Part shown: one piece after another, positions 1 to 64,000 of the stretch
Layout: every line of letters starts with the position of its first letter
How positions within the stretch are numbered: the stretch's first letter is position 1
Assembly: GCA_026982335.1 (NCBI GenBank)
Contig: JALSHH010000014.1
Coordinates: forward strand, 1 to 64,000
Length of the DNA: 64,000 nt
Source of the DNA: Phycisphaerales bacterium
GTDB lineage: Bacteria > Planctomycetota > Phycisphaerae > Phycisphaerales > UBA1924
Direction of reading: 5' to 3'
Position numbers and translations under genes: made by a program
The notes under the pieces: model-generated
What the model was told of the DNA's origin: nothing
What the model saw: the letters and a program-made list of their open reading frames with translations, nothing else
Database searches by the model: none

Positions 1-105
1 CGATTGATCATTTCGACAATCAAACTGAGCGAACAAGAGGCATTTTCGTGCGCAGATTGTGTTTCAGAATCACTGATTCATCTGCATTTACCAACTAATC
101 CCGCG

Positions 106-172
106 CGGCTGAGTTTTTGGACCCTACGGCAAATACCCAAGGATCACCTCGGCTGAATTCTTGGACCCTACG
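106..172. repeat. Two 23-bp direct repeats, 44-bp spacing
   Basis: Copies at 106-128 and 150-172 agree at 21 of 23 positions; the shared core is TTGGACCCTACG preceded by CGGCTGA. Closely spaced direct repeats of about 20 bp occur at the ends of some transposable elements, for example the IS21 family, so this may be the end or remnant of an element lying to the left. No transposase is visible, so that origin is inference. Confidence 0.5.
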
Positions 173-318
173 CGCTCGCCGTATGTTTAATAGAGAATAA
201 TTTGATTTGAGTTCCAGCTCCAATCATATCATGGTTTGCGGAGAGCATTTTGAAACTCTCCCGAGGTAAGAAAAACGCTCGATTTGGAACTCTTTTGGAA
301 CTCACCCCCAAATTCCCA

Positions 319-353
319 CAAAAAAACCGCGTTCTTTCAACAAGAACGCGGTT
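319..353 (-). terminator. Rho-independent terminator of tRNA-Ser
   Basis: A 12-bp stem (325-336 with 342-353) with a 5-nt loop is followed on the minus strand by a run of seven T. It begins just after the 3' end of the tRNA-Ser gene and fits its terminator. Confidence 0.85.
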
Positions 354-356
354 CAA

Positions 357-443
357 CGGAGCAGGGGGGATTCGAACCCCCGATGACCCGAAGGCCATAC
401 TGGATTTCGAATCCAGCGCATTCAACCGCTCTGCCACCGCTCC
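357..443 (-). tRNA. tRNA-Ser (anticodon CGA)
   Basis: The minus strand folds as a class II tRNA of 87 nt. The acceptor stem GGAGCGG pairs with CTGCTCC (one G-T pair), the anticodon loop TTCGAAA sits on a CTGGA/TCCAG stem, there is a long variable arm, and the T-arm carries GGTTCGAATCC. Anticodon CGA reads UCG serine codons. CCA is not encoded. A strong terminator follows. Confidence 0.95.
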
Positions 444-527
444 ATGGGGTCCATGAGTATAGCCCAAATCCCTCCAAAGTCACAGGCCATTGTAACCAGA
501 AACCGGTTCGATATCCGAAAATGGGGT

Positions 528-2159
528 ATGCTGATCGCCCTTGTACAAGTTGATCCTTCCCCCCCGACTGGCTCGGGTTTCACCGATACGGACTGGCTTG
601 TCCTCATCGCCTACTTTCTCACCCTCGCCATCACCGGGTACCTCTTGAGCCGAAAGACCAACCAGACCACCGAGGATTACTTCCTAGGAAGCCGACAGAT
701 GCCGCCTTGGGCCGTTGCGATCTCCATCGTCGCAACCTCCCTCTCAGCAGTCACTTTTATCAGCGTCCCCGAGAGCGCCTACCTTGGCGACCTAACCTAC
801 CTCGCTACCAACATTGGGATGATCCTCGCCGCGATCATCATTGCCTTTGTCTTTCTCCCGGCCTTCTATCGGTCACACAGCGCGTCAATCTATGAACTCC
901 TTGAAACTCGATTTGGAGCACCATCGCGCAAGGCTGCTTCGACCACTTTTATGATCGGGCGTGTCCTCGCTTCGGGTGCACGAATCTACGCTGGCGCGAT
1001 CCCGGCGTCGATCCTGCTCTTCGGACTCGACAAAGGCACCGATCCAGAAAACCTTATCATCGCCATCGCCATCCTCACGACCGTCGGTATCGGCTACACA
1101 CTCGCAGGAGGGATCAGCTCGGTCATCTGGTCCGATGTCATCCAGTTCGGCATCCTCATCGGAGCTGCGCTTGTCGCGATCCTCCTCATCACCGGCTCAT
1201 TCACTGTCCCGATTTCACAAATCATCACCGAACTCCAAACCGGGGGCAGCGAGGGCAGCTCCAAACTCACCCTCTTCGATCTCTCGCTCGATCCACGCCA
1301 GAGCTTCTCCCTCCCGGCGTGCATCATCGGGTTCACGCTCCTGGGCGTCGGTTCCTATGGCACCGATCAAGACCTCGCCCAACGAATGCTCACTTGTCAA
1401 TCCGCCAAAGCCGGTGCCCGCTCGATCATCACCGGAATCTTGTTGGCCATCCCCACCGTTTCAATCTTCCTGATCGTCGGGCTGTTCCTTTGGATCGTTT
1501 ATCAACGCCCGGAACTCACCACCCTCACCGGCGAGTCACCCACCGGAGATTCGGTCAAGGTGTTCCTTCACTACATCATGACCCAGATTCCGCCCGGCGT
1601 GCGCGGGTTGATGATGGCCGGGCTCTTCGCAGCCGGGTTGTCGAGTCTCAACAGCGCGATCAATGCGATGGGGGCCGCCTTCATCGCCGATCTCTACCGC
1701 CCAATGGTCACGGCAAAGAACCCCAACATCCCCGAACGCCACTTCGTATTCGTCGGCAGACTCGCCGTCGTCGGATGGGGCATCATTCTCGGCCTCTTCG
1801 CGATCGTCTGCATCTTCTGGAAGAACAGCAACAACGAAACACTCATCAACTTCGCCCTCGGCGTCATGGGTATCGCTTACGCCGGATTGATCGGTGTCTT
1901 CTTCACCGCCCTCTTCACCAAACGAGGCTCGACCCGATCGGTGATCGCTGCATTGGTTGTTGGGTTTGTGTGGATGATTGCAACGCAGAGATTTCTCTAC
2001 GATGCAATCCCTGCACTACACACGCCTCGCATCGAATATTTTTATGACATCCACTTCACCTGGAAACTCACCATCGGCGTCATCTTCACCACCATCATCT
2101 GCATGCTCGGGAATCGTCCGAATCAGGACACCGACCGTGCGGCCCCGCAGGCTGCATGA
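528..2159 (+). CDS. Sodium:solute symporter (SSS family)
   Basis: A polytopic inner-membrane protein of 543 residues with about 12-13 hydrophobic segments. The cytoplasmic stretch after the first helix (LSRKTNQTTEDYFLGSRQM, about residues 36-54) is the classic SSS signature followed by a P-P-W-A-V helix. Family members import sugars, amino acids, sialic acid or vitamins with sodium; the sequence does not settle the substrate. Nearby glycosidases and a ROK kinase favour a sugar (inference). An upstream in-frame ATG at 444 exists, but it abuts the tRNA and would add a polar 28-residue lead, so the ATG at 528 is preferred. The 3' end overlaps the converging ROK gene by 37 bp. Confidence 0.85.
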   Translation: MLIALVQVDPSPPTGSGFTDTDWLVLIAYFLTLAITGYLLSRKTNQTTEDYFLGSRQMPPWAVAISIVATSLSAVTFISVPESAYLGDLTYLATNIGMILAAIIIAFVFLPAFYRSHSASIYELLETRFGAPSRKAASTTFMIGRVLASGARIYAGAIPASILLFGLDKGTDPENLIIAIAILTTVGIGYTLAGGISSVIWSDVIQFGILIGAALVAILLITGSFTVPISQIITELQTGGSEGSSKLTLFDLSLDPRQSFSLPACIIGFTLLGVGSYGTDQDLAQRMLTCQSAKAGARSIITGILLAIPTVSIFLIVGLFLWIVYQRPELTTLTGESPTGDSVKVFLHYIMTQIPPGVRGLMMAGLFAAGLSSLNSAINAMGAAFIADLYRPMVTAKNPNIPERHFVFVGRLAVVGWGIILGLFAIVCIFWKNSNNETLINFALGVMGIAYAGLIGVFFTALFTKRGSTRSVIAALVVGFVWMIATQRFLYDAIPALHTPRIEYFYDIHFTWKLTIGVIFTTIICMLGNRPNQDTDRAAPQAA

Positions 2160-2983
2160 TAGGGTGAGTCACCGAACATCAATCGCCAATCAGGATTCGC
2201 CAAGCTCGTCAAGCCGTCGTTGACCGCTGTTTCGATCTTGTTTTGATGGGTCAAGAGCGCGATCCCCACGCCGCCCATGAGCACAATCTGGTCGGGCACA
2301 TAGATCGCATGGACGATACGAATCATGCGCACAATCGCATTCATAAAAGGCTCATCCATCCCCAGCGTCTCAATCACCCCAAGCAGTTTCATCGACTCAA
2401 CACCCGGAAACCGCTGCTCGATCGTCCGTGCTCCGATGTAGGACTCAAGCGTGTTCCTTGCACCATCTGGCGCAAGCCGGTCATCCTCGCCGAGCTGCCC
2501 TATGTCGATCATGCCCAGATGACCAATGCCTCGATTCCCGATCCCAACCACTTCACCATCATCAAAGACCGCAAATCCAACGCCAGTACCGATGGCGATG
2601 ATCGCGGTTCGCCCACAACACTTGTGCCCACAAATAAAGTCCACCCCCGCAGCCTGTACATCGCTGAGCACAGCATAGATTGTGGGCCCCCCCCCCAATA
2701 CCTGTTCAAGGATCGCATCGAATCGCCAACCATCAAGACAAGGCAGGTTCACCGCACGCTCGATTGAGCACCCATCATCTGATCTCTTACCAGGCAGGCA
2801 GAGCCCGATGGGCGTGCTCGGCTCAACCTTCGGCAACTGCCCAATCGCCTCGCGGATCGCACCGATCAACACTTCGCGTGATGGGTTGGCATACGCACTA
2901 CTTCGCGCAGTAAGACACGAATGAACATCGAGAAAACAGACCTTGACGCTTGTGCCTCCGATGTCGATGCCCAGCGTCGCCAT
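2123..2983 (-). CDS. ROK-family sugar kinase-like protein
   Basis: A cytoplasmic protein of 286 residues of the ROK (repressor/ORF/kinase) family. The N-terminal phosphate-binding motif DIGGTS is at residues 7-12, a likely catalytic Asp lies in LSDVQAAG (about 108), a second glycine motif GTGVG is at 132-136, and the GIGH histidine is at about 155. The cysteine cluster that binds zinc in typical glucokinases and ROK repressors is absent, and there is no DNA-binding domain, so a kinase-like enzyme fits better than a repressor. The start lies 1 nt after the stop of the GHL10 gene, so the two are probably cotranscribed and coupled. A run of ten G (2687-2696 as C) lies inside the gene at codons 96-99. 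Sugar specificity is unknown. Confidence 0.8.
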   Translation of the reverse strand: MATLGIDIGGTSVKVCFLDVHSCLTARSSAYANPSREVLIGAIREAIGQLPKVEPSTPIGLCLPGKRSDDGCSIERAVNLPCLDGWRFDAILEQVLGGGPTIYAVLSDVQAAGVDFICGHKCCGRTAIIAIGTGVGFAVFDDGEVVGIGNRGIGHLGMIDIGQLGEDDRLAPDGARNTLESYIGARTIEQRFPGVESMKLLGVIETLGMDEPFMNAIVRMIRIVHAIYVPDQIVLMGGVGIALLTHQNKIETAVNDGLTSLANPDWRLMFGDSPYHAACGAARSVS

Positions 2984-2984
2984 C

Positions 2985-4271
2985 TCATCCGCCGATCCGG
3001 TTCATCTGGGCGAACTGGTCAAGCCTCTCAATAAACTTAGTCATCGCTTCGCGCTGCATTGCCCGCAGGCGAATTGCTTCGGGCGTTTTGTCTTGGTCTG
3101 GATTCGCAGATTCAAACATGGACGAATAAGCAAAGAGGACGAATCGGCGTGGATGTCCGAGCGTTGCCTGCGAAAGGGTCTGTCCAGCGGAATCATGCTT
3201 GTAAACTCCAATCCCTGCGAGCACGCGCTTGTGATCGACCGCTGCATACCACGCTTTAAGATCGTCCTCGAACTGGATATCCTTATCGGTATAAATCATC
3301 GGCATGATTTCATCGACCATCCCCTCGTTAACCCATCGTTGGGCATCTTGAAGGTATTGGTCACGCGCCAGATCCGGGCGTCGCCAGACGGCAGCTGAGT
3401 ACCGAATCTGAGGATATCCGTCGAGCGCTTCGCGTCCGATCCGGTCGACCAGGGTCGTGATCCGATCACGGATCCACGCGCGATACTTTGTCCGGTTGAG
3501 ATGCCCCACGGTCGCTCGATCCCCGACCATCCGAGCGTAGAGTGACAAGCTCTTGGCATCGCCGGGGTAGAGTTTCTCTTTGCCGAGTTCATCGGTGAGG
3601 AATCGGATGTAGTCGAGGTGGACCCCGTCGATGTCGTAGCGGGTGACGATATCACGGACGACATTGACAATGTGGTCCTGCACCTCATCGAGCACTGGAT
3701 TAACCACAACATACCCCGTGCCCAAAGGCTGGACAGTACCTGTCTCATCAGTGAGTCGCCATTCTGGACGCCGGTGGAAAAGATGAAACTCATCAATCGG
3801 TGGGCTTATGCCTCGCCAAAGTGGCATAACATTGATCCATGCGTGCAATCGTATGCCTTGGGCATGGGCCTGTTCAATCGCCAATTCCAATGGATCAAAC
3901 CCGGGATCAGGCAATCGTATTCGAGCCTGATCATTCTCATTTTTTTGTCCGCGCAGACGGGTCAGTTCTTCGCCCCAAGGCTCAATCTCAGACTGGTAAT
4001 AGGCATCGGCCTGTCCCCGAACTTGCCAGTAAAGATCGGTGATACCCAGTGAGGCCGCCTTGGAGACGATTTCGCGAATGTCATCGGGGGTTTGATAATC
4101 CCATCGTGTTACCCAAAGCCCGAAGACACTCTCGGTCAAGGCTGCTTCCTCGATACGATCGGCCCGTCGTTCATTGCGCTCGATCACACATCCCGATCCG
4201 AGAAACACAAACGCCACAGCAATGACCAAGATCATGCGCACAAGTAAGGACACACCCACAGATATCTGCAT
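2985..4271 (-). CDS. GHL10 glycoside hydrolase-like lipoprotein
   Basis: A probable lipoprotein of 428 residues: a hydrophobic signal (about 10-25) ends in LGSGC with Cys28, a slightly atypical lipobox. The body begins with GLWVTRWDYQTPDDI and carries ITDLYWQVRGQADAYY, HAWINVMPLW, DGVHLDYIRF and MPMIYTD. These are features of the glycosyl-hydrolase-like 10 family (PF02638, YngK type), a TIM barrel thought to act on cell-wall or other glycans. The ATG at 4271 has GGAGG six bases upstream; an in-frame TTG two codons earlier is less likely. It is cotranscribed with the downstream ROK gene. The exact substrate is unknown. Confidence 0.8.
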   Translation of the reverse strand: MQISVGVSLLVRMILVIAVAFVFLGSGCVIERNERRADRIEEAALTESVFGLWVTRWDYQTPDDIREIVSKAASLGITDLYWQVRGQADAYYQSEIEPWGEELTRLRGQKNENDQARIRLPDPGFDPLELAIEQAHAQGIRLHAWINVMPLWRGISPPIDEFHLFHRRPEWRLTDETGTVQPLGTGYVVVNPVLDEVQDHIVNVVRDIVTRYDIDGVHLDYIRFLTDELGKEKLYPGDAKSLSLYARMVGDRATVGHLNRTKYRAWIRDRITTLVDRIGREALDGYPQIRYSAAVWRRPDLARDQYLQDAQRWVNEGMVDEIMPMIYTDKDIQFEDDLKAWYAAVDHKRVLAGIGVYKHDSAGQTLSQATLGHPRRFVLFAYSSMFESANPDQDKTPEAIRLRAMQREAMTKFIERLDQFAQMNRIGG

Positions 4272-4354
4272 ACTCAACCTCCGATGATAATCTGAGTATA
4301 CATCGGCTTCATGGCTGATTCTTGATGCAAAAAGTGACCCGATGAAAATAAGGC

Positions 4355-5662
4355 CTACCTGCCGTACAAGAAGAGCAAGGCCTGCTCAAATCGCTTATTC
4401 CAAGCTATTTCGTTGTGGTTGGCATCTGGATCGATAATCAGCAGCCGCTGATCGTCACCCAACCCCGAAGCTGCCATGCCTAAATCGAGCATTTTTGCCC
4501 ATTGACGGTATTTGGCATTAAGCTCCTCGTCAGCCGGATCATTGCCGACTTCTTTTCCACCCATTCCGATAAAAACTTTGTCTGGCCAGTGCTTGACTGA
4601 AGAGAGGTAGGTCATCGTTGCGTGCCCCTCATCATCCATCATGGGAAGACTTTCGATAATGGCGTTGGCGAACCGGTCTGGGTAAGCAGTTGAAGCGTAG
4701 AGTGCCATTGCCCCACCGAGTGAAGCACCGCCGATGGATGTCGATGCACGATCAGTCCTGACACGAAATGCTCGCTCGACGCGAGGCATAACTTGACGGA
4801 ATATCCATTCCATCGTGGCCTGCCCATCGGCCTTGACGCCTTTATACGATCCGAAGGGAAGGTATTCGCTCAGTCTGTATTCACCCGCATGGGGGATGCC
4901 GACAATAATCATGGGTTCGACTTTGCCGGACTCCACGAGTCTGGTTGCTGTTTCGTCCGCTCCCCACTCGCCGGGTACACCCGGAAGTTGCTCGAAGATG
5001 TTTTGGCCATCGAACATATAAAGCACCGGGTAGGTTTTGTCCGCGTTTGCAGGATCGTTGTACCCCGGGGGGGTCCAGATAAGTAGATCACGCGTCATTG
5101 CCTGAGCACCACCTCCCCCGCCTCGAACTTCGAGCCTCGAAACATCGCCTGTCACGATCAATTTATGATAAAATCCCGATGCTCGGACCTGCTCGGCGAG
5201 TGAAACCGGCTCACGAAAGTCGATGACGGTGAGTTCGATGATTGGCTTTTCACCTTCCTTCAATTTGGAAGCATCGACCAAAGGAAGCGATCGGTTTGGA
5301 ATAGCGTTTCCATCCGCATCGAGCTCCTCGCGATCCCATCCTCCAAGTGTAAACTTGAACTGCACGCCAACACCTTGGAGATCACGATCGATGACAATCT
5401 GCCAACGCAAATCTGAACGCCCCGAGAGCATGAATTCTTCATCGGACGGATTCCACCCGTTAATACTCGATGCCATGTACATTGGATTGTCTTTGTTGGC
5501 CTCGCCTGAGGAGTCAGTGACGACAATCACAAAGCCTTGCGGGAGTGTTTCTGGCCGGACCATCTCAGGTTCGCCAAAGGCCGCACCAGAGAAAAGGCTC
5601 GATATGACGCCAAAGAAGGCGAGAAAAGGCACGATGACTGACCAACGCTTGGATACTTGCAC
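4355..5662 (-). CDS. Secreted esterase (alpha/beta hydrolase, PF00756 type)
   Basis: 435 residues with a signal peptide (about 1-30). Residues 43-150 resemble a starch-binding/CBM48-like beta domain (MYMASSINGWNPSDEEFML, FKFTLGGWDREELDADG), as in many esterases of the Fes/IroE/feruloyl-esterase group. A glycine linker (181-185) leads to the hydrolase domain with YMFDGQNIF, the nucleophile elbow GGASLGG (Ser314) and a candidate catalytic His in DPDANHNEIAW (His416). The start codon is GTG with AGGAG seven bases upstream. It probably deacylates a carbohydrate or a siderophore-like ester outside the cytoplasm; the substrate cannot be read. Same strand as the GHL10 gene, 83 bp upstream of it. Confidence 0.8.
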   Translation of the reverse strand: MQVSKRWSVIVPFLAFFGVISSLFSGAAFGEPEMVRPETLPQGFVIVVTDSSGEANKDNPMYMASSINGWNPSDEEFMLSGRSDLRWQIVIDRDLQGVGVQFKFTLGGWDREELDADGNAIPNRSLPLVDASKLKEGEKPIIELTVIDFREPVSLAEQVRASGFYHKLIVTGDVSRLEVRGGGGGAQAMTRDLLIWTPPGYNDPANADKTYPVLYMFDGQNIFEQLPGVPGEWGADETATRLVESGKVEPMIIVGIPHAGEYRLSEYLPFGSYKGVKADGQATMEWIFRQVMPRVERAFRVRTDRASTSIGGASLGGAMALYASTAYPDRFANAIIESLPMMDDEGHATMTYLSSVKHWPDKVFIGMGGKEVGNDPADEELNAKYRQWAKMLDLGMAASGLGDDQRLLIIDPDANHNEIAWNKRFEQALLFLYGR

Positions 5663-5725
5663 AGTTTATCTCCTAACAGAGGATCGGTAAGGGTGTGATT
5701 CTATCGGACGAGCGAAGATTTCGCT

Positions 5726-5760
5726 TGAAAAAGGCGTCCGTGCTGTTGAGCACGGACGCC
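5726..5760 (-). terminator. Terminator of the dockerin-tagged secreted protein gene
   Basis: A perfect 12-bp GC-rich stem (5733-5744 with 5749-5760), a 4-nt loop and, on the minus strand, a run of five T. It lies about 60 bp past the stop of the upstream gene. A second imperfect hairpin (5775-5811) sits between the stop and this terminator. Confidence 0.85.
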
Positions 5761-5822
5761 CGAGTTGTCTTAAACTCCACGGGCAGACACGCTTGTGTCA
5801 TGCTCGTGGAGCAGGTTTCAGG

Positions 5823-7838
5823 TTATGGGCATCCCGCTGCGAATGCCGAGAGGAATTCGGAGATATCAAAGAAGTTGAACGAACCATCGTTGTTGAAGTC
5901 TGCCTGTGGGTCCATGGCACTAAAGAGTGTAAGGAACTCAGAGATATCGAAGAAGTTCAGTGATCCATCACCGTTGATGTCGGCTGGACAATCTTCAATG
6001 ATCGTCGGGTTGGTCAGATTCAAGAACTGATCGCCAGCAATTGTGTTGAAATCAAGATCATTGACGCCATCTTCATCGGCATCACGAAGCCCGATGTTGT
6101 CTGGCCCTGGGATTCCACCAAGAACTTGGTTGGAAATATAGTTGAATGCATCGTTTGCAATCCATCCAGCAACGAGGATGTCCTGCGTACCGTCCCACCC
6201 AAGCTCATCAAGGTCGATGCGAATTTCGATCCCCGTATTGACGGCACTGGCGCCCGACGCATCAGTATCCGTCACGCCGGCAACATTGGAGTTATTGACG
6301 GCGATGTTGATGAGATTAGAAATCGGGTTCATTGGATCAACCGCCGAGAGCCTTGGGCCGTAGTTGGCGAAGAGGCTGCCGAGCGAACCATCCTGAATAT
6401 CAATGCGAGGCCCATCAAATGGAATGACAGGGAAAAGTGCGACATCGCCACCATCATATGAACCATAGTCGGTGATGACGCCAAAGAATGGATCAATGTT
6501 TGCCCCATTGGTACGGAGTGTTGCCGCATCGGTAAAGCGGAGAAGATTGCCCGAGCCGCCATCGATGCCGTTGTTGATATTGAGCCAGTAGTCAGGCTCA
6601 AATGCCGCATCAAAGGTAATGTTGCTCATCCCGTTGAGGTTGTTGAAGCTGATGTCGACATTGTTGTCGAGGAGCACATTCTGTCCGCCTGGCTGGGAAT
6701 CAAAGAAAAGCACAAACTTGTTGTAGTTCACCTGGATGTTGCCCGCGATGAACAGGTAAAGATTATTGTTGGGAACATCAATAAATACACGAGCATTGTT
6801 GAGTTCTGATCCATAGGCCCATTGCGCGTCAGGTGCCGCGGGGGTTGGATCAGTTGGCGTACCGCCAACGCCTTCGATATTGGAGTTATTAACGGCCAAT
6901 GATGCTGAGATTCCTGCATCGCCACCGGTCAATGTGCCAGCGCCGGCAGCACCATATCCCGCGATTGTTCCAAGGAGATCGACCGCCGCATTGTTGCCTG
7001 TAAACGAACCAAAATATGCTCGTGGGAGCCGATCCGGATCAACCCACTCTGAATCAACACTCAGGACATAGTTTGGTGCAAATCCGGAATCAAAGATCAT
7101 GCCCGACTGGGCGTCGACGATGTATGCCCCGGTGCCCGAGCCAGTGCCCAAGGTACTTGCCCCGGTAGCGCCATTGTCTGTGTCGATATAGAGATCGAGC
7201 GCATTACCATTGGCTTCGATGTTTCCTGCAATAAAGATGTAGAGGTCGGTCGCGTCGGCCATGATGTAGAGTCCGTCGATCTCGGACCCCCCCCCACCTT
7301 GATCGGATGCGTCTCCGTTATCACCGAACCCGGTGTAGTTGGTCTGAATGAAGTGCGCTGCGCCATACCCAGCATCGAGCGTACCGTCGACAACTGCGGT
7401 TCCTGAAACGAAGCTGTTGACGGTGACAAACTCATTGCCTGGGAATCGTGCATCAGTGTCCCAATCGGGCTGCCCACCGATGTTTCCCGTATCGACTGGG
7501 AGCGTGCCGTCATGAAGTATCTGGTTGGAGAGGAAAGTACGATCACCGGAGTTGATCCATCCCGCGATACGGAACGAGCTTGGATTGCCCAATGCCGAGA
7601 GTGGGATGCGGATTTCCGTTCCGGTGGTGACGGCTTCTGGATTTCCAAGTTCGCCCCCGATTTGGTCGCCAGCCTGGTTATCACCAAATCCTGTGGGGAC
7701 ATTGTTGACCCAGATGAGGTCGGTGTAGAATGAACCTTCGGTGGCGGGGTCGAATACGCCGTCGACTGTTGGTTGTGCAATCGCCATTCCTGCGATCGTG
7801 GCAATCACTCCAGTGCTGATTGCTGTCTGAATCTTCAT
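5823..7838 (-). CDS. Large secreted protein with C-terminal GC-type dockerin
   Basis: 671 residues with a signal peptide (about 1-21, ending AGMAIA-Q). The body is acidic, rich in N, D and G, and contains at least two related blocks with 'LYIFIAGNI' and 'LYLFIAGNI', pointing to an internal duplication of a beta-rich domain. The C-terminus (about 616-671) holds two EF-hand-like repeats, DINGDGSLNFFDISEFL and DFNNDGSFNFFDISEFL, and ends AGCP: the GC-type dockerin found in Phycisphaerae. That module probably anchors or sorts the protein at the surface. The enzymatic role is unknown. The start has AGGGAG just upstream. A run of nine G occurs in the gene (7287-7295 as C). Confidence 0.8.
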   Translation of the reverse strand: MKIQTAISTGVIATIAGMAIAQPTVDGVFDPATEGSFYTDLIWVNNVPTGFGDNQAGDQIGGELGNPEAVTTGTEIRIPLSALGNPSSFRIAGWINSGDRTFLSNQILHDGTLPVDTGNIGGQPDWDTDARFPGNEFVTVNSFVSGTAVVDGTLDAGYGAAHFIQTNYTGFGDNGDASDQGGGGSEIDGLYIMADATDLYIFIAGNIEANGNALDLYIDTDNGATGASTLGTGSGTGAYIVDAQSGMIFDSGFAPNYVLSVDSEWVDPDRLPRAYFGSFTGNNAAVDLLGTIAGYGAAGAGTLTGGDAGISASLAVNNSNIEGVGGTPTDPTPAAPDAQWAYGSELNNARVFIDVPNNNLYLFIAGNIQVNYNKFVLFFDSQPGGQNVLLDNNVDISFNNLNGMSNITFDAAFEPDYWLNINNGIDGGSGNLLRFTDAATLRTNGANIDPFFGVITDYGSYDGGDVALFPVIPFDGPRIDIQDGSLGSLFANYGPRLSAVDPMNPISNLINIAVNNSNVAGVTDTDASGASAVNTGIEIRIDLDELGWDGTQDILVAGWIANDAFNYISNQVLGGIPGPDNIGLRDADEDGVNDLDFNTIAGDQFLNLTNPTIIEDCPADINGDGSLNFFDISEFLTLFSAMDPQADFNNDGSFNFFDISEFLSAFAAGCP

Positions 7839-8067
7839 CTCTATCTCCCTTTGAAGTAGTCTCTTGATGTGCCATGAACTGGCCGAGTCGTGGTGGATGT
7901 CGTGGCCAATGTACGCATCTCTATTAATCGCACATTCTGACCCAACACTACACAGAATAGCGAAACCGTTTTCGGAGTGGTAGTTTCTTTCTTCGAGAAT
8001 TCGGAATATCGGACAAAAAAGCGATTTTTTCCGGGTGCTGGCGAATTATCTATGAACAACACGCAGG

Positions 8068-10236
8068 TCAGAATGCAACCAAATACCGAACTTGTATCGC
8101 ATGTCGACTGGGGTTGATTCCATACTTTCGTGATCTTTCGCGATCAATCCGCCAACCAACCTGGTTTATTGGCCAAGCTAAATCTGCACCTGGACCTTTG
8201 GCATTGCCTGGGATCAGGAATTCAATCATCTGATTCGCAAGTCGTCTGCGAACCAATAACGCTCCAGCGTGAGGCCCATCGGCAATCCCAATGAATTGGG
8301 CATCGCCAAAGCGCAAGACATCGACTGCCCAAGACGCGCTCCGGATACTAAGCAACTCGTTAAACACTCGATTGAACGCCATTCGGGATGCGGAGTGTAA
8401 TTTATCTTGATCTTCAAGCGATGACCAAGGAATTGGCCTGCGGTTGTCTGGATCATCAGCACCGGGCAGGGCATACTCGTCGCCGTTATAGATCATCAAT
8501 GCTCCCGGCGAAGCGACCATCACCGCAATGGCCGACAGTGCGCGATCCATGTCCTCGAGTTCGATGGTTTCGGGATCGTACCGCGAACCGAGCGCCCAGC
8601 GGGATGCTTCCGTGTCGTAGTTGCGTTGAAAATCATTGTGCATCATCGACGCTAAGCGTTCGGTATCATGCGAAGTCATCAGGTTAAACTGCACGAGATC
8701 ATGCTCGGGCGCGTGATGGAACACCGAGGTCAGCCGTTTGGCGCAGAGCACCGCATCGCCCTTGCTGTGTCCGATGCTCAACCAATTGGCCACGGCATAG
8801 GCAAAGGGATAATTCATCTGGCCATCAAAAGCCTGGTCGTTGAGCATTGAATCGGCATCGCTCCAGATTTCGGCAATAATGAGCGCATCGGGGTTGATCG
8901 AGCGCACCTGTGTGCGCCAATCTTTCCAGAAGGTTTTGCCAATTTCCCCTGCAACATCGAGTCTCCACCCATCGATCCCGTCGGATGGATCGCCATCGCC
9001 ATTGGGGTCCATCCATCGGCGTGTCACCGCCATGATGTGGGCTTTGGGCCCGGCTACGAGATCGCCAGTCTTTGTTTGTTTGAAAACGGGCAATTCCCCA
9101 TTGATGCTCCCACCCCATCCTCGCCAAGCGAAAAGTTTTCCATCCTCATCGAATTCGGCGTCGAACCAATCAGCAAAGGCGGAGTCTTGGCCGTGCTCCA
9201 TGACATCGGTGAAAGCGAAGTGGTCAGTACCGACATGATTCCAAACGCCATCGAGTACCACGCGCAACCCCAGCGACTTGGCTTTGGGCAAGAACACATC
9301 GACGAACCATCGGTCGCTCACGGTCCATGCCCAAGTCGTTTCATCTGCGGGGTCTTCGCTCGGTGCAAGCTTGGTGTGCCCTGGTCCGGGGTCGAGGTAT
9401 TCGCCGGGGTGTCCGAGTGTGGGGTCAATATGGCGATGATCGTCGGCGTCGTACTTATGAAGCGATCGTGATTGGAAAATGGGACAGAGGTAGATGCCGG
9501 TGTACCCTTGGTCGCGCAGTGATTCGAGTTGGTTGTAAACGCCCATCAAATCGCCACCATATCGGCGGGCAAAAACCACGCTGGCAATGCGGCCTCCAGC
9601 TCGATTCTGGTCATCTCGGAATGTTCGGGGCTCGACAAGCCGACGGTTCCACGCCCGCTCGACTTCCTCTTGGGCAACCTCCGCGAAAGGCGAATCCCAC
9701 GCCATTGGGGTCAAATCCCATCCTTTCGGGTTATTGTTTGGGTTACCGTCACGAAATCTTTCAGGAAAAACTTGATACCACACAAGCCCTTTCGCCCAAT
9801 CTGGAGTGGAGAGGGAATTGAAGATTTCAGGTTCAATCCGGTGGCGGATCACACGCCCGGTATGCTCTGGGCATTGAATGACGAATTGAAGATCGGCGAT
9901 GGGCTCGTCGGCTTTTGTCCCATCTCCACCAAGGCGAATCCGAGCACTCAAAACAGCCTCATCTTCTTGTGTCGCAGGTGTTTGCCGAATTCTTACGGCT
10001 CGTTTGACTTGCAAATCTTGCCCAATCTCAACCCACAGAGAAGCTTGTGGACACAAGCCTGTGATCTCGATATCCACGATTGGGGGGGTCTGGGCGATGG
10101 CAGTTGTCCGAATATCCACCTTACCCAGATTCTTGCCCAGATTCACACACGCCGACAATGCCGTCAAAATCAAGAAACCACCTAATCCGCATTGAAATGT
10201 TTTTATCCCACGAAAGTAGATTCGGTTGACACGCAT
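8068..10236 (-). CDS. GH13 alpha-amylase-family lipoprotein
   Basis: 722 residues from the ATG at 10236, chosen because GGAGG lies six bases upstream and the protein then starts with a lipoprotein signal ending LTALSAC (Cys30). After an N-terminal beta domain (about 40-140) comes the GH13 barrel: GLVWYQVFPERF (150-161), region I VVLDGVWNHV, region II GWRLDVAG with nucleophile Asp427, region III IIAEIW with acid/base Glu456, region IV TSHD with Asp524. All catalytic residues are present. The layout resembles neopullulanase/cyclomaltodextrinase-type enzymes, so it probably cleaves maltodextrins at the outer face of a membrane. It diverges from the prepilin gene. Confidence 0.9.
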   Translation of the reverse strand: MRVNRIYFRGIKTFQCGLGGFLILTALSACVNLGKNLGKVDIRTTAIAQTPPIVDIEITGLCPQASLWVEIGQDLQVKRAVRIRQTPATQEDEAVLSARIRLGGDGTKADEPIADLQFVIQCPEHTGRVIRHRIEPEIFNSLSTPDWAKGLVWYQVFPERFRDGNPNNNPKGWDLTPMAWDSPFAEVAQEEVERAWNRRLVEPRTFRDDQNRAGGRIASVVFARRYGGDLMGVYNQLESLRDQGYTGIYLCPIFQSRSLHKYDADDHRHIDPTLGHPGEYLDPGPGHTKLAPSEDPADETTWAWTVSDRWFVDVFLPKAKSLGLRVVLDGVWNHVGTDHFAFTDVMEHGQDSAFADWFDAEFDEDGKLFAWRGWGGSINGELPVFKQTKTGDLVAGPKAHIMAVTRRWMDPNGDGDPSDGIDGWRLDVAGEIGKTFWKDWRTQVRSINPDALIIAEIWSDADSMLNDQAFDGQMNYPFAYAVANWLSIGHSKGDAVLCAKRLTSVFHHAPEHDLVQFNLMTSHDTERLASMMHNDFQRNYDTEASRWALGSRYDPETIELEDMDRALSAIAVMVASPGALMIYNGDEYALPGADDPDNRRPIPWSSLEDQDKLHSASRMAFNRVFNELLSIRSASWAVDVLRFGDAQFIGIADGPHAGALLVRRRLANQMIEFLIPGNAKGPGADLAWPINQVGWRIDRERSRKYGINPSRHAIQVRYLVAF

Positions 10237-10335
10237 ACCCATCCTCCAGTAGACTAGGGACATCCTGATTTTATTGGATGGGACGATCCAAACCCCACCC
10301 CCCACCACTGGCCCAGCCCAGTCGAGGATTGCAAG

Positions 10336-11310
10336 ATGAAACGGTATCACGATCGTAGGCCTCATGCAGGGTTCACCCTGATCGAACTTCTCGTGGTGAT
10401 TGCGATCATCGCGCTACTCATTGGGATTCTGCTCCCTGCTTTGAGCCAAGCACGAGGATCGGCGAAAAAACTCAAATGCCTGACTCAAGTGCGCGCGATG
10501 GGGGTAGCGTTCACCTATTACGCCGACGATAATCGCGATTGGTACCCCGTACTTCCTGCATCACAACCTAATCCCCAATACCTTGACAACCAATATACCT
10601 CGGGTGGCGTTGCGGGTTTGTTTTCAACTTTTCAAATTGGTGATGGTGAAGGCACACTCACCCCGCCGAATGTCAGCGGCGATATTGGATTTGTTGGCAC
10701 CCCCGCAGGCGGTGCAGGCCGATACATCAATGGGAGCGATACGCCTTTGATGCGCGGGTATCTCGAAGCATTGGAGATTTTGGTTTGTCCCAGCGACAAG
10801 CTGGACTACTACTGGGAACGATTCCCAACTCCAACAAACAGACTGATTGCTGATGCAAAAACCGACAAAGTTCCCGAACCTCCAATCACTGAGCGTGATG
10901 TGATCCACTACAACATTAGTTATCTCTATATTGCAGGCCTCAAACAGGTTGATCCTTCGATCCAGTTTTCACCGCCATTGTGGGGAGATGAAACCAATAC
11001 TGGGGATGTCAGTCTCAATGCTTGGTATGGATGGGATTGGCAAACCAATGGTCCGGGCGGCGGAAATGAGCCAGACCCTGTGCGTGAGTATGGATTCAAC
11101 CCAAAGACGGGATACGCCAAGGATGACAACCACGGCGATGAAGGAGGCAACTTTGTCCGTGCCGATGGAAGTGCAACATTTATTACAGAGAACCCACAGC
11201 GTACATTCTTTGTCAGCCGAGAGACACTTCCCGATGGCGAGCACTTGGACTCGAGAAGTATCAATCTGATCAACCCGAGACGAAGTGAAAAAGTCCAAAC
11301 GATCGACTAA
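10336..11310 (+). CDS. Type II secretion/pilin-like protein (prepilin N-methylation signal, H-X-DG type)
   Basis: 324 residues. The N-terminus has a basic leader then G12-FTLIELLVVIAIIALLIG, the prepilin peptidase site and hydrophobic helix. It continues with LLPALSQARGSAKKLKC and ends in a globular domain with a histidine 10 residues before DG (HGDEGGNFVRADG), like the planctomycete DUF1559 / H-X9-DG group. These proteins are numerous in planctomycetes; their role (pseudopili or surface glycan handling) is not established. It is transcribed away from the GH13 lipoprotein gene and is followed by the ABC importer. Confidence 0.85.
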   Translation: MKRYHDRRPHAGFTLIELLVVIAIIALLIGILLPALSQARGSAKKLKCLTQVRAMGVAFTYYADDNRDWYPVLPASQPNPQYLDNQYTSGGVAGLFSTFQIGDGEGTLTPPNVSGDIGFVGTPAGGAGRYINGSDTPLMRGYLEALEILVCPSDKLDYYWERFPTPTNRLIADAKTDKVPEPPITERDVIHYNISYLYIAGLKQVDPSIQFSPPLWGDETNTGDVSLNAWYGWDWQTNGPGGGNEPDPVREYGFNPKTGYAKDDNHGDEGGNFVRADGSATFITENPQRTFFVSRETLPDGEHLDSRSINLINPRRSEKVQTID

Positions 11311-11412
11311 TCATTACCCGCTTGTGAACTCTGCATTCCGCGTCGAGCGCAGATAAAATACACACTTGATGACTGGGATATTCTCGACACTTGCACGGCA
11401 TGGGGTTCAACA

Positions 11413-12681
11413 GTGAGTAAGTCTGAGGCCGACACACCGTCCAAACCATCTCAATCTCCTCAGCAGAAGAAATCCTTTCTCGGATTGCTCTTTGGGCATC
11501 AGGAATCCGGCTTGGTGCTTGTCATCATCATGATGATGGGGTTGCTGACTTTGTACGGCATGTTCACCGACCCGATTGAGCAGAAGTCTCGCATTACTCT
11601 TCGTGAAAACGCAGTGGTCAAACTCATCGACCGCCAAGGCAATGAGCATGATCGACTCGCACGAACGCAAATCGCAGGGTATCGTGTAACGCTCGATGGC
11701 AAAGCAACGACATACAGTGCCCAAGAGATTGAACGCTATGATTCAAATGCCGGTACACTCATCGAGGTCAAAGAGGTTAATCGATTCTTCAACAAGTCAA
11801 ACTTGGTGCTGATTGCCAAGGATGCAAGTTTCTTTGCGATTATTGCGGTGGGGATGACGGGCGTGATTATTCTCGCGGGGATTGATCTCTCGGTGGGTTC
11901 AATCTATGGGTTGTGTGCGATTGTCGGTGCAATGGCCTTGCAGAGTCTCCCGGCTGACACCGGATGGTTCATCGCGGTGCCTGTGGCACTCTTGGTCTGC
12001 ATGGTGGTCGGCACGCTGTGCGGGTTGGCCAATGGGGCGATGAGTGTTGGGCTTGGGGTGCATCCGTTTGTGATTACGCTGGGCATGATGGCGGTACTTC
12101 GTGGATTGACCGTCGTGATCCCGCAGGAACTCTTCGCCACCCAGTCGATCAGCGGCTTCCCCACCTCCTTCACCACCGGATTCTTCAAGGCCGAGTTCTA
12201 TGGCGTGTATCCGGTGCCGGTGATTATTATGATCCTCACCGCGATCGTCGGATGGTTTGTGCTCGCCAAGACAATCTTCGGCCGACGCATCTTCGCCATC
12301 GGTGGGAATGAAACGGCTGCCAAATACACCGGCATCCCCGTCGGCAAGGTCAAAGTACTTGTGTATACCATCACCGGCGCATTGTGTGGACTTTCGGCGT
12401 GTGCGTATCTGGGATATTACGGGGCCGCCGAGACCAACGCGGGCAATGCTTACGAACTTCAGGTCATCGCAGCAACCGTTATTGGCGGCGCATCACTGAT
12501 GGGCGGGCGAGGTACCGTGATCGGCGCGGTGCTGGGCGCGATTATCATCCAACTCATCAATAACACCCTGATTATCTTCGAGGTCGACACCAGTTATAAT
12601 CAGATTGTCATGGGAGCTGCCATTATCGTCGCGGTTGTCATTGATCAAACCAAACAACGAATCCAGGCCCGAAGGGCTTAG
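11413..12681 (+). CDS. Ribose-type ABC transporter permease
   Basis: 422 residues. From about residue 130 it has the RbsC/BPD_transp_2 fold (GMTGVIILAGIDLSVGSIYG, then PFVITLGMMAVLRGL). It forms the membrane channel of a simple-sugar importer with the two genes downstream. It is longer than usual RbsC (about 320): helix 1 (about 33-50) is followed by a hydrophilic insert of roughly 70 residues (about 51-125), probably extracytoplasmic. The start codon is GTG; the nearby ATG at 11400 is out of frame and closed. First gene of a permease-binding protein-ATPase operon. Confidence 0.88.
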   Translation: MSKSEADTPSKPSQSPQQKKSFLGLLFGHQESGLVLVIIMMMGLLTLYGMFTDPIEQKSRITLRENAVVKLIDRQGNEHDRLARTQIAGYRVTLDGKATTYSAQEIERYDSNAGTLIEVKEVNRFFNKSNLVLIAKDASFFAIIAVGMTGVIILAGIDLSVGSIYGLCAIVGAMALQSLPADTGWFIAVPVALLVCMVVGTLCGLANGAMSVGLGVHPFVITLGMMAVLRGLTVVIPQELFATQSISGFPTSFTTGFFKAEFYGVYPVPVIIMILTAIVGWFVLAKTIFGRRIFAIGGNETAAKYTGIPVGKVKVLVYTITGALCGLSACAYLGYYGAAETNAGNAYELQVIAATVIGGASLMGGRGTVIGAVLGAIIIQLINNTLIIFEVDTSYNQIVMGAAIIVAVVIDQTKQRIQARRA

Positions 12682-12701
12682 CACAAAATCGGAGACTCCC
12701 C

Positions 12702-13736
12702 ATGCAAATCCATCCCTCACTGTTCACCGCCAGCGCCCTACTTTCTATATCGGCCTTGACCCTCATCGGATGCTCCGGCGGCTCGGACGCTGACAAATCA
12801 GCTCCAGCCGATGATCACGGCGATCACGCGCACGAAGAAGTCGTCTATAAAATCGGTGTCATCGCCAAGAGCAACTCGAATCCAGTGTTTCTCGCCGCCA
12901 AGAACGGCGCGTTCGCTACGGGCAAGCGCCTGAGTGAAGAGCTCGAAGATGTCACGGTCGAAATCCTCTGGCAGACCCCGCCAATGGAAGATGCGCAGGT
13001 TCAGGCGCAGTATGTCGAGCAGCTTGTTTCATCGGGTGTCGATGGCATCGCCATTTCGTGTACCGACGCCAATTTGCTCACCAGCGCACTCAAGGCAGCG
13101 GTAGAGAAGGGCGTGATTGTCGTTACTTTCGATTCGGACGCTCCCGATTCGGGCCGCATGGCGTATTATGGCGTCGATGATAAAGAGGCTGGCAAAGAAG
13201 TCATGCGTCAACTCGCCAAAGTGATGAACAACGAAGGCAAAGTCGCCGTCTTGACGGGCAACCCGGCTGCGACCAATCTTCAGGCGCGCGTTGAGGGGGT
13301 CATCGAGCAGGCCAAGGAATATGAAGGGATCGAAACACCGATGGTGTACTCCTTCATGCCCGAAACCGCCACTGAAGCTGCTGCCAAGATGCAGCAAGTC
13401 CAAACTGCCAACCCGGACATCACTGGGTGGGCACTCGTTGGCGGGTGGCCGCTCTACACCGACAACGCGCTCGATGGCATCTACGAAAACGCCAAGATCG
13501 TGTCGATGGACCCGCTTGAACTTCCTCTTGAATACGCGATGAAGGGGCAAGTGCAGGTACTTGTGGGTCAGCCTTACTTTGGATGGGGCGAGAAATCGGT
13601 TGAGATGATCGTCGACAAGCTCCACTTCGACCAGAGCCCGCCATCGGAAATGGTGATTGCGGACTTTGATATCGTCACCACCGAAACGGCAGAGGAATTC
13701 GCCAAGAACTGGAAACAATGGCTCGGTGAAGATTGA
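12702..13736 (+). CDS. Sugar-binding lipoprotein of ABC transporter
   Basis: 344 residues with a lipoprotein signal ending LIGC (Cys24), then a short acidic, histidine-containing linker (DDHGDHAHEE), then a periplasmic-binding-protein type 1 fold of the RbsB group (YKIGVIAKSNSNPVFLAAKNG; VSSGVDGIAISCTDA; VIVVTFDSDAPDSGR; GKVAVLTGNPAATN). It captures the substrate for the flanking permease and ATPase. The substrate is probably a simple sugar or related polyol; the pocket cannot be read with confidence. The stop overlaps the first possible start of the ATPase gene. Confidence 0.88.
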   Translation: MQIHPSLFTASALLSISALTLIGCSGGSDADKSAPADDHGDHAHEEVVYKIGVIAKSNSNPVFLAAKNGAFATGKRLSEELEDVTVEILWQTPPMEDAQVQAQYVEQLVSSGVDGIAISCTDANLLTSALKAAVEKGVIVVTFDSDAPDSGRMAYYGVDDKEAGKEVMRQLAKVMNNEGKVAVLTGNPAATNLQARVEGVIEQAKEYEGIETPMVYSFMPETATEAAAKMQQVQTANPDITGWALVGGWPLYTDNALDGIYENAKIVSMDPLELPLEYAMKGQVQVLVGQPYFGWGEKSVEMIVDKLHFDQSPPSEMVIADFDIVTTETAEEFAKNWKQWLGED

Positions 13737-13747
13737 CCAGAAGCTGT

Positions 13748-15361
13748 ATGACCGATGCCAATACGCCCATTCTGATCGCGAACAACATTTCGAAACGCTT
13801 TGGACATACCCAGGCGCTTGAAGATGTCAGTGTGTCGTTCCTGCCCGGCGAGGTTCATGCGCTCATGGGCGAAAACGGTGCAGGCAAATCAACGCTCGGC
13901 AAGGTCATCGCTGGATTGCATGCGCAGAACACGGGCACCATCGTCCTCGACGGGCGCGAGTTGATCCCCGGTTCACTCGATGACGCCTTCCATGCAGGCA
14001 TCCGGATCGTGCACCAAGAGCTGGCTCAGTGTCCGAATCTTTCAGTCGCTGAGAACCTGTCGCTGCATGACATGCCTAAAAAACGGTTCACGGTTGATTT
14101 TGCGGAGATGGAACGCCGAGCTGCCAAACTGGTGCACCAACTTGATCCTGAGATTGATGTGAGCAAACCATTGGGGTATCTCTCACCGGGGCATCGCCAG
14201 ATCTGCCAAATCGCAGCTTCGCTCGACCAAGATGAATCGGGTAAGACGATGGCCAAGGTGATCGTCTTCGATGAGCCGACAAGTTCGCTTTCGATTTCGG
14301 AAGCCTCGATCTTGATGAACATCACCCGCGAGTTGGCTGCGATGGGGCTCACGATTATTTATGTTTCGCATCGGATGAGCGAGATTTTCACCTGCTGCGA
14401 CCGGGTGAGTGTGTTGCGTGATGGCAAATTTGTTGCAACGAGTGTGGTCAGTGACATCGACGAACCAACGCTTGTCGAGCAGATGCTCGGGCGTCGGCTC
14501 ACCACCCCCGATTCCAAGCACGCAGCAAGTCCGATCGCCGAAGCAATCGAAGAAACACTCACCGCCGAGGGCCCAACACACGATTCGTCGGCTATTGATA
14601 TGAGCAGGGTGATACTCCGTGTTGTGAATCTCAACTCCCCAGGCAAGCTTCGGAATATCAACTTTGATCTGCATCCTGGTGAAATCCTTGGTGTCAGCGG
14701 ACTCGTCGGCGCAGGTCGCTCCGAACTCATGGATGCGATCTTCGGGCTTGATCGACTCGCAACAGGTGAAATCATCGTCGATGGAGAACCTGTGCCTCCC
14801 AAACATCCTCAGCGTGCCATCGATGCCGGGATCGGGTATGTCCCCGAAGACCGACGCAACCAAGGATTGTTTTTCAACTTGGGAATCGACGAAAATATCC
14901 TCGCGCCGATCATGGCGCGATTGGCCAAATCGATGGGGATCCGCTCGTTGGACAAAGAGCTTGAAGCGGTTGAGTCGCGCGTGGGCAAGTTCCAGATCAA
15001 AACGGCTTCACTGCGTGAAACAACCCCTGGCGAACTCTCCGGCGGCAATCAACAAAAACTCCTCATCGCCCGATGGATGATGAAAAGCACACGCGTGCTG
15101 CTCCTCGATGAACCCACTCGAGGCATCGACATCGGCACTAAAACCGAAATCTACAAGCTGATCAACCAAGCTGCGAGTAAGGGTGATGCGATCTTATTGG
15201 TGTCCTCCGAAATGCCCGAACTCCTGGCGCTGTCCGACCGGATTCTGGTTATGGGCGAAGGACAGATCAAGGGCGAACTCGTCGGCGACGAAATGACGCA
15301 AACGAATATTCTCACGCTGGCGACGAGTGAAGAGCAACATACGAATGCGGGTTCGATATAA
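13748..15361 (+). CDS. Ribose-type ABC transporter ATP-binding protein (two NBDs)
   Basis: 537 residues, the RbsA/MglA architecture of two fused nucleotide-binding domains. NBD1 has Walker A GENGAGKST (41-49), signature LSPGHRQ and Walker B IVFDEPTSSLS. NBD2 has the usual degenerate Walker A (GLVGAGRSE), signature LSGGNQQK and LLLDEPTRGIDIG. It powers the importer formed with the two preceding genes. The ATG at 13748 has AGAAG just upstream; a TTG at 13733 overlapping the previous stop is the alternative start. Confidence 0.9.
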   Translation: MTDANTPILIANNISKRFGHTQALEDVSVSFLPGEVHALMGENGAGKSTLGKVIAGLHAQNTGTIVLDGRELIPGSLDDAFHAGIRIVHQELAQCPNLSVAENLSLHDMPKKRFTVDFAEMERRAAKLVHQLDPEIDVSKPLGYLSPGHRQICQIAASLDQDESGKTMAKVIVFDEPTSSLSISEASILMNITRELAAMGLTIIYVSHRMSEIFTCCDRVSVLRDGKFVATSVVSDIDEPTLVEQMLGRRLTTPDSKHAASPIAEAIEETLTAEGPTHDSSAIDMSRVILRVVNLNSPGKLRNINFDLHPGEILGVSGLVGAGRSELMDAIFGLDRLATGEIIVDGEPVPPKHPQRAIDAGIGYVPEDRRNQGLFFNLGIDENILAPIMARLAKSMGIRSLDKELEAVESRVGKFQIKTASLRETTPGELSGGNQQKLLIARWMMKSTRVLLLDEPTRGIDIGTKTEIYKLINQAASKGDAILLVSSEMPELLALSDRILVMGEGQIKGELVGDEMTQTNILTLATSEEQHTNAGSI

Positions 15362-15369
15362 ATTAGTTT

Positions 15370-15666
15370 ATGAACCGAGATGCCAAAATTCACCACTTCT
15401 TTATTATTTCAATGGTTGCTCGAGCGTTTTTGATCTTGCTCGCTGCCACACTGCTCAAGCCGCAACCTGCTCAAGAATCCGTTCACCCGCTCATAGGGAA
15501 GGTTGCCACAGTAGAGCATGGATACGCCAAAGGAAGTTCCTACTTCAGCTCATCACCCAAAGGTACAGTTCTCGCAATCGATGATGATTGGATTACCCTC
15601 TCCACTGGAGACTCATCAACCGTCACGATACCAGCGAGCAGAGTCCATGTAATTTATACAGAGTAG
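15370..15666 (+). CDS. Small hypothetical exported protein
   Basis: 98 residues. A hydrophobic stretch at about 10-28 looks like a signal or anchor. The rest reads as a small beta domain (LIGKVATVEHGYAKGSS, GTVLAIDDDWITLSTG, VTIPASRVHVIYTE), reminiscent of small RNA-binding-like or KOW/Hfq-like beta barrels, though no family is recognised. It begins 8 bp after the ABC ATPase stop and may be the last gene of that operon. It converges on the GH31 gene 9 bp away. Confidence 0.6.
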   Translation: MNRDAKIHHFFIISMVARAFLILLAATLLKPQPAQESVHPLIGKVATVEHGYAKGSSYFSSSPKGTVLAIDDDWITLSTGDSSTVTIPASRVHVIYTE

Positions 15667-15675
15667 AATCCAAAT

Positions 15676-17799
15676 TTATCCGCCAATCACCCGCACATGA
15701 ATCTTGCGGGCGGGCGGGGGCATCTTGCCTTCTTGGGTGATCACCTCGACCGTCACCTTGCCACCGACACTTGTCGCCTTGAAAGTCGTCAGCAGGTATT
15801 CGCCGAGCATGTATTCCATCCCGTCGCCAGCATCTTCGTAGAGCGTACCAATCGCTTCGCCGTTGGCGTCGAGATGCACCAGAAGAGTGATTTCGTCGCG
15901 TTGGTCGGGACGGTCGCCGAAGTATTGGGTGACGGGGCAGGTGACGATGATCGCACCGGGGCGAATATAGAGATCGGGAAGATCGGAATCTTTCGAGTCT
16001 CGCCCGCCATCAAAGCTCTCGAAATCGAACTTCGCCCAAGGCACACCATCGATTGGATTGGGCAAGACCGCAACTCGATCGGACTCCGGCGTGACTTTCG
16101 ACACCACCAACAAGTCGTTCCCGAGAAGGAATGAATCATCTTCCGATCGCAGCGCCGGGTCGGTTGGGTCTGCGAAAAAAGTGGGCATAGCGATGAGTGC
16201 ACCCGTCTGTGATGATTCATAAAAAAGTGTATAAATATAGGGCATCAAGCGGTATCGGCGTTCAAGTGCCCGCCGACTTGTCGCTTCGACTTCCGGGGTA
16301 AATGACCATGGTTCTTTGTCGATATTACCTTTGGCAGTGTGTCCGCGGGCAAATGGAAAGAGTGTACCAAACCCCATCCATCGGGCAAAGAGCTCGCCAT
16401 CACCGTTGTATGCAAATCCACCGATGTCTGGCCCTGCAAAAGTCTGTCCTGAGAGCCCAAGATTGATTGACATGGGAATGGACATCTCAAGATGCTCCCA
16501 TGTTGCTGAGTTATCGCCGGTCCAAGTTGCGCCGTAGCGATGCCCGCCAAGGAAGTTTGCCCGTGAGAGCACGAATGGTCGCTTACCAGGGTTGGCAGCC
16601 ATGACCCCTTCACGAGTTGCTTTAATCATGTGCATGCCATAGACATTGTGATAGCGCCCGTGGTTGCCTGGCCCGCCCAGTTCTGGATCAGCATTGTGGA
16701 TGTTGTCCTCGGGCATTGTTTTGGATTCAACATTGAATACAGCGGGTTCGTTCATGTCGTTCCATACACCGTCAATGTCGTAGGCCATAAAATCTTGATA
16801 AAGTCCTGCCCACCAAGTGCGGACATCTTTGTTGAGGTAATCGGGAAACACACACACACCGGGCCAGACCTCGCCATAGAACACAGATCCGTCGGCCTTT
16901 TTCGTCCAAACATCATGCTCAGTGCCTGAATCATAAACAAAATAACCTTCCTCAGCCTTCACACCCGGATCAATCATCCAGACATTCGAAAATCCAATCG
17001 AATCGAGGTAGTCGTTGAGCCCCTTAGGATCAGGGAACTGCTCCTGATCGAAGGTAAAGACGCGGTAGCCATCCATGTAGTCGATGTCCATCCAAATGAC
17101 ATCGGCGGGGAGTTTGCGTTTGCGGAACTCGCTGGCAACTTCGCGCACCCGCGAATCAGGGTTGTATGAGTATCGGCACTGGTGATATCCAACCGCCCAG
17201 CGTGGCGGCATGGCGATCGTACCAGTTAGTTCAGCAAGTCCCTCCATCACCAACTGAGGTGTATCGCGATCAATGATAATGACTGGGAACTCAGAACCAA
17301 CCGCCCGGAAGGTAATGCCGTCACGGAGATCGATTTCGCAGCGTTCAGTCGTATCGGCCAACACGCCAAAGGCGGTGCCATCTTCACGAACAGCCAGAAC
17401 CCAAGGCTGGGAGGTGTAGAGGTTCTTGGCATCGAGCCCATATCCAAAGGCGTCGAAGTTCCAAGTCTCAGTGACGAATCCGTTGCGCAGCAATGGACCG
17501 GCGACCTGCCCGGTGCCATAGAGACTGGTGTTTGGGTCGATGCTGATTGATGCGACGAATCGCCCTTCATCATTTTTAGAAAATGTTGGCGCAAGAGGGT
17601 GGGTCTCAGGAAGAATGTCCCCGATGGATTCGAACTGGCGAACCATCGCAATCGACGGTCGGCGATTGATTCTGGCCTCGTGTGAAGCATCGAACCGGAC
17701 GATCCCGTTGCCGATGACCTCGGCGGTCTGCGACCACACCTGCGGGACCATAGTGAATAAAATAGATGCCGAGGCGATCAGTGTTTTACAAATGGACAT
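15676..17799 (-). CDS. GH31 alpha-glucosidase, secreted
   Basis: 707 residues with a signal peptide (about 1-23). It has the N-terminal beta-sandwich, then the GH31 barrel: PPRWAVGYHQCRYSY (199-213), VIWMDIDYMDG, the nucleophile in GVWNDMNEP (Asp348) and the acid/base in WTGDNSATW (Asp429). It releases glucose from non-reducing ends of alpha-glucans or oligosaccharides. The ATG has GGAGA upstream. It diverges from the dockerin-tagged GH13 gene, sharing a 204-bp regulatory region, so the two are probably expressed together for starch use. Confidence 0.92.
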   Translation of the reverse strand: MSICKTLIASASILFTMVPQVWSQTAEVIGNGIVRFDASHEARINRRPSIAMVRQFESIGDILPETHPLAPTFSKNDEGRFVASISIDPNTSLYGTGQVAGPLLRNGFVTETWNFDAFGYGLDAKNLYTSQPWVLAVREDGTAFGVLADTTERCEIDLRDGITFRAVGSEFPVIIIDRDTPQLVMEGLAELTGTIAMPPRWAVGYHQCRYSYNPDSRVREVASEFRKRKLPADVIWMDIDYMDGYRVFTFDQEQFPDPKGLNDYLDSIGFSNVWMIDPGVKAEEGYFVYDSGTEHDVWTKKADGSVFYGEVWPGVCVFPDYLNKDVRTWWAGLYQDFMAYDIDGVWNDMNEPAVFNVESKTMPEDNIHNADPELGGPGNHGRYHNVYGMHMIKATREGVMAANPGKRPFVLSRANFLGGHRYGATWTGDNSATWEHLEMSIPMSINLGLSGQTFAGPDIGGFAYNGDGELFARWMGFGTLFPFARGHTAKGNIDKEPWSFTPEVEATSRRALERRYRLMPYIYTLFYESSQTGALIAMPTFFADPTDPALRSEDDSFLLGNDLLVVSKVTPESDRVAVLPNPIDGVPWAKFDFESFDGGRDSKDSDLPDLYIRPGAIIVTCPVTQYFGDRPDQRDEITLLVHLDANGEAIGTLYEDAGDGMEYMLGEYLLTTFKATSVGGKVTVEVITQEGKMPPPARKIHVRVIGG

Positions 17800-18003
17800 G
17801 TCGGGCGTCTCCGATTCACGAAAAATGGATGGTTTCTTCTCGGACGATCACAGAAAATGGTAAAAAAACACCAATTATCCGCGAATATCCCACGAAAGTA
17901 GGTTCACAATCCAACGATAATAGGCGATAATCTGCCGAGGAACACTGCTGTCGAATAGAATCGACATTTGGACCCGATCCTTGACCCATAATGGACTTGT
18001 CAT

Positions 18004-20751
18004 ATGAACACATCTTTCTTTCGACGCCGCCAACTTCTTGCCCTGACGGCTCTTACCGTCGCCAACGCTGGTGCCCAAGCCCAGAATACTCAGAACTACC
18101 TCCAGTGGTTTGAAACTGAATGGGATGACATCGAGCGACGAGTACCTGATTTTTTTCTTGCCGGATATGATGCCGTTTGGCTCCCCCCGGTATCCAAAGC
18201 CTCGTTCCACAGCCCCGGATATGACCCATTTGACCGATTTGATTTGGGACAGCCCCCGTTATTGACTTTTTCACCATCACGCAAACGCACAACCTATGGC
18301 ACCGAAGCAACCTTCAAGGCCATGGTCGATGAGCTACATCAGGCAGGCGCAGAGGTTTACATTGACGCGATTTTCAACCACAATGGTGGGCGGACTGAAT
18401 CGGATGTTTTCCTTGCCCAAGGTGGCTATCCCGGTCTTTGGATCCCTCGCGAAAATCCGCCTCGCAATAAGATGCCCACCGATGATTGGGGCGACTTCCA
18501 CAATGGAATCGCTTCGGGTTATTTCCAATCTGAAAATCCGGGTGGAGCCCGATATCACCTGCACAATGGCGACCTCGTTGCCCTCGTTGATATTGCGCAA
18601 GAAACCAACCACCAATACATCCGGCATCCTGTGGAAGAAGGCAACCCGCTTAATATTCCCGCGGGAACTCTTTGGAATAAGCCTGATCCCAACAATGCCC
18701 GGTTCTATCCTGACCAAGTACTCTCACCTGAGATCTTTGTCAATCCGGGTACGCCCAACAACCCCGGGGCACAATCCTTCACACGATACCCCTACAACAT
18801 CAACGCACCACTCAACGGGGACCCCGTTGTCGATAACGCAACCGGGATGCTCATGAGATGGGCACAATGGATGGTCGAAGTCCAAGGCGTTGATGGATTC
18901 CGACTCGATGCACACAAACATGTGCCCAACTGGTTCTGGGATGGATACTTCGACTCGGCGGTGTATCACACGCGCATCTCACCGGCTACGGGGAATAAAG
19001 TCACGCCATTCTCTTTTGGAGAAAATATTTCTGGCAATTTCGACATGCTCAATAATCAGATTCGGCGAGATTCTTTCGGGAATCGTGACTCGCTCGATAT
19101 TCAAGGGGCTGCGAGGCTCCGCGATTTGCTCAATGCGGGCGGGTTCGGTTCATGGGCAAATATCACTTCAAGCGTAGACTCTGGTCCCTTAGATGTTGCC
19201 GACGATGGGATTGTCAATGGGTCGATGGGTGTGAACCATGTGTTCTCACATGACAATGGTACTTGGGGAGATGGGACCTCGATGCCTCAGCTTCCCAATG
19301 CTCGTAGTCAGGGTTTCCAGATGCACGCCTATATGCTCATGCGCCCTGGGCGTGCAATTGTGTATCATAACGGGCGTGCAATTCCTCGAACTTCTGGATT
19401 CTTTCCTCGCGAGGGAATTCCCGCAGCACTTGGTTGGAATCCATCAACCCAAACACTCGATAACACCATCACAACACTGGTCAAACTCCGCAATCAAGTT
19501 GGCTATGGACAGTACTTCCAGCTCAATGGGAACATCAACGATGTGCTTGTCTATGAACGGGCCTTCAATGGACAGGCGAACTGTCTCGTCGCGGTCAATG
19601 ACCGATTCGATGCAGGCATGCAATTGGTAACCGTCAACACCCAATACCCGCAAGGTACGCGCCTCCACGAGATGACCGGCAACGCGGCTGATCCAGTCAT
19701 TGATCCAACCAATGCAATCCCCGAGATGATTGTCGTTGGCGCCAATGGATCGGTAAGCCTGATCGTTCCCAACAATAAGACCGGATCTACCGAGCATGGT
19801 AAGGGATACCTTGTGTATGCCGAGGCGCTTCCGACCGCAACAGTCACATTCATCGGCGCCGACGGCACAATCGACCCTGATCCCGTCAACTTCCCCGACT
19901 TCATGCAAAGGCTCAACGAGATCACGGTCATCACGGACGACTCGTTCGAGATTCGGGTGCAAACAACCCAAACCGACGAGGGCGATCCCAACACCGATGA
20001 CAATGCCTTGTTCGCCTTTAACCAGCGCAATACCGATTCCAACGGCAACGGGTCAGTCGATATCCCGACGACTTCATCGGTCATCGGCGGGTATGAAAAC
20101 TTCCTGACCGTCAACTCGCCTCTATATGGGTCGGGCAACTCGTTTGGGCTCTATCGACAGGTGATTGATGCGACACAAATGAGCGAAGGGTATCACTATC
20201 TTTCGGTGATTGTATTTCGCAGACGAGATCCAGGAACAACACCAATCTTCCGCGAGGTCCGCAAGGTCATCTATATTGATCGGATGCCCCCGGAAATCAG
20301 CCTAGAAGAAGCAGGAATGGTGACCGGTGATGATCGTCCACAATTCACGGTCAATCTTCATGAGCGTACTGCCAAAGCGATCCATATGTTCCTCAATCTT
20401 GATGAAGGAATTGATCCGTTGACGCTCGTCGATCTCTCGAATCAGGTGATTCCGTTTGATCGGTATACCTACAACTACACCTTTGATCTTCCACTCAACG
20501 AAGGAGAAAATACGGTGACAGTTGTAGCAATCGAAGATTCGGGCAATGCAGCAGTACTCCATGAAACGGTCACCTTGAGTACCTGTTCGGCAGACATGAA
20601 CAGCGACGGGGTACTGAATTTCTTTGATGTGTCGGCCTTCTTGAGTGCATTCTCCGCGAATGATCCCGTGGCCGACTTCAACGGCGACGGACAGTTCAAC
20701 TTCTTCGATGTCTCCGACTTCCTGAGCGCGTTTGGCGCTGGATGCCCATAA
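18004..20751 (+). CDS. Secreted GH13 alpha-amylase with GC-type dockerin
   Basis: 915 residues. A twin-arginine-containing N-terminus (FFRRRQLLALTALTVANAGAQA) gives a signal of about 26 residues. The GH13 barrel follows: region I VYIDAIFNHN (118-127), region II GFRLDAHKH with nucleophile Asp302, region III FGENISG with Glu340, region IV FSHDNGTWG with Asp417. After the barrel come beta domains, and at about 858-915 the double repeat DMNSDGVLNFFDVSAFL / DFNGDGQFNFFDVSDFL ending AGCP. It is predicted to hydrolyse starch outside the cell and stay attached through the dockerin-like tail. It diverges from the GH31 gene. Confidence 0.92.
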   Translation: MNTSFFRRRQLLALTALTVANAGAQAQNTQNYLQWFETEWDDIERRVPDFFLAGYDAVWLPPVSKASFHSPGYDPFDRFDLGQPPLLTFSPSRKRTTYGTEATFKAMVDELHQAGAEVYIDAIFNHNGGRTESDVFLAQGGYPGLWIPRENPPRNKMPTDDWGDFHNGIASGYFQSENPGGARYHLHNGDLVALVDIAQETNHQYIRHPVEEGNPLNIPAGTLWNKPDPNNARFYPDQVLSPEIFVNPGTPNNPGAQSFTRYPYNINAPLNGDPVVDNATGMLMRWAQWMVEVQGVDGFRLDAHKHVPNWFWDGYFDSAVYHTRISPATGNKVTPFSFGENISGNFDMLNNQIRRDSFGNRDSLDIQGAARLRDLLNAGGFGSWANITSSVDSGPLDVADDGIVNGSMGVNHVFSHDNGTWGDGTSMPQLPNARSQGFQMHAYMLMRPGRAIVYHNGRAIPRTSGFFPREGIPAALGWNPSTQTLDNTITTLVKLRNQVGYGQYFQLNGNINDVLVYERAFNGQANCLVAVNDRFDAGMQLVTVNTQYPQGTRLHEMTGNAADPVIDPTNAIPEMIVVGANGSVSLIVPNNKTGSTEHGKGYLVYAEALPTATVTFIGADGTIDPDPVNFPDFMQRLNEITVITDDSFEIRVQTTQTDEGDPNTDDNALFAFNQRNTDSNGNGSVDIPTTSSVIGGYENFLTVNSPLYGSGNSFGLYRQVIDATQMSEGYHYLSVIVFRRRDPGTTPIFREVRKVIYIDRMPPEISLEEAGMVTGDDRPQFTVNLHERTAKAIHMFLNLDEGIDPLTLVDLSNQVIPFDRYTYNYTFDLPLNEGENTVTVVAIEDSGNAAVLHETVTLSTCSADMNSDGVLNFFDVSAFLSAFSANDPVADFNGDGQFNFFDVSDFLSAFGAGCP

Positions 20752-20775
20752 CCCTGGCAAAAAATCAACGCACCA

Positions 20776-20802
20776 ACACACCCCGCACCAAGCGGGGTGT
20801 GT
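20776..20802. terminator. Hairpin terminator between GH13 gene and tRNA-fMet
   Basis: An 11-bp GC-rich stem (20776-20786 with 20792-20802) with a 5-nt loop. It follows the amylase stop on the plus strand and the tRNA 3' end on the minus strand. T-tracts are short on both sides, so it may serve both converging units. Confidence 0.7.
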
Positions 20803-20813
20803 TTATGATACAA

Positions 20814-20887
<74 letters not shown>

Positions 20888-21304
20888 ATCAGGAGGGGAT
20901 TATTCGCACGCCGAACGAGAAAATCAAGTGATCGCTCTTTGATCGGCCATTCTTTCTCATATCCACACGCCATGCCCTCGCTTGAGATCGATATTGCCCA
21001 TGAAATCCGAACATGTAAAAAGTATAAAACCAAGAGAACGAAGAAGCAGCTCAAAGCGGTTTCGTTTCGTCACCATGCGAAAAAGTCGTGACACTTATTG
21101 CCAATTGGCGTTTGCCTCGTCGGATGATGCTTCTGGCCCCAAAATCATTCAAATTTATCGCAGCAATCGCAACAATTCTTTGGGATGTCAATGCAACCGG
21201 GCCTTTGTCCAGTTTGAGGTTAAAATTTCGGAGGGCGACATCGGCACCGTTGTCAATCATAGGTGTATTGTCAATGCGGCCACCACCCCTTCCTTGGGCA
21301 CCAT
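20888..21304. other. Intergenic region downstream of the tricorn-like gene
   Basis: A 417-bp stretch between the 5' end of tRNA-fMet and the stop of the S41 peptidase gene. It should contain the tRNA promoter near 20890-20940. I see no RNA gene. One minus-strand ORF (21051-21308) coupled to the peptidase gene is listed separately with low confidence. Confidence 0.4.
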
Positions 21305-21308
21305 TCAT
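21051..21308 (-). CDS. Possible small protein coupled to the tricorn-like gene
   Basis: An 85-residue ORF whose ATG overlaps the TGA of the S41 peptidase gene (ATGA). Residues such as DNGADVALRNFNLKLDKG look protein-like, but I recognise no family, and third-position base use is mixed rather than GC-rich like the neighbours. It could be a genuine coupled gene, a decayed extension or chance. Confidence 0.3.
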   Translation of the reverse strand: MNGAQGRGGGRIDNTPMIDNGADVALRNFNLKLDKGPVALTSQRIVAIAAINLNDFGARSIIRRGKRQLAISVTTFSHGDETKPL

Positions 21309-24300
21309 CGGACGCGCCCCAACAGCTCATTGATCGCTGCTTCGAGCTGGGGATCGGTGCCAATCGCTTCGTCGGCTGGCAACTGTCGGATATCGAGATC
21401 AGGCTTGGCCCCGTTATTCTCCATGTCGGTTCCATCAGGAAGATACCAGCCTCGGAATGGCCTGCGAACGGTGGTCCCGTCGATAAGTCGGAATGAACCA
21501 GTCGAGATCACGCCACCGAAAGTTTGGGTGCCGACGAGCGTTCCACGCTTGGCGGTGCGAATCGAGTGCGCGAAAATTTCAGCATTGGAAAACGAGTTCT
21601 GATTAATAAGCACATTGATCGGACGCGAATACGCATAGATCAAACGCCGATCGCGTGGATAATTATCCTTGCGGACATCATCGGGATTCGCACCCCGTGG
21701 AATGGTATAGGCGTGATTGGGCGCTGTCAGCGAAGCAAGTAGGATATCGGTCGTCCACCCACCTCCGTTATCGCGGACATCAATAATCAACCCTTCTTTT
21801 CCATCAGCAGCTGCGAACAAATCTCGCTCATAATCACGCACCGAAGCCATACCCATCGAGCGGATATGCAGATACCCGAGCTTGCCACCCGACATCGCAT
21901 CGACCTGCGCTCGGCGTTTGGCAACCTCATCCTTGTACCGGATGATTGACATCGTAGAATACGACACCGGCGTGACCAGCCCCATCCGATAGGCAGTTTC
22001 GCCCGCTTCATCGCGTGTTGCAAACTCAATGAGCAACTCATCGCCGACGGTCCCCGCGAGCGCCCCATGAAGATCGACAAGCCCCGATTCGGTGTTGGCA
22101 TCGACCAATGAAATCTCCCCAACCGAGACGATCACATCGCCGACCCCAGGCCCATACTTCATCCGATCAATCGGCCCGCCTTCCATAATCGCATCAATGC
22201 GATATCCCAAATCGATGGGCGTAAAGTCAATCCCAAGATACCCATTGGCTGGCGAGGATGCCGAGAATCCATCGCCGCCCCAGATTCCGGTGTGCGAAGC
22301 ATCCACTTCGCCGAACATGAAGTTGACCAAACGGTGAAAACTCTGCTTCGTCCGCGTCTGCATCACGAGTTCCCGATACCGGTCAGTCATCGCATCCCAA
22401 TCGAGCCCTTTCATCGTCGGGTGATAAAAGCTGAGCCCAAATCGCCCAGCTGCTTCATCAAATTTCTGCGTCAATTCATCGCGCCGATCGATGGTGATCG
22501 TTGCGTCGATCGGCAACGCGGTGGATTTACCTCCACCAGGAGAAATCGTCGAAGCCTGCCCACCGGCAACAAAACTCAGTGACTTGCCATCAATCGAAAC
22601 ACGAGGATTGCTGACGCTTCCTGACTTGATCGTCGTCCTGTCCTTTCCGTTATAATCCACGCTGACATACGAACGCGAACCATCAATCACCGTTGAGAAC
22701 GCGATGCGATCGCCACCGGGCGTCATCACCAGCTCCGATTCGGACTCGGGCGTCGATGTCAATCGGCGAATCCGAAGATATGCATCGTCCGCATCGAATG
22801 AAAGTCCTGACTCTTCATCATCGGCTTCATCAGCTCCACCGGATTCATCGATTGTTGATTCCTCAGGTGCTGGTTCAATCGGCTTGATCGCCTTCGCTGC
22901 TGCAGCTGCATCCTTATAATACTGCTCGAGCTCATAGCTCCGAAGCCCATCAAGCTCTGCATCAAGATTCACCGCATACACATCAAACGCCCAGTTCTGA
23001 TTATCACGATCCGAAAGAAAAGTCAGCACTTTGCCATCATGTGAGAGTGCAGGCGAATGATCAACATCGGGATGGCGTGAAATATTGATCGGTTCGGGAA
23101 ACACTCCTTCCTCATCGGCTTGTGTATCGAGCAGGAAGATATCAGTATTAAAATCCAGATCCGTTGCTGCGAACACAATATGGCGAGAATCTGACGCCCA
23201 CAAAATATCAGGCTCCGACCACAACTCACGGACCACACGGTCTTCGCCGGTATGTAAATCACGAATCACAATATCACCACGATCCCGTAGATACATCAGC
23301 TTGGTGCCATCAGGCGAAGGCGTCGGCGCATAGACCAGCGAATCGGACTCAACCACAGGCGTGACCTCAAATCGAAGTGCCGTTGCCCAGCGCTGGGCAT
23401 AATCAATCTTGGACTTCTCTTCCGCCTCTTCAGCTTTCTCCTTGATCTCTTCAACAACTTCCCCACTCGCCCCATCCGTTGTACCTTCATCAGGCATAAC
23501 GGCAACTTCTTCGACCATTTCTTCAGCGATTTCTTCGACTTCCTCTGCCACATCCTTCTCAGGTTCTGATTGAGGTTCAAGGTCTTCCTTAGCCAGTGTC
23601 ACGGCCGCAGAAAAGATTGTACCCAACGAATCTTGCGTGTCGGCTGTGAAATACAACCTCACCCCATCGGGTGACCAGACAATATCACGCTCACGCGCAT
23701 TGGTTTCCGTAATCCGATGCGTCGGATGTCCCTTCTCGGTGCTGCGGATGAATAATTCGCCGCGAGCGATCTGCGCAATCGCTTTGCCTGACGGGTGCAC
23801 CGCTGCTTCAGAAATCTTCTTTGAAAGATTCATCCGTTCAATCGGACTTCGGGCCATATCAGAACTCAACAACACATCAATTGCTTTGGGCGTTGCACGC
23901 TCATCATTGAGATCAAGCGTGTAGAGCGTGTTCCACACAACAAAGACAGCCGTACTTCCATCGTGTGAAACCGTCAAATCACGCACACCCAAGGCAATGG
24001 TTGTCGGATGTGAATCATCGGGCTTGAAGTGTGTGAGCTGAACGATCTCACTGCTCTCTTGATCTGTTGCCCCTGGATTAAGCCGCACGAGATTATATTG
24101 CCCGTCTCGACTCGATACATACACCAATGATCCATCAGGCAGGACATTGGGGTTCATATCGTTGCCTCTAAAATGGGTCACTTGTGCAAACGAGTTGTCC
24201 GATGGGCGGAATCGCCAAATGTCAAGATTCCCAGGACCGCGATACGCCACACGGTGCGGATTGTAATACCCGCGAATAAAATAGACATCCTCTGTATCAG

Positions 24301-24820
24301 GTCGAGTCGCAGGTCCACGCCCAAAGGCATCCGTAACGCGCCTCATCGCTCCTCCATCGAGCGGCATCTGATACATCCGCGGATGCCGATAGATTTCGGG
24401 ATACAAATACGCCGAGAACAAAACTGACTTCCCGTCACTGGCAAACCCACCGAGCATTTCATGCCGATCCGAAACCGTGATCCGTTCAATGTCACCCGCA
24501 ACAAGCACCCCGCGATGGAGTTCAAGTTCAAGCGTATAGAGATTCTGCACTCCATCGCGGTTTGACTCAAACACAATCTGCGATCCATCATCATTGAATC
24601 GGCTCTGCGCCTCGATCCCCGGATGTGTCGTCAACCGATTGGCTGCCCCACCCTCGACGGGCACCGACCACAAATCGCCCGCAACTGAAAACACAATATG
24701 ATTTGCATCAGGCGAAAGCGATGGATACTGAATCAACCCACCATGTGTCTCGGCCCCATAGGCAAGAGATACCATCGTGCTGAGCGTCAATGAAAGCGTA
24801 AATAAGTGCCTTATGGACAT
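21305..24820 (-). CDS. Secreted tricorn-like S41 protease
   Basis: 1171 residues from the ATG at 24820, which has AGGAG seven bases upstream and gives a clean signal peptide (SIRHLFTLSLTLSTMVSLAYG). Order of domains: N-terminal WD40/TolB-like beta-propeller repeats (QYPSLSPDANHIVFSVAGD), a Glu-rich insert, a second propeller, a PDZ-like part (GYLGIDFTPIDLGYRID) and a C-terminal S41 peptidase core with DVRDNGGGW and the nucleophile in NSFSNAE (Ser about 1078). Tricorn proteases degrade peptides; this one is probably periplasmic. The M16 pair lies upstream on the same strand behind a terminator. Confidence 0.88.
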   Translation of the reverse strand: MSIRHLFTLSLTLSTMVSLAYGAETHGGLIQYPSLSPDANHIVFSVAGDLWSVPVEGGAANRLTTHPGIEAQSRFNDDGSQIVFESNRDGVQNLYTLELELHRGVLVAGDIERITVSDRHEMLGGFASDGKSVLFSAYLYPEIYRHPRMYQMPLDGGAMRRVTDAFGRGPATRPDTEDVYFIRGYYNPHRVAYRGPGNLDIWRFRPSDNSFAQVTHFRGNDMNPNVLPDGSLVYVSSRDGQYNLVRLNPGATDQESSEIVQLTHFKPDDSHPTTIALGVRDLTVSHDGSTAVFVVWNTLYTLDLNDERATPKAIDVLLSSDMARSPIERMNLSKKISEAAVHPSGKAIAQIARGELFIRSTEKGHPTHRITETNARERDIVWSPDGVRLYFTADTQDSLGTIFSAAVTLAKEDLEPQSEPEKDVAEEVEEIAEEMVEEVAVMPDEGTTDGASGEVVEEIKEKAEEAEEKSKIDYAQRWATALRFEVTPVVESDSLVYAPTPSPDGTKLMYLRDRGDIVIRDLHTGEDRVVRELWSEPDILWASDSRHIVFAATDLDFNTDIFLLDTQADEEGVFPEPINISRHPDVDHSPALSHDGKVLTFLSDRDNQNWAFDVYAVNLDAELDGLRSYELEQYYKDAAAAAKAIKPIEPAPEESTIDESGGADEADDEESGLSFDADDAYLRIRRLTSTPESESELVMTPGGDRIAFSTVIDGSRSYVSVDYNGKDRTTIKSGSVSNPRVSIDGKSLSFVAGGQASTISPGGGKSTALPIDATITIDRRDELTQKFDEAAGRFGLSFYHPTMKGLDWDAMTDRYRELVMQTRTKQSFHRLVNFMFGEVDASHTGIWGGDGFSASSPANGYLGIDFTPIDLGYRIDAIMEGGPIDRMKYGPGVGDVIVSVGEISLVDANTESGLVDLHGALAGTVGDELLIEFATRDEAGETAYRMGLVTPVSYSTMSIIRYKDEVAKRRAQVDAMSGGKLGYLHIRSMGMASVRDYERDLFAAADGKEGLIIDVRDNGGGWTTDILLASLTAPNHAYTIPRGANPDDVRKDNYPRDRRLIYAYSRPINVLINQNSFSNAEIFAHSIRTAKRGTLVGTQTFGGVISTGSFRLIDGTTVRRPFRGWYLPDGTDMENNGAKPDLDIRQLPADEAIGTDPQLEAAINELLGRVR

Positions 24821-24852
24821 CGCTGATCTCCTGGAAGTAAAAAGGCTGGAAA

Positions 24853-24880
24853 ACAGGCCCGACCATATGATCGGGCCTGT
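24853..24880 (-). terminator. Terminator after the M16 peptidase pair
   Basis: A 10-bp stem (24853-24862 with 24871-24880) around an 8-nt loop, followed on the minus strand by TTTTCC. It separates the M16 genes from the tricorn-like gene. Confidence 0.75.
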
Positions 24881-24923
24881 GAATGTACACGATTCGGGCA
24901 AAGGGTACATCCCAATACCCATG

Positions 24924-26423
24924 TTAGTCCCCAAGCTTTGGTTCAAGCGTTTCCGGGTCGCGTTGTGGAATCTCAGTGGCCTGCCCCCCAAAGAATTCGT
25001 TCATCGTTGCGATGCGCGATTCATCCGCTTCGGACTCGGCATTTCCTTTTTTAATCTGTTCCCAAGGTCCAACAACCAGAATCGCAGCCTCATCAGGATG
25101 CAGATATTCCTTGGCGACCCGCTCGATATCCTCAGGGCCAACGCCCCGTACACGCTGACGATAGGTCTGCCAGTAATCCGGCGATCGACCCGTTCGCTCA
25201 TCCGAAATGAACAACCTCATCATCGCCGCCTTGGATTCAAATCGCCGAGGAAAGGTTTCGATGATTCCATTGGCAATCGTTTCGATCTCATCGGATGCAA
25301 CGGGCTCTGTCTGTATGGTGCGAATCTCATCAAAAACCAATCGTGTTGCCAAAGCCGTCGTGGGCACCTTCGTAAAGAAGTACGCCATGAACACCCCGGG
25401 ATACTCAACCCGAGGCCTCATCACCGAACCAGCGGTATATGCAAGCCCCTCGCGTGTACGCACCGAATTGGTGATCCGCGAAGTAAACCCGGAACCACCG
25501 AGGATATCGTTCATCACAGTGATGGCAATCGCATTAGGATCATCGCGTTCGAAACTACGATGCCCGATAAGCACCTGCACCTGAGGTTGATCCTTCTCGT
25601 AGTAATACACGCCGGGCTCGAAAGTGTGCGTAGGCACCGGAACATCGGGCGAAACTTCGCCTGGCACCCATCCATCAAACACTTCTTCGAGGAATGTCAG
25701 CATCTCGCCTTCATCAAAATCACCCGTCACCGAAACCATCAGGTTTGATGGGTTGAAAATTCGAGCATGCAATGCCTTCATATCCTCAATCGTGATTCCC
25801 TCGAGCGAGCCCTTGGTCGGCTGACGGGCTTCGAAAAAATCCTCGCCCCACATTAAGAATCCCATCTCGCGAATCGCGATCCCAAGCCCATCATCATTGC
25901 GGGTTTTGATCCCTTCGAGTTGCTGCCCACGAAGCACCTCAAGACGCTCAGCATCAAAACGCGGGTTACGCACCATGTCCATAAACAATCCGAACGCCTC
26001 ATTGAAATTGCTCGTCAGCGAGTTGATCGACGCCGAGGCAGTCCGATCACCAATTCCCACCGAAACATTGGCAGCCATGAAATCGAACTCTTCATCCAAA
26101 TCGCTTGGTGACATCGTTGCCGAGCCACCCGTACGGATCATCGCCCCGGTCATCGCAGCCAACCCGGCCTTACCCTCGGGCTCCATATACGCCCCGCCTT
26201 GAAAGCTCAGCGTGATCGTCACCAGCGGAAACTCATCCGAAGGAGCCATGAACACCGGCACACCCGACGAGAGCTCATGGCGAAACTCTGAAGCAACCGG
26301 AGGTGTAAACACAAGCTCATCAAAACTCAATGCCGACGGATGGGACGGAATATCATCCGCCACCGCCAATGAACCAACACCAACGATCACCGCGGCATAC
26401 ACAGAAGTCAATACTGATCTCAT
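24924..26423 (-). CDS. M16-family peptidase homologue lacking the zinc motif
   Basis: 499 residues with a signal peptide (about 1-22). It has the M16 fold: GVPVFMAPSDEFPLVTITLSFQGG, then GLAAMTGAMIRTGG at the spot where active members have HxxEH, and a C-terminal half with VMNDILGGSGFTSRI. The missing histidines and glutamate imply a non-catalytic subunit, as in mitochondrial processing peptidase alpha. Its start overlaps the stop of the active partner (ATGA at 26420-26423), so they are cotranslated and probably form a heterodimer in the periplasm. Confidence 0.88.
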   Translation of the reverse strand: MRSVLTSVYAAVIVGVGSLAVADDIPSHPSALSFDELVFTPPVASEFRHELSSGVPVFMAPSDEFPLVTITLSFQGGAYMEPEGKAGLAAMTGAMIRTGGSATMSPSDLDEEFDFMAANVSVGIGDRTASASINSLTSNFNEAFGLFMDMVRNPRFDAERLEVLRGQQLEGIKTRNDDGLGIAIREMGFLMWGEDFFEARQPTKGSLEGITIEDMKALHARIFNPSNLMVSVTGDFDEGEMLTFLEEVFDGWVPGEVSPDVPVPTHTFEPGVYYYEKDQPQVQVLIGHRSFERDDPNAIAITVMNDILGGSGFTSRITNSVRTREGLAYTAGSVMRPRVEYPGVFMAYFFTKVPTTALATRLVFDEIRTIQTEPVASDEIETIANGIIETFPRRFESKAAMMRLFISDERTGRSPDYWQTYRQRVRGVGPEDIERVAKEYLHPDEAAILVVGPWEQIKKGNAESEADESRIATMNEFFGGQATEIPQRDPETLEPKLGD

Positions 26424-28222
26424 TGGTTATCTCCCTCTTGGGTCGAGCTCTGGGCTCCTGATTCGAGCTCCGCGATACGCTTCTCGATCTGTTGTTTCAT
26501 GAACTTCATTGCCGTCTGGAACTGAGGCGGAACCATATCACGCTGCGATTCCATATCCTCAATCTGCTTCTGCAAACTCGCAACATCGGTCGTCGCGGCA
26601 ATTTCGATAAGTCCCGACTCCATACCCGGAACCACCATCTCAACCATCTCCGCTGGAAGCGATGCACGCACATCGTCAAGCGTCAACACAACCTCTTCGA
26701 TATCCCCCTTGCGGGTGTAGCTCGCCACCGCCCGCGCATCGGCCCGGAGGTATTCGTTGGCGACACGCATGATGTCCTCGGGTGTCACCGCGGCAATCCG
26801 CTTGGGATGCTCGTTGAGATACTCGTACCCACCGTACCCTTCGGTAATCGCCAGCTGAAAGAACAGCGAAGAATTGTCCTGCAAACCACGGAAAGTGTCA
26901 GCTGCCCGTCCATTCTTTACCTTCTGCAACTCACGCTCAGAGACAGGCTCGGTCTTCAACCGATCCAACTCGACATACCACGCCTCTTCGAGTGTTGCCA
27001 AATCAACATCACCCTTGGGACGAGCACTGAACGAGAAACTCCCCGCATAATGCTGCGAGCGATGCGATGCACCGGCACTGGCTGCGATCCCCTGCTCTTC
27101 AACAAGCGACTTATACAGCCGACCGGTCCGCCCATTGAGCAAATCCGCCATCACATCAAACACCGCTTCATCCCGATGCCCATAAGGCACCGAGCGGTAC
27201 CGAACCTCAACTTGGTCTTGACAATCACATTCGCCTGAAAAACGAATTTCCCCAAGCAAAGGCACCGCATAAGTCACCAATGGTTCCGCCTTGGGGCGTT
27301 TGTTCTCGATGCGCCCAAAATAGGTATCCACTAACTCCTTGGCTTCTTCAACCTCAAAGTCTCCCACAATCACACCCACAAGATTCGCAGGCTGATAGTA
27401 AGTTTCAAAATACTCAAAAATTTCGTCCTCCGTATACGCCATCAGGTCGCTCATCCACCCAATCACAGGCCAGTTGTAAGGCGACGCCACCCAAAACATC
27501 GAATCAAACTGCTCATCAAGCTTGCCTGTCGCAGTCGCTTCCAAACGCTGTCGGCGTTCTTCGATCACCACAAACCGCTCGGCATCGAGTTCACGCATCG
27601 ACGGATTCATCAGCCGATCCGACTCCATCCACGCCCAGAGCTCGAGCTTATTCGAAGGCACATTGATATAGAACACCGTGAAGTCATTGGAAGTCCCTGC
27701 GTTCATCCCCGACCCGCCGTTACCGGTGTAGATCGAATCAAACTCGTTCTTGATGGTAATCTGGGACTGGAGCTCCTGAAGCTCGGTCATCTTTGCCCGC
27801 AATGCGCGAAGTTCATCGGTATCGTTGGCCGGATCCCAAGGGTTCTCGATCTCGCCTGCGTACATCCGCTTGTATTGCACATCAAGTGTATACGCACGCA
27901 TCTTTTCGCGCACCTCAGTGAGCTGCTCCCGATACTGCCGATCGAGCTCAGGATCAGAAGTCCCAATCAGATCGGTACCCTTGAACAAAAGGTGCTCAAG
28001 CAGGTGAGAGACGCCGGTAATTCCGGGTCGCTCGTTGACCGATCCCACCGGAGCAATCCACCCGGCGGTGATGATATTGGGCTGCTCGTCACGGGGCATG
28101 AGCAGGAACTTCATGCCGTTATCGAGTGTGTACTCGATCGGCTGGACATTCTGAGCAATCGCGACGGCCGGGATCATCAAAATCGCGACTGCCGAGATTG
28201 CAGCGGTGCGTAATACTCGCAT
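26420..28222 (-). CDS. M16-family zinc peptidase (active subunit)
   Basis: 600 residues with a signal peptide (about 1-23). The inverted zinc motif HLLEH is at 73-77 (GITGVSHLLEHLLFKGT), with a downstream Glu-containing helix and an R/Y-containing C-terminal half. It is a pitrilysin/processing-peptidase-type metalloprotease that cleaves peptides in the periplasm. The C-terminal tail (about 545-600) is charged and likely helical. The start has GAGGAG upstream. Translationally coupled to the non-catalytic partner. Confidence 0.9.
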   Translation of the reverse strand: MRVLRTAAISAVAILMIPAVAIAQNVQPIEYTLDNGMKFLLMPRDEQPNIITAGWIAPVGSVNERPGITGVSHLLEHLLFKGTDLIGTSDPELDRQYREQLTEVREKMRAYTLDVQYKRMYAGEIENPWDPANDTDELRALRAKMTELQELQSQITIKNEFDSIYTGNGGSGMNAGTSNDFTVFYINVPSNKLELWAWMESDRLMNPSMRELDAERFVVIEERRQRLEATATGKLDEQFDSMFWVASPYNWPVIGWMSDLMAYTEDEIFEYFETYYQPANLVGVIVGDFEVEEAKELVDTYFGRIENKRPKAEPLVTYAVPLLGEIRFSGECDCQDQVEVRYRSVPYGHRDEAVFDVMADLLNGRTGRLYKSLVEEQGIAASAGASHRSQHYAGSFSFSARPKGDVDLATLEEAWYVELDRLKTEPVSERELQKVKNGRAADTFRGLQDNSSLFFQLAITEGYGGYEYLNEHPKRIAAVTPEDIMRVANEYLRADARAVASYTRKGDIEEVVLTLDDVRASLPAEMVEMVVPGMESGLIEIAATTDVASLQKQIEDMESQRDMVPPQFQTAMKFMKQQIEKRIAELESGAQSSTQEGDNQ

Positions 28223-28320
28223 TGGTTCTCCTCAGAATCAATCTCGTGCCCTCCGCTCGTTGCAAAGGGGGAACAATCATACCGAGATCAAGGTTTGAGG
28301 ATGCGGTTTTGGGCCCATTC

Positions 28321-29331
28321 TCACCCAGTTGACCCCGAATTCCCAAGCTCGGCGATCATGCACCGAACACTGCCCCCCGCGACATACTCAATCGTCGGAA
28401 TCGGCACATGCACCACTTTCCCAAGCTCCTCGATCTGTGCCCGTTGAGCGTCGGTAAAATGCTCATAGGCCATCTGGGACATCGCGAAAATGGGCTCCCC
28501 ATCTTTGGAGACGAGTTCAAGGATATTGCCACAGAAATGCGAAACCTGATCGAGCGAGATCGGCATCACCGCTCGCCCACTCGCTTCGAGCGATGCTTCG
28601 ACCATTTCGTACTCATCAGGATCAGTAATCGACGCCAAACACACCACAACCAGCTCCGTCCCAATGCTCAGCACCACATTGGTGTGATACACCGGGTTCC
28701 CCTCCTGATCCGCGCTATGGAACCGGACCACCTGATATCCCGTCTCGTCTGCCCATGTATCGAGCGCATCTTCGGTCGTCCGCCCCGATAAACACGCATA
28801 GGCCACATTATTCACCCGATCGAGCACCAATGACCCGGTACCTTCGAGGTAGTCATTGGTTTCTTCAAGCTCGCTCAAATCAATATGATCAGGCGTCGTC
28901 CCTGTAAACTCGGCAATCGCATCGAGCACCTCCGCCCGGCGCTCCCTCCGGCGAGACTCGGCGAGCATCGGATAGGTGACAATCAATGGATTGGGCACCG
29001 AATTCCCCAACTCATCATCCTCGCCACCATCTATCTCGCCACCATCTATCTCGCCACCATCTATGGGCTGATGGAACGATATCCAATTGTTGGGAAACAC
29101 CGAATCAGGTAACCCAAGCTCATCTTCAAAAATCAGCACATCCACCCCGGCCTTCTCGAGCGCTCCGGCAAGTGTATCGAACTCGACCATCGCCCGCCCA
29201 CGGACCTTTTCGACCGTATCGGTCGGCATGTGCATAAAGCTGTTGGTCCCGGCAGCCTCATCATCGCGCCCAAACCCCGTCGGACGAATCATCAACACCC
29301 GCGAGGCCGATTGTGTGCGTTCTTTGCTCAT
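28321..29331 (-). CDS. ctlX: CtlX-type amidinohydrolase (arginine deiminase-related)
   Basis: 336 residues from the ATG at 29331. Guanidino-group-modifying fold: MIRPTGFGRDDEAAGTN at the N-terminus, VFPNNWISFHQ, TGSLVLDRVNNVAYACLSGR, the catalytic His in NPVYHTNVV and a Cys near the C-terminus in GGSVRCMIAE. This matches the citrulline-utilisation hydrolase CtlX family. A surface loop carries three copies of IDGGE from a 15-bp tandem repeat. It diverges from hutH across 51 bp, suggesting shared control of amino-acid catabolism (inference). Confidence 0.8.
   Translation of the reverse strand: MSKERTQSASRVLMIRPTGFGRDDEAAGTNSFMHMPTDTVEKVRGRAMVEFDTLAGALEKAGVDVLIFEDELGLPDSVFPNNWISFHQPIDGGEIDGGEIDGGEDDELGNSVPNPLIVTYPMLAESRRRERRAEVLDAIAEFTGTTPDHIDLSELEETNDYLEGTGSLVLDRVNNVAYACLSGRTTEDALDTWADETGYQVVRFHSADQEGNPVYHTNVVLSIGTELVVVCLASITDPDEYEMVEASLEASGRAVMPISLDQVSHFCGNILELVSKDGEPIFAMSQMAYEHFTDAQRAQIEELGKVVHVPIPTIEYVAGGSVRCMIAELGNSGSTG
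29020..29064. repeat. Three perfect 15-bp tandem repeats inside ctlX
   Basis: The unit CTCGCCACCATCTAT occurs at 29020-29034, 29035-29049 and 29050-29064. On the minus strand it encodes IDGGE repeated in frame, so copy-number change would lengthen or shorten an acidic loop without a frameshift. Confidence 0.9.
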
Positions 29332-29382
29332 GGTTCTATCATAGACCAATACACTCGCTTCTGGATTCACCGAGACTGCAAT

Positions 29383-30924
29383 ATGCCCACCCATCCTCCA
29401 CTGATCCTCACCCCCGACGCCGCACTGACCCCTTCAGACATCGGCGATGTCGCTCGCAATGCCCGCCGAGTCGAGCTCGCAGAGAGCGCCTGCTTGGCCA
29501 TTACCGCCTGCCGAACCCGGCTCGAATCCGTCCTCAACGACGGCCTCCCCCACTATGGCATCAACACCGGGTTTGGATCCCTCTCCCAGCAGCAAATTGC
29601 CCCCCAAGACCTCGCTGCCCTCCAAGTCAACCTCATCCGCTCTCACGCTGCCGGCGTAGGCGATGCGTTGCCCACCGATGCCATTCGCGCGATGATGCTC
29701 ATCCTCGCCGCCTCGCTGAGCCGAGGGGTCTCAGGCGTGCGACTCGAAATCGCTGAACACATCCTCCATCTCCTCAACAATGACATCACCCCCGTCGTCC
29801 CCGAATTGGGCTCGGTCGGCGCATCGGGTGATCTCGCCCCCCTCGCCCATATCGTCCTCGTGATGATCGGTGAGGGTGAAGCGTCTGTCGATGGACAACG
29901 CATCCCCGGTGGGCAGGCACTCAAAAATGCAGGGATTCAACCGATCCAACTCGCGGCCAAAGAAGGGCTCGCTCTGATCAACGGCACCCACCTCATGGCC
30001 GCCCGATTCGCCCTCCTCGCCCATGATCTCACCCAACTCGTGGATGCGGCCCTGCTCGCCAATGCCATGTCCATCGACGCCGCCCGCGCCTCGCACAGCT
30101 ACCTCGACCCACGCGTCTACCAAGTCCGCAATCAACCCGGCGCAACCCAAGTCGCTGCGACAATGCGGGCACTGCTCAAAGGCAGCACCATCGTTGAATC
30201 GCACGCCGAGAATGACCCGCGCGTTCAAGACCCCTATTCGTTCCGGTGCGCTCCATTGGTCATGGGCGCGGTGCTCGATTCGATCCGCCCGTGCATTGCA
30301 AGTTTGGAATGCGAACTCGGAGCCGTCACAGATAACCCACTGATCTTTGAAACCGATTCCGATACCCCCGATATCGTCTCCGCCGGGTGCTTCCATGGCA
30401 TGCCCGTTGCCCTCCCACTCGATACCCTCGCCATCAGCATCGCGCACCTCGCCGGCATCGCCGAGCGGCGGATGTACCATATTTTATCGGTCTTCGACCC
30501 TGAATCCAAACTCCGCGCCTTCATGAGCCCCCAACCAGGCGTAATGTCGGGGTTTATGATCGTTCAATACAGTGCTGCTGCGATGTGCAACGAACTCATC
30601 GGGCTCGCAAACCCCGCCTCGGTCGCCAACCTGACGACCTGTGCCAACATGGAAGACTACAACTCCTTCGGCCCACGATCCGCTGCCAAAGCAACCCGTG
30701 CCCTCCAACTTGCGCGATCTGTGATCGCGGCCGAATTACTCTGCTCCGCAGAAGGCATCGAAGCCCACCGCCCTCACCGCTCAGGCAAAAAGGTGGAAGA
30801 AGCGATCAAGGTGATCCGCACCGTCGTCGAGCCTTTGGCCCAAGACCGATCGCCCTCGCCTGATATTCAGGCAATTGAACAATTGATCCAACAGGATGCA
30901 TTCAGATTCGAGTTCGATTCCTGA
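29383..30924 (+). CDS. hutH: Histidine ammonia-lyase
   Basis: 513 residues. The self-forming MIO cofactor triad Ala-Ser-Gly is at 147-149 in GSVGASGDLAPLAH; HYGINTGFG lies at about 57-65 and the family regions ERRMYHI and NLTTCANMEDYNS follow. It removes ammonia from histidine to give urocanate, the first step of the hut pathway. ATG 29383 is chosen because homologues begin there; the frame is open further upstream into the divergent ctlX gene. The hutU, hutG and hutI genes follow on the same strand. Confidence 0.95.
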   Translation: MPTHPPLILTPDAALTPSDIGDVARNARRVELAESACLAITACRTRLESVLNDGLPHYGINTGFGSLSQQQIAPQDLAALQVNLIRSHAAGVGDALPTDAIRAMMLILAASLSRGVSGVRLEIAEHILHLLNNDITPVVPELGSVGASGDLAPLAHIVLVMIGEGEASVDGQRIPGGQALKNAGIQPIQLAAKEGLALINGTHLMAARFALLAHDLTQLVDAALLANAMSIDAARASHSYLDPRVYQVRNQPGATQVAATMRALLKGSTIVESHAENDPRVQDPYSFRCAPLVMGAVLDSIRPCIASLECELGAVTDNPLIFETDSDTPDIVSAGCFHGMPVALPLDTLAISIAHLAGIAERRMYHILSVFDPESKLRAFMSPQPGVMSGFMIVQYSAAAMCNELIGLANPASVANLTTCANMEDYNSFGPRSAAKATRALQLARSVIAAELLCSAEGIEAHRPHRSGKKVEEAIKVIRTVVEPLAQDRSPSPDIQAIEQLIQQDAFRFEFDS

Positions 30925-31150
30925 TTGAGAACTCAGGGAGACTAAAAATCTCGGCTGCTCCTTCATTCAAAGGCGAATCGAGCAACTCTTCAAGCTCATA
31001 TCGACTCAAAAACTCAACATGGGCATCCGCCATCGGTCAGCTAGAGCCACGAAACACGAGCATCGGCCCAGTATCTTCACTTTGGGCACCCCAGACGGGT
31101 ACAGAAGCGAGACACGATACAAGAACGGAATACAATACTGGCAGACGCAT
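30902..31150 (-). pseudogene. Small exported ORF interrupted by in-frame TGA
   Basis: The ATG at 31150 (GAAGG upstream) opens a 37-residue ORF with a good signal peptide (MRLPVLYSVLVSCLASVP then VWGAQ) ending at a TGA (31037-31039). The same frame continues open for 44 codons (PMADAHVEFLSRYELEELLD...) to a TGA at 30902-30904, overlapping the 3' end of hutH. The continuation looks protein-like. It may be a small secreted protein broken by a nonsense change, two short ORFs, or a recoded codon. No strong selenocysteine hairpin is evident after the TGA. It lies antisense between hutH and hutU. Confidence 0.4.
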
Positions 31151-31251
31151 GACAGACCCTTCTTTTTGCATTGAGTTGTTGATCCACCGAGTCTACACCC
31201 GATCCCGGCCAAGTTACATCCTTTATATCAAGTTGATTGGAATTCATCACT
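30925..31251. other. Intergenic region hutH-hutU
   Basis: A 327-bp gap inside an otherwise compact hut operon. It is mostly filled by the antisense small ORF with an in-frame TGA. I see no terminator or riboswitch, so hutU may need its own promoter here. Confidence 0.4.
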
Positions 31252-33000
31252 ATGCCCACCACACAAACATCCCCTTACATCCCCGCACCCCAGAGCCGAA
31301 CCATCCGCGCGCCCCACGGCTCGGAGATCACCTGTAAAACCTGGCAGGCCGAGGCCGCTATGCGGATGCTGATGAACAACCTCGATCCAGAAGTTGCCGA
31401 GCACCCAGAATCCCTGATCGTCTATGGCGGACGCGGGCAAGCAGCCCGATCATGGGAAGCTTACGACGCAATCATCGAAACCCTCCAACGACTCGAACCC
31501 GACGAAACCTTACTCGTCCAGTCCGGAAAACCCGTCGGCGTCGTCCAGACCACGACCGATTCGCCTCGCGTGATGATCGCCAACTCCAACCTCGTCCCCC
31601 ACTGGGCAACCCAAGAACACTTCGACGAACTCGCCCTCAAGGGCCTGATGATGTACGGCCAAATGACCGCCGGGTCATGGATCTACATCGGCACCCAAGG
31701 CATCTTGCAAGGCACCTTCGAGACCTACGCCGAGTGCGCCAAGCTCAACTTCAACGGCTCACTCGCTGGCACGCTCAATGTGACGGGCGGATGCGGAGGT
31801 ATGGGTGGCGCACAGCCACTCTCGATCACCCTTAACGGCGGCGTATGTCTCATCGCCGAGGTCGATCAATCCCGACTCGATCGAAGATTGGCCGACCACT
31901 ACCTTGATGAAATCGTCGAAGGCCTCGACCAAGCCATCGACCGAGCACTCGAACTCAAAGAACAGAAAGCCCCGATTTCCGTCGGATGGTGCGGCAATGC
32001 AATCAAACTACTCAACCGGCTCATCGAACGCAACATCACCCCCGACACCCTCACCGACCAAACCAGCGCCCACGATCCATTGCAAGGCTACTGCCCGATC
32101 GAATACTCGTTTGAAGAAGCCAGCCAGGCCCGGCTCGATGACCCAGAGGGCTATCAAAAACTTTCCCTCGCCTCGATGCGCAAGCATGTCGAAGCGATGG
32201 TCGAACTCCAATCCCGCGGCGCGATCACCTTCGATTACGGCAACAACATCCGCCAACGCGCTTTCGATGAAGGTTTTAAAGAGGCCTTCGCCTTCCCCGG
32301 ATTCGTCCCCGCCTACATCCGCCCGCAGTTCTGCCTCGGGCGTGGCCCATTCCGGTGGTGCGCCTTATCGGGCGATCCACAGGACATCTACAAAACCGAC
32401 TATGCCTTATTGCAACTCTTCCCCAAAGGCGATGGCGGATACAACGACCGACTCCACAACTGGATCTTGGGCTGCCATGCCAACCCCGAAGCACTCTTGG
32501 CAGGCGATTTCAGAAACTGTAAACCCAAGTTCGCTTTCCAAGGGTTGCCGTGTCGCATCTGCTGGTTCGGGCTCGGCGAACGCGACAAGGCCGGGCTGCT
32601 CTTCAACAACATGGTGCAAGCCAACGCCGTCTCCGCCCCGATCGTCATCGGACGCGACCACCTCGATTGCGGCTCGGTCGCCTCGCCCAACCGCGAAACC
32701 GAATCCATGAAGGACGGCACCGATGCCGTCTCCGATTGGCCATTGCTCAACTTTGCCGTCAACATCGCATCAGGCGCAAGCTGGGTCAGCTTCCATCACG
32801 GCGGCGGCGTCGGGATCGGGTTCTCTCAACACGCAGGCCAAGTCATCGTCGCCGACGGCACACCCGAAGCTGCCAAACGCCTCGAACGCGTCCTCAAAAA
32901 CGATCCGATGATGGGCATCTTTCGCCACGCCGACGCGGGCTATGACGATGCAATCCAATGTGGAAAAGACCGAAGCGTTGATATCCCAATGAGCAAATAA
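31252..33000 (+). CDS. hutU: Urocanate hydratase
   Basis: 582 residues. Hallmarks: [53 protein letters not shown] (NAD-binding) and the C-terminal [16 protein letters not shown]. It converts urocanate to 4-imidazolone-5-propionate using tightly bound NAD+. The ATG at 31252 is preferred over a TTG five codons earlier. It is slightly longer than many bacterial HutU (about 555). Six bases separate its stop from hutG. Confidence 0.95.
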
Positions 33001-33006
33001 TCACCC

Positions 33007-33882
33007 ATGACGACCAACTATCTCAATCCTGTTTCGTGGGACAACATTCCATCGTCCAAGTTCGCATCGCTCATCCGATCGAATCCCGATGGCTGTCAGA
33101 TCGCACTCATCGGACTCCCCGATGACACGGGCGTCCAACTCAACAACGGCCGACCCGGTGCCAAAGAAGGCCCGACCGCCTTCCGCAAGGCCCTCGCCAA
33201 ATACGGCGTCACCGATCCCACCGGGTGGACCTGGCCAACGGTTTTCGACGCAGGCGATGTCGATATCGTCCCCGGCAATCTCCACGAAACCCATCGGCGC
33301 ATCACGCAAGCTGTCAAATCAATCCTTGATCTTAGACTCTTCCCTATCGGTATCGGAGGCGGGCACGATCTTACCTTCCCATTCGTCCGAGCACTCGCCG
33401 ATCACTTTGGACCTCTCGATGGCGTCTACTTCGATGCCCACCTCGATGTCCGCGAAACCGACGGCTCGGGCATGCCCTTCCGCAAACTCCTCGAAACCGG
33501 GGCGGCCAAATCCATGCGACTTCACGGATTTGATCCCAATGCCAACTCGGCCGAGCATGTCCGATGGTTTCAAGCCCACGGCGGACGCATTGATGACAAT
33601 CTCGGATGCAATGCCCCTTGGCCAACCCAAAACACTTTCGTATCGCTCGATCTCGATGTGATCGACCAATCATCGGCCCCAGGTGTCAGCGCCCACAACG
33701 CCTGCGGCTGGTCAAGCACCCAAACCGAAACATGGATACTTGAATCCGGACGAAACCCATTGGTACGATGCTTTGACATCATGGAGCTCTCACCTCCATA
33801 TGACCGCGACGATCGAACCTCGCGCCTCGCTGCCCGTCTGTTTCTTACCTTCCTGCGCGGCTACTCGGAGCGTGCGAAATGA
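33007..33882 (+). CDS. hutG: Formimidoylglutamase (arginase family)
   Basis: 291 residues with the ureohydrolase metal motifs: GGGHD (His120), DAHLDVRE (Asp143, His145, Asp147) and SLDLDVID for the two manganese ions. It probably splits formimidoylglutamate into glutamate and formamide; a deiminase activity is not suggested by the fold. Its position between hutU and hutI supports the assignment. The stop overlaps the hutI start (ATGA). Confidence 0.9.
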   Translation: MTTNYLNPVSWDNIPSSKFASLIRSNPDGCQIALIGLPDDTGVQLNNGRPGAKEGPTAFRKALAKYGVTDPTGWTWPTVFDAGDVDIVPGNLHETHRRITQAVKSILDLRLFPIGIGGGHDLTFPFVRALADHFGPLDGVYFDAHLDVRETDGSGMPFRKLLETGAAKSMRLHGFDPNANSAEHVRWFQAHGGRIDDNLGCNAPWPTQNTFVSLDLDVIDQSSAPGVSAHNACGWSSTQTETWILESGRNPLVRCFDIMELSPPYDRDDRTSRLAARLFLTFLRGYSERAK

Positions 33883-35102
33883 ACGAACCCAACCAACCAA
33901 TCGCCATCATCAACGCCCGCCTCCTCACCCTCGCCGACGGCGAAACCCCGCGCCGAAGCGAGCAGATGAGCAATCTTTTGCCCATCAATGCGGCCACCGT
34001 GCTCATCGAAACTGGCAAAATTACCCAACTCGGGACTGATATTGATGTCCCCAATGATGCCGAGATCATCGACGCCTCGGGTCGCGTGGTGATGCCCGGA
34101 TTTGTCGATTGCCATACCCACGCCTGCTGGGCTGGCGATCGGCTCGATGAGTGGGAACAAAAACAACGCGGCGCGACCTATCTTGAAATCCTCAAGACCG
34201 GCGGTGGGATCATGTCCACCGTCAACGCTGTTCGCAAAGCAAGTGTGATTCAACTCACCGAGTCCTTGCTGGTTCGGCTCAACTGGATGCTCCGCGAAGG
34301 CACCACGACCTGCGAAGTCAAATCAGGATATGGCCTCTCGACGGCGGACGAACTCAAAATGCTCGATGCAATCACGCTTGCCAGTGAAACTTGGCCCGGA
34401 CGCATTACTCCCACCGCCTGCATCGGACACGCCAAAGATTCCAGCGTCGCCGATTTCGTCAAACAAACCATCGAAGAAACCTTGCCCGCTGTTCACGAGA
34501 AATACCCGGCCATCACCATCGACGCCTACACCGAAGACGGCGCATGGTCGGTCGATGAAACCGTCGCCTTATTCACAGCCGCCAAAGCACTCGGGCATCC
34601 GCTGCGCATCCATGCCGATCAGTTCAATGCGATGGGCATGGTCGAAGCCGCGATCGAACTCGGCGCGTTGAGCGTCGATCACCTCGAAGCAACCACACCC
34701 GAATCACTCACCCACCTCGCACAATCAAACACGATGGGGGTGATGCTCCCATGCTCGGGGTTTCATGTCGATGAACGCTACGGCGACGGGCGATCCTTCA
34801 TCGACGCAGGCGGCGCACTCGCCATCGCCACCAACATCAACCCCGGTTCGGCCCCGTGCTTGTCCATGCCCATGAGCATCGCACTGGCGGTTCGCAACCT
34901 AGGCATCACGGCAGCCGAGGCGATCACCGCCTCGACCATCAACGGAGCCCACTTGTTGGGATTCACCGACATCGGCACCATCGAAACTGGTCAACAGGCC
35001 GACCTCATCATGCTCCGCCACACCGACGAACGCCAACTCGGCTACACCTTCGGCGGCAACCCCATCGAAACCGTCATCTGCAACGGACAAATAATCCGGT
35101 AA
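33879..35102 (+). CDS. hutI: Imidazolonepropionase
   Basis: 407 residues of the amidohydrolase superfamily. Metal-binding HTHACWAGDRLDEW follows GFVDC; further signatures are RGATYLEILKTGGGIMSTV, EVKSGYGL, IHADQF and ATNINPGSAP. It opens the imidazolone ring to formimidoylglutamate. It overlaps hutG by four bases and is the last gene of the hut operon; no terminator is obvious before the converging elbB-like gene. Confidence 0.95.
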   Translation: MNEPNQPIAIINARLLTLADGETPRRSEQMSNLLPINAATVLIETGKITQLGTDIDVPNDAEIIDASGRVVMPGFVDCHTHACWAGDRLDEWEQKQRGATYLEILKTGGGIMSTVNAVRKASVIQLTESLLVRLNWMLREGTTTCEVKSGYGLSTADELKMLDAITLASETWPGRITPTACIGHAKDSSVADFVKQTIEETLPAVHEKYPAITIDAYTEDGAWSVDETVALFTAAKALGHPLRIHADQFNAMGMVEAAIELGALSVDHLEATTPESLTHLAQSNTMGVMLPCSGFHVDERYGDGRSFIDAGGALAIATNINPGSAPCLSMPMSIALAVRNLGITAAEAITASTINGAHLLGFTDIGTIETGQQADLIMLRHTDERQLGYTFGGNPIETVICNGQIIR

Positions 35103-35112
35103 AACGATGCCA

Positions 35113-35766
35113 TCATCCCATCCGCTCTGCAACATTCTCCACCAACGCACTGATTCCGGCAAATATCTGCGCTGGGTTTTTCCCTTCCATATACGCCGGC
35201 GTAGAAACAATATTGAGTGCATCATCAATCACAATCGCCTCCGCATCCGCCTCGACATGCCTCGCTCCCGTTGCGTTGATGGCCAAAGCCGTCGCAGCAT
35301 CGTGCCCGATGGTCACTTTGATCTCTTTGTCGCCAAAGACCTTCGCACCCAGTGCCGGAGCAATGCACATAAAACCAATCGGCTTACCTGCATCGTTGGC
35401 TTCTTTGAGTACCCGAGCAACTTGAGGCTCTACGCTGCAATCCGCACCGTGCGTTGCAAAAGTACACAGATTCTTGGCAGCACCAAACCCCCCGGGCAGG
35501 AAGAACGCATCGTAATCAGTTCCTTTGACATCCTTCAAGTTGACGATCTCGCCTCGTGCGATCCGGGCCGATTCAACCAGCACATTGCGTTTTTCGCCCG
35601 TCATCTCACCCGTGATATGGTCAATCACATCGAGTTCGCAATCAGGTGCCATGCACTGATACTCAATCCCGCGCTGCGCCAAAGCGATCAGTGTCGCCGA
35701 CGCCTCTTGCACCTCGGCTCCATCAAACACGCCACAACCCGAAAGAATCACACCAACCTTACTCAT
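35113..35766 (-). CDS. elbB: DJ-1/PfpI family protein, ElbB-like
   Basis: 217 residues. It has the glutamine-amidotransferase-like fold of ElbB (isoprenoid biosynthesis glyoxalase): KVGVILSGCGVFDGAEVQE, DAFFLPGGFGAAKNLC, and the nucleophile elbow in GFMCIAPALG. ElbB/GatB proteins have been linked to glyoxalase III-like activity; the physiological role is unsettled. The start is the ATG after AAAGGAG. It is followed upstream by the FMN reductase gene on the same strand, 28 bp away, so the two may form a redox or carbonyl-stress pair. Confidence 0.85.
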   Translation of the reverse strand: MSKVGVILSGCGVFDGAEVQEASATLIALAQRGIEYQCMAPDCELDVIDHITGEMTGEKRNVLVESARIARGEIVNLKDVKGTDYDAFFLPGGFGAAKNLCTFATHGADCSVEPQVARVLKEANDAGKPIGFMCIAPALGAKVFGDKEIKVTIGHDAATALAINATGARHVEADAEAIVIDDALNIVSTPAYMEGKNPAQIFAGISALVENVAERMG

Positions 35767-35794
35767 CACAGGCTCCTTTCATGAACCCATGATT

Positions 35795-36385
35795 CTACCC
35801 CGCATTCTTGATCGTGTTGGCCATCTCGAGTACCGCAAGCCCAACCCCCTTGGCCATCGTCGCAGCACGCTCATCCCTCAGGTTCCCCTTTTCATCAAAC
35901 GCCTTGTGCGCCACGCCAAGGGCATACTCCGTCGGTACCACAATCATCTGTAACCGAGTCAAAATCTGACGCAAATGACCAAGCCCCGTCACACCCCCCA
36001 TCGCCCCCGGCGATGCCGAAAGCAACCCGCACACCTTGCCTTTGAAACACGCCAAAGGCTTCTCACCCTCGGCAGGACTCGATGCCCAATCAATCGCATT
36101 CTTAAGTGCCCCGGTCAATGAGCCGTTGTATTCGGGAGAGGCAACCAACACCGCATCGGCAGCAATCAATCGCTCCTTGAATGCCAACACTGGGCTAGGC
36201 ATCCCGCCGGAAACTTCATCCTCGCAGAACAATGGGAGATTCAACGCACGCAACGACACCTCGTCGATCTCAACCCCGCCAGCATCGGCCATATACGAAC
36301 CAACAAACCGCACAAGCGATGCGTTGTAGGAATCTCGGCGAAGACTCCCCGAGAGTATCACAACACGAAGAGTCGAATCGGCCAT
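35795..36385 (-). CDS. NADPH-dependent FMN reductase family protein
   Basis: 196 residues with a flavodoxin-like fold. The FMN phosphate loop is GSLRRDSYNASLVR (about 13-26), followed by the typical VASPEYNGSLTGALKNAIDW. It is a cytosolic quinone/FMN/azo-type reductase. Same strand as the elbB-like gene downstream. The substrate is not deducible. Confidence 0.88.
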   Translation of the reverse strand: MADSTLRVVILSGSLRRDSYNASLVRFVGSYMADAGGVEIDEVSLRALNLPLFCEDEVSGGMPSPVLAFKERLIAADAVLVASPEYNGSLTGALKNAIDWASSPAEGEKPLACFKGKVCGLLSASPGAMGGVTGLGHLRQILTRLQMIVVPTEYALGVAHKAFDEKGNLRDERAATMAKGVGLAVLEMANTIKNAG

Positions 36386-36454
36386 ACGGAAAACTCCTGA
36401 AACATTGGTTCACACTCAAACTCTACGCCTGCCTATCCCACTGTTTTCATCCCA

Positions 36455-36482
36455 AAAAGAAAAACCCGGCTTCAAAGCCGGG
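36455..36482 (-). terminator. Terminator of the 36.5-37.0 kb gene
   Basis: CCCGGCTT / AAGCCGGG hairpin (36465-36482) followed on the minus strand by TTTTTCTTTTT. It ends the small secreted protein gene just upstream. Confidence 0.85.
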
Positions 36483-36510
36483 CCAATCTCAAAGTGCACA
36501 ACCAGATGCT

Positions 36511-36996
36511 TTAATCGCAATACCCCCCTCCAATCGCTCGCCAAGCTCCATGTCCAAATCGGTGCTTGGCCCGGTGAGGCTTACGATATGAATGTGCTCG
36601 ACGAAGTGAGATCGAAAGTTCGCCATAGAAATTGTCCCAATCAAACCGGGCACGATACCGATCCTGTCGCCATCGTACATGGGGACGATAACGCCCATAG
36701 TCCACCTGAACACACCCGTTGCTGATCCATGCGTGATACCCAGCATCTCGAAACGCCCGGACGATCTGGTGGAGCATCGGACGATCAGAACGGATCCGCG
36801 TGGAATATCCATCAATCCTCAACCACCCTGCGGTCTGCCAGTAATCATGCCGGCATGATTCGGTATGCCGATGCTCACTGCGGTCGTATCCGCGCTCCCG
36901 ATTAGGACCGGCATCGGCAAACGCGCCCCCCCCACCGATCACAATCAGGGCACCGATCAGGGCGACTTTAACGATTTGGTTCGATTGGCATGTCAT
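36511..36996 (-). CDS. Hypothetical secreted basic protein
   Basis: 161 residues. The signal peptide (about 1-28) ends GGGGAFADA. The mature part is rich in R, H, Y and W (HRHTESCRHDYW, YRPHVRWRQDRYRARF) and contains three cysteines. No family is recognised; the RDAGYHAWISNGCVQVDYG stretch looks like a small alpha/beta fold. The ATG has GGAG upstream. A run of eight C (36926-36933) falls in the glycine codons of the signal peptide. Confidence 0.65.
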   Translation of the reverse strand: MTCQSNQIVKVALIGALIVIGGGGAFADAGPNRERGYDRSEHRHTESCRHDYWQTAGWLRIDGYSTRIRSDRPMLHQIVRAFRDAGYHAWISNGCVQVDYGRYRPHVRWRQDRYRARFDWDNFYGELSISLRRAHSYRKPHRAKHRFGHGAWRAIGGGYCD

Positions 36997-37240
36997 TTCA
37001 GGTCTCCTTTATGATGGGCTGAATCACCGCTCAGCCTGCTTGCCAAGAAACCCTGTATGTTGGTGACAGCTGACTTACGACAAAAAATATTTTCTTTCCA
37101 ACCCCCTCTCAGGATTCAAAAACGCCCACACCGAACAAATTTGCTTGGGTTTTGAGGTTTTCTGTCAGTAAATGAGCCACCAATTGGTTGAACAAGGAAA
37201 AGGCTTGGTGCGAACAAGACATCAGCCAATCGGAGGTCAT

Positions 37241-37954
37241 ATGAGCCAGTCACCATTCAAGAACCTGTTCGCTGAGCAAACCAACGCCCAGATCACCACC
37301 ACGATCGTCACCACCTCGTCGCATGACGAACTCTCCCCAATCGAAGCCTCGATCATGGACTGTTGCAATGCGCTCCACGAAGCCCATGATCGGCGTGACC
37401 AGCTCACCATCCGCGAAATCAACGCCCAACTTGAAAAACTCCTCGACCGCTACGATCAAACCGATGGCGAGAACCACCCCAACCCCGCATGGGCACGGGC
37501 CAACCAACGCGCCTTGGCCCTGAGCGCGATGGGTAAAATCGACCAGGCGATTCGGCTCGAACTGACCGCCCTCAAATACGCCGACACTCCACGCCGACTC
37601 GAAATCTCCTATGGCAATCTTGCCGACCGATGCCTGCGCCTAGGCGAAGCTGACCGAGCTGTCGAATTCTTCCTCGATGCGATCAATGCGAACCCTGAAT
37701 CCGTCCCGGTACTCATCACCGGCGCCCATTCGCTCTTTGAAGCCGGGTACATCGAGCAGGCCGACACGATCTTCAAGACCTTCCTCGACAATCCCAAACT
37801 CCTGACCCCAAGCTCCGAACTCGGCGCGTACCTCGATTGTGATGTCCGCACCCGCAATCTGTGCGAACATCTCCCATCGTTGGCAGCCCTCTACACCCGC
37901 TGGATATCCATGAGTTCCCAGTCGTTTAAATCGTCCAAGGGAGACCCACAATGA
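37241..37954 (+). CDS. TPR-like helical protein
   Basis: 237 residues, cytoplasmic (no signal). Helical repeats include ARANQRALALSAMGKIDQAI, YGNLADRCLRLGEADRAVEF and ITGAHSLFEAGYIEQADTIF, typical of tetratricopeptide units at about 90-190. The ATG at 37241 follows GGAGG; an in-frame ATG at 37172 would add 23 residues. The stop overlaps the next start (ATGA), so the two proteins are probably made together and interact. Function unknown. Confidence 0.7.
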   Translation: MSQSPFKNLFAEQTNAQITTTIVTTSSHDELSPIEASIMDCCNALHEAHDRRDQLTIREINAQLEKLLDRYDQTDGENHPNPAWARANQRALALSAMGKIDQAIRLELTALKYADTPRRLEISYGNLADRCLRLGEADRAVEFFLDAINANPESVPVLITGAHSLFEAGYIEQADTIFKTFLDNPKLLTPSSELGAYLDCDVRTRNLCEHLPSLAALYTRWISMSSQSFKSSKGDPQ

Positions 37955-38757
37955 AACCCCAAGACCACGACCAGTTCTGGGACCTCTACGAACGCAACGC
38001 CCGTCAGCCCATCGAACACGCCTGCCTCCGTGCTTCGCGCACCAAGACCGACTCGACGATGGACATCGCCGACATGGTGGCATGGATCGACACCCGCATC
38101 TGGACCATGCTCGAAAAATCGGCTTGGCCAACCTTCCACGATGATCCGACCCCCCAGCAGGCGATCGACCGCATCATCAAGCACAGCTCGACACTGGCCC
38201 GGTGGGCGTATCTGGGCTTGTGCCGATCGCATTTTCGTCGACTTGAAAACCGCGCCAACTACATGGGAGGCATGTCGCGCGCCCAACGCCTCTCACTGGC
38301 ATCCTCGGTCGATACCAAGATCGAGCAGCGCGAAGAACTCGATTCCGCCATTGCATCGCTGCGTAACTCCCTGTCTGCTAACGAGAAACAAAAACTTGCC
38401 GCCTCATGGATCGATAAGGCCGACCGTTCGCGCGTCGCCCTTGTTCTGGGGGCAACCCGTAAAGAAGACGACCGACTCATCACGAAAGTTTCAGGCAACG
38501 CCATGAATGACAACGCCGTCCAGCAAATGCGATCCCGTGCCCGCAAACGCGCCCAAGAAGTCCTCAACGCAGCAAGTAAACTCCCCGTCTACCTGTTTGC
38601 CGGGATACTGATCATCACCATGGCACTGAGTTCCGCTCCAGTCCAAGCTGGCGAACAATCCGGCGGACGGCGTGGCTTGACCCCTCCTGCTGTGGAGCAT
38701 GACGCCAATCAATCCGCCATCGTCCCTGGCGAGCAATCCGGCGGCCGCAAACCATAG
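37951..38757 (+). CDS. Hypothetical protein with C-terminal membrane segment and GEQSGGR repeats
   Basis: 268 residues. The N-terminal 200 residues are helical, charged and have no signal; parts (QFWDLYERNARQPIEHACL; QRLSLASSVDTKIEQREEL) faintly recall sigma-factor or DNA-binding helical proteins, but I cannot assign a family. A single membrane helix (about 210-228, LPVYLFAGILIITMALSS) is followed by a short tail with the heptad GEQSGGR repeated twice, the second at the very end. It overlaps the TPR gene by four bases. Confidence 0.65.
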   Translation: MKPQDHDQFWDLYERNARQPIEHACLRASRTKTDSTMDIADMVAWIDTRIWTMLEKSAWPTFHDDPTPQQAIDRIIKHSSTLARWAYLGLCRSHFRRLENRANYMGGMSRAQRLSLASSVDTKIEQREELDSAIASLRNSLSANEKQKLAASWIDKADRSRVALVLGATRKEDDRLITKVSGNAMNDNAVQQMRSRARKRAQEVLNAASKLPVYLFAGILIITMALSSAPVQAGEQSGGRRGLTPPAVEHDANQSAIVPGEQSGGRKP

Positions 38758-38944
38758 CATCTTTTCCAATCACAAAAAACCACTCCTTTTTTGCATCAGC
38801 ATGGAATATTTTACACTGCGAAGTGGTATACCCGAGCATACCTTGCCCCCCTCTTCGGCGGGTGCAGCGCCGTGTGGTCTGCACTCGCCTTCTTTCTGGG
38901 CATAGTTCTGGGCATCATTTTCTCAGCACCACTTTGAACACCAC

Positions 38945-41900
38945 TCACGCATGAATGATCTTGTTGAGCTGTTCGCGTAATCGCTTGTCCGAGACCTGCA
39001 CCGAAGTCCGAAGCTCTTGGGCAAAAGTCGCCACCCGAAACTCCTCGACCATCCACCGAAGCGTCCAGAACTCCTCGGCAACTTCCGCAGTGTGCGCCCC
39101 CTGGGCCATCAACTCATGAAGGCACTTGGTCCATGCGTACACCCGCTCGCCCATCTTGGCATCACGCTCGGGTCCGATCGTGCGGAGTTTGTTGAGTCGA
39201 ATATCCATCGCCCGCAAGAACCGTGCATAACACCAAAGCCAACGCGTCGGCGTGGTAATCAGCGCGTTGGTCCCAAGAAGCATATCAAGTTGCCCATTCA
39301 TATCGCTGATCGCACCATCCCACGAAGACGGATGCGATTCATCGAGCCGGCCCATCACCCGCATGAGGCTCTCGAATATTTGCATGAGATTTGAAATCAC
39401 CCGATTGGTTTCATTGACCCCATGATCCCATGCTCCGAGCAAACCGAGCTCAAATTCTGCCTTGCTCCGAGGAGTCTCTTGATTATCCGCACAGCACACC
39501 AATCCAACGCGCGTCCAAACGATCGTTTCGAGTTGCCCCGACATCCCGCACGCTGCGGCGAGCATGCTGAGTTTGCGATACCCAGGCAAGTTCTTGAGAC
39601 GCAATCGAAGCTCACGCCGGATTGCCAATCCATAGAGTAATCCAAGTCCCGACCGCGTATGCAGATCCGACTCCCACTGTGTCGCGAGCACTTTGAGGGA
39701 CACAGCGTCGCCTTCGACCATCAATGATGGAAACCCGATGATCTTGGGTGATCCCTTGCGGGAAAACTCGATCCTCTCTGGGAGCGCATCAAAATCCCAC
39801 CCGATCATCCCAGTTCGTTCAATCTCACCGCCTGCTTCTTGAATCACCTGCGTCGCCTGTTGAGCAAACTGACCTTGCAACGCGCCCAGATCACGCGAAG
39901 CATCGAGCGTCTTGCCGTGCTCGTCGATGACTTCGATGCGAGCGAATAGGAACGGATCGAGCTGATCGGCTCGAAAATCCGTAGGTTTGATCGGAATCCC
40001 GGTGCGCTTGGTCAGCACCGTTGCCAGCTGTGCCTCGAGTGACCCACCAGATGATTCAATCACAGGCATAAGTTCAGTTGCAATCTGGTTGGCATCGAAC
40101 TGGCGGCGCAATCTCTTGGGCAATGATCGAACGAGGGCTTCGATCCGCTTGGGGATCAACCCGGGCACCGCCCAATCGACCTGCTGGCGAGTGAGTTGAT
40201 GCAAAGCTGCGACGGAAACGCGGATCGTCGCGCCATCGATGTCTTGCCCCGGCTCGAAGGCATACTTGAGTTTGGACAATGCCCCCGAAACCTCGATTGC
40301 ATCGGGATAGGTTTCAGGCGTGATCTCGGCAGGCGCAAACTCGAGCACATCGGATTGCGTCATCTTGAGTAAACCGGGATTGACTGATTCCATATTCTTC
40401 GTCCACCGATCGAACGCCTTGGCGGAGAAGATATCCTTGGGGAGTTTGGCATCATAGAACGCGAAAAGCGTGTGATGATCAGCGATCAAATCATCTCGGC
40501 GGGCCTTGGCTTGAAGCGTACCGAGCCGGGCGATGAGCTTTCGATTGTGCTTGAGGGCTTTGGACAACGAGCGCATCTGGTCATCGACGAGTGCGTTGTG
40601 GATAAAGATTTCGCGGGCCTTCACCGGGTCGATCGAACCATACTGGATTGTTCTTCGTGGAACAATATCGAGTCCAAAGAGTGTCACCTTTTCGTCCGCA
40701 ATCACCCGTCCTGATGCTTCGTCCCAATGTGGATCGGAATGCGTCTTCTTGATCAGATGCGCCCCGGTTTGTTCGATCCACTTGGGATCAATCGCTGCGA
40801 GCGTGCGTGCATAGACCTTGCTTGTGCGCACAATCTCGGCACACATCACCCACTTGGGTTTGGCACTGAACAGCACCGACCCGGGCGAGATTGAGAACGC
40901 CGAGTTGCGGGCACCCTTGAACTCATGCTTCTCGCCTTTGATGCCAATGTTGGCGAGCAACCCCGCCAGCAGCGCTCGATGCACCGCATCGGGATTATCA
41001 TGTCCCTTCTTGGGGTTGTAGCCTAGCTCGATGCACAAGCCGCGAAGCTGACGATAGATCTCACGCCATTCGTCAAACCTTCGCCCGGAGATATACACCT
41101 TTTCGCACGCCCGCGCGAGTTTGCGCCTGGTGAGCGTCTTGTGCTGATCGTGATACCAATCCCAGAGTTTGATGTACCCAAGAAAGTCTGAACCTTCGAC
41201 CTGAAACTGCGCATGAGCTTCATCCGCTGCATCGCGTTTTTCGTGAGGTCGAACGCGGGGGTCTTGTGCTGACAAAGCCGACGCAATAATCAGCACATCG
41301 TGGAGACATCCTTCATCATTGGCAGCGATGATCATGCGGGCGATGCGCGGATCGACGGGTAGGCGCGCCATCGCTTTGCCGAGTTTGGTGAGTTGTTCTT
41401 TCTCATCGAGCGCACCGAGTTCGTGGAGCGTATCTCGCCCATCGCGCCATTGACGGTTCTCTGGGCGATCGAGGAATGGAAAGGCTTCGGGTTTGCCGAG
41501 TTTGAGATCGACCATCTGCAAGATGACCGATGCGAGGTTCGATCGCAGGAGCTCGGGTTGGGTGAACTCATCGCGGGCGTCGTAATCCGTCTCGTCATAG
41601 AGGCGCACGCACACACCCGAAGCTGTTCGCCCGCATCGCCCCGCCCGCTGATTCGCGCTCGCCTGTGAGATCGCTTCGACCATCAGCCCATGAATCTTGG
41701 TGCGCGGGTTGTAGCGTTTCATCCGTGCCATGCCAGGATCGACGACGGATTTGATGTTGGGCACCGTCAGCGAAGTCTCAGCGACATTGGTCGCGATGAT
41801 AATCCGAGGACGCCCCGATGGTTTGAACACTCGTTGCTGCTCGGCTGCGCTGAGCCGGGCATAGAGCGGGATGATCTCGGTCCCCTCAGGAAGATGATCG

Positions 41901-42829
41901 CGTTTGCGGAGTTCGTGGGCGGTCTGGCGGATTTCGCGTTCACCGGGCATGAAGATGAGCACATCGTCATGGCGTTCGTTGACGAGTTGTGTCGCGGCGT
42001 ACGACGCAGCCTCGTCGATCCGCATCCCGGTGTTCACAAGCTCGGTCTCGTAGCGTATTTCAACGGGGTAAGTCCGCCCGGAAACTTCGATGACCGGTGC
42101 GAGGGCGTGAATCGTTCCAAAATGCTCTGCAAACCGATCCGCATCAATCGTCGCCGAGGTGATGATCAGTTTGAGATCACGCCGAGCCTGGAGCAATCGG
42201 TGCATGTATCCGAGAAGAAAATCGATATTGAGTGATCGTTCGTGGGCTTCGTCGATGATGATCGCATCGTACTGACGGAGTTTGGGGTCGCGGCGAGTCT
42301 CGGCAAGAAGAATGCCATCGGTCATCACCTTGACGAGCGCCTTTTCACTTGTTGAATCCGAAAAGCGAATCTTCGTCCCGATCTGCTCGCCGACCTTGAC
42401 ATTGAGTTCGTCCGCGATGCGCGCCGCGACTGATCGCGCGGCGATGCGCCGGGGCTGGGTGTGCCCGATCAATGCCCCAACTCCAAGCCCGATCTCCAAA
42501 CACATCTTGGGAAGCTGGGTCGTTTTGCCCGAGCCTGTTTCGCCACAGACGATCGTCACTTGATTCTTACGGATTGTGTCGATGATCTCCTCTCGCCGGG
42601 CGCTGACGGGGAGTTCTTCTGGGTACGAAATCGTCGGCATCGTCCGCTTGCGCATTTTGTAATGCTCAATCGCCTCTTCGAGGTCGCGTTTGATTGATGC
42701 TTCGACCTTGGCGCGATGATCGGGGTTCTTCGACCGACTCAACCCTCTCAGACGACTGATATACAGCCCACGCCTCCCCGGCGGGCAGGCTTGGATCAAA
42801 GCGTCAAAGTTGATTTCGGTCTTACTCAC
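38945..42829 (-). CDS. hrpA: ATP-dependent RNA helicase HrpA
   Basis: 1294 residues, the full HrpA length. DEAH helicase core: Walker A GETGSGKTT (96-104), DEAHERSLN, SATID, NVAETSLTVP and QRAGRCGR; then the HA2/OB-fold region and the long DUF3418 C-terminal region typical of HrpA. Related enzymes act in mRNA turnover and stalled-ribosome handling. The start codon is GTG at 42829, four bases from the stop of the upstream btpA-like gene, so they are probably cotranscribed. Confidence 0.95.
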   Translation of the reverse strand: MSKTEINFDALIQACPPGRRGLYISRLRGLSRSKNPDHRAKVEASIKRDLEEAIEHYKMRKRTMPTISYPEELPVSARREEIIDTIRKNQVTIVCGETGSGKTTQLPKMCLEIGLGVGALIGHTQPRRIAARSVAARIADELNVKVGEQIGTKIRFSDSTSEKALVKVMTDGILLAETRRDPKLRQYDAIIIDEAHERSLNIDFLLGYMHRLLQARRDLKLIITSATIDADRFAEHFGTIHALAPVIEVSGRTYPVEIRYETELVNTGMRIDEAASYAATQLVNERHDDVLIFMPGEREIRQTAHELRKRDHLPEGTEIIPLYARLSAAEQQRVFKPSGRPRIIIATNVAETSLTVPNIKSVVDPGMARMKRYNPRTKIHGLMVEAISQASANQRAGRCGRTASGVCVRLYDETDYDARDEFTQPELLRSNLASVILQMVDLKLGKPEAFPFLDRPENRQWRDGRDTLHELGALDEKEQLTKLGKAMARLPVDPRIARMIIAANDEGCLHDVLIIASALSAQDPRVRPHEKRDAADEAHAQFQVEGSDFLGYIKLWDWYHDQHKTLTRRKLARACEKVYISGRRFDEWREIYRQLRGLCIELGYNPKKGHDNPDAVHRALLAGLLANIGIKGEKHEFKGARNSAFSISPGSVLFSAKPKWVMCAEIVRTSKVYARTLAAIDPKWIEQTGAHLIKKTHSDPHWDEASGRVIADEKVTLFGLDIVPRRTIQYGSIDPVKAREIFIHNALVDDQMRSLSKALKHNRKLIARLGTLQAKARRDDLIADHHTLFAFYDAKLPKDIFSAKAFDRWTKNMESVNPGLLKMTQSDVLEFAPAEITPETYPDAIEVSGALSKLKYAFEPGQDIDGATIRVSVAALHQLTRQQVDWAVPGLIPKRIEALVRSLPKRLRRQFDANQIATELMPVIESSGGSLEAQLATVLTKRTGIPIKPTDFRADQLDPFLFARIEVIDEHGKTLDASRDLGALQGQFAQQATQVIQEAGGEIERTGMIGWDFDALPERIEFSRKGSPKIIGFPSLMVEGDAVSLKVLATQWESDLHTRSGLGLLYGLAIRRELRLRLKNLPGYRKLSMLAAACGMSGQLETIVWTRVGLVCCADNQETPRSKAEFELGLLGAWDHGVNETNRVISNLMQIFESLMRVMGRLDESHPSSWDGAISDMNGQLDMLLGTNALITTPTRWLWCYARFLRAMDIRLNKLRTIGPERDAKMGERVYAWTKCLHELMAQGAHTAEVAEEFWTLRWMVEEFRVATFAQELRTSVQVSDKRLREQLNKIIHA

Positions 42830-42832
42830 CTA

Positions 42833-43645
42833 TCACCCACGAAGTGCATCGACCATCTGCTTGGCCCGCGATTCATCGACCGCATTCTTCCAGAACCCAT
42901 CCACCTTGATCCACGATCCGACAATCAGTGCGTCGGCATACGCACTCAATGCTCCTGCATTCTCAGGTGTCACGCCCGACCCCACCAACACCGGCAGCTT
43001 GGTCGCACTGCGTACGGCTTTGACCTCATCGAGTTCCGTCGGCTTACCCGTAGACAACCCCGTCACCACAAACCCATCGGCCCCGAAGAACTCCCCCGCA
43101 TGAGCAAATTCAGCGATATCAATATCGCCTGTGATCGCGTGCGAGGCGTGCTTCTTCTTGATGTCGCAGAAAATTTTGATGTCTTCCGCACCGATTGACT
43201 TGCGATAGCGCAGCAACCCACCCGCTTCCGCTTTAGCGAGCAATCCTTCATCGGCGACATGAGCAAACACAAAGTTCTCGCATCGGATGAAAGAGCTTCC
43301 GGTTGAGTGGGACACCGCCAGAGCGTGCCTGTTGCCACCGGACAAAATCTGGACGCCGACGGGAATCGACACCGCCCCCTTGACTGCATGAACCATCCGC
43401 GTCATTGCAGCGACAATCTCTGGACCGAGTTCATTGCCATGGACATAGGGTGCATCGTGCATGTTCTCGACAATGATCGCGTCGAACCCGGCCTGCTCGA
43501 TCTGCTTGGCTTCGAGGACCGCCTGGGCGACGAGTTCCTCGACCGATTGTGAGCCATAAGGCGTCCCGGGGAGGGCACCGACATGGACCATCCCGATGAG
43601 CCCGGTGTCGATATTGGGGATGATCTGGGCAAGGTTTGCGTGCAT
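42833..43645 (-). CDS. BtpA/SgcQ family TIM-barrel protein
   Basis: 270 residues. Signatures of the BtpA family: TGLIGMVHVGALPGTPYGSQSV, AIIVENMHDAPY and DGFVVTGLSTGKP. The name comes from a cyanobacterial photosystem I biogenesis factor, but in non-photosynthetic bacteria these are uncharacterised phosphate-binding TIM barrels. The ATG at 43645 is preferred because homologues begin with the short lead into IDTGLIGMVH; the upstream open frame is probably not translated. Confidence 0.85.
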   Translation of the reverse strand: MHANLAQIIPNIDTGLIGMVHVGALPGTPYGSQSVEELVAQAVLEAKQIEQAGFDAIIVENMHDAPYVHGNELGPEIVAAMTRMVHAVKGAVSIPVGVQILSGGNRHALAVSHSTGSSFIRCENFVFAHVADEGLLAKAEAGGLLRYRKSIGAEDIKIFCDIKKKHASHAITGDIDIAEFAHAGEFFGADGFVVTGLSTGKPTELDEVKAVRSATKLPVLVGSGVTPENAGALSAYADALIVGSWIKVDGFWKNAVDESRAKQMVDALRG

Positions 43646-43805
43646 GGGTGTGTTCTCGTGCAATGAGGTGCTCAATCGTATCTCAAATCGTTGATTTCGG
43701 GAGTGAAGGGTTGTGCCGGGGTCCGCTTTGGCATAGGTTATGTGTCCAATCTTAGAGCTCTCGGTCCGCCCAAACATGGGCCTCTGCAAAGGATATCCGA
43801 ACCCT

Positions 43806-45386
43806 ATGGCTAAAAAACAATACCTCACCACCCCTGATCCCAAAGAGACCCGATTTCCCAAAGGCGTGCCTTTCATCATTGGAAATGAACTGGCCGAGCG
43901 GTTTAGTTTTTATGGGATGAAGGGAATTTTGGTCATCTTTATGACCACCTACCTGCTTGGCGCTGACGGCCAACTCAACACCATGAACCGCGAAGAGGCG
44001 ATGACTGTCTACCACCTCTTTACGACCAGCGCGTATTTTTTCCCAATCATCGGTGCCCTCATTGCTGATATCTTCCTTGGGAAATACCGAACCATTCTCT
44101 GGCTCAGCCTGCTTTATTGTGTTGGACATGCCAGTTTGGCGGTGATGGATATCGCACCACACGCACTGGGAATCGGCATGAAACCATTTCTCTTTGCCGG
44201 ATTGGCATTGATTGCAATGGGTTCTGGCGCGATCAAGCCTTGTGTTTCTGCCCATGTCGGCGATCAGTTTGGCACGGGCAATAAACACATGCTCACGAAG
44301 GTTTTCAACTGGTTTTACTTCTCGATCAATATTGGTGCTGCGACTTCGATGATCCTCACCCCGTATCTACTTGCCGAGGTTGGTCCTTGGTTGGCCTTTG
44401 GACTCCCGGGCGCCTTGATGGGTATTGCAACCCTCTTGTTCTGGATGGGACGAAATGTTTTTGTCCATGTGCCAGCCGCCGGGCTCGATGCCTTCGTCAA
44501 AGAGACCTTCAGTCCCGATGGCAAACGGGCTATCATTAACCTCATTCCACTCTTCCTGATCTTCGTCCCTGTATTCTGGGCAATCTTTGATCAAACAGGA
44601 TCCTCTTGGGTCTTACAAACAGAACAAATGAATCGTGAGTTCCTTGGGCACAACTGGCTCCCTTCACAAGTTCAGGCAATCAATCCGGTATTGATTCTCA
44701 TTGGAATTCCCTTATTCACTTATGTACTTTACCCTCTGGGCGACAAAATATGGCTACTCACGCCGCTACGCAAGGTTGGGATTGGGTTTGTGATTACCGC
44801 TGGCGCCTTTGCACTCTCCGCACTGATTGAGACATGGATTGTTGCCAAATCTGCATCGGTTATCGCCGCCATGTGGACCGACCTTGGCACCAGTGCCACT
44901 GCAGGCTTAACCATGCCAACGAAAATGGGCGACATGCTCCAGATCGTCAAGGAGATGGGCTGGACACCCGAACAGATTGCTCCATATCTCACCGAGATGC
45001 CCAGCATTGGATGGCAGTTCCTCGCCTACATCATCATCACCGCAGGAGAAATTCTCGTCTCAATCGTGTGCTTGGAGTTTGCCTATACACAAAGCCCCAA
45101 GAAGATTAAAAGTTTCGTCATGGGCATCTACATGCTTGGCATCTCGCTGGGCAACCTCTATGTTGCTGGTGTGAACTTTATCATGGATTTGACAAGAGAT
45201 GCTGACGGAAACACCCCACTCGATGGGCCCAACTACTACTGGTTCTTTTCAGGGCTCATGATCGCCACCACCATCATCTACATCATCTACACGCAGTTCT
45301 ACAAAGGCAAAACTTTTATCCAAGGCGAGGATGACGAGGCCTTGATCGAAGCGGAATCCGAAGCAGAAGGAACCGAGACTCGATAA
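43806..45386 (+). CDS. POT/PTR-family proton-coupled oligopeptide transporter
   Basis: 526 residues with about 12-14 membrane helices. PTR2 signatures: IIGNELAERFSFYGMKGIL near the N-terminus (E-R-F-Y-type proton site), ALIADIFLGKYRTI, and FNWFYFSINIGAATS. It imports di- or tripeptides with protons. The ATG at 43806 removes a 22-residue lead. A terminator follows. Together with the tricorn and M16 proteases it points to peptide use as a nutrient. Confidence 0.9.
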   Translation: MAKKQYLTTPDPKETRFPKGVPFIIGNELAERFSFYGMKGILVIFMTTYLLGADGQLNTMNREEAMTVYHLFTTSAYFFPIIGALIADIFLGKYRTILWLSLLYCVGHASLAVMDIAPHALGIGMKPFLFAGLALIAMGSGAIKPCVSAHVGDQFGTGNKHMLTKVFNWFYFSINIGAATSMILTPYLLAEVGPWLAFGLPGALMGIATLLFWMGRNVFVHVPAAGLDAFVKETFSPDGKRAIINLIPLFLIFVPVFWAIFDQTGSSWVLQTEQMNREFLGHNWLPSQVQAINPVLILIGIPLFTYVLYPLGDKIWLLTPLRKVGIGFVITAGAFALSALIETWIVAKSASVIAAMWTDLGTSATAGLTMPTKMGDMLQIVKEMGWTPEQIAPYLTEMPSIGWQFLAYIIITAGEILVSIVCLEFAYTQSPKKIKSFVMGIYMLGISLGNLYVAGVNFIMDLTRDADGNTPLDGPNYYWFFSGLMIATTIIYIIYTQFYKGKTFIQGEDDEALIEAESEAEGTETR

Positions 45387-45408
45387 CCCAAAGCCTCCCC
45401 ACACACAA

Positions 45409-45439
45409 ACACCCCATGCATCTGCATGGGGTGTTTTTT
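45409..45439 (+). terminator. Terminator of the peptide transporter gene
   Basis: A 12-bp stem (45409-45420 with 45423-45434) followed by a T-run; it lies 22 bp past the stop. Confidence 0.9.
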
Positions 45440-45462
45440 ATCGATTCAAAGAACCATCGTTG

Positions 45463-46170
45463 CTATACATCCATATTGGGGAAAAAGAGTGACCAGAATA
45501 TTTCGGTGATTGCTTCGATCGAGACTCTTGCCCAGTCGAAGATGATGAGCCCACCGAAGATGAAGAAGATAATCAGCACGCCGAGCCCGACCCATCGTCC
45601 GTTCTCCGAGAGCATCACCCGTCGATAGCTGGGCATCACATCCATCAGAATCCGCCCGCCATCGAGCGGGGGCACAGGCAAGAGGTTGAACAGCATCAAC
45701 ACGATGTTGAGCATCGCGCCCAGATGGAGAAAAGTCTTCATATTGGTCGCGAGCGGATCGGCGATCGTCACCGATGAGATCAACTGCCCCTCACACAAGG
45801 GCACCCAGAACATCAGCCCAATCAACGCAATCGTCGCCAGCGCAAGGTTCATCAAAGGCCCAGCAAGCGAAACAATCGCGTCGGCATATCGCCCGCGGAG
45901 TTTGCCCGGATTGACGGGCATCATGCCCCAGGCGATCCCGATGAACACGAACATCAACAGCGAATACGGGCCCATGTGAACCATCGGGTTCCAGGTCATG
46001 TGCCCAGCGAGCCTTGGCGTATCGTCGCCGAGTTTGATCGCGGTCCATCCGTGTGCAAGTTCATGGAGGCAGATGGAGAAGACCACCCAGACCGTCCATG
46101 AAACAACCCACACCTGGCCGTTGATGTCGGGATTGTTGAGCAAGCTCGTAATCCACCATCCACCACCCAT
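45463..46170 (-). CDS. Site-2 protease family membrane metalloprotease (M50)
   Basis: 235 residues with about 6 hydrophobic segments. The zinc motif HELAH is at 36-40 and the second motif LLPVPPLDGG in a later helix supplies the third ligand Asp. It is the compact form, without PDZ domains, common in many bacteria and of unknown substrate; it could release membrane-anchored regulators. AGGAG precedes the ATG. It is 40 bp downstream of rplT on the same strand. Confidence 0.88.
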   Translation of the reverse strand: MGGGWWITSLLNNPDINGQVWVVSWTVWVVFSICLHELAHGWTAIKLGDDTPRLAGHMTWNPMVHMGPYSLLMFVFIGIAWGMMPVNPGKLRGRYADAIVSLAGPLMNLALATIALIGLMFWVPLCEGQLISSVTIADPLATNMKTFLHLGAMLNIVLMLFNLLPVPPLDGGRILMDVMPSYRRVMLSENGRWVGLGVLIIFFIFGGLIIFDWARVSIEAITEIFWSLFFPNMDV

Positions 46171-46209
46171 GTGTGGGCTCCTTGTACATGTTGAGTTATT
46201 CGCTCAGAT

Positions 46210-46584
46210 TTAGGCTTTGGCGGGAACTGCCGAAGTCGCAGCGGTTGCTTGCTCGACGAGTTTGTCAAAAAGCTTTGGATCCTCGATGGCAATCTGCGAG
46301 ATCATCTTGCGGTTGAGGTTGTTGCCGCTGAGCTTGAGCCCGTTGATGAACAACGAGTAGCGTGTCCCACGCATCTTGCAGGCAGCGGTGATCCGGGTGA
46401 TCCAGAGCTTGCGCATCTCGCGCTTGAGTGCCCGACGGTCACGGAATGCGTAGCACCCAGCGCGGCGGACTGCGATCTTGGCCTGATATTTATGACGGCT
46501 CTTGGAGCCGAAATAACCTCTGGCCTGACGGAGAATCTTTTTACGGGCTTTGGTGCGTGCAGCACCTTTACGGACGCGTGGCAT
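46210..46584 (-). CDS. rplT: 50S ribosomal protein L20
   Basis: 124 residues; starts MPRVRKGAARTKARKKIL and contains ARGYFGSKSRHKYQ and RRALKREMRKLWI, all diagnostic of L20, with a short A/T-rich tail. It binds 23S rRNA early in 50S assembly. It lies 131 bp downstream of rpmI in the normal gene order. Confidence 0.97.
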   Translation of the reverse strand: MPRVRKGAARTKARKKILRQARGYFGSKSRHKYQAKIAVRRAGCYAFRDRRALKREMRKLWITRITAACKMRGTRYSLFINGLKLSGNNLNRKMISQIAIEDPKLFDKLVEQATAATSAVPAKA

Positions 46585-46714
46585 GGTTCATGCTCCAAGT
46601 TTGTCTGACGGAGATCGGATATCTTTTATCAAAAGTCCGATTCTTGATCCCGGCAAACGGGGATGGTTGACCCGAATCGACAACTCGTCGATTCGATAAG
46701 TAAACAAATTTGAT

Positions 46715-47017
46715 TTAGCTCTCGGCTGCAGCAGTGGCCTTGGCCGCAGCACGCATCTCGCGCTTCTGCTCGGGCGATGGGTTGCGCCGCATCGAGGTGC
46801 GAGGCTGATTGCGCCCACGGAGCCGACGGAAGAGCAGCTTTTCGAAGCGTTTGGCTTCGGATGCGACCACATGTCGATCCTTGCGGAGCTGACGCAGCCG
46901 TTTAGCGCTCTTGCGCGATGAGAGATGCTTGTGGTAAGCAGCCCGATGGCGGACTTTGCCGGTCTTGGAGACGCGGACACGCTTGGACAAACCTTTATGA
47001 CTCTTATTCTTTGGCAT
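46715..47017 (-). CDS. rpmI: 50S ribosomal protein L35, extended
   Basis: 100 residues, compared with the usual 64-66. The first 65 are a clear L35 (MPKNKSHKGLSKRVRVSKTG, HLSSRKSAKRLRQLRK). The extra C-terminal 35 residues are basic and then alanine-rich. infC, which precedes rpmI in most bacteria, is not upstream; an unrelated sigma-factor partner gene is there instead. Confidence 0.93.
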   Translation of the reverse strand: MPKNKSHKGLSKRVRVSKTGKVRHRAAYHKHLSSRKSAKRLRQLRKDRHVVASEAKRFEKLLFRRLRGRNQPRTSMRRNPSPEQKREMRAAAKATAAAES

Positions 47018-47174
47018 CGCACTCGCTCCGGGCGGTTGATGGACGGATATCGTTCGAATTCATACCTGCATGCATTGCAGACAGGGGGATAGGGTAGGCA
47101 CCATGGGGGAGATCGGCCACCCTTTCATCGATTTGAACACGGAATCTGGGCGGATTCTCGGCGAAAAAGCGTGA

Positions 47175-48410
47175 TTATGGCCCAACAAAGGCGTCGGTCG
47201 GACCATCAGGGAGCTCAGAGCCCGTCATGATGCCCAGCTTGGACCGAACCTGATGAATCACCTGCTCAATCGGACGGGGAAGCCAGATATTGTCATTGCT
47301 CTCAAACACCGGAGATTGGGCCCACCTTGAGCTGCCATCGAGCATCAGCATGTGCTGCCCCTTGCCCTGATGATTGGGCGAGTTCTCCTCTGGAATAATG
47401 GGCTGGCGGTTGGCCACCCGCAGAACCACCGGCGAGCGATCCGCAAGAAGGACAATCCCCATAGGCTGAGCGATCGCACTGGCCCGCATCCCACCAGGAG
47501 GCATGATCCGGTACGAATACGAAACCTCCGCAAGCGAGTTCCAATCCCATGCCCCGGGCTCCATCTCGCCGGTTGCTGCGTTGGGATTCGACGGACAGGC
47601 CAAATCATCCAAGTCCGCATTATCCGTTCGGACGAGGGTGAAAAGATTCGACGAGTTCGAGCGATCAGGTGTGGACCCGACATCCATCCAGGTCGATCCA
47701 AATCCCGCCGTCGCCATGGGGAGCATGTCCCGATTCGATCCTGCGTAGAGCCCGAAAGCATTGGCAACCGCGTGCATATTGTCAAAACACAAACTTTTTT
47801 GAGCTTTCGATCGTACCCCGGACATGATTGGCATTGTCACCGACGCCACGATCAAAAGGATCGCTGCGATCGAGATCAGGTCTGACCATCGCATCGAGAA
47901 CGCCCCTCGCCCGGAACTCGCTGCCATCGCCATTGCAGCTTCTTCTTGGTCGATATGGACTTGGATGGTCGCCAAGGTCTTCTCCACCAGTCCAGGATTC
48001 GCATCATGCACAGAAGAGGTGATCGCCTCGCCGATCTGATCACACTTGATCGCGCGGGATTCGAACTCTGGCTGGACTTGGTTGGTGTCGTACCCGTTGT
48101 CGATGTATTGATCGAGCGCCTGCTGGTCGGCTGACGAGAGCTGAGGCTGGGTATCGGGTGCCGATTCGAGCCGGGCAGCGAGGAGTTGAATCAGATCAAG
48201 TCGCGTCGGCTTGTGAAGTTCAGACGCAACGGGCGAATCGAGGAGATTCAAGAGATTGAGTATCGCATGGTCTCGGTCTGACTCGGCGATGAACGATTCG
48301 GGATCTGACCCGAAGATACGATCGATGGTCTCCCGATCTGCTTGGGAAAGCTCAAAGTCCTGTTGGTTGGCACTGTTGCTACTTGAAGATTGATCGTCAC
48401 GAATAGGCAT
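47175..48410 (-). CDS. Membrane protein with anti-sigma-like N-terminus and pseudopilin-like ectodomain
   Basis: 411 residues. The N-terminal 185 are polar and acidic without a signal, as in a cytoplasmic anti-sigma or sensor part, but without a zinc HxxxCxxC motif. One membrane helix (about 187-206) leads into MPIMSGVRSKAQKSLC and FGLYAGSNRDMLP, closely paralleling the segment after the pilin helix of the prepilin at 10.3-11.3 kb (LPALSQARGSAKKLKC, FTYYADDNRDWYP). The C-terminal domain has a His 10 residues before DG (HQGKGQHMLMLDG). It lies 24 bp downstream of an ECF sigma gene, so it is probably its regulator. Confidence 0.6.
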   Translation of the reverse strand: MPIRDDQSSSSNSANQQDFELSQADRETIDRIFGSDPESFIAESDRDHAILNLLNLLDSPVASELHKPTRLDLIQLLAARLESAPDTQPQLSSADQQALDQYIDNGYDTNQVQPEFESRAIKCDQIGEAITSSVHDANPGLVEKTLATIQVHIDQEEAAMAMAASSGRGAFSMRWSDLISIAAILLIVASVTMPIMSGVRSKAQKSLCFDNMHAVANAFGLYAGSNRDMLPMATAGFGSTWMDVGSTPDRSNSSNLFTLVRTDNADLDDLACPSNPNAATGEMEPGAWDWNSLAEVSYSYRIMPPGGMRASAIAQPMGIVLLADRSPVVLRVANRQPIIPEENSPNHQGKGQHMLMLDGSSRWAQSPVFESNDNIWLPRPIEQVIHQVRSKLGIMTGSELPDGPTDAFVGP

Positions 48411-48434
48411 TGATCGTCCTCTGAAAAGCTTGGG

Positions 48435-49079
48435 CTACGCCGACTTGTCATGATCCTTCGAGACCACCTGCCAGCTCCGGGCAAAGGCTGCCACCGCCGA
48501 GTGCATGCGAGACTTCACGGTTCCCAACGGGATGCCGAGGTCTTCGGCAATTTGTGCATAACTCATGCGTTGGAAGTAAGCCAAGAGAAGCACCTCACGA
48601 AGGGCCGGGCCGAGCTGGTCAAGCGCCCGCTGCACTTGTTCATCTCGCTGGGCAAGATCCAACGCCTCATCTGGAGCGGGAATATCCACCCCCAAAAGAT
48701 CAATAAACGAAGCGCCGGGTTCTGACTTGCGGATCGGGGCCGAGAGTTCGACCGTTTTCCGTCTGTTCTTCTTACGAAGCATGTCCCGTGCTTTGTTCGC
48801 AGCAATTGTAAAAAGCCAGGGCCTAAATCGCCTTGAAATATCAAATGTGGCAGCCGAGATATGAATCTGAAGAAAAGTCTCTTGGAAGATGTCTTCGGCA
48901 GCTGCCCGATCCCCCACCATGCGCGTCAAAAACCGAAGCAGGTCATCATGATGCCGCTCGATCAACTCCCGATAAGCATCGGGATCACCGTCGCGGAAGG
49001 CCTCGAAAATCTGTTCATCGGTTTGAGATTGCCAATTGCCCACACATCCCTCTCGGTTCTGGCTCCTACGCCCATTCAC
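48435..49079 (-). CDS. ECF-type RNA polymerase sigma factor (module 1)
   Basis: 214 residues. Region 2: DEQIFEAFRDGDPDAYRELI and DRAAAEDIFQETFLQIH; region 4: LDQLGPALREVLLLAYFQ and MSYAQIAEDLGIPLGTVKSR. It is cotranscribed with the pseudopilin-like membrane protein, its likely anti-sigma partner. The start is uncertain: GTG at 49079, or an internal GTG at 49043 with GAGAGG upstream. Divergent from a second sigma gene. Confidence 0.88.
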   Translation of the reverse strand: MNGRRSQNREGCVGNWQSQTDEQIFEAFRDGDPDAYRELIERHHDDLLRFLTRMVGDRAAAEDIFQETFLQIHISAATFDISRRFRPWLFTIAANKARDMLRKKNRRKTVELSAPIRKSEPGASFIDLLGVDIPAPDEALDLAQRDEQVQRALDQLGPALREVLLLAYFQRMSYAQIAEDLGIPLGTVKSRMHSAVAAFARSWQVVSKDHDKSA

Positions 49080-49282
49080 TGTCCGTCTGTTTGCTCGATT
49101 GTGTAAAATGACAATGGTTTATCGGCTCATTGCCTCCACTCTACCGATAAGCAATCCAGAAAGCATTTGCCGACCCGAACACAAGCCTCCCAAACGGACT
49201 TGCCGAATATTCTTAGTAGAGTGTAGGTGCTTGATCTCCCCCTGTGGCAATACCGCCCCGGCCCAAGCGTTGAACGAGAAGG

Positions 49283-49927
49283 ATGGTATTGACATTGAGT
49301 ATGCAACCAAGTCGCCCCAGCGCAGAACCCGAGGAGCTGAGCACCATTGTTGCTCTGGCTGCCGATGGCGATGAGTCTGCTTGGGAGCAGCTTGTCGGGC
49401 TCTACGCCCGTCGTGTCTTCGCAATGGCGCGAAGCCGACTCCATGATGAGGACCTTGCTGAGGAGATCACCCAATCCGTGTTTGTTACCATCTCAACCAA
49501 ACTCAACCAATCGGCATACACCGAGCAGGGACGATTCGAGCCTTGGCTCTTCCGGATCACGATGAATCGGGTGCGTGATTATTGCCGAAAGCGATCGCGC
49601 CATGCCAAACCGATGGCTCCCGAATATTTCGCAAGTGTCGAAGGACAACCCAAGCCCGATATCCACACCAAAGACGACCATCAGCACCAGCTCAATACCC
49701 TGCGATTGGCAATGGAGCAGCTCTCTGAGACCGACCGCGAGATGATCACCTTGCGTCATCATGGGCAATTGAGCTTCAAGCAAATCGCCGAGATAACTGG
49801 CGATCCCATCGGCACTCTGCTGGCGAGGCATCATCGAGCACTCAAAAAGCTCCGCATGATCATCGAAGAGCAAGCCAACTGCTCGCACCCCACCTCGCCT
49901 GATTCCAATCTCGGAGAGACCTCATGA
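49283..49927 (+). CDS. ECF-type RNA polymerase sigma factor (module 2)
   Basis: 214 residues. Region 2: ALAADGDESAWEQLVGLYA, DEDLAEEITQSVFVTIS and PWLFRITMNRVRDYCRKR; region 4: QLSETDREMITLRHHGQLS and FKQIAEITGDPIGTLLARHH. Start options are ATG 49283, TTG 49289 (GAGAAGG six bases upstream) or ATG 49301. The stop overlaps the next start (ATGA). Two membrane-anchored proteins follow, forming a sigma/anti-sigma type cassette. Confidence 0.9.
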   Translation: MVLTLSMQPSRPSAEPEELSTIVALAADGDESAWEQLVGLYARRVFAMARSRLHDEDLAEEITQSVFVTISTKLNQSAYTEQGRFEPWLFRITMNRVRDYCRKRSRHAKPMAPEYFASVEGQPKPDIHTKDDHQHQLNTLRLAMEQLSETDREMITLRHHGQLSFKQIAEITGDPIGTLLARHHRALKKLRMIIEEQANCSHPTSPDSNLGETS

Positions 49928-50436
49928 CACACGATCGCACACCCTCGAACCTGAATCTCCATCTCCATGACGATCCTAAGTTGTCGCATACCGAGTCGAT
50001 CCTCGACGAGCTCGCCAAGCAGGATGCCGATGCGATGCCCGATGGGCTTGAATCCCGTGTGCTCGATGCGATCTCCCAAAGCATCGCCCCACCTCCGATG
50101 AGCATTTCGGATATTCATCCACCAAAGCAAGCAGGCCGAGTCTGGTCGATTCGAGTTGCTGCTGCGGGACTCTTGGCCACAGGCACCACACTGCTGATTG
50201 TCACTGCCCAGCCTTGGTCGTCGACATCACCCCACCCCCTCGACCATCGCATGGCCTTGGTTTCCTTCGAGCAGGACATGGACGACTTCTTCGCCCTCGA
50301 ATCACTCGACGATGGTCAGCTTGCCGAAGCGGTCACTGATTGGGAAATCTGGGCTCAATCGGTCGATACTGATCTGGACTCAACACTTACTGGTTTTGAC
50401 TGGTACGAATCCACATCCGATGATGGAGCACTGTGA
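49924..50436 (+). CDS. Putative anti-sigma membrane protein
   Basis: 170 residues. The N-terminal cytoplasmic part (1-75) contains ESILDELAKQDADAMPDGLESRV, like the short sigma-binding lead of zinc-less anti-sigma factors. One membrane helix lies at about 76-96 (VAAAGLLATGTTLLIVTA), followed by an acidic 70-residue outside tail (MDDFFALESLDDGQLAEAV). It overlaps the sigma gene (ATGA) and the next gene (TGATG), so the three are coupled. Confidence 0.65.
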   Translation: MTHDRTPSNLNLHLHDDPKLSHTESILDELAKQDADAMPDGLESRVLDAISQSIAPPPMSISDIHPPKQAGRVWSIRVAAAGLLATGTTLLIVTAQPWSSTSPHPLDHRMALVSFEQDMDDFFALESLDDGQLAEAVTDWEIWAQSVDTDLDSTLTGFDWYESTSDDGAL

Positions 50437-51443
50437 TGAAACCTCAACCGTTCACTCAGCCCTTGAAGACGATTGTCGCCTCAATTTGCGCCATGGTGAT
50501 CATTGGTGCGATGATTGGGCTGACGCTTCCTGTGGATCAGCCTCGATCGCAACCAACCAAAGAGCGTGCTCAAGAAGCCCCCCCCGCATCACATGTTTCC
50601 AGCCAAAGTCCCGACCGGGGTGCCGATCGCCCGCGTGAGCCTAGGAAGAAAATCCTTGATATCCGGATCAATGCCAAAGCACTCCGCGCCCGGCTCAATC
50701 GTTCGATCCTCCGGGCTGAGGAGACACTCAAACTCCACCGAGCAGCGTTGGCCAAACTCGATGAAGGCGCCTCGCCCAGCGAGGTACTCGCAGCAATGAA
50801 GCGCCGGGACCTCACCCACAACCACAAAAGCGAACAACGCCCCGACCAAGAACAACGCCCCGGCCCCGATCGGCTCAGCCCCCAAGAACGCCAGGCAATA
50901 CACCAGTTTCTTCGTGAGAACTTCCCCAAACTTGCCAACGATCTTGAGCAGATGACCCAGTATAACGCACAAAGCGCCGACCAAATGCTTGCAAAAATGG
51001 CGCCGCCAATTCGTGAAATACTGTTCCTGACCGACACCCAACCTGAACTTGCTCAACTCAAAACCAAAGAAATGCGCGCAGGATTGCTGCTGATCGAGGC
51101 ATCGAGCGCCTACCGCGCAACACTGAGTAACCCATCGGCATCTCAATCTGATCAAGCCAACGCGATTGCCAAAGTACGGCGGGCGGCAGCCGACCACTTT
51201 GACACCCAGCTCGAATCCAAGAAACTCGAAATCGCCAGACTCGAAGCCCGGCTCAATGAACTCAAAGCCTCGGTCAATGAAATCGAACAACGCCGAGACA
51301 TCGAAATCGAACAGATGGTCGAATCAGCCAAGCGCAACGCCCGCCGACATCTGGGCAAGCAAGGCAGCAAAGAACGCCAACATACCCGCACCGCATCCCC
51401 TGGAAACAAATCCCCAGAAAACAGATCATCAGGAAACGACTGA
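50436..51443 (+). CDS. Membrane-anchored coiled-coil protein of the sigma module
   Basis: 335 residues. An N-terminal signal anchor (about 10-33, [20 protein letters not shown]) is followed by a P/R-rich linker and long charged helices ([39 protein letters not shown]), i.e. coiled coil at about 85-120 and 245-300. The tail is basic and low-complexity. No family is recognised; the layout (sigma, anti-sigma, extracytoplasmic helical protein) resembles sensor proteins of envelope-stress modules. The ATG shares a base with the previous stop. Its 3' end overlaps the converging tRNA-binding gene by 15 bp. Confidence 0.6.
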
Positions 51444-51827
51444 CCCCGGCTTGATCTCGCTCATCGAGGTCATCACAACGACGCTCCGCTCATCGGATTC
51501 TTTGTCCGCATCACTCGCTGCCAAAAGCATCCCGCGCGACTCCTCGCCTCGGATGTTGCGCGGCGCAAGATTGGCAACAATCACGATCGACTTGCCCACC
51601 AGATCTTCGGGCGCATACTGCTCGCGGATACCTGCACAAATCTGACGAGGTTTGCCTGATCCATCATCAAGCTCAAGCTTGATCAGTCGATCCGCATTTG
51701 GGTGAGGCTCGGCTTGGATGACTTTGGCAATCCGAAGATCAATCTTGGCAAAATCGTCAAAGGTAATCTCAGGCTTGCCTTTGGGTTCGTTGGCTGTCGA
51801 CTCTTGCGATGGGGATTGGGTCGTCAT
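51429..51827 (-). CDS. Stand-alone tRNA-binding domain protein (MetG C-terminal/CsaA type)
   Basis: 132 residues. After a short polar lead comes the OB-fold: [75 protein letters not shown]. This matches the C-terminal dimerisation/tRNA-binding domain of methionyl-tRNA synthetase, here as its own gene, as in MetRS-beta or CsaA. AGGAG six bases before the ATG at 51827 decides the start. It is downstream of the eight-gene operon on the same strand. Confidence 0.88.
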
Positions 51828-51919
51828 GGTACACTCCTGATCGTGGTGATTCGTCATGAGAGATCGTCGCGGATTAATGCCCAGAGTGTAGACACGATCC
51901 ACGGAAAGAATCGAGTTCT

Positions 51920-52825
51920 TCAAGGCGATGATGTCCACCGATCACCCCGCCAATAAGGCTTCGTCATATCCACTTGGTAATACTCCACAATCGACGAAAC
52001 CGACATATCCTCCACAGGTTCATCCATCTGTAGATACGCACTCACCGCCCAAGTGTCCCGATTCGTCGGTGATGCGAGCTCGTCGAGAAGCCCCAACTCG
52101 AGCTTAATGAGCTGACGCAAAGATTCATCGTCAGGCCCTGCCCCGATCGGGCGAAGATGATCCCCACACACCACCCGGCGCACCTCCCCATCATCACGCT
52201 GGGTTACAAACACCCGCCCCCGGCAACTATCCGCTGATGCATCCGCAATCATCGCAAAGAGCAAACGATCAACTCCAACGGGATCCAACCCCGCCTGATG
52301 GGCTGTTTGGCGAATTGTTTCACGCACTGCCTTTTTTCCCAGCAGTTCGGTTGCCAGCTGATGGTCATTGAACCTTACCGCATACACCGCCCGGGCAGCA
52401 TCCCGGCGAAGCTGAGCAGACGCTCGCGTCTTTGCTTCACGATGCGCCACCCATGCCCACCGACGATCCGGGTCGATCGAATAGGCCAAATCCCACAACG
52501 ATGACGCCATTGCCGAATCAGGCTCGACCGATGCCAAGGCGATACACATACTCGCCGTGAGCTTCGAGTTCCCCGCACGCTGGGCAAGCCCGATCCCAAT
52601 CGCAAGTGTCTGCATCGCCAAGTCACGCGCGTGGTCCGTTTGGGCATCACCTCCGAGCTGCTCGCCGATGCGCAGATATCCATCAAGATTCCCCGGTTCA
52701 AGACGCCCAAGCTGGTGCGAGCTCGAAAGCCCAGGTTGTACGATCCGGGTTGATGCCCCTCCGCCGACAAAGGCCGTGGCGATAACACACACGCAAACAC
52801 AGGCGATGCTCTGATGTCTCTTCAC
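51920..52825 (-). CDS. Secreted hypothetical protein, last gene of the VWA/Exb operon
   Basis: 301 residues from the GTG at 52825, which overlaps the previous stop (GTGA) and has GGAGG upstream. The signal peptide (about 1-25) is [20 protein letters not shown]. Helical body with [38 protein letters not shown] and [20 protein letters not shown] (repeat-like), then a C-terminal part with [20 protein letters not shown]. No family is recognised. Its place suggests a periplasmic component of the Exb-like complex. Confidence 0.6.
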
Positions 52826-55518
52826 GGGCTCCTCCCTTCTAAGCGTACAATCCAAAATTGGGCAATGCAGCGTTCAACCTGAGCGATCTGGTCGATCACG
52901 CTGCCCGATCGCCCAAGCCGATCTTCAAGCTCGGTGAGCAAATCATCCACACGCAACGACGAGCCGGGGATATCTCGCTGAGTCAAAATCCCAAGGAGCT
53001 CGCAGACTCCTCGCTGATAAGCGAAGAACCCATCAATCGGGCGCTTGGCACGCACAAGCCGTACATCCGTCGCTGATTGAATCTTCGCAAGATCATGCAA
53101 TTCAATGCCCACACCGCCCGCCGTTACACTGGCATCGAGCATCATCTTCCGATAGAGCCGGGCCGTGTGATCAACCGCGCCATCTGTGGGTTGGGTCAAC
53201 GCCGATTGAGTAACAACTCGGCCTCCATACGCCAGATCAAGTTCATGCTCGAGCGCGGGCAAATCAGACTCAACACTGCGCGATAACGATCGCGTCAACC
53301 TGACCAACAATGCCTTGTGTGCAAAGAGGTACCACGATTCATCGGTGCGTGATGGAAGCTTGTCCCCGACCACCGTCACGACAAGCTCCTCGAGCCGAGA
53401 ACTGATCCGCTTATTGGCAACCACACGATCGAGCGCCAAGAGCACCGAAGGATGATCTTGATATCGAATGATCTGGGTTCGTGCGCTGGCTCGGATTTTA
53501 GAATCGGCGTGAAGGGTTGCCAAAAACACCAACGCATGGGCCGAGTTGATCCCGGGCCCGTCGTCACTCACAAGCTGAGCAAACAGAGCGCTCAGCTCGC
53601 TGGCACTTTGGGCGTTGATTGCTTGCTGGGACCACTTTGAATCGCGTTGACTCGCCGTCAACACAAACTGCTCTGGATCGGACGCCGATGCGATTTTTCC
53701 CTTGGCCCCATCAAGCATGTCGGCTGCGATCGCGTCTTGGCCTTGGGCAAACTGCCAGGCAGCAGTGTTGAGTCGAGCGAGTTCGACGATCGCCCTGCTC
53801 GCTTGCTGCTGATCCATTTGTGTCGGCGTGATCGACACCCGCAAACGCATCTCATTGATGAGCCCAGAAAATTGATCCGTCCCCGGTTTGGATCCCGATT
53901 TCGCTCCCGAAACTGATCCTGTCCAAGCCGAGCGATAGGTCTCGGCAAGCTGTTGCCTCTGGGAGAAAGTCGCACTTGGATTGAGCACCATCTGGGCATT
54001 GACCTGCTGTGCCCCCGAGTGGGTGGCGATTGCTTCGGTGAGTACTGCGAGTCTGGGTGTGCTGACCGCAGGATCGGCAAACTGCCCAAGCAACCATGCT
54101 CGCGCAGGCGAATCTGCCCTCCAAGGCACGACGCTGACGAGCTCGATTGCGGACTGGATCCACGATGGATTCGAAGGCGCAGGATCACGCAGACGCGACG
54201 ACATCGCTGAGAGCACAAGCCGAGTGCGTTGCGATTCATCCTCGAAAGTCGCTGCCCGAACACCTTGGATCCAATCCCTCCACCACGCCGGATCATCCGT
54301 CCGCGCATCGACCCCGATGATCTCCGAGACAGGCACAAGGGCTTGGAGAATACTCGATGTTTCTCTTGATTCACTCCCCGAGCAGCGTTTGCGAATCACG
54401 CCAAGCTGAGCCCGCGTCTGTGGACTCAAACCCGGCTCAGAGCGCACCACATCGATCACCGCTGCCCGGATCATCGCTTGCGAAGGGCTTCTCTGGGTCC
54501 CATCACACCCCAGGATCGGCAACAGCGCTTTGAATAAAACCTCCGACCCTGACATCCTGCGCACAAACTCGGCAATGTGCAACCCCGTGCGCTCGAGTGC
54601 CGGGGCGGGAAACACGCTCCACTCCACGACAAATTTTGAATACACCTGCCCAAAGCGTTCAACACTCGGCTCCATGTCCGACTGGGCCCTTCGGGCGAGC
54701 TGGTCAAACTCATGGGCAATTGCGGTATAGTGCGTCCGCTCCTTCCAATCACCAGTCGGCACCGAGTGATTCCCTCCAACAGATGCCGCGGCCTGACCGC
54801 CTCCATCGGTACCGACCCGGACAGATGATGCGCCAGCTCTATCCATCGGATCACCCCGTATCGGCAAAAACACCATGACAAGCACGACAACCGTCGCCAA
54901 AACAAGGAGGAGTCCATACGCTGCGAACCAATCAAACGATCGGGTCGGAGGCGGTCCAATCAGATACACCTGCTCATCAAACCTGGGTTTATCGACCTCC
55001 GGCGATGTCTTTGGTGACAACACAACCGAACCCGCAGACTCTTGCGGCATCTGCGGACTCAATGCCCCAATGAGTTCGAGAGCTCCAACCCGATTTACAC
55101 GGGCAAAGTGCGCCAGTCGTTTGCGGGCAGTCGCGTTCCATCCCCCGCTCGCTGCGATAAGCAACTTGGCTTTCTGGATAAACCCGGGCGTCAGCCTCGA
55201 TGTTTGCTGCGATGGTTTCCATGCTTTGGGCACCGCCACCGGCATCCCCGCAGGCCAACGACGCGCAAGTTCTGCCCGGAGTTTGGGATCGAGCAGCTGC
55301 GAAGCTGCAGCATGAACCGCAAGCCGAACCTCGCTCGCATCAGGTGTCGATCGGTGCCGGTGCCGATCAATCTGGTACAGCCGACGATGGCACGCTCGGA
55401 TGATCTGCTCATCCGAGATCATCTCGTGAGGCAATCCCAAAAGTGCAAAGGGACCGCCCGCCCCGGCATCCTCGCCAAGAAACTCAACGATCGGTGATCG
55501 AGTTGCCCGAGAAGCCAT
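52822..55518 (-). CDS. J-domain-like single-pass membrane protein
   Basis: 898 residues. Residues about 24-90 resemble a DnaJ J-domain (GPFALLGLPHEMISDEQIIR, CHRRLYQIDRHRHR, AASQLLDPKLRAELARRWP), but the HPD tripeptide that activates DnaK is not seen. One membrane helix at about 202-220 (GLLLVLATVVVLVMVFLPI) is followed by a long periplasmic, helical, repeat-like region of some 670 residues (ELASLARLNTAAWQ-type helices). The ATG at 55518 overlaps the previous stop (TGATG). It is part of the VWA/TolQ/ExbD operon; function unknown. Confidence 0.6.
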   Translation of the reverse strand: MASRATRSPIVEFLGEDAGAGGPFALLGLPHEMISDEQIIRACHRRLYQIDRHRHRSTPDASEVRLAVHAAASQLLDPKLRAELARRWPAGMPVAVPKAWKPSQQTSRLTPGFIQKAKLLIAASGGWNATARKRLAHFARVNRVGALELIGALSPQMPQESAGSVVLSPKTSPEVDKPRFDEQVYLIGPPPTRSFDWFAAYGLLLVLATVVVLVMVFLPIRGDPMDRAGASSVRVGTDGGGQAAASVGGNHSVPTGDWKERTHYTAIAHEFDQLARRAQSDMEPSVERFGQVYSKFVVEWSVFPAPALERTGLHIAEFVRRMSGSEVLFKALLPILGCDGTQRSPSQAMIRAAVIDVVRSEPGLSPQTRAQLGVIRKRCSGSESRETSSILQALVPVSEIIGVDARTDDPAWWRDWIQGVRAATFEDESQRTRLVLSAMSSRLRDPAPSNPSWIQSAIELVSVVPWRADSPARAWLLGQFADPAVSTPRLAVLTEAIATHSGAQQVNAQMVLNPSATFSQRQQLAETYRSAWTGSVSGAKSGSKPGTDQFSGLINEMRLRVSITPTQMDQQQASRAIVELARLNTAAWQFAQGQDAIAADMLDGAKGKIASASDPEQFVLTASQRDSKWSQQAINAQSASELSALFAQLVSDDGPGINSAHALVFLATLHADSKIRASARTQIIRYQDHPSVLLALDRVVANKRISSRLEELVVTVVGDKLPSRTDESWYLFAHKALLVRLTRSLSRSVESDLPALEHELDLAYGGRVVTQSALTQPTDGAVDHTARLYRKMMLDASVTAGGVGIELHDLAKIQSATDVRLVRAKRPIDGFFAYQRGVCELLGILTQRDIPGSSLRVDDLLTELEDRLGRSGSVIDQIAQVERCIAQFWIVRLEGRSP

Positions 55519-58142
55519 CAAGGAACACCTCCATCATCCGTGTCATCGCTCAACCCAGCCGGCACTTGATCCCCGAACAATTCCGCAATCTTCGCATTCC
55601 AAGGCGCAGGACCAAGATCAGGATGCAGCACACGATATTGGTCATAGGCTGCCAAGGCCCGCGAGAAATCAACACGCTTCATCACCCGCAACGATTCATA
55701 CCGTGCCTCGTACCATCGATCATCCCCCGCCTGATACGCCGCCAAGAGCATCAACCATGCTTCGAGCGCATGGGTATCATCCTTCACCTGCCCGGCAAGC
55801 TCGGCCGTTCGACGAAGCCCGGGCTCGGAAGGTTGCCCGCGATCAAGCACCAAAAGCGAAACACGCAATGCCAGATCACGCGCCTCAATATCGTTTCGAA
55901 TTTGCCAAAAATACGCCGACGCCTCGGCGATCACCTCAGCAATGCCTGAAACCTGCAAACCCAGAGACTCAGGATACGCCGGCGTCTGGTCGGCAAGTAA
56001 GACGGTTCCCAGATCAACCAATCGCCTCGCAACCTGCTCGCTTTGGCCTGCTCGCCAAAGTTCAAGAGCATCGTTGAAGATCAAGATACGCGCGCTCTGT
56101 GCCTTGCCCGAATCGAGCGATGCAAGTTCCGCGAGCAAATCCATCGCATCGCGAAATCGTCGATCCAGCACCGCCAGCTCGACCTGCCGATACACCAATT
56201 CCGATCGGTAAACGCCCAGTGAAGCATCGAAGCCCATCAGCCTTATCCCACGCTCGATAAGCTCATCGGCGAACTCAATATCAGCAGGTGATGTCCGCAG
56301 CGCCAAATCGAGGCCAATACGAATCATCCCCACCCGAATCCGAGCTTCGTCAAGATCATCCACCTCATTTGGCTGCGTCTGTCCGATCCACCGGAGCATA
56401 TCGAGCGCCTCGTCGAGGAGCACTGGGTCAGCGAACCCAAGCGAACGGAGGCGTTGGTACTGAAGTTGAACAAGCGTTCGCCGAGCGGGGAGCACGATCG
56501 GATCCTCATCATCAATCGATAAAAGTGTGTCGATCGCCACCCGCGGGTCGATCGTCCCCTGCATCGCATACCGGAGAATGAGCTGGGCCGAGCGAGCAGT
56601 CGATGGATAGGCAACAATATACTCGCGCACCGCTTCATCGAGCTCATCGGATGTGGCACGCCCGGCATTGATATTGATCGAATCCATCGCAGCGATTCGC
56701 ATCCACCGTGCCTCTTCGATCACGCGCTCATTGACCGACTCCTCGATAAGCCGATCGCACACCCTGATCGCTTCAGCCGCCCGTCGGTTTCGGATCTCCG
56801 CATACGCAAGCTTGAGCGCACAATCATCACGCTCATCGGGAAACCGATCCGCATCGGGTGCTTTGAGGGCTTGAGCAAAGAGCGACGCGACCGAAGCATA
56901 CATCCCATCCCCTGCCGACTGATCGGCCTCATTGAGCGCACTAAGCGCACGGGCGTAATTGGCGATAAAACCTTGGGTAACCATGGGCAACGAACCAAAC
57001 CGCCGATACAAATCGAGCACATGCCCGATTTCATCTTGACTGATCAACTGCTCGATCGCATACCGAGCAACCTTCGTCGCTTCGCCGATCCCCCCTTGTC
57101 CGGTGCGCGTTGATCCCATCGCTTCGAGCGATTGCAGCCCAAGAAACCGAGCATCGGCCACCTTCATCTGATAGCCCTTGCCCCGCTGTTTATCGAGAAA
57201 CAAGGCAAACCGATACGCATCGACCCAATCCCGATCCACCGCCATGATTTGCAAAAGTCGATCTTGGGCCGACTCTTTAACATCGAAATCGACATACGCT
57301 GAATCTGCAACAAACTTCGCCCACGCACGCCCCGCCAAGGCATCTCCCGACTGGGTATACGCCAACGCCACACCGATCGCTGCCCGTGCAACATGTTCAA
57401 ACTCAAGTGTCGTCTCATTGAACACCGAAAACCGAGGCAAATCACCCTCGCCTCCAAGCAACCAACCAAACGAAGAAAATACATCCGATGGGACATGTTG
57501 ATCCTCAAGCACCGCCAACGAATACCCCGTCCACGCATGGTAATAATGCCCCAGCGATCGGAACCGACGCAGCTTTGCAAGCTCCTCTCTGCTCTGCTGG
57601 GTACTCACTTTCTGCGAACGCGCTCGCAATCGCTCACGCTGGGCAACCTCAGGATCAAGCTTGGAAACAAGAATCTTGAGTTCCCGATTAATTTCGATGA
57701 GTTGCTCGATCGCATCGGCGCGTTGCGCCGAATCAAGCAGCTCCAACCGGGCAAGCTCAACGCTGGACTCCACACCAAGGTACCCTTCGATCGCCAGTTC
57801 AAGTCTCAACTCATACATCGGCGCCGAAGCCATTCGGGCAATTAATGACCGCGCCCGATTGAGCACAATCTGCCGATATGGGACATCATGATCAAACGCG
57901 CGAAGTTGGTCAAGATACAAATCTGAAAGCTCCTCGATAAGCTCGGATCGCTCGGCATCATCTTTCGATGCTCGAATCCGGTCCTCAAGCTGCACCTCGA
58001 GCAGCGAAATCATGTTGTGCGCCTTGAGATACGAAGCAACCACCTCGTCACCCGGCGATACCAACGCACCGGCAGCGCTCATGCCCAAACACATGACCAA
58101 CCCAATTTGAATGATCCACTTAGGTACCATCGGAAGGGACAT
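55518..58142 (-). CDS. Large secreted TPR-like repeat protein of the VWA/Exb operon
   Basis: 874 residues with a signal peptide (about 1-26, IIQIGLVMCLGMSAAGALVS). The rest is almost entirely alpha-helical and rich in A, L, R and E, with repeat-like helices such as LKLAYAEIRNRRAAEAIRVC and FRDAMDLLAELASLDSG, i.e. TPR/SEL1-like solenoids. It probably forms a periplasmic scaffold. It overlaps the second exbD gene by 23 bp and ends in a shared stop/start with the J-domain-like gene. An internal ATG at 58130 is an alternative start. Confidence 0.65.
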   Translation of the reverse strand: MSLPMVPKWIIQIGLVMCLGMSAAGALVSPGDEVVASYLKAHNMISLLEVQLEDRIRASKDDAERSELIEELSDLYLDQLRAFDHDVPYRQIVLNRARSLIARMASAPMYELRLELAIEGYLGVESSVELARLELLDSAQRADAIEQLIEINRELKILVSKLDPEVAQRERLRARSQKVSTQQSREELAKLRRFRSLGHYYHAWTGYSLAVLEDQHVPSDVFSSFGWLLGGEGDLPRFSVFNETTLEFEHVARAAIGVALAYTQSGDALAGRAWAKFVADSAYVDFDVKESAQDRLLQIMAVDRDWVDAYRFALFLDKQRGKGYQMKVADARFLGLQSLEAMGSTRTGQGGIGEATKVARYAIEQLISQDEIGHVLDLYRRFGSLPMVTQGFIANYARALSALNEADQSAGDGMYASVASLFAQALKAPDADRFPDERDDCALKLAYAEIRNRRAAEAIRVCDRLIEESVNERVIEEARWMRIAAMDSININAGRATSDELDEAVREYIVAYPSTARSAQLILRYAMQGTIDPRVAIDTLLSIDDEDPIVLPARRTLVQLQYQRLRSLGFADPVLLDEALDMLRWIGQTQPNEVDDLDEARIRVGMIRIGLDLALRTSPADIEFADELIERGIRLMGFDASLGVYRSELVYRQVELAVLDRRFRDAMDLLAELASLDSGKAQSARILIFNDALELWRAGQSEQVARRLVDLGTVLLADQTPAYPESLGLQVSGIAEVIAEASAYFWQIRNDIEARDLALRVSLLVLDRGQPSEPGLRRTAELAGQVKDDTHALEAWLMLLAAYQAGDDRWYEARYESLRVMKRVDFSRALAAYDQYRVLHPDLGPAPWNAKIAELFGDQVPAGLSDDTDDGGVP

Positions 58143-58548
58143 AGCTCCGTTTCACAAACCCTGCATTGCGCGCCGCCTGAAGGGCTGCTGCGATTGCCGA
58201 GATTGGCACATCAGGATCAGACTTGATCGCCACACCGGGTTCCTTGGGCAGGTTCATAAGCAGCGCCTCGAGCGATCGAGCATCGCTGACAACCACATCA
58301 CCGATCACAAAGACCGCTCCTTCATCTTGCACCCGAATATACACAATCTGAGGCTGAAGATCGCTCGATCGAACACCACCCCCTTCGGTCTGCAAAGTCG
58401 CGGGGAGTTTGCGCTCATCTTGCGCAAAGTTCGCGGTCACCAAAAAAAAGATCAGCAACAAAAACACCACATCAATCATGGAGGTCAACGGCAGTGCCCC
58501 AAGCCGAGCCGATCGATGCCGTGATTTCAAAACACGCGCCCGAGTCAT
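58120..58548 (-). CDS. ExbD/TolR-family protein (second copy)
   Basis: 142 residues from the ATG at 58548, which overlaps the first exbD stop (ATGA). After a basic cytoplasmic lead, the membrane helix ALPLTSMIDVVFLLLIFFLV carries the proton-path Asp of the family (SMIDVVF). The periplasmic domain ends KSDPDVPISAIAAALQAARN, as in TolR. With TolQ/ExbB and the first ExbD it should form a proton-driven motor. Confidence 0.88.
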   Translation of the reverse strand: MTRARVLKSRHRSARLGALPLTSMIDVVFLLLIFFLVTANFAQDERKLPATLQTEGGGVRSSDLQPQIVYIRVQDEGAVFVIGDVVVSDARSLEALLMNLPKEPGVAIKSDPDVPISAIAAALQAARNAGFVKRSYVPSDGT

Positions 58549-58973
58549 GATCCCCCCCTCGGATTCACCGTTGCGAGCTTCCATCGTTGCACCCCGGTGT
58601 TCGACAGCCGAAGCAAGAGTCGATCGAGATAAACTGCCGAGGCATGACGATCCGGGCGGATGAGCACATCAAAGGGGTCCGAAGCATCCTGCCCAAGCAC
58701 CCCCGCACGCACTAGGCGTTCGATCTCAATCAAACTCGCCTGAGCTGATTCAACCAGGTAAGTCCCGTCATTGGTCAGATCAATAATCATCGCAGGCTCA
58801 CGGCGCACCTTGGTTTCATCTCCTGGCTGATGGGGCAGGTCTATCTCTGTCCGGCGAAGCTCGCCAAACTGCGAAGTAAACATAAAGAAAATAATCAGCT
58901 GAAAAACCACATCGATCATCGAAGTGAGATCAACTGAAATCATGTGCCGAGATTGATTCCCCCGTCTGCTCAC
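58545..58973 (-). CDS. ExbD/TolR-family protein (first copy)
   Basis: 142 residues. The start is GTG, overlapping the tolQ-like stop (GTGA). The helix SVDLTSMIDVVFQLIIFFMF has the conserved Asp; the periplasmic domain includes TEIDLPHQPGDE and IRPDRHASAVYLDRLLLRL. It differs enough from the second ExbD to suggest a heteromeric pair rather than a recent duplication. Confidence 0.88.
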   Translation of the reverse strand: MSRRGNQSRHMISVDLTSMIDVVFQLIIFFMFTSQFGELRRTEIDLPHQPGDETKVRREPAMIIDLTNDGTYLVESAQASLIEIERLVRAGVLGQDASDPFDVLIRPDRHASAVYLDRLLLRLSNTGVQRWKLATVNPRGGS

Positions 58974-59770
58974 CCCTTGGACACTCCTTGCGATGGGCCT
59001 TTTGTAAACTTTGATGACTCGGCAGATACGCCCTGGGTCGATTCGAGCGGCGCAATCATCTCGTCGATCACCTCATTGATCTCGGTGGTCAGGTGGTCGA
59101 TGCGATTGCGCAAATAGGTATACATCGCAGTCGAAGGAATCGCAACCACCAACCCAAGCACCGTGGTAATCAGCGCCTGTGAAATACTCCCCGCCAACGC
59201 ATCAGGACGCGCAGGCCCATCGGAAAGCGTGATCGTATCAAATGCGCCAACCATCCCCACCACTGTGCCCAAAAGCCCGAGCATCGGCGCAACCGATGCA
59301 ATGAGCCCGATCCCATCGGTCAGCCGATAGAGCCGATCAACCTCCAGTTGACCGATCTCATCGACCGATGAACGCAGCTCGAGCATCCCAAATGCCGATC
59401 GTGAAGCGCGCACCAACCCGCTCCCAACCACCCGCGAAAGATAACTCGTCGAGGCTTCATCCTCGCACCGCTTGATCGAACGATCAATATCTCCATCGGC
59501 CAGCAGCGCCCGCAAATCATCAATAAGCTCGGGAGGCGCCAAGCGCTCACGCCGAATGCGAAAGAGCTGGGCCCCGATCATTCCAATGGCAACAAGCGAA
59601 ATCAGGATAATAATCATCCCAATCGAGCCGCCCTTGGCGATGTATTCGAGCAACGAACGGTGGACCTCGCCCGATTCCTGCGCCAAAGTCAGTGAGGTGG
59701 GTGCTGACAAAAAAGCAGGCGAAAAAACAGGCGAAAGAAGATGGATATTCAAAATCTCATTCATGAGCAT
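58970..59770 (-). CDS. MotA/TolQ/ExbB-family proton channel
   Basis: 266 residues from the ATG at 59770 (AAGGAG just upstream); ATG 59764 and GTG 59806 are alternatives. The N-terminal signal-like part is followed by the first helix (GGSIGMIIILISLVAIGMIG), a cytoplasmic loop with SYLSRVVGSGLVRASRS, and the paired helices LIASVAPMLGLLGTVVGMVG and LITTVLGLVVAIPSTAMYTY that define the family. It forms the channel that couples proton flow to ExbD movement. Coupled to both neighbours. Confidence 0.92.
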   Translation of the reverse strand: MLMNEILNIHLLSPVFSPAFLSAPTSLTLAQESGEVHRSLLEYIAKGGSIGMIIILISLVAIGMIGAQLFRIRRERLAPPELIDDLRALLADGDIDRSIKRCEDEASTSYLSRVVGSGLVRASRSAFGMLELRSSVDEIGQLEVDRLYRLTDGIGLIASVAPMLGLLGTVVGMVGAFDTITLSDGPARPDALAGSISQALITTVLGLVVAIPSTAMYTYLRNRIDHLTTEINEVIDEMIAPLESTQGVSAESSKFTKGPSQGVSKG

Positions 59771-60890
59771 CGTGCTCCTTTGAAAGTATACTTTGGGTGA
59801 GTCCACCCGTTGATACGCTGCGAGCTTCGAGCATCAGCTCGGCCCCCCACTGCGCCCGATCCGTGCGCACAAAGTATTCATTGGCAATCTGCGATGCCAA
59901 ATCAGAAAGTGGATGGCTCAAATGATCGAGACGCACCACAACATGAATCAATTCGATCACGCCCCGCTCGTTTGATTCGACATCCCCTTCACCCATCAGC
60001 GACACCCCAATCGCCAGACGGGCCCAGAGTTCGACCCATGTGTCTCGATCCGTTCGGATTCGACGCCTAAGCGCAGCCCGCGACGCCAATCGCTTCTGGG
60101 AATCGGGATGCGCCTGCGCAATGACCATCTCCTCGATCAGCCTCATCCCCGAATCGCGCCCTTCGCGTCCGCGCACCAACTCGGTGAGTTCATCGAGCAC
60201 CATCTGAGCTTCGGGCGTATGATGCACCGAACGATCCAACGCGAGCTGATAATACCCAAAGATCGCACGCTGACGGTCCGTAATGCGGTCGACTCCGGGA
60301 AGCTTGCCGAGTCTCTCGACACGATCATCGCTTCCAAACACCGGAGGCAATCCCACAAAAACACCAAATGCTTCATCGTATTCATCAACCAATCGCAGCC
60401 CAGAGAACCGGTCCACCGTCGTCGCCCTCAACCAACTGAGCATCGGCAACACCGCGTCGACACGATCGCCGCGATCCAATCGGCACCGAACCAAACCAAG
60501 GCTCACATCCGCCGATTGTGGCCCAACCCGCCAGAGATACTGCCCGCTCAACTCGTTATAGATAGATTCGGCACTGAAAAAGTCGCCACGAACAAGCCGA
60601 GTATGCGCCCGCCAAGCATCCTCGGCAGTCTGCCGATACGCTCGATACTCACCCGTCTCCGGCGTCAGTGCACGCACATCATACCAAGGTACGCTGATTG
60701 GAATCACCTGCCCATCGACCCGGATTTCAATCCCCTGCCTGTCAATCGCATCCACCACCCCGGCCACAGGCTCATCGACGGACCACCGCACCAGCGTCGA
60801 GCGCTTGGATTCGAGTTTGGGGTCGGGCGCGGGCTCAGCCGCAATCCCAACGATCATCCCCAAACTAAGGATCGCAACATACAATACCAT
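59757..60890 (-). CDS. Secreted hypothetical protein between VWA and TolQ genes
   Basis: 377 residues. A signal peptide (about 1-18, VLYVAILSLGMIVGIAA) is followed by a small beta domain (VAGVVDAIDRQGIEIRVDGQ, VIPISVPWYDVRALTP) and then a helical TPR-like region (AWRAHTRLVRGDFFSAESIY, LGLVRCRLDRGDRVDAVLPM). No family is recognised. The start shares bases with the VWA stop (TGATG), and the end overlaps the tolQ start, placing it physically inside the motor operon. Confidence 0.65.
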   Translation of the reverse strand: MVLYVAILSLGMIVGIAAEPAPDPKLESKRSTLVRWSVDEPVAGVVDAIDRQGIEIRVDGQVIPISVPWYDVRALTPETGEYRAYRQTAEDAWRAHTRLVRGDFFSAESIYNELSGQYLWRVGPQSADVSLGLVRCRLDRGDRVDAVLPMLSWLRATTVDRFSGLRLVDEYDEAFGVFVGLPPVFGSDDRVERLGKLPGVDRITDRQRAIFGYYQLALDRSVHHTPEAQMVLDELTELVRGREGRDSGMRLIEEMVIAQAHPDSQKRLASRAALRRRIRTDRDTWVELWARLAIGVSLMGEGDVESNERGVIELIHVVVRLDHLSHPLSDLASQIANEYFVRTDRAQWGAELMLEARSVSTGGLTQSILSKEHDAHE

Positions 60891-61849
60891 CACGGCCTGC
60901 CCTCCTTGACATGCGTGAACTTCCCGCCCGAACGCTTGGCAATATTGCGAAGCATATTCTCCGCTGCCTTGGCATCGTGCGCATTGCCAAGCTCACCAAA
61001 GAGAATGCAATGGATCGGAATCCGTTCTCGCCGATTCATCTGCCGAATCAATGCGGGCACATCCGTCTCCACCAACCCGTCAGTCATAAAATAAATCGCG
61101 TCAGGCTCAGGGTCGAGCGCAAAGACTTGGCTAAAAGCGGGCATCGGTTTGGTTCCCCCCGATGGAGAGATTCCAAAGAGCCCCGTCCCCGCCAACTGCT
61201 TGTTCTTTGAGTCTGCCCGGATCCACGCCGTATTGCCAAAGAGCAGAATCGGGTTGCTCGAATAGAGTACCACAAAAAAATCCGCATTCGTGTCGAGCCC
61301 TGTGATGGATCGCAAGAGTTCCCCGCGGGTCAGCTCCCATCGGGTCTGCTGGCCACCACCCGAGAGCGCATTCATCGACCCCGACACATCAACGATGTAG
61401 GCAAACCGCCGACCTTGAGCTTCGAGCCCAAAGAAGCTCGCCCCATCGCCAGTTCCTGCACCCGCGCTACCTGTGGTCGCATCAATACTCGTCAACGACC
61501 CGCCACCGGGGTTCAGACTCGGCGCTATCGAATCGGCAAGCTCATTGACCGATTCCTCCGAACCTGCGTCAGCGATCAGGTCAATCGCAACAACCATCTC
61601 GCTGGGCGTTACCGCAACCTCAAAGCTCTCGAACTCGATCCTCGGCGACGACATCTGGGCAAGATCCGCCGAGGTCATCACCGCAAAATCAACATCATCG
61701 CCATCCCCTCCCCCCGTATCGGCGAACCCGAAATCAACCGTAATCAATGCCGCGAGGAGCAAAATCACCAAATGCACCAGCACCGAGAGTCCCACCCCCA
61801 TAATGGTTGCCCGCTCGATGAGCCTTCGACGGGCAGATTTGCCCCCCAT
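60890..61849 (-). CDS. Membrane-anchored von Willebrand factor A domain protein
   Basis: 319 residues from the ATG at 61849 (GGAGG four bases upstream; a TTG at 61909 is the other option). A membrane helix at about 16-38 (GVGLSVLVHLVILLLAALIT) is followed by an acidic G/S linker. The VWA domain starts at FAYIVDVSGSMNAL (MIDAS DxSxS) with a C-terminal IYFMTDGLVETD. The lead resembles TonB-like anchors that pair with Exb motors (inference). It is the first gene of the eight-gene operon. Confidence 0.85.
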   Translation of the reverse strand: MGGKSARRRLIERATIMGVGLSVLVHLVILLLAALITVDFGFADTGGGDGDDVDFAVMTSADLAQMSSPRIEFESFEVAVTPSEMVVAIDLIADAGSEESVNELADSIAPSLNPGGGSLTSIDATTGSAGAGTGDGASFFGLEAQGRRFAYIVDVSGSMNALSGGGQQTRWELTRGELLRSITGLDTNADFFVVLYSSNPILLFGNTAWIRADSKNKQLAGTGLFGISPSGGTKPMPAFSQVFALDPEPDAIYFMTDGLVETDVPALIRQMNRRERIPIHCILFGELGNAHDAKAAENMLRNIAKRSGGKFTHVKEGRP

Positions 61850-62132
61850 TCTACCTCCGGGGGTCTCACCGGCACCGACTGTATCCGAAATGACTTGTTG
61901 ATGGTTCAAGTGGCTCGCTGTCCCTTGCGTCCTTGCGTTACTTGTGAGTAGTTTCCCGCAAACCTATCCCTCTATCGGAGATCGGCCTAGGTTGGGGCAT
62001 CATCCTGACGCGCCCAATGCTCGGTTCGTGTAGGGTACCACATCGGTTCGGTCGGGTTCTATCATTGAGATGTGTTTTGCACCTGCCAAGGGCTATTGTG
62101 CATCGGCGACACATTCAACCTCTGGAGATACC

Positions 62133-62879
62133 ATGCCCGATTCCACCCAAACCACCAAACGCACCCCGCCCAAGCGTGTCCTGCTCAAACTCAGTGGCGA
62201 ATCCTTCTGCGCCCCCAACGGGTTCGGAATCGACACCAAAGAACTCGGAATCATCGCCAACGAGGTCCTCGATGCGACCAAAGCCGGGGCCCAAATCGCC
62301 ATCGTCGTCGGCGGGGGCAACATCATCCGAGGTGCCGATTTGGCCAAATCGGGTGATATCCACCAAGCGACGGCCGACTACATGGGCATGCTCGGTACCG
62401 TCATGAACGCGGCGGCCCTCAAAGAAAAACTCGACTCCATCGGCGTCGATTCCCGCGTCCTCTCGGCTTTGGATATCCGAGCAATCTCCGAACCCTTCAT
62501 CCGCAACCGCGCCATCCGCCACCTCAACAAAGGGCGCGTCGTCATCCTTGCAGCTGGCACCGGCAACCCGTTCTGCACCACCGACACCTGTGCCGCCCTT
62601 CGGGCAACCGAGCTCGATTGCGATATCCTCCTCAAAGCCACCAAAGTCGATGGCGTCTACTCCGCCGATCCCAACAAAGACCCCAACGCCACCCGTTACA
62701 CAACCCTCACCTTCCACGAAGCCATCGAAAAAGAACTCGGCGTCATGGACATGACCGCCCTGACCATGTGCAAAGAGCACAACATCCCAGTCCTCATCTT
62801 CGATTTTAAAACATTGGGCAATATCCGTCGAGTCATTGAGGGCAATGATATTGGCACCTTGATGAGTACCAAACCCTGA
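62133..62879 (+). CDS. pyrH: UMP kinase
   Basis: 248 residues. Amino-acid-kinase fold: RVLLKLSGESF, IVVGGGNIIRG, ADYMGMLGTVMNAAAL, GTGNPFCTTDTCAALRA and LKATKVDGVYSADP. It phosphorylates UMP to UDP. GGAG precedes the ATG at 62133. Followed by frr, the usual bacterial order. Confidence 0.96.
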   Translation: MPDSTQTTKRTPPKRVLLKLSGESFCAPNGFGIDTKELGIIANEVLDATKAGAQIAIVVGGGNIIRGADLAKSGDIHQATADYMGMLGTVMNAAALKEKLDSIGVDSRVLSALDIRAISEPFIRNRAIRHLNKGRVVILAAGTGNPFCTTDTCAALRATELDCDILLKATKVDGVYSADPNKDPNATRYTTLTFHEAIEKELGVMDMTALTMCKEHNIPVLIFDFKTLGNIRRVIEGNDIGTLMSTKP

Positions 62880-62947
62880 ATTTATCCCTAAATTCTCAAC
62901 TCGACGGATATGATTCGCCAAACGACGAATACATATGGAGGCATACG

Positions 62948-63520
62948 ATGAGCACCGATCCAGATACCATTCTTCTTGAAGCAGAAGAAGCAATGACCAA
63001 AGCAATTGACTACCTCACCGGCGAACTCTCCGGCATTCGTGCCGGGCGTGCATCGCCCGCCATGGTCGAGTTTGTCAAAGTTGAATGCTATGGTTCAGAA
63101 ACCGATCTCAAAAGCATTGCCGCCATCTCGATCCCCGAACCCACCCAGATCCTCATCAAGCCCTTCGACCCTTCCCTCGCCGGCGCGATCCGTCATGCCA
63201 TCGAACTTGCAAACCTCGGTGTCAATCCCCAAGTTGAAGACAAACAGGTCCGGCTTTCATTGCCCATGCTCACCACTGAACGGCGCAAGCAACTCGTCGC
63301 CCAAGCCAAAAAAGTAGGTGAGGAACAAAAAATTGTCTTCCGTAACGCCCGTCGCGAAGCAAACAAACATGCCGATTCACTCGCCAAGCAAGATGGCACC
63401 CACTACTCCGAAGATGAAATCAAAATTCTCCACACGGAAATCCAAGACCTACTCAAAAAATACGAAACCAAGGTCGACGAGATGATCGCCAAAAAGACCA
63501 CTGAAATCACGACCGTCTGA
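62948..63520 (+). CDS. frr: Ribosome recycling factor
   Basis: 190 residues, normal length. Diagnostic ELSGIRAGRASPAMVEFVKV near the N-terminus, ISIPEPTQILIKPFD, and the C-terminal coiled coil (VFRNARREANKHAD, YETKVDEMIAKKTTEI). It splits post-termination ribosomes with EF-G. GGAGG lies six bases before the ATG. Confidence 0.97.
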   Translation: MSTDPDTILLEAEEAMTKAIDYLTGELSGIRAGRASPAMVEFVKVECYGSETDLKSIAAISIPEPTQILIKPFDPSLAGAIRHAIELANLGVNPQVEDKQVRLSLPMLTTERRKQLVAQAKKVGEEQKIVFRNARREANKHADSLAKQDGTHYSEDEIKILHTEIQDLLKKYETKVDEMIAKKTTEITTV

Positions 63521-63540
63521 CCAACACAACAACAGACACA

Positions 63541-63568
63541 CACAAGCCCGACCATGGTCGGGCTTGTG
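63541..63568. terminator. Perfect 28-nt palindrome after frr
   Basis: CACAAGCCCGACC / GGTCGGGCTTGTG with the centre AT: a 13-bp stem. It sits between the convergent frr and sppA genes and probably stops transcription from both sides, although T-tracts are weak. Confidence 0.75.
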
Positions 63569-63599
63569 TGTCGGTTATCCACATTCAAAGATATTGTGG

Positions 63600-64000
63600 C
63601 TACTTGATGTAAATCGCTCGAGGATTGACCAACAACACCTTCTCATCACGCAAAAGCAAAAGTGCATTAAGCGTGTCAACTACCGACAGATACCGCCGAT
63701 CACCCAGCACAGATCGCAGCATCACTTCGAGCTGCGATGTTCCAATCAAAGTTGATGGCGATTCAATAAATTGACCGAATGACTCAAGCAGCATATCCTC
63801 GAAACTTGGTGGCTTGGGATAGTGAATCACATCAAAATCACCGAGTTCAATCTCGGCTGCCAACGCATTGATCGCATCATCAAGCCCACCAACTTCGTCG
63901 GCCATTTTGAGTTCTACCGCATCCAATCCAATGAATAATCGTCCCTCCGCCGTTTCATCAAGGTCAATCCCATCACGACCTGCTTCAATGCGTGAGATGA
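63600..64000 (-). CDS. sppA: Signal peptide peptidase SppA-like (C-terminal part, cut by window edge)
   Basis: The visible 133 codons run off the right edge. The sequence ISRIEAGRDGIDLDETAEGR, LFIGLDAVELKMADEVGGLD matches the C-terminal part of S49 peptidases (EGRVFTG..A...GLVDE.GG). The rest is a longer-than-usual tail ending RAIYIK. The catalytic serine and lysine lie outside the window. It degrades cleaved signal peptides at the inner membrane. Confidence 0.8.
   Translation of the reverse strand, partial: ISRIEAGRDGIDLDETAEGRLFIGLDAVELKMADEVGGLDDAINALAAEIELGDFDVIHYPKPPSFEDMLLESFGQFIESPSTLIGTSQLEVMLRSVLGDRRYLSVVDTLNALLLLRDEKVLLVNPRAIYIK

Follow-up and report, generated by a model that had tools for sequence, protein, structure and literature searches.

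We report that an ECF sigma factor gene and the gene directly downstream of it, in a 64,000-nucleotide stretch of Phycisphaerales DNA (referred to here as the window), most likely encode a sigma factor and a membrane-bound anti-sigma factor that has recruited a pilin as its receptor. We place this full proposal at a probability of roughly 0.8, and sequence comparisons indicate that the reading of the downstream protein as an anti-sigma factor plus a recruited pilin is well supported. The ectodomain of this partner protein is a real homologue of type IV pilins. In addition, and beyond what had been proposed in a sequence-only reading of the same DNA, the partner retains a prepilin N-terminus in exact register, apart from the cleavage glycine, which it has lost. 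The features concerned are listed here.

48435-49079, minus strand: ECF sigma factor (Sigma70_r2 1.2e-18, Sigma70_r4_2 4.4e-16, TIGR02937 2.5e-32)
47175-48410, minus strand: putative anti-sigma factor of 411 aa, anchored in the membrane and bearing a pilin-type ectodomain; 24 nt past the sigma stop codon
48162-48353, minus strand: repeat 1 of the N-terminal helical part, residues 20-83 (modelled as three helices; alignment A1)
47919-48140, minus strand: putative anti-sigma domain, residues 91-164 (A2 profile; matches A4, hhalign E 8.7e-13)
47736-47894, minus strand: membrane helix in pilin register, residues 173-225 (M173 = +1, D177 = +5, P194 = +22)
47880-47882, minus strand: D177, at the site of pilin Glu5 (acidic in 58 of 69 family members)
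47178-47735, minus strand: pilin-type ectodomain, residues 226-411 (pLDDT mostly >90; hhalign without the membrane helix 3.1e-22 and 5.9e-11)
47334-47372, minus strand: H347-x10-D358-G359, H-X9-DG-like C-terminal motif (column counts over 69 members)
10336-11310, plus strand: true prepilin of the same window, for comparison (N_methyl 8.8e-9, DUF1559 0.0029; GFTLIE cleavage site)

The sigma protein contains regions 2 and 4 only, with PF04542 and PF08281 above cut-off, which agrees with its earlier identification as an ECF factor within the pair at 47175-49079, coordinates that are correct. It is 214 amino acids long when counted from the listed GTG, and the true start may lie slightly downstream. 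In a FastTree tree, 79 sigma factors encoded beside pilin-type partners and 15 encoded beside stand-alone versions of the partner's N-terminal domain form one clade (support 0.91), from which 23 other ECF factors are left out, among them the divergent ECF factor of the same loci. The window sigma is placed within this clade, which holds solely sigma genes adjoining the partner family.

Searched alone, the partner gives no noteworthy Pfam or NCBIfam match, and in particular none to an anti-sigma or pilin model; its resemblance to pilins was therefore noticed by eye alone. The nearest named record is a protein from a Phycisphaerales metagenome-assembled genome (MAG) that is 85% identical. An AlphaFold2 model built with the family alignment (pLDDT 84) shows a single long helix at residues 175-225 across the membrane segment, followed by a sheet domain. 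The layout described in the sequence-only reading, a long cytoplasmic N-terminus and one membrane helix, is therefore retained; however, the cytoplasmic part ends near residue 172 and not at 185, because the pilin register begins at residue 173. Repeat 1 (residues 20-83) seems to be a first copy of the anti-sigma-like domain that has diverged, and it is missing in many homologues; alignment A1 includes both single-repeat and multi-repeat members. Copy number of this domain varies, with apparently three tandem copies in the L047 protein (1457-3034), two in the window protein and one in others. At another locus (L059, 1775-2467, minus strand) the N-terminal domain and helix are kept and the C-terminus is short and not pilin-like.

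Homology to pilins is evident at several levels of comparison. A search of 61 related genomes with the single partner sequence recovered the prepilin at 10336-11310 at an E-value of 3.9e-5 and matched many prepilins over partner residues ~165-240, while BLASTP of the partner against prepilin 10336-11310 gave 7e-4. Profile A3, consisting of the transmembrane segment and ectodomain of 39 sequences, was aligned by hhalign with 11 prepilins of the same genome (E 2.7e-14) and with four family f5 prepilins from loci L056-L058 (E 3.1e-25 over 200 columns). Removal of the membrane helix left E-values of 5.9e-11 and 3.1e-22, respectively, and the corresponding reversed-target controls gave 0.71 and 0.15, so that the profile comparison with the pilin group suggested as a check in the earlier reading did find similarity. 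That reading had drawn a parallel specifically with prepilin 10336-11310. The parallel goes beyond chance, but likeness to the pilins of its own genome is strong across the first ~55 residues only, covering the helix and the start of the ectodomain, and is weaker at the DG motif. It is with a separate prepilin group, in family f5 of the same taxonomic order, that similarity extends across the whole ectodomain. These closest prepilins (L056 1735-3782, L057 2018-3256 and L058 2022-3020) possess a conserved S-L-S-G stretch followed by an additional membrane helix at the C-terminus, and at L056 two prepilin copies lie in tandem.

Structural comparison is in agreement. With VIA-align, the top three of the solved structures listed for the partner model were the type IV pilins TcpA, ETEC type IVb pilin and FimA, at Z-scores of 4.7, 4.4 and 3.4, which are modest, and the sequence evidence carries more weight. 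The alignments span partner residues 173-406 or 173-368, with residue 173 equivalent to pilin residue 1 or 2. A PDB sequence search with A3 listed pilins and GspG alone, as weak matches in an identical register. The window partner has no DUF1559 (PF07596) match, and DUF1559 matches occur in 8/46 homologues at E up to 0.1, the best being 5e-5. Likewise, the window partner has no match to H-X9-DG (TIGR04294, cut-off 19) and has x10 spacing; two relatives, L164 and L140, score 18.1 and 15.4 bits, both below that cut-off. The terminal H-X10-DG recognized by eye is present as H347-x10-D358-G359, and among 69 members the H is found in 66, the D in 57 and the G in 56, with x10 spacing in 50. Two cysteines, C208 at the helix end and C272 in the ectodomain, are both present in 63 of the 69. 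Since single-sequence similarity to the window prepilin is modest, one could suppose that the likeness to pilins arises only from a hydrophobic helix and from short motifs shared by chance. We give this practically no chance: the hhalign signal survives removal of the helix and is gone in reversed controls, which rules out chance likeness of a hydrophobic helix, the f5 match is ectodomain-wide, and the model lies nearest to pilins.

The register of the partner relative to mature pilins is fixed, with residue 173 at +1, 177 at +5 and 194 at +22, and the helix, the structural alignments and the PDB sequence matches concur. The long N-terminal helix and pilin ectodomain fold of type IV prepilins are both present. 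Of the 69 family members, 58 have Asp or Glu at +5, 61 have L, V or I at +6, 32 have Phe at +1 and 63 retain P22. Prepilin peptidase requires Gly at -1; this glycine occurs in 10 members and is missing in 59, including the window protein, where the residue is S172. As the earlier reading held, the prepilin cleavage signal is absent: in place of the class III signal (Gly at -1, F-x-x-x-E), the window partner has S172, M173 and D177. Most members also have basic residues at +2 or +4, and the junction in family f15 reads T-F-S-L-R/K-E-L, compared to G-F-T-L-I-E-L in prepilins. Given that the register is kept from +1 through P22 and Gly -1 is lost, the whole mature pilin was recruited and not the ectodomain alone, with loss of the cleavage site. 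Several members of family f9 have lost both the +5 acidic residue and P22; therefore, neither is strictly needed.

The N-terminal part of the partner was examined with profile A2 (residues 85-176), searched alone. The putative anti-sigma domain has conserved L141 and T145, which lie within an L-V-x-R-T-L-A-x-I helix. A2 aligns to A4, the corresponding domain of families f9, f15 and f25, at the hhalign E-value listed above, and members of A4 give E-values of 1.8e-12 to 8.7e-4 with the NF052375 'anti-sigma factor' model; at about 15-51 bits, where the cut-off is 100, these NF052375 scores are below curated cut-offs. The NF052375 match of homologues covers the N-terminal domain and runs into the membrane helix. 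One single chain, L140, combines matches to NF052375 (N-terminus), GspG (helix) and H-X9-DG (C-terminus). A phylum search with A4 reached two further proteins, L163 and L164. L163 carries a canonical zinc anti-sigma motif, H-x3-C-x2-C (H-L-A-T-C-P-S-C), and matches NF052375 (2.5e-13), zf-HC2 (0.00099) and ChrR (0.0029), together with T2SSG (0.013) and DUF1559 (0.059) on the pilin side of the same chain. L164 matches RskA_N (0.012), NF052375 (3.2e-9) and H-X9-DG (0.0017). The gene for L163 (1435-2325, plus strand), a phylum-level relative with a degenerate pilin-like ectodomain, adjoins a sigma gene of the same clade. In other A4 matches (L165, L167, L168, L170 and L171) the domain is joined to unrelated C-terminal parts. 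Anti-sigma factors usually carry one domain with varied C-terminal parts. The H-x3-C-x2-C motif was not found in the window partner, and the earlier statement that there is no zinc anti-sigma motif is thus correct for the window protein but not for the group as a whole, given its presence in L163.

The N-terminal model has three helices per repeat. For the 92-residue domain model (pLDDT 87), no anti-sigma chain was found among 56 re-aligned PDB chains, the best Z of 3.8 being to unrelated proteins, and the case for an anti-sigma domain therefore rests on sequence and synteny. No useful match came from searching PDB sequences with the N-terminal profile; its match to a lysozyme chain over 21 residues looks spurious. 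From the homologues and the gene pairing there is a strong inference that the N-terminal domain is an anti-sigma domain, and sigma binding is predicted. The core of the sequence-only reading, an anti-sigma factor with an ectodomain derived from DUF1559/H-X9-DG pilins, can be regarded as well supported, through adjacency to one ECF clade, the anti-sigma models matched by homologues, L163 and the pilin homology.

Genomes were evenly drawn at one per species, and the counts represent a sample and not a full census; most of the genomes are MAGs, and partner starts in homologues were picked by rule. A partner match is present in 60/61 related genomes searched, and A2 alone was found in 74/198 genomes of the class. 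At 39 A2 loci taken outside the closest families, a sigma gene of the same group lies immediately upstream in 38. With nearer loci included, the sigma is adjacent in 92 of 93 testable loci, L141 being the exception in both counts. The two genes are close or overlapping, with an ATGA overlap in many. In family f11 (L123-L150), the partner is only ~93-146 aa, an N-terminal domain that has no membrane helix or ectodomain, beside the same sigma group. The 15 sigmas of these stand-alone-domain loci form one subclade (support 0.86). Given that f11 sigmas pair with the stand-alone domain, the sigma is tied to the N-terminal domain, from which the pilin part can be detached. The simplest reading is that the ectodomain was apparently lost once, in f11, because the relatives from outside the class, L163 and L164, have pilin-type ectodomains.

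Beyond the sigma and partner genes there is no conserved third gene, and contexts are lineage-specific; neither such a gene nor a known regulon connects the pair with pili. The relevant neighbours in the window are as follows.

49119-49150, no strand: inverted repeat TTATCGG-N18-CCGATAA, possible operator, between two divergent sigma operons
49283-49927, plus strand: divergent second ECF sigma
50433-51443, plus strand: coiled-coil-rich protein
45463-46170, minus strand: M50 site-2 protease-like gene

Both arms of the inverted repeat are retained in four close relatives. The sequence TTATCGG-N18-CCGATAA occurs a single time in the genome and so yields no target list, and upstream alignments revealed no clear -35/-10 pair common across the genus. 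Much of the genus retains the second ECF gene in divergent orientation to the first, and beside it, within 49283-51443 on the plus strand, is a short protein with one membrane segment and a weak NF052375 anti-sigma match (7.7e-6). On the other side, the pair is followed by rpmI, rplT and the M50 gene (45463-47017, minus strand). Families f1 and f2 both retain rpmI/rplT as neighbours, and the M50 gene is seen in f1 only, near the pair in 26 loci. A role for the M50 gene as a dedicated release protease was set aside, its synteny being confined to f1 and running via rpmI-rplT. Searches of the host genome (2.56 Mb) gave 37 N_methyl prepilin matches, several platforms of the T2SSF type and just one match to prepilin peptidase, so pilin subunits are expected in the same membrane. 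Pilus machinery does not separate genomes with the ectodomain from those without it, as T2SSF is present in 28/28 tested.

By analogy with known anti-sigma factors, the cytoplasmic helical domain or domains of the partner (residues 1-172) would hold the sigma at the membrane. From pilin +1 to its C-terminus, the protein is a type IV pilin belonging with the DUF1559/H-X9-DG group but minus the cleavage glycine, an origin shown by sequence, register and model. The uncleaved pilin part would stay fixed in the inner membrane, oriented as a prepilin, and could act as a receptor: when something in the periplasm or in the membrane binds to it or is lost from it, the protein would be changed or exposed. 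The sigma would then be freed by conformational change or regulated proteolysis, for which the M50 gene at 45463-46170 is a possible protease. What is sensed is a more tentative matter. The likeliest candidate, at odds somewhat worse than even, is the cell's own pilin or pseudopilin pool or assembly platform, since the protein has retained the pilin helix together with its acidic +5 residue. A more elaborate version, which we consider speculative, is that the uncleavable pilin exchanges inner-membrane contacts with pilin or pseudopilin subunits via its helix and acidic +5 residue, such that pilus extension, retraction or pool depletion sets ECF activity across Planctomycetota.

A fixed pilin that keeps the +5 acid appears well suited to contact with pilins, and an external ligand is almost as likely. 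According to that alternative, which the sequence-only reading had favored and which we consider possible, the ectodomain of the anti-sigma factor binds a soluble or surface ligand unrelated to pilus assembly. Mean column identity is 37% in the ectodomain against 22% in the anti-sigma domain, and D324, P327, H347, G351, Q352, D373 and N374 in the C-terminal loops are fixed, some of them common to the f5 prepilins, as would be expected of a binding site. However, the same fixed residues could be structural core, and conservation of the ectodomain fits pilin sensing and an external ligand alike; we know of no ligand for the DUF1559/H-X9-DG pilin group. Membrane anti-sigma factors are commonly released by proteolysis, and the pilin part could therefore be a mere membrane anchor and protease gate that has no specific ligand and that, as in RseA, envelope stress or unfolding exposes to site-1 and site-2 proteases. 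The M50 site-2 protease-like gene close to the pair in the f1 loci is in keeping with such a gate, but this gene lies behind rpmI-rplT, is not found near the pair outside f1 and looks like ordinary synteny, and a gate would not require such strong conservation of the ectodomain, making it a rather unlikely explanation.

Two other readings concern the partner's relation to the sigma and to prepilin peptidase. That the window protein itself matches no anti-sigma model would suit an uncleaved pilin-like protein under sigma control, or a positive cofactor, in place of an anti-sigma factor. We judge this improbable, since the N-terminal domain stays with the sigma in the 15 stand-alone cases where the ectodomain is absent, and since homologues match anti-sigma models, one of them with a zinc motif. 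Less probable still is that prepilin peptidase cuts the junction and so releases the anti-sigma domain and sigma from the membrane. The genome does have a prepilin peptidase, and the minority of members with Gly at -1 and the many with Phe at +1 would fit such a cut; nevertheless, the glycine is missing in the great majority, with Ser in the window protein, and basic residues occupy +2 or +4 in most. An anti-sigma factor bearing a fixed, uncleaved pilin as its receptor is the reading that we prefer.

ECF sigma factors are very numerous in planctomycetes, which also have many DUF1559 pilins, and for most of these proteins no signal or ligand is known. The partner family joins the two in one conserved protein, so that both signal questions become testable, and the defined sigma factor offers a reporter for whatever acts on the pilin domain. 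The gene pair is widespread in planctomycetes, and the proposal suggests that these cells read the state of the pilus, or something that pilins bind, in order to control genes. Pairs of ECF and anti-sigma factors are familiar; the use of a pilin as their sensor is new as far as the open-access literature shows, in which we found no paper joining anti-sigma factors with pilin domains, and a listing in the main ECF classification papers is possible. Recruitment of pilins as receptors is likewise a route of sensor evolution that we did not find described.

Compared to the DUF1559 (PF07596)/H-X9-DG (TIGR04294) planctomycete prepilins, the partner shares the helix register, the helix-end C, Y-A-x-x-N-R-D-x-x-P, C-P-S, H-x(9-10)-DG and the pilin fold, but differs in lacking the cleavage glycine and in having a long cytoplasmic N-terminus, basic +2/+4 residues and an adjacent sigma gene. 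RsgI factors act on SigI-type sigmas and have polysaccharide-sensing ectodomains and a different N-terminal domain. The RsgI anti-sigma factors of Clostridium thermocellum differ from one another in their extracellular sensing part (PMC12203970), and the partner resembles them as an anti-sigma factor with a differing extracellular sensor. Class I membrane anti-sigma factors include RseA, RskA and RsiW, and their ASD-I is described in PMC7406223. Like these, the partner is encoded beside an ECF gene and has a helical domain in the cytoplasm at its N-terminus, a single membrane helix and a C-terminal sensor of the variable part. Unlike them, it carries an entire pilin, prepilin helix included, as its ectodomain, its N-terminal domain is often in tandem and its sigma binding is predicted. 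The class I fold has four helices with helix 4 apart, and the partner model shows three helices per repeat; likeness to NF052375 lies in the homologues and not in the window partner itself. Finally, PilS of Pseudomonas reads PilA by direct membrane contact (Kilmury and Burrows 2016, as cited in PMC6058289). The PilS-PilR system is similar in having a membrane regulator able to read a pilin via membrane contacts. Whereas PilS is a six-helix histidine kinase, the proposed reader here is a pilin fused to an anti-sigma domain, which suggests a one-protein counterpart of PilS-type pilin sensing.
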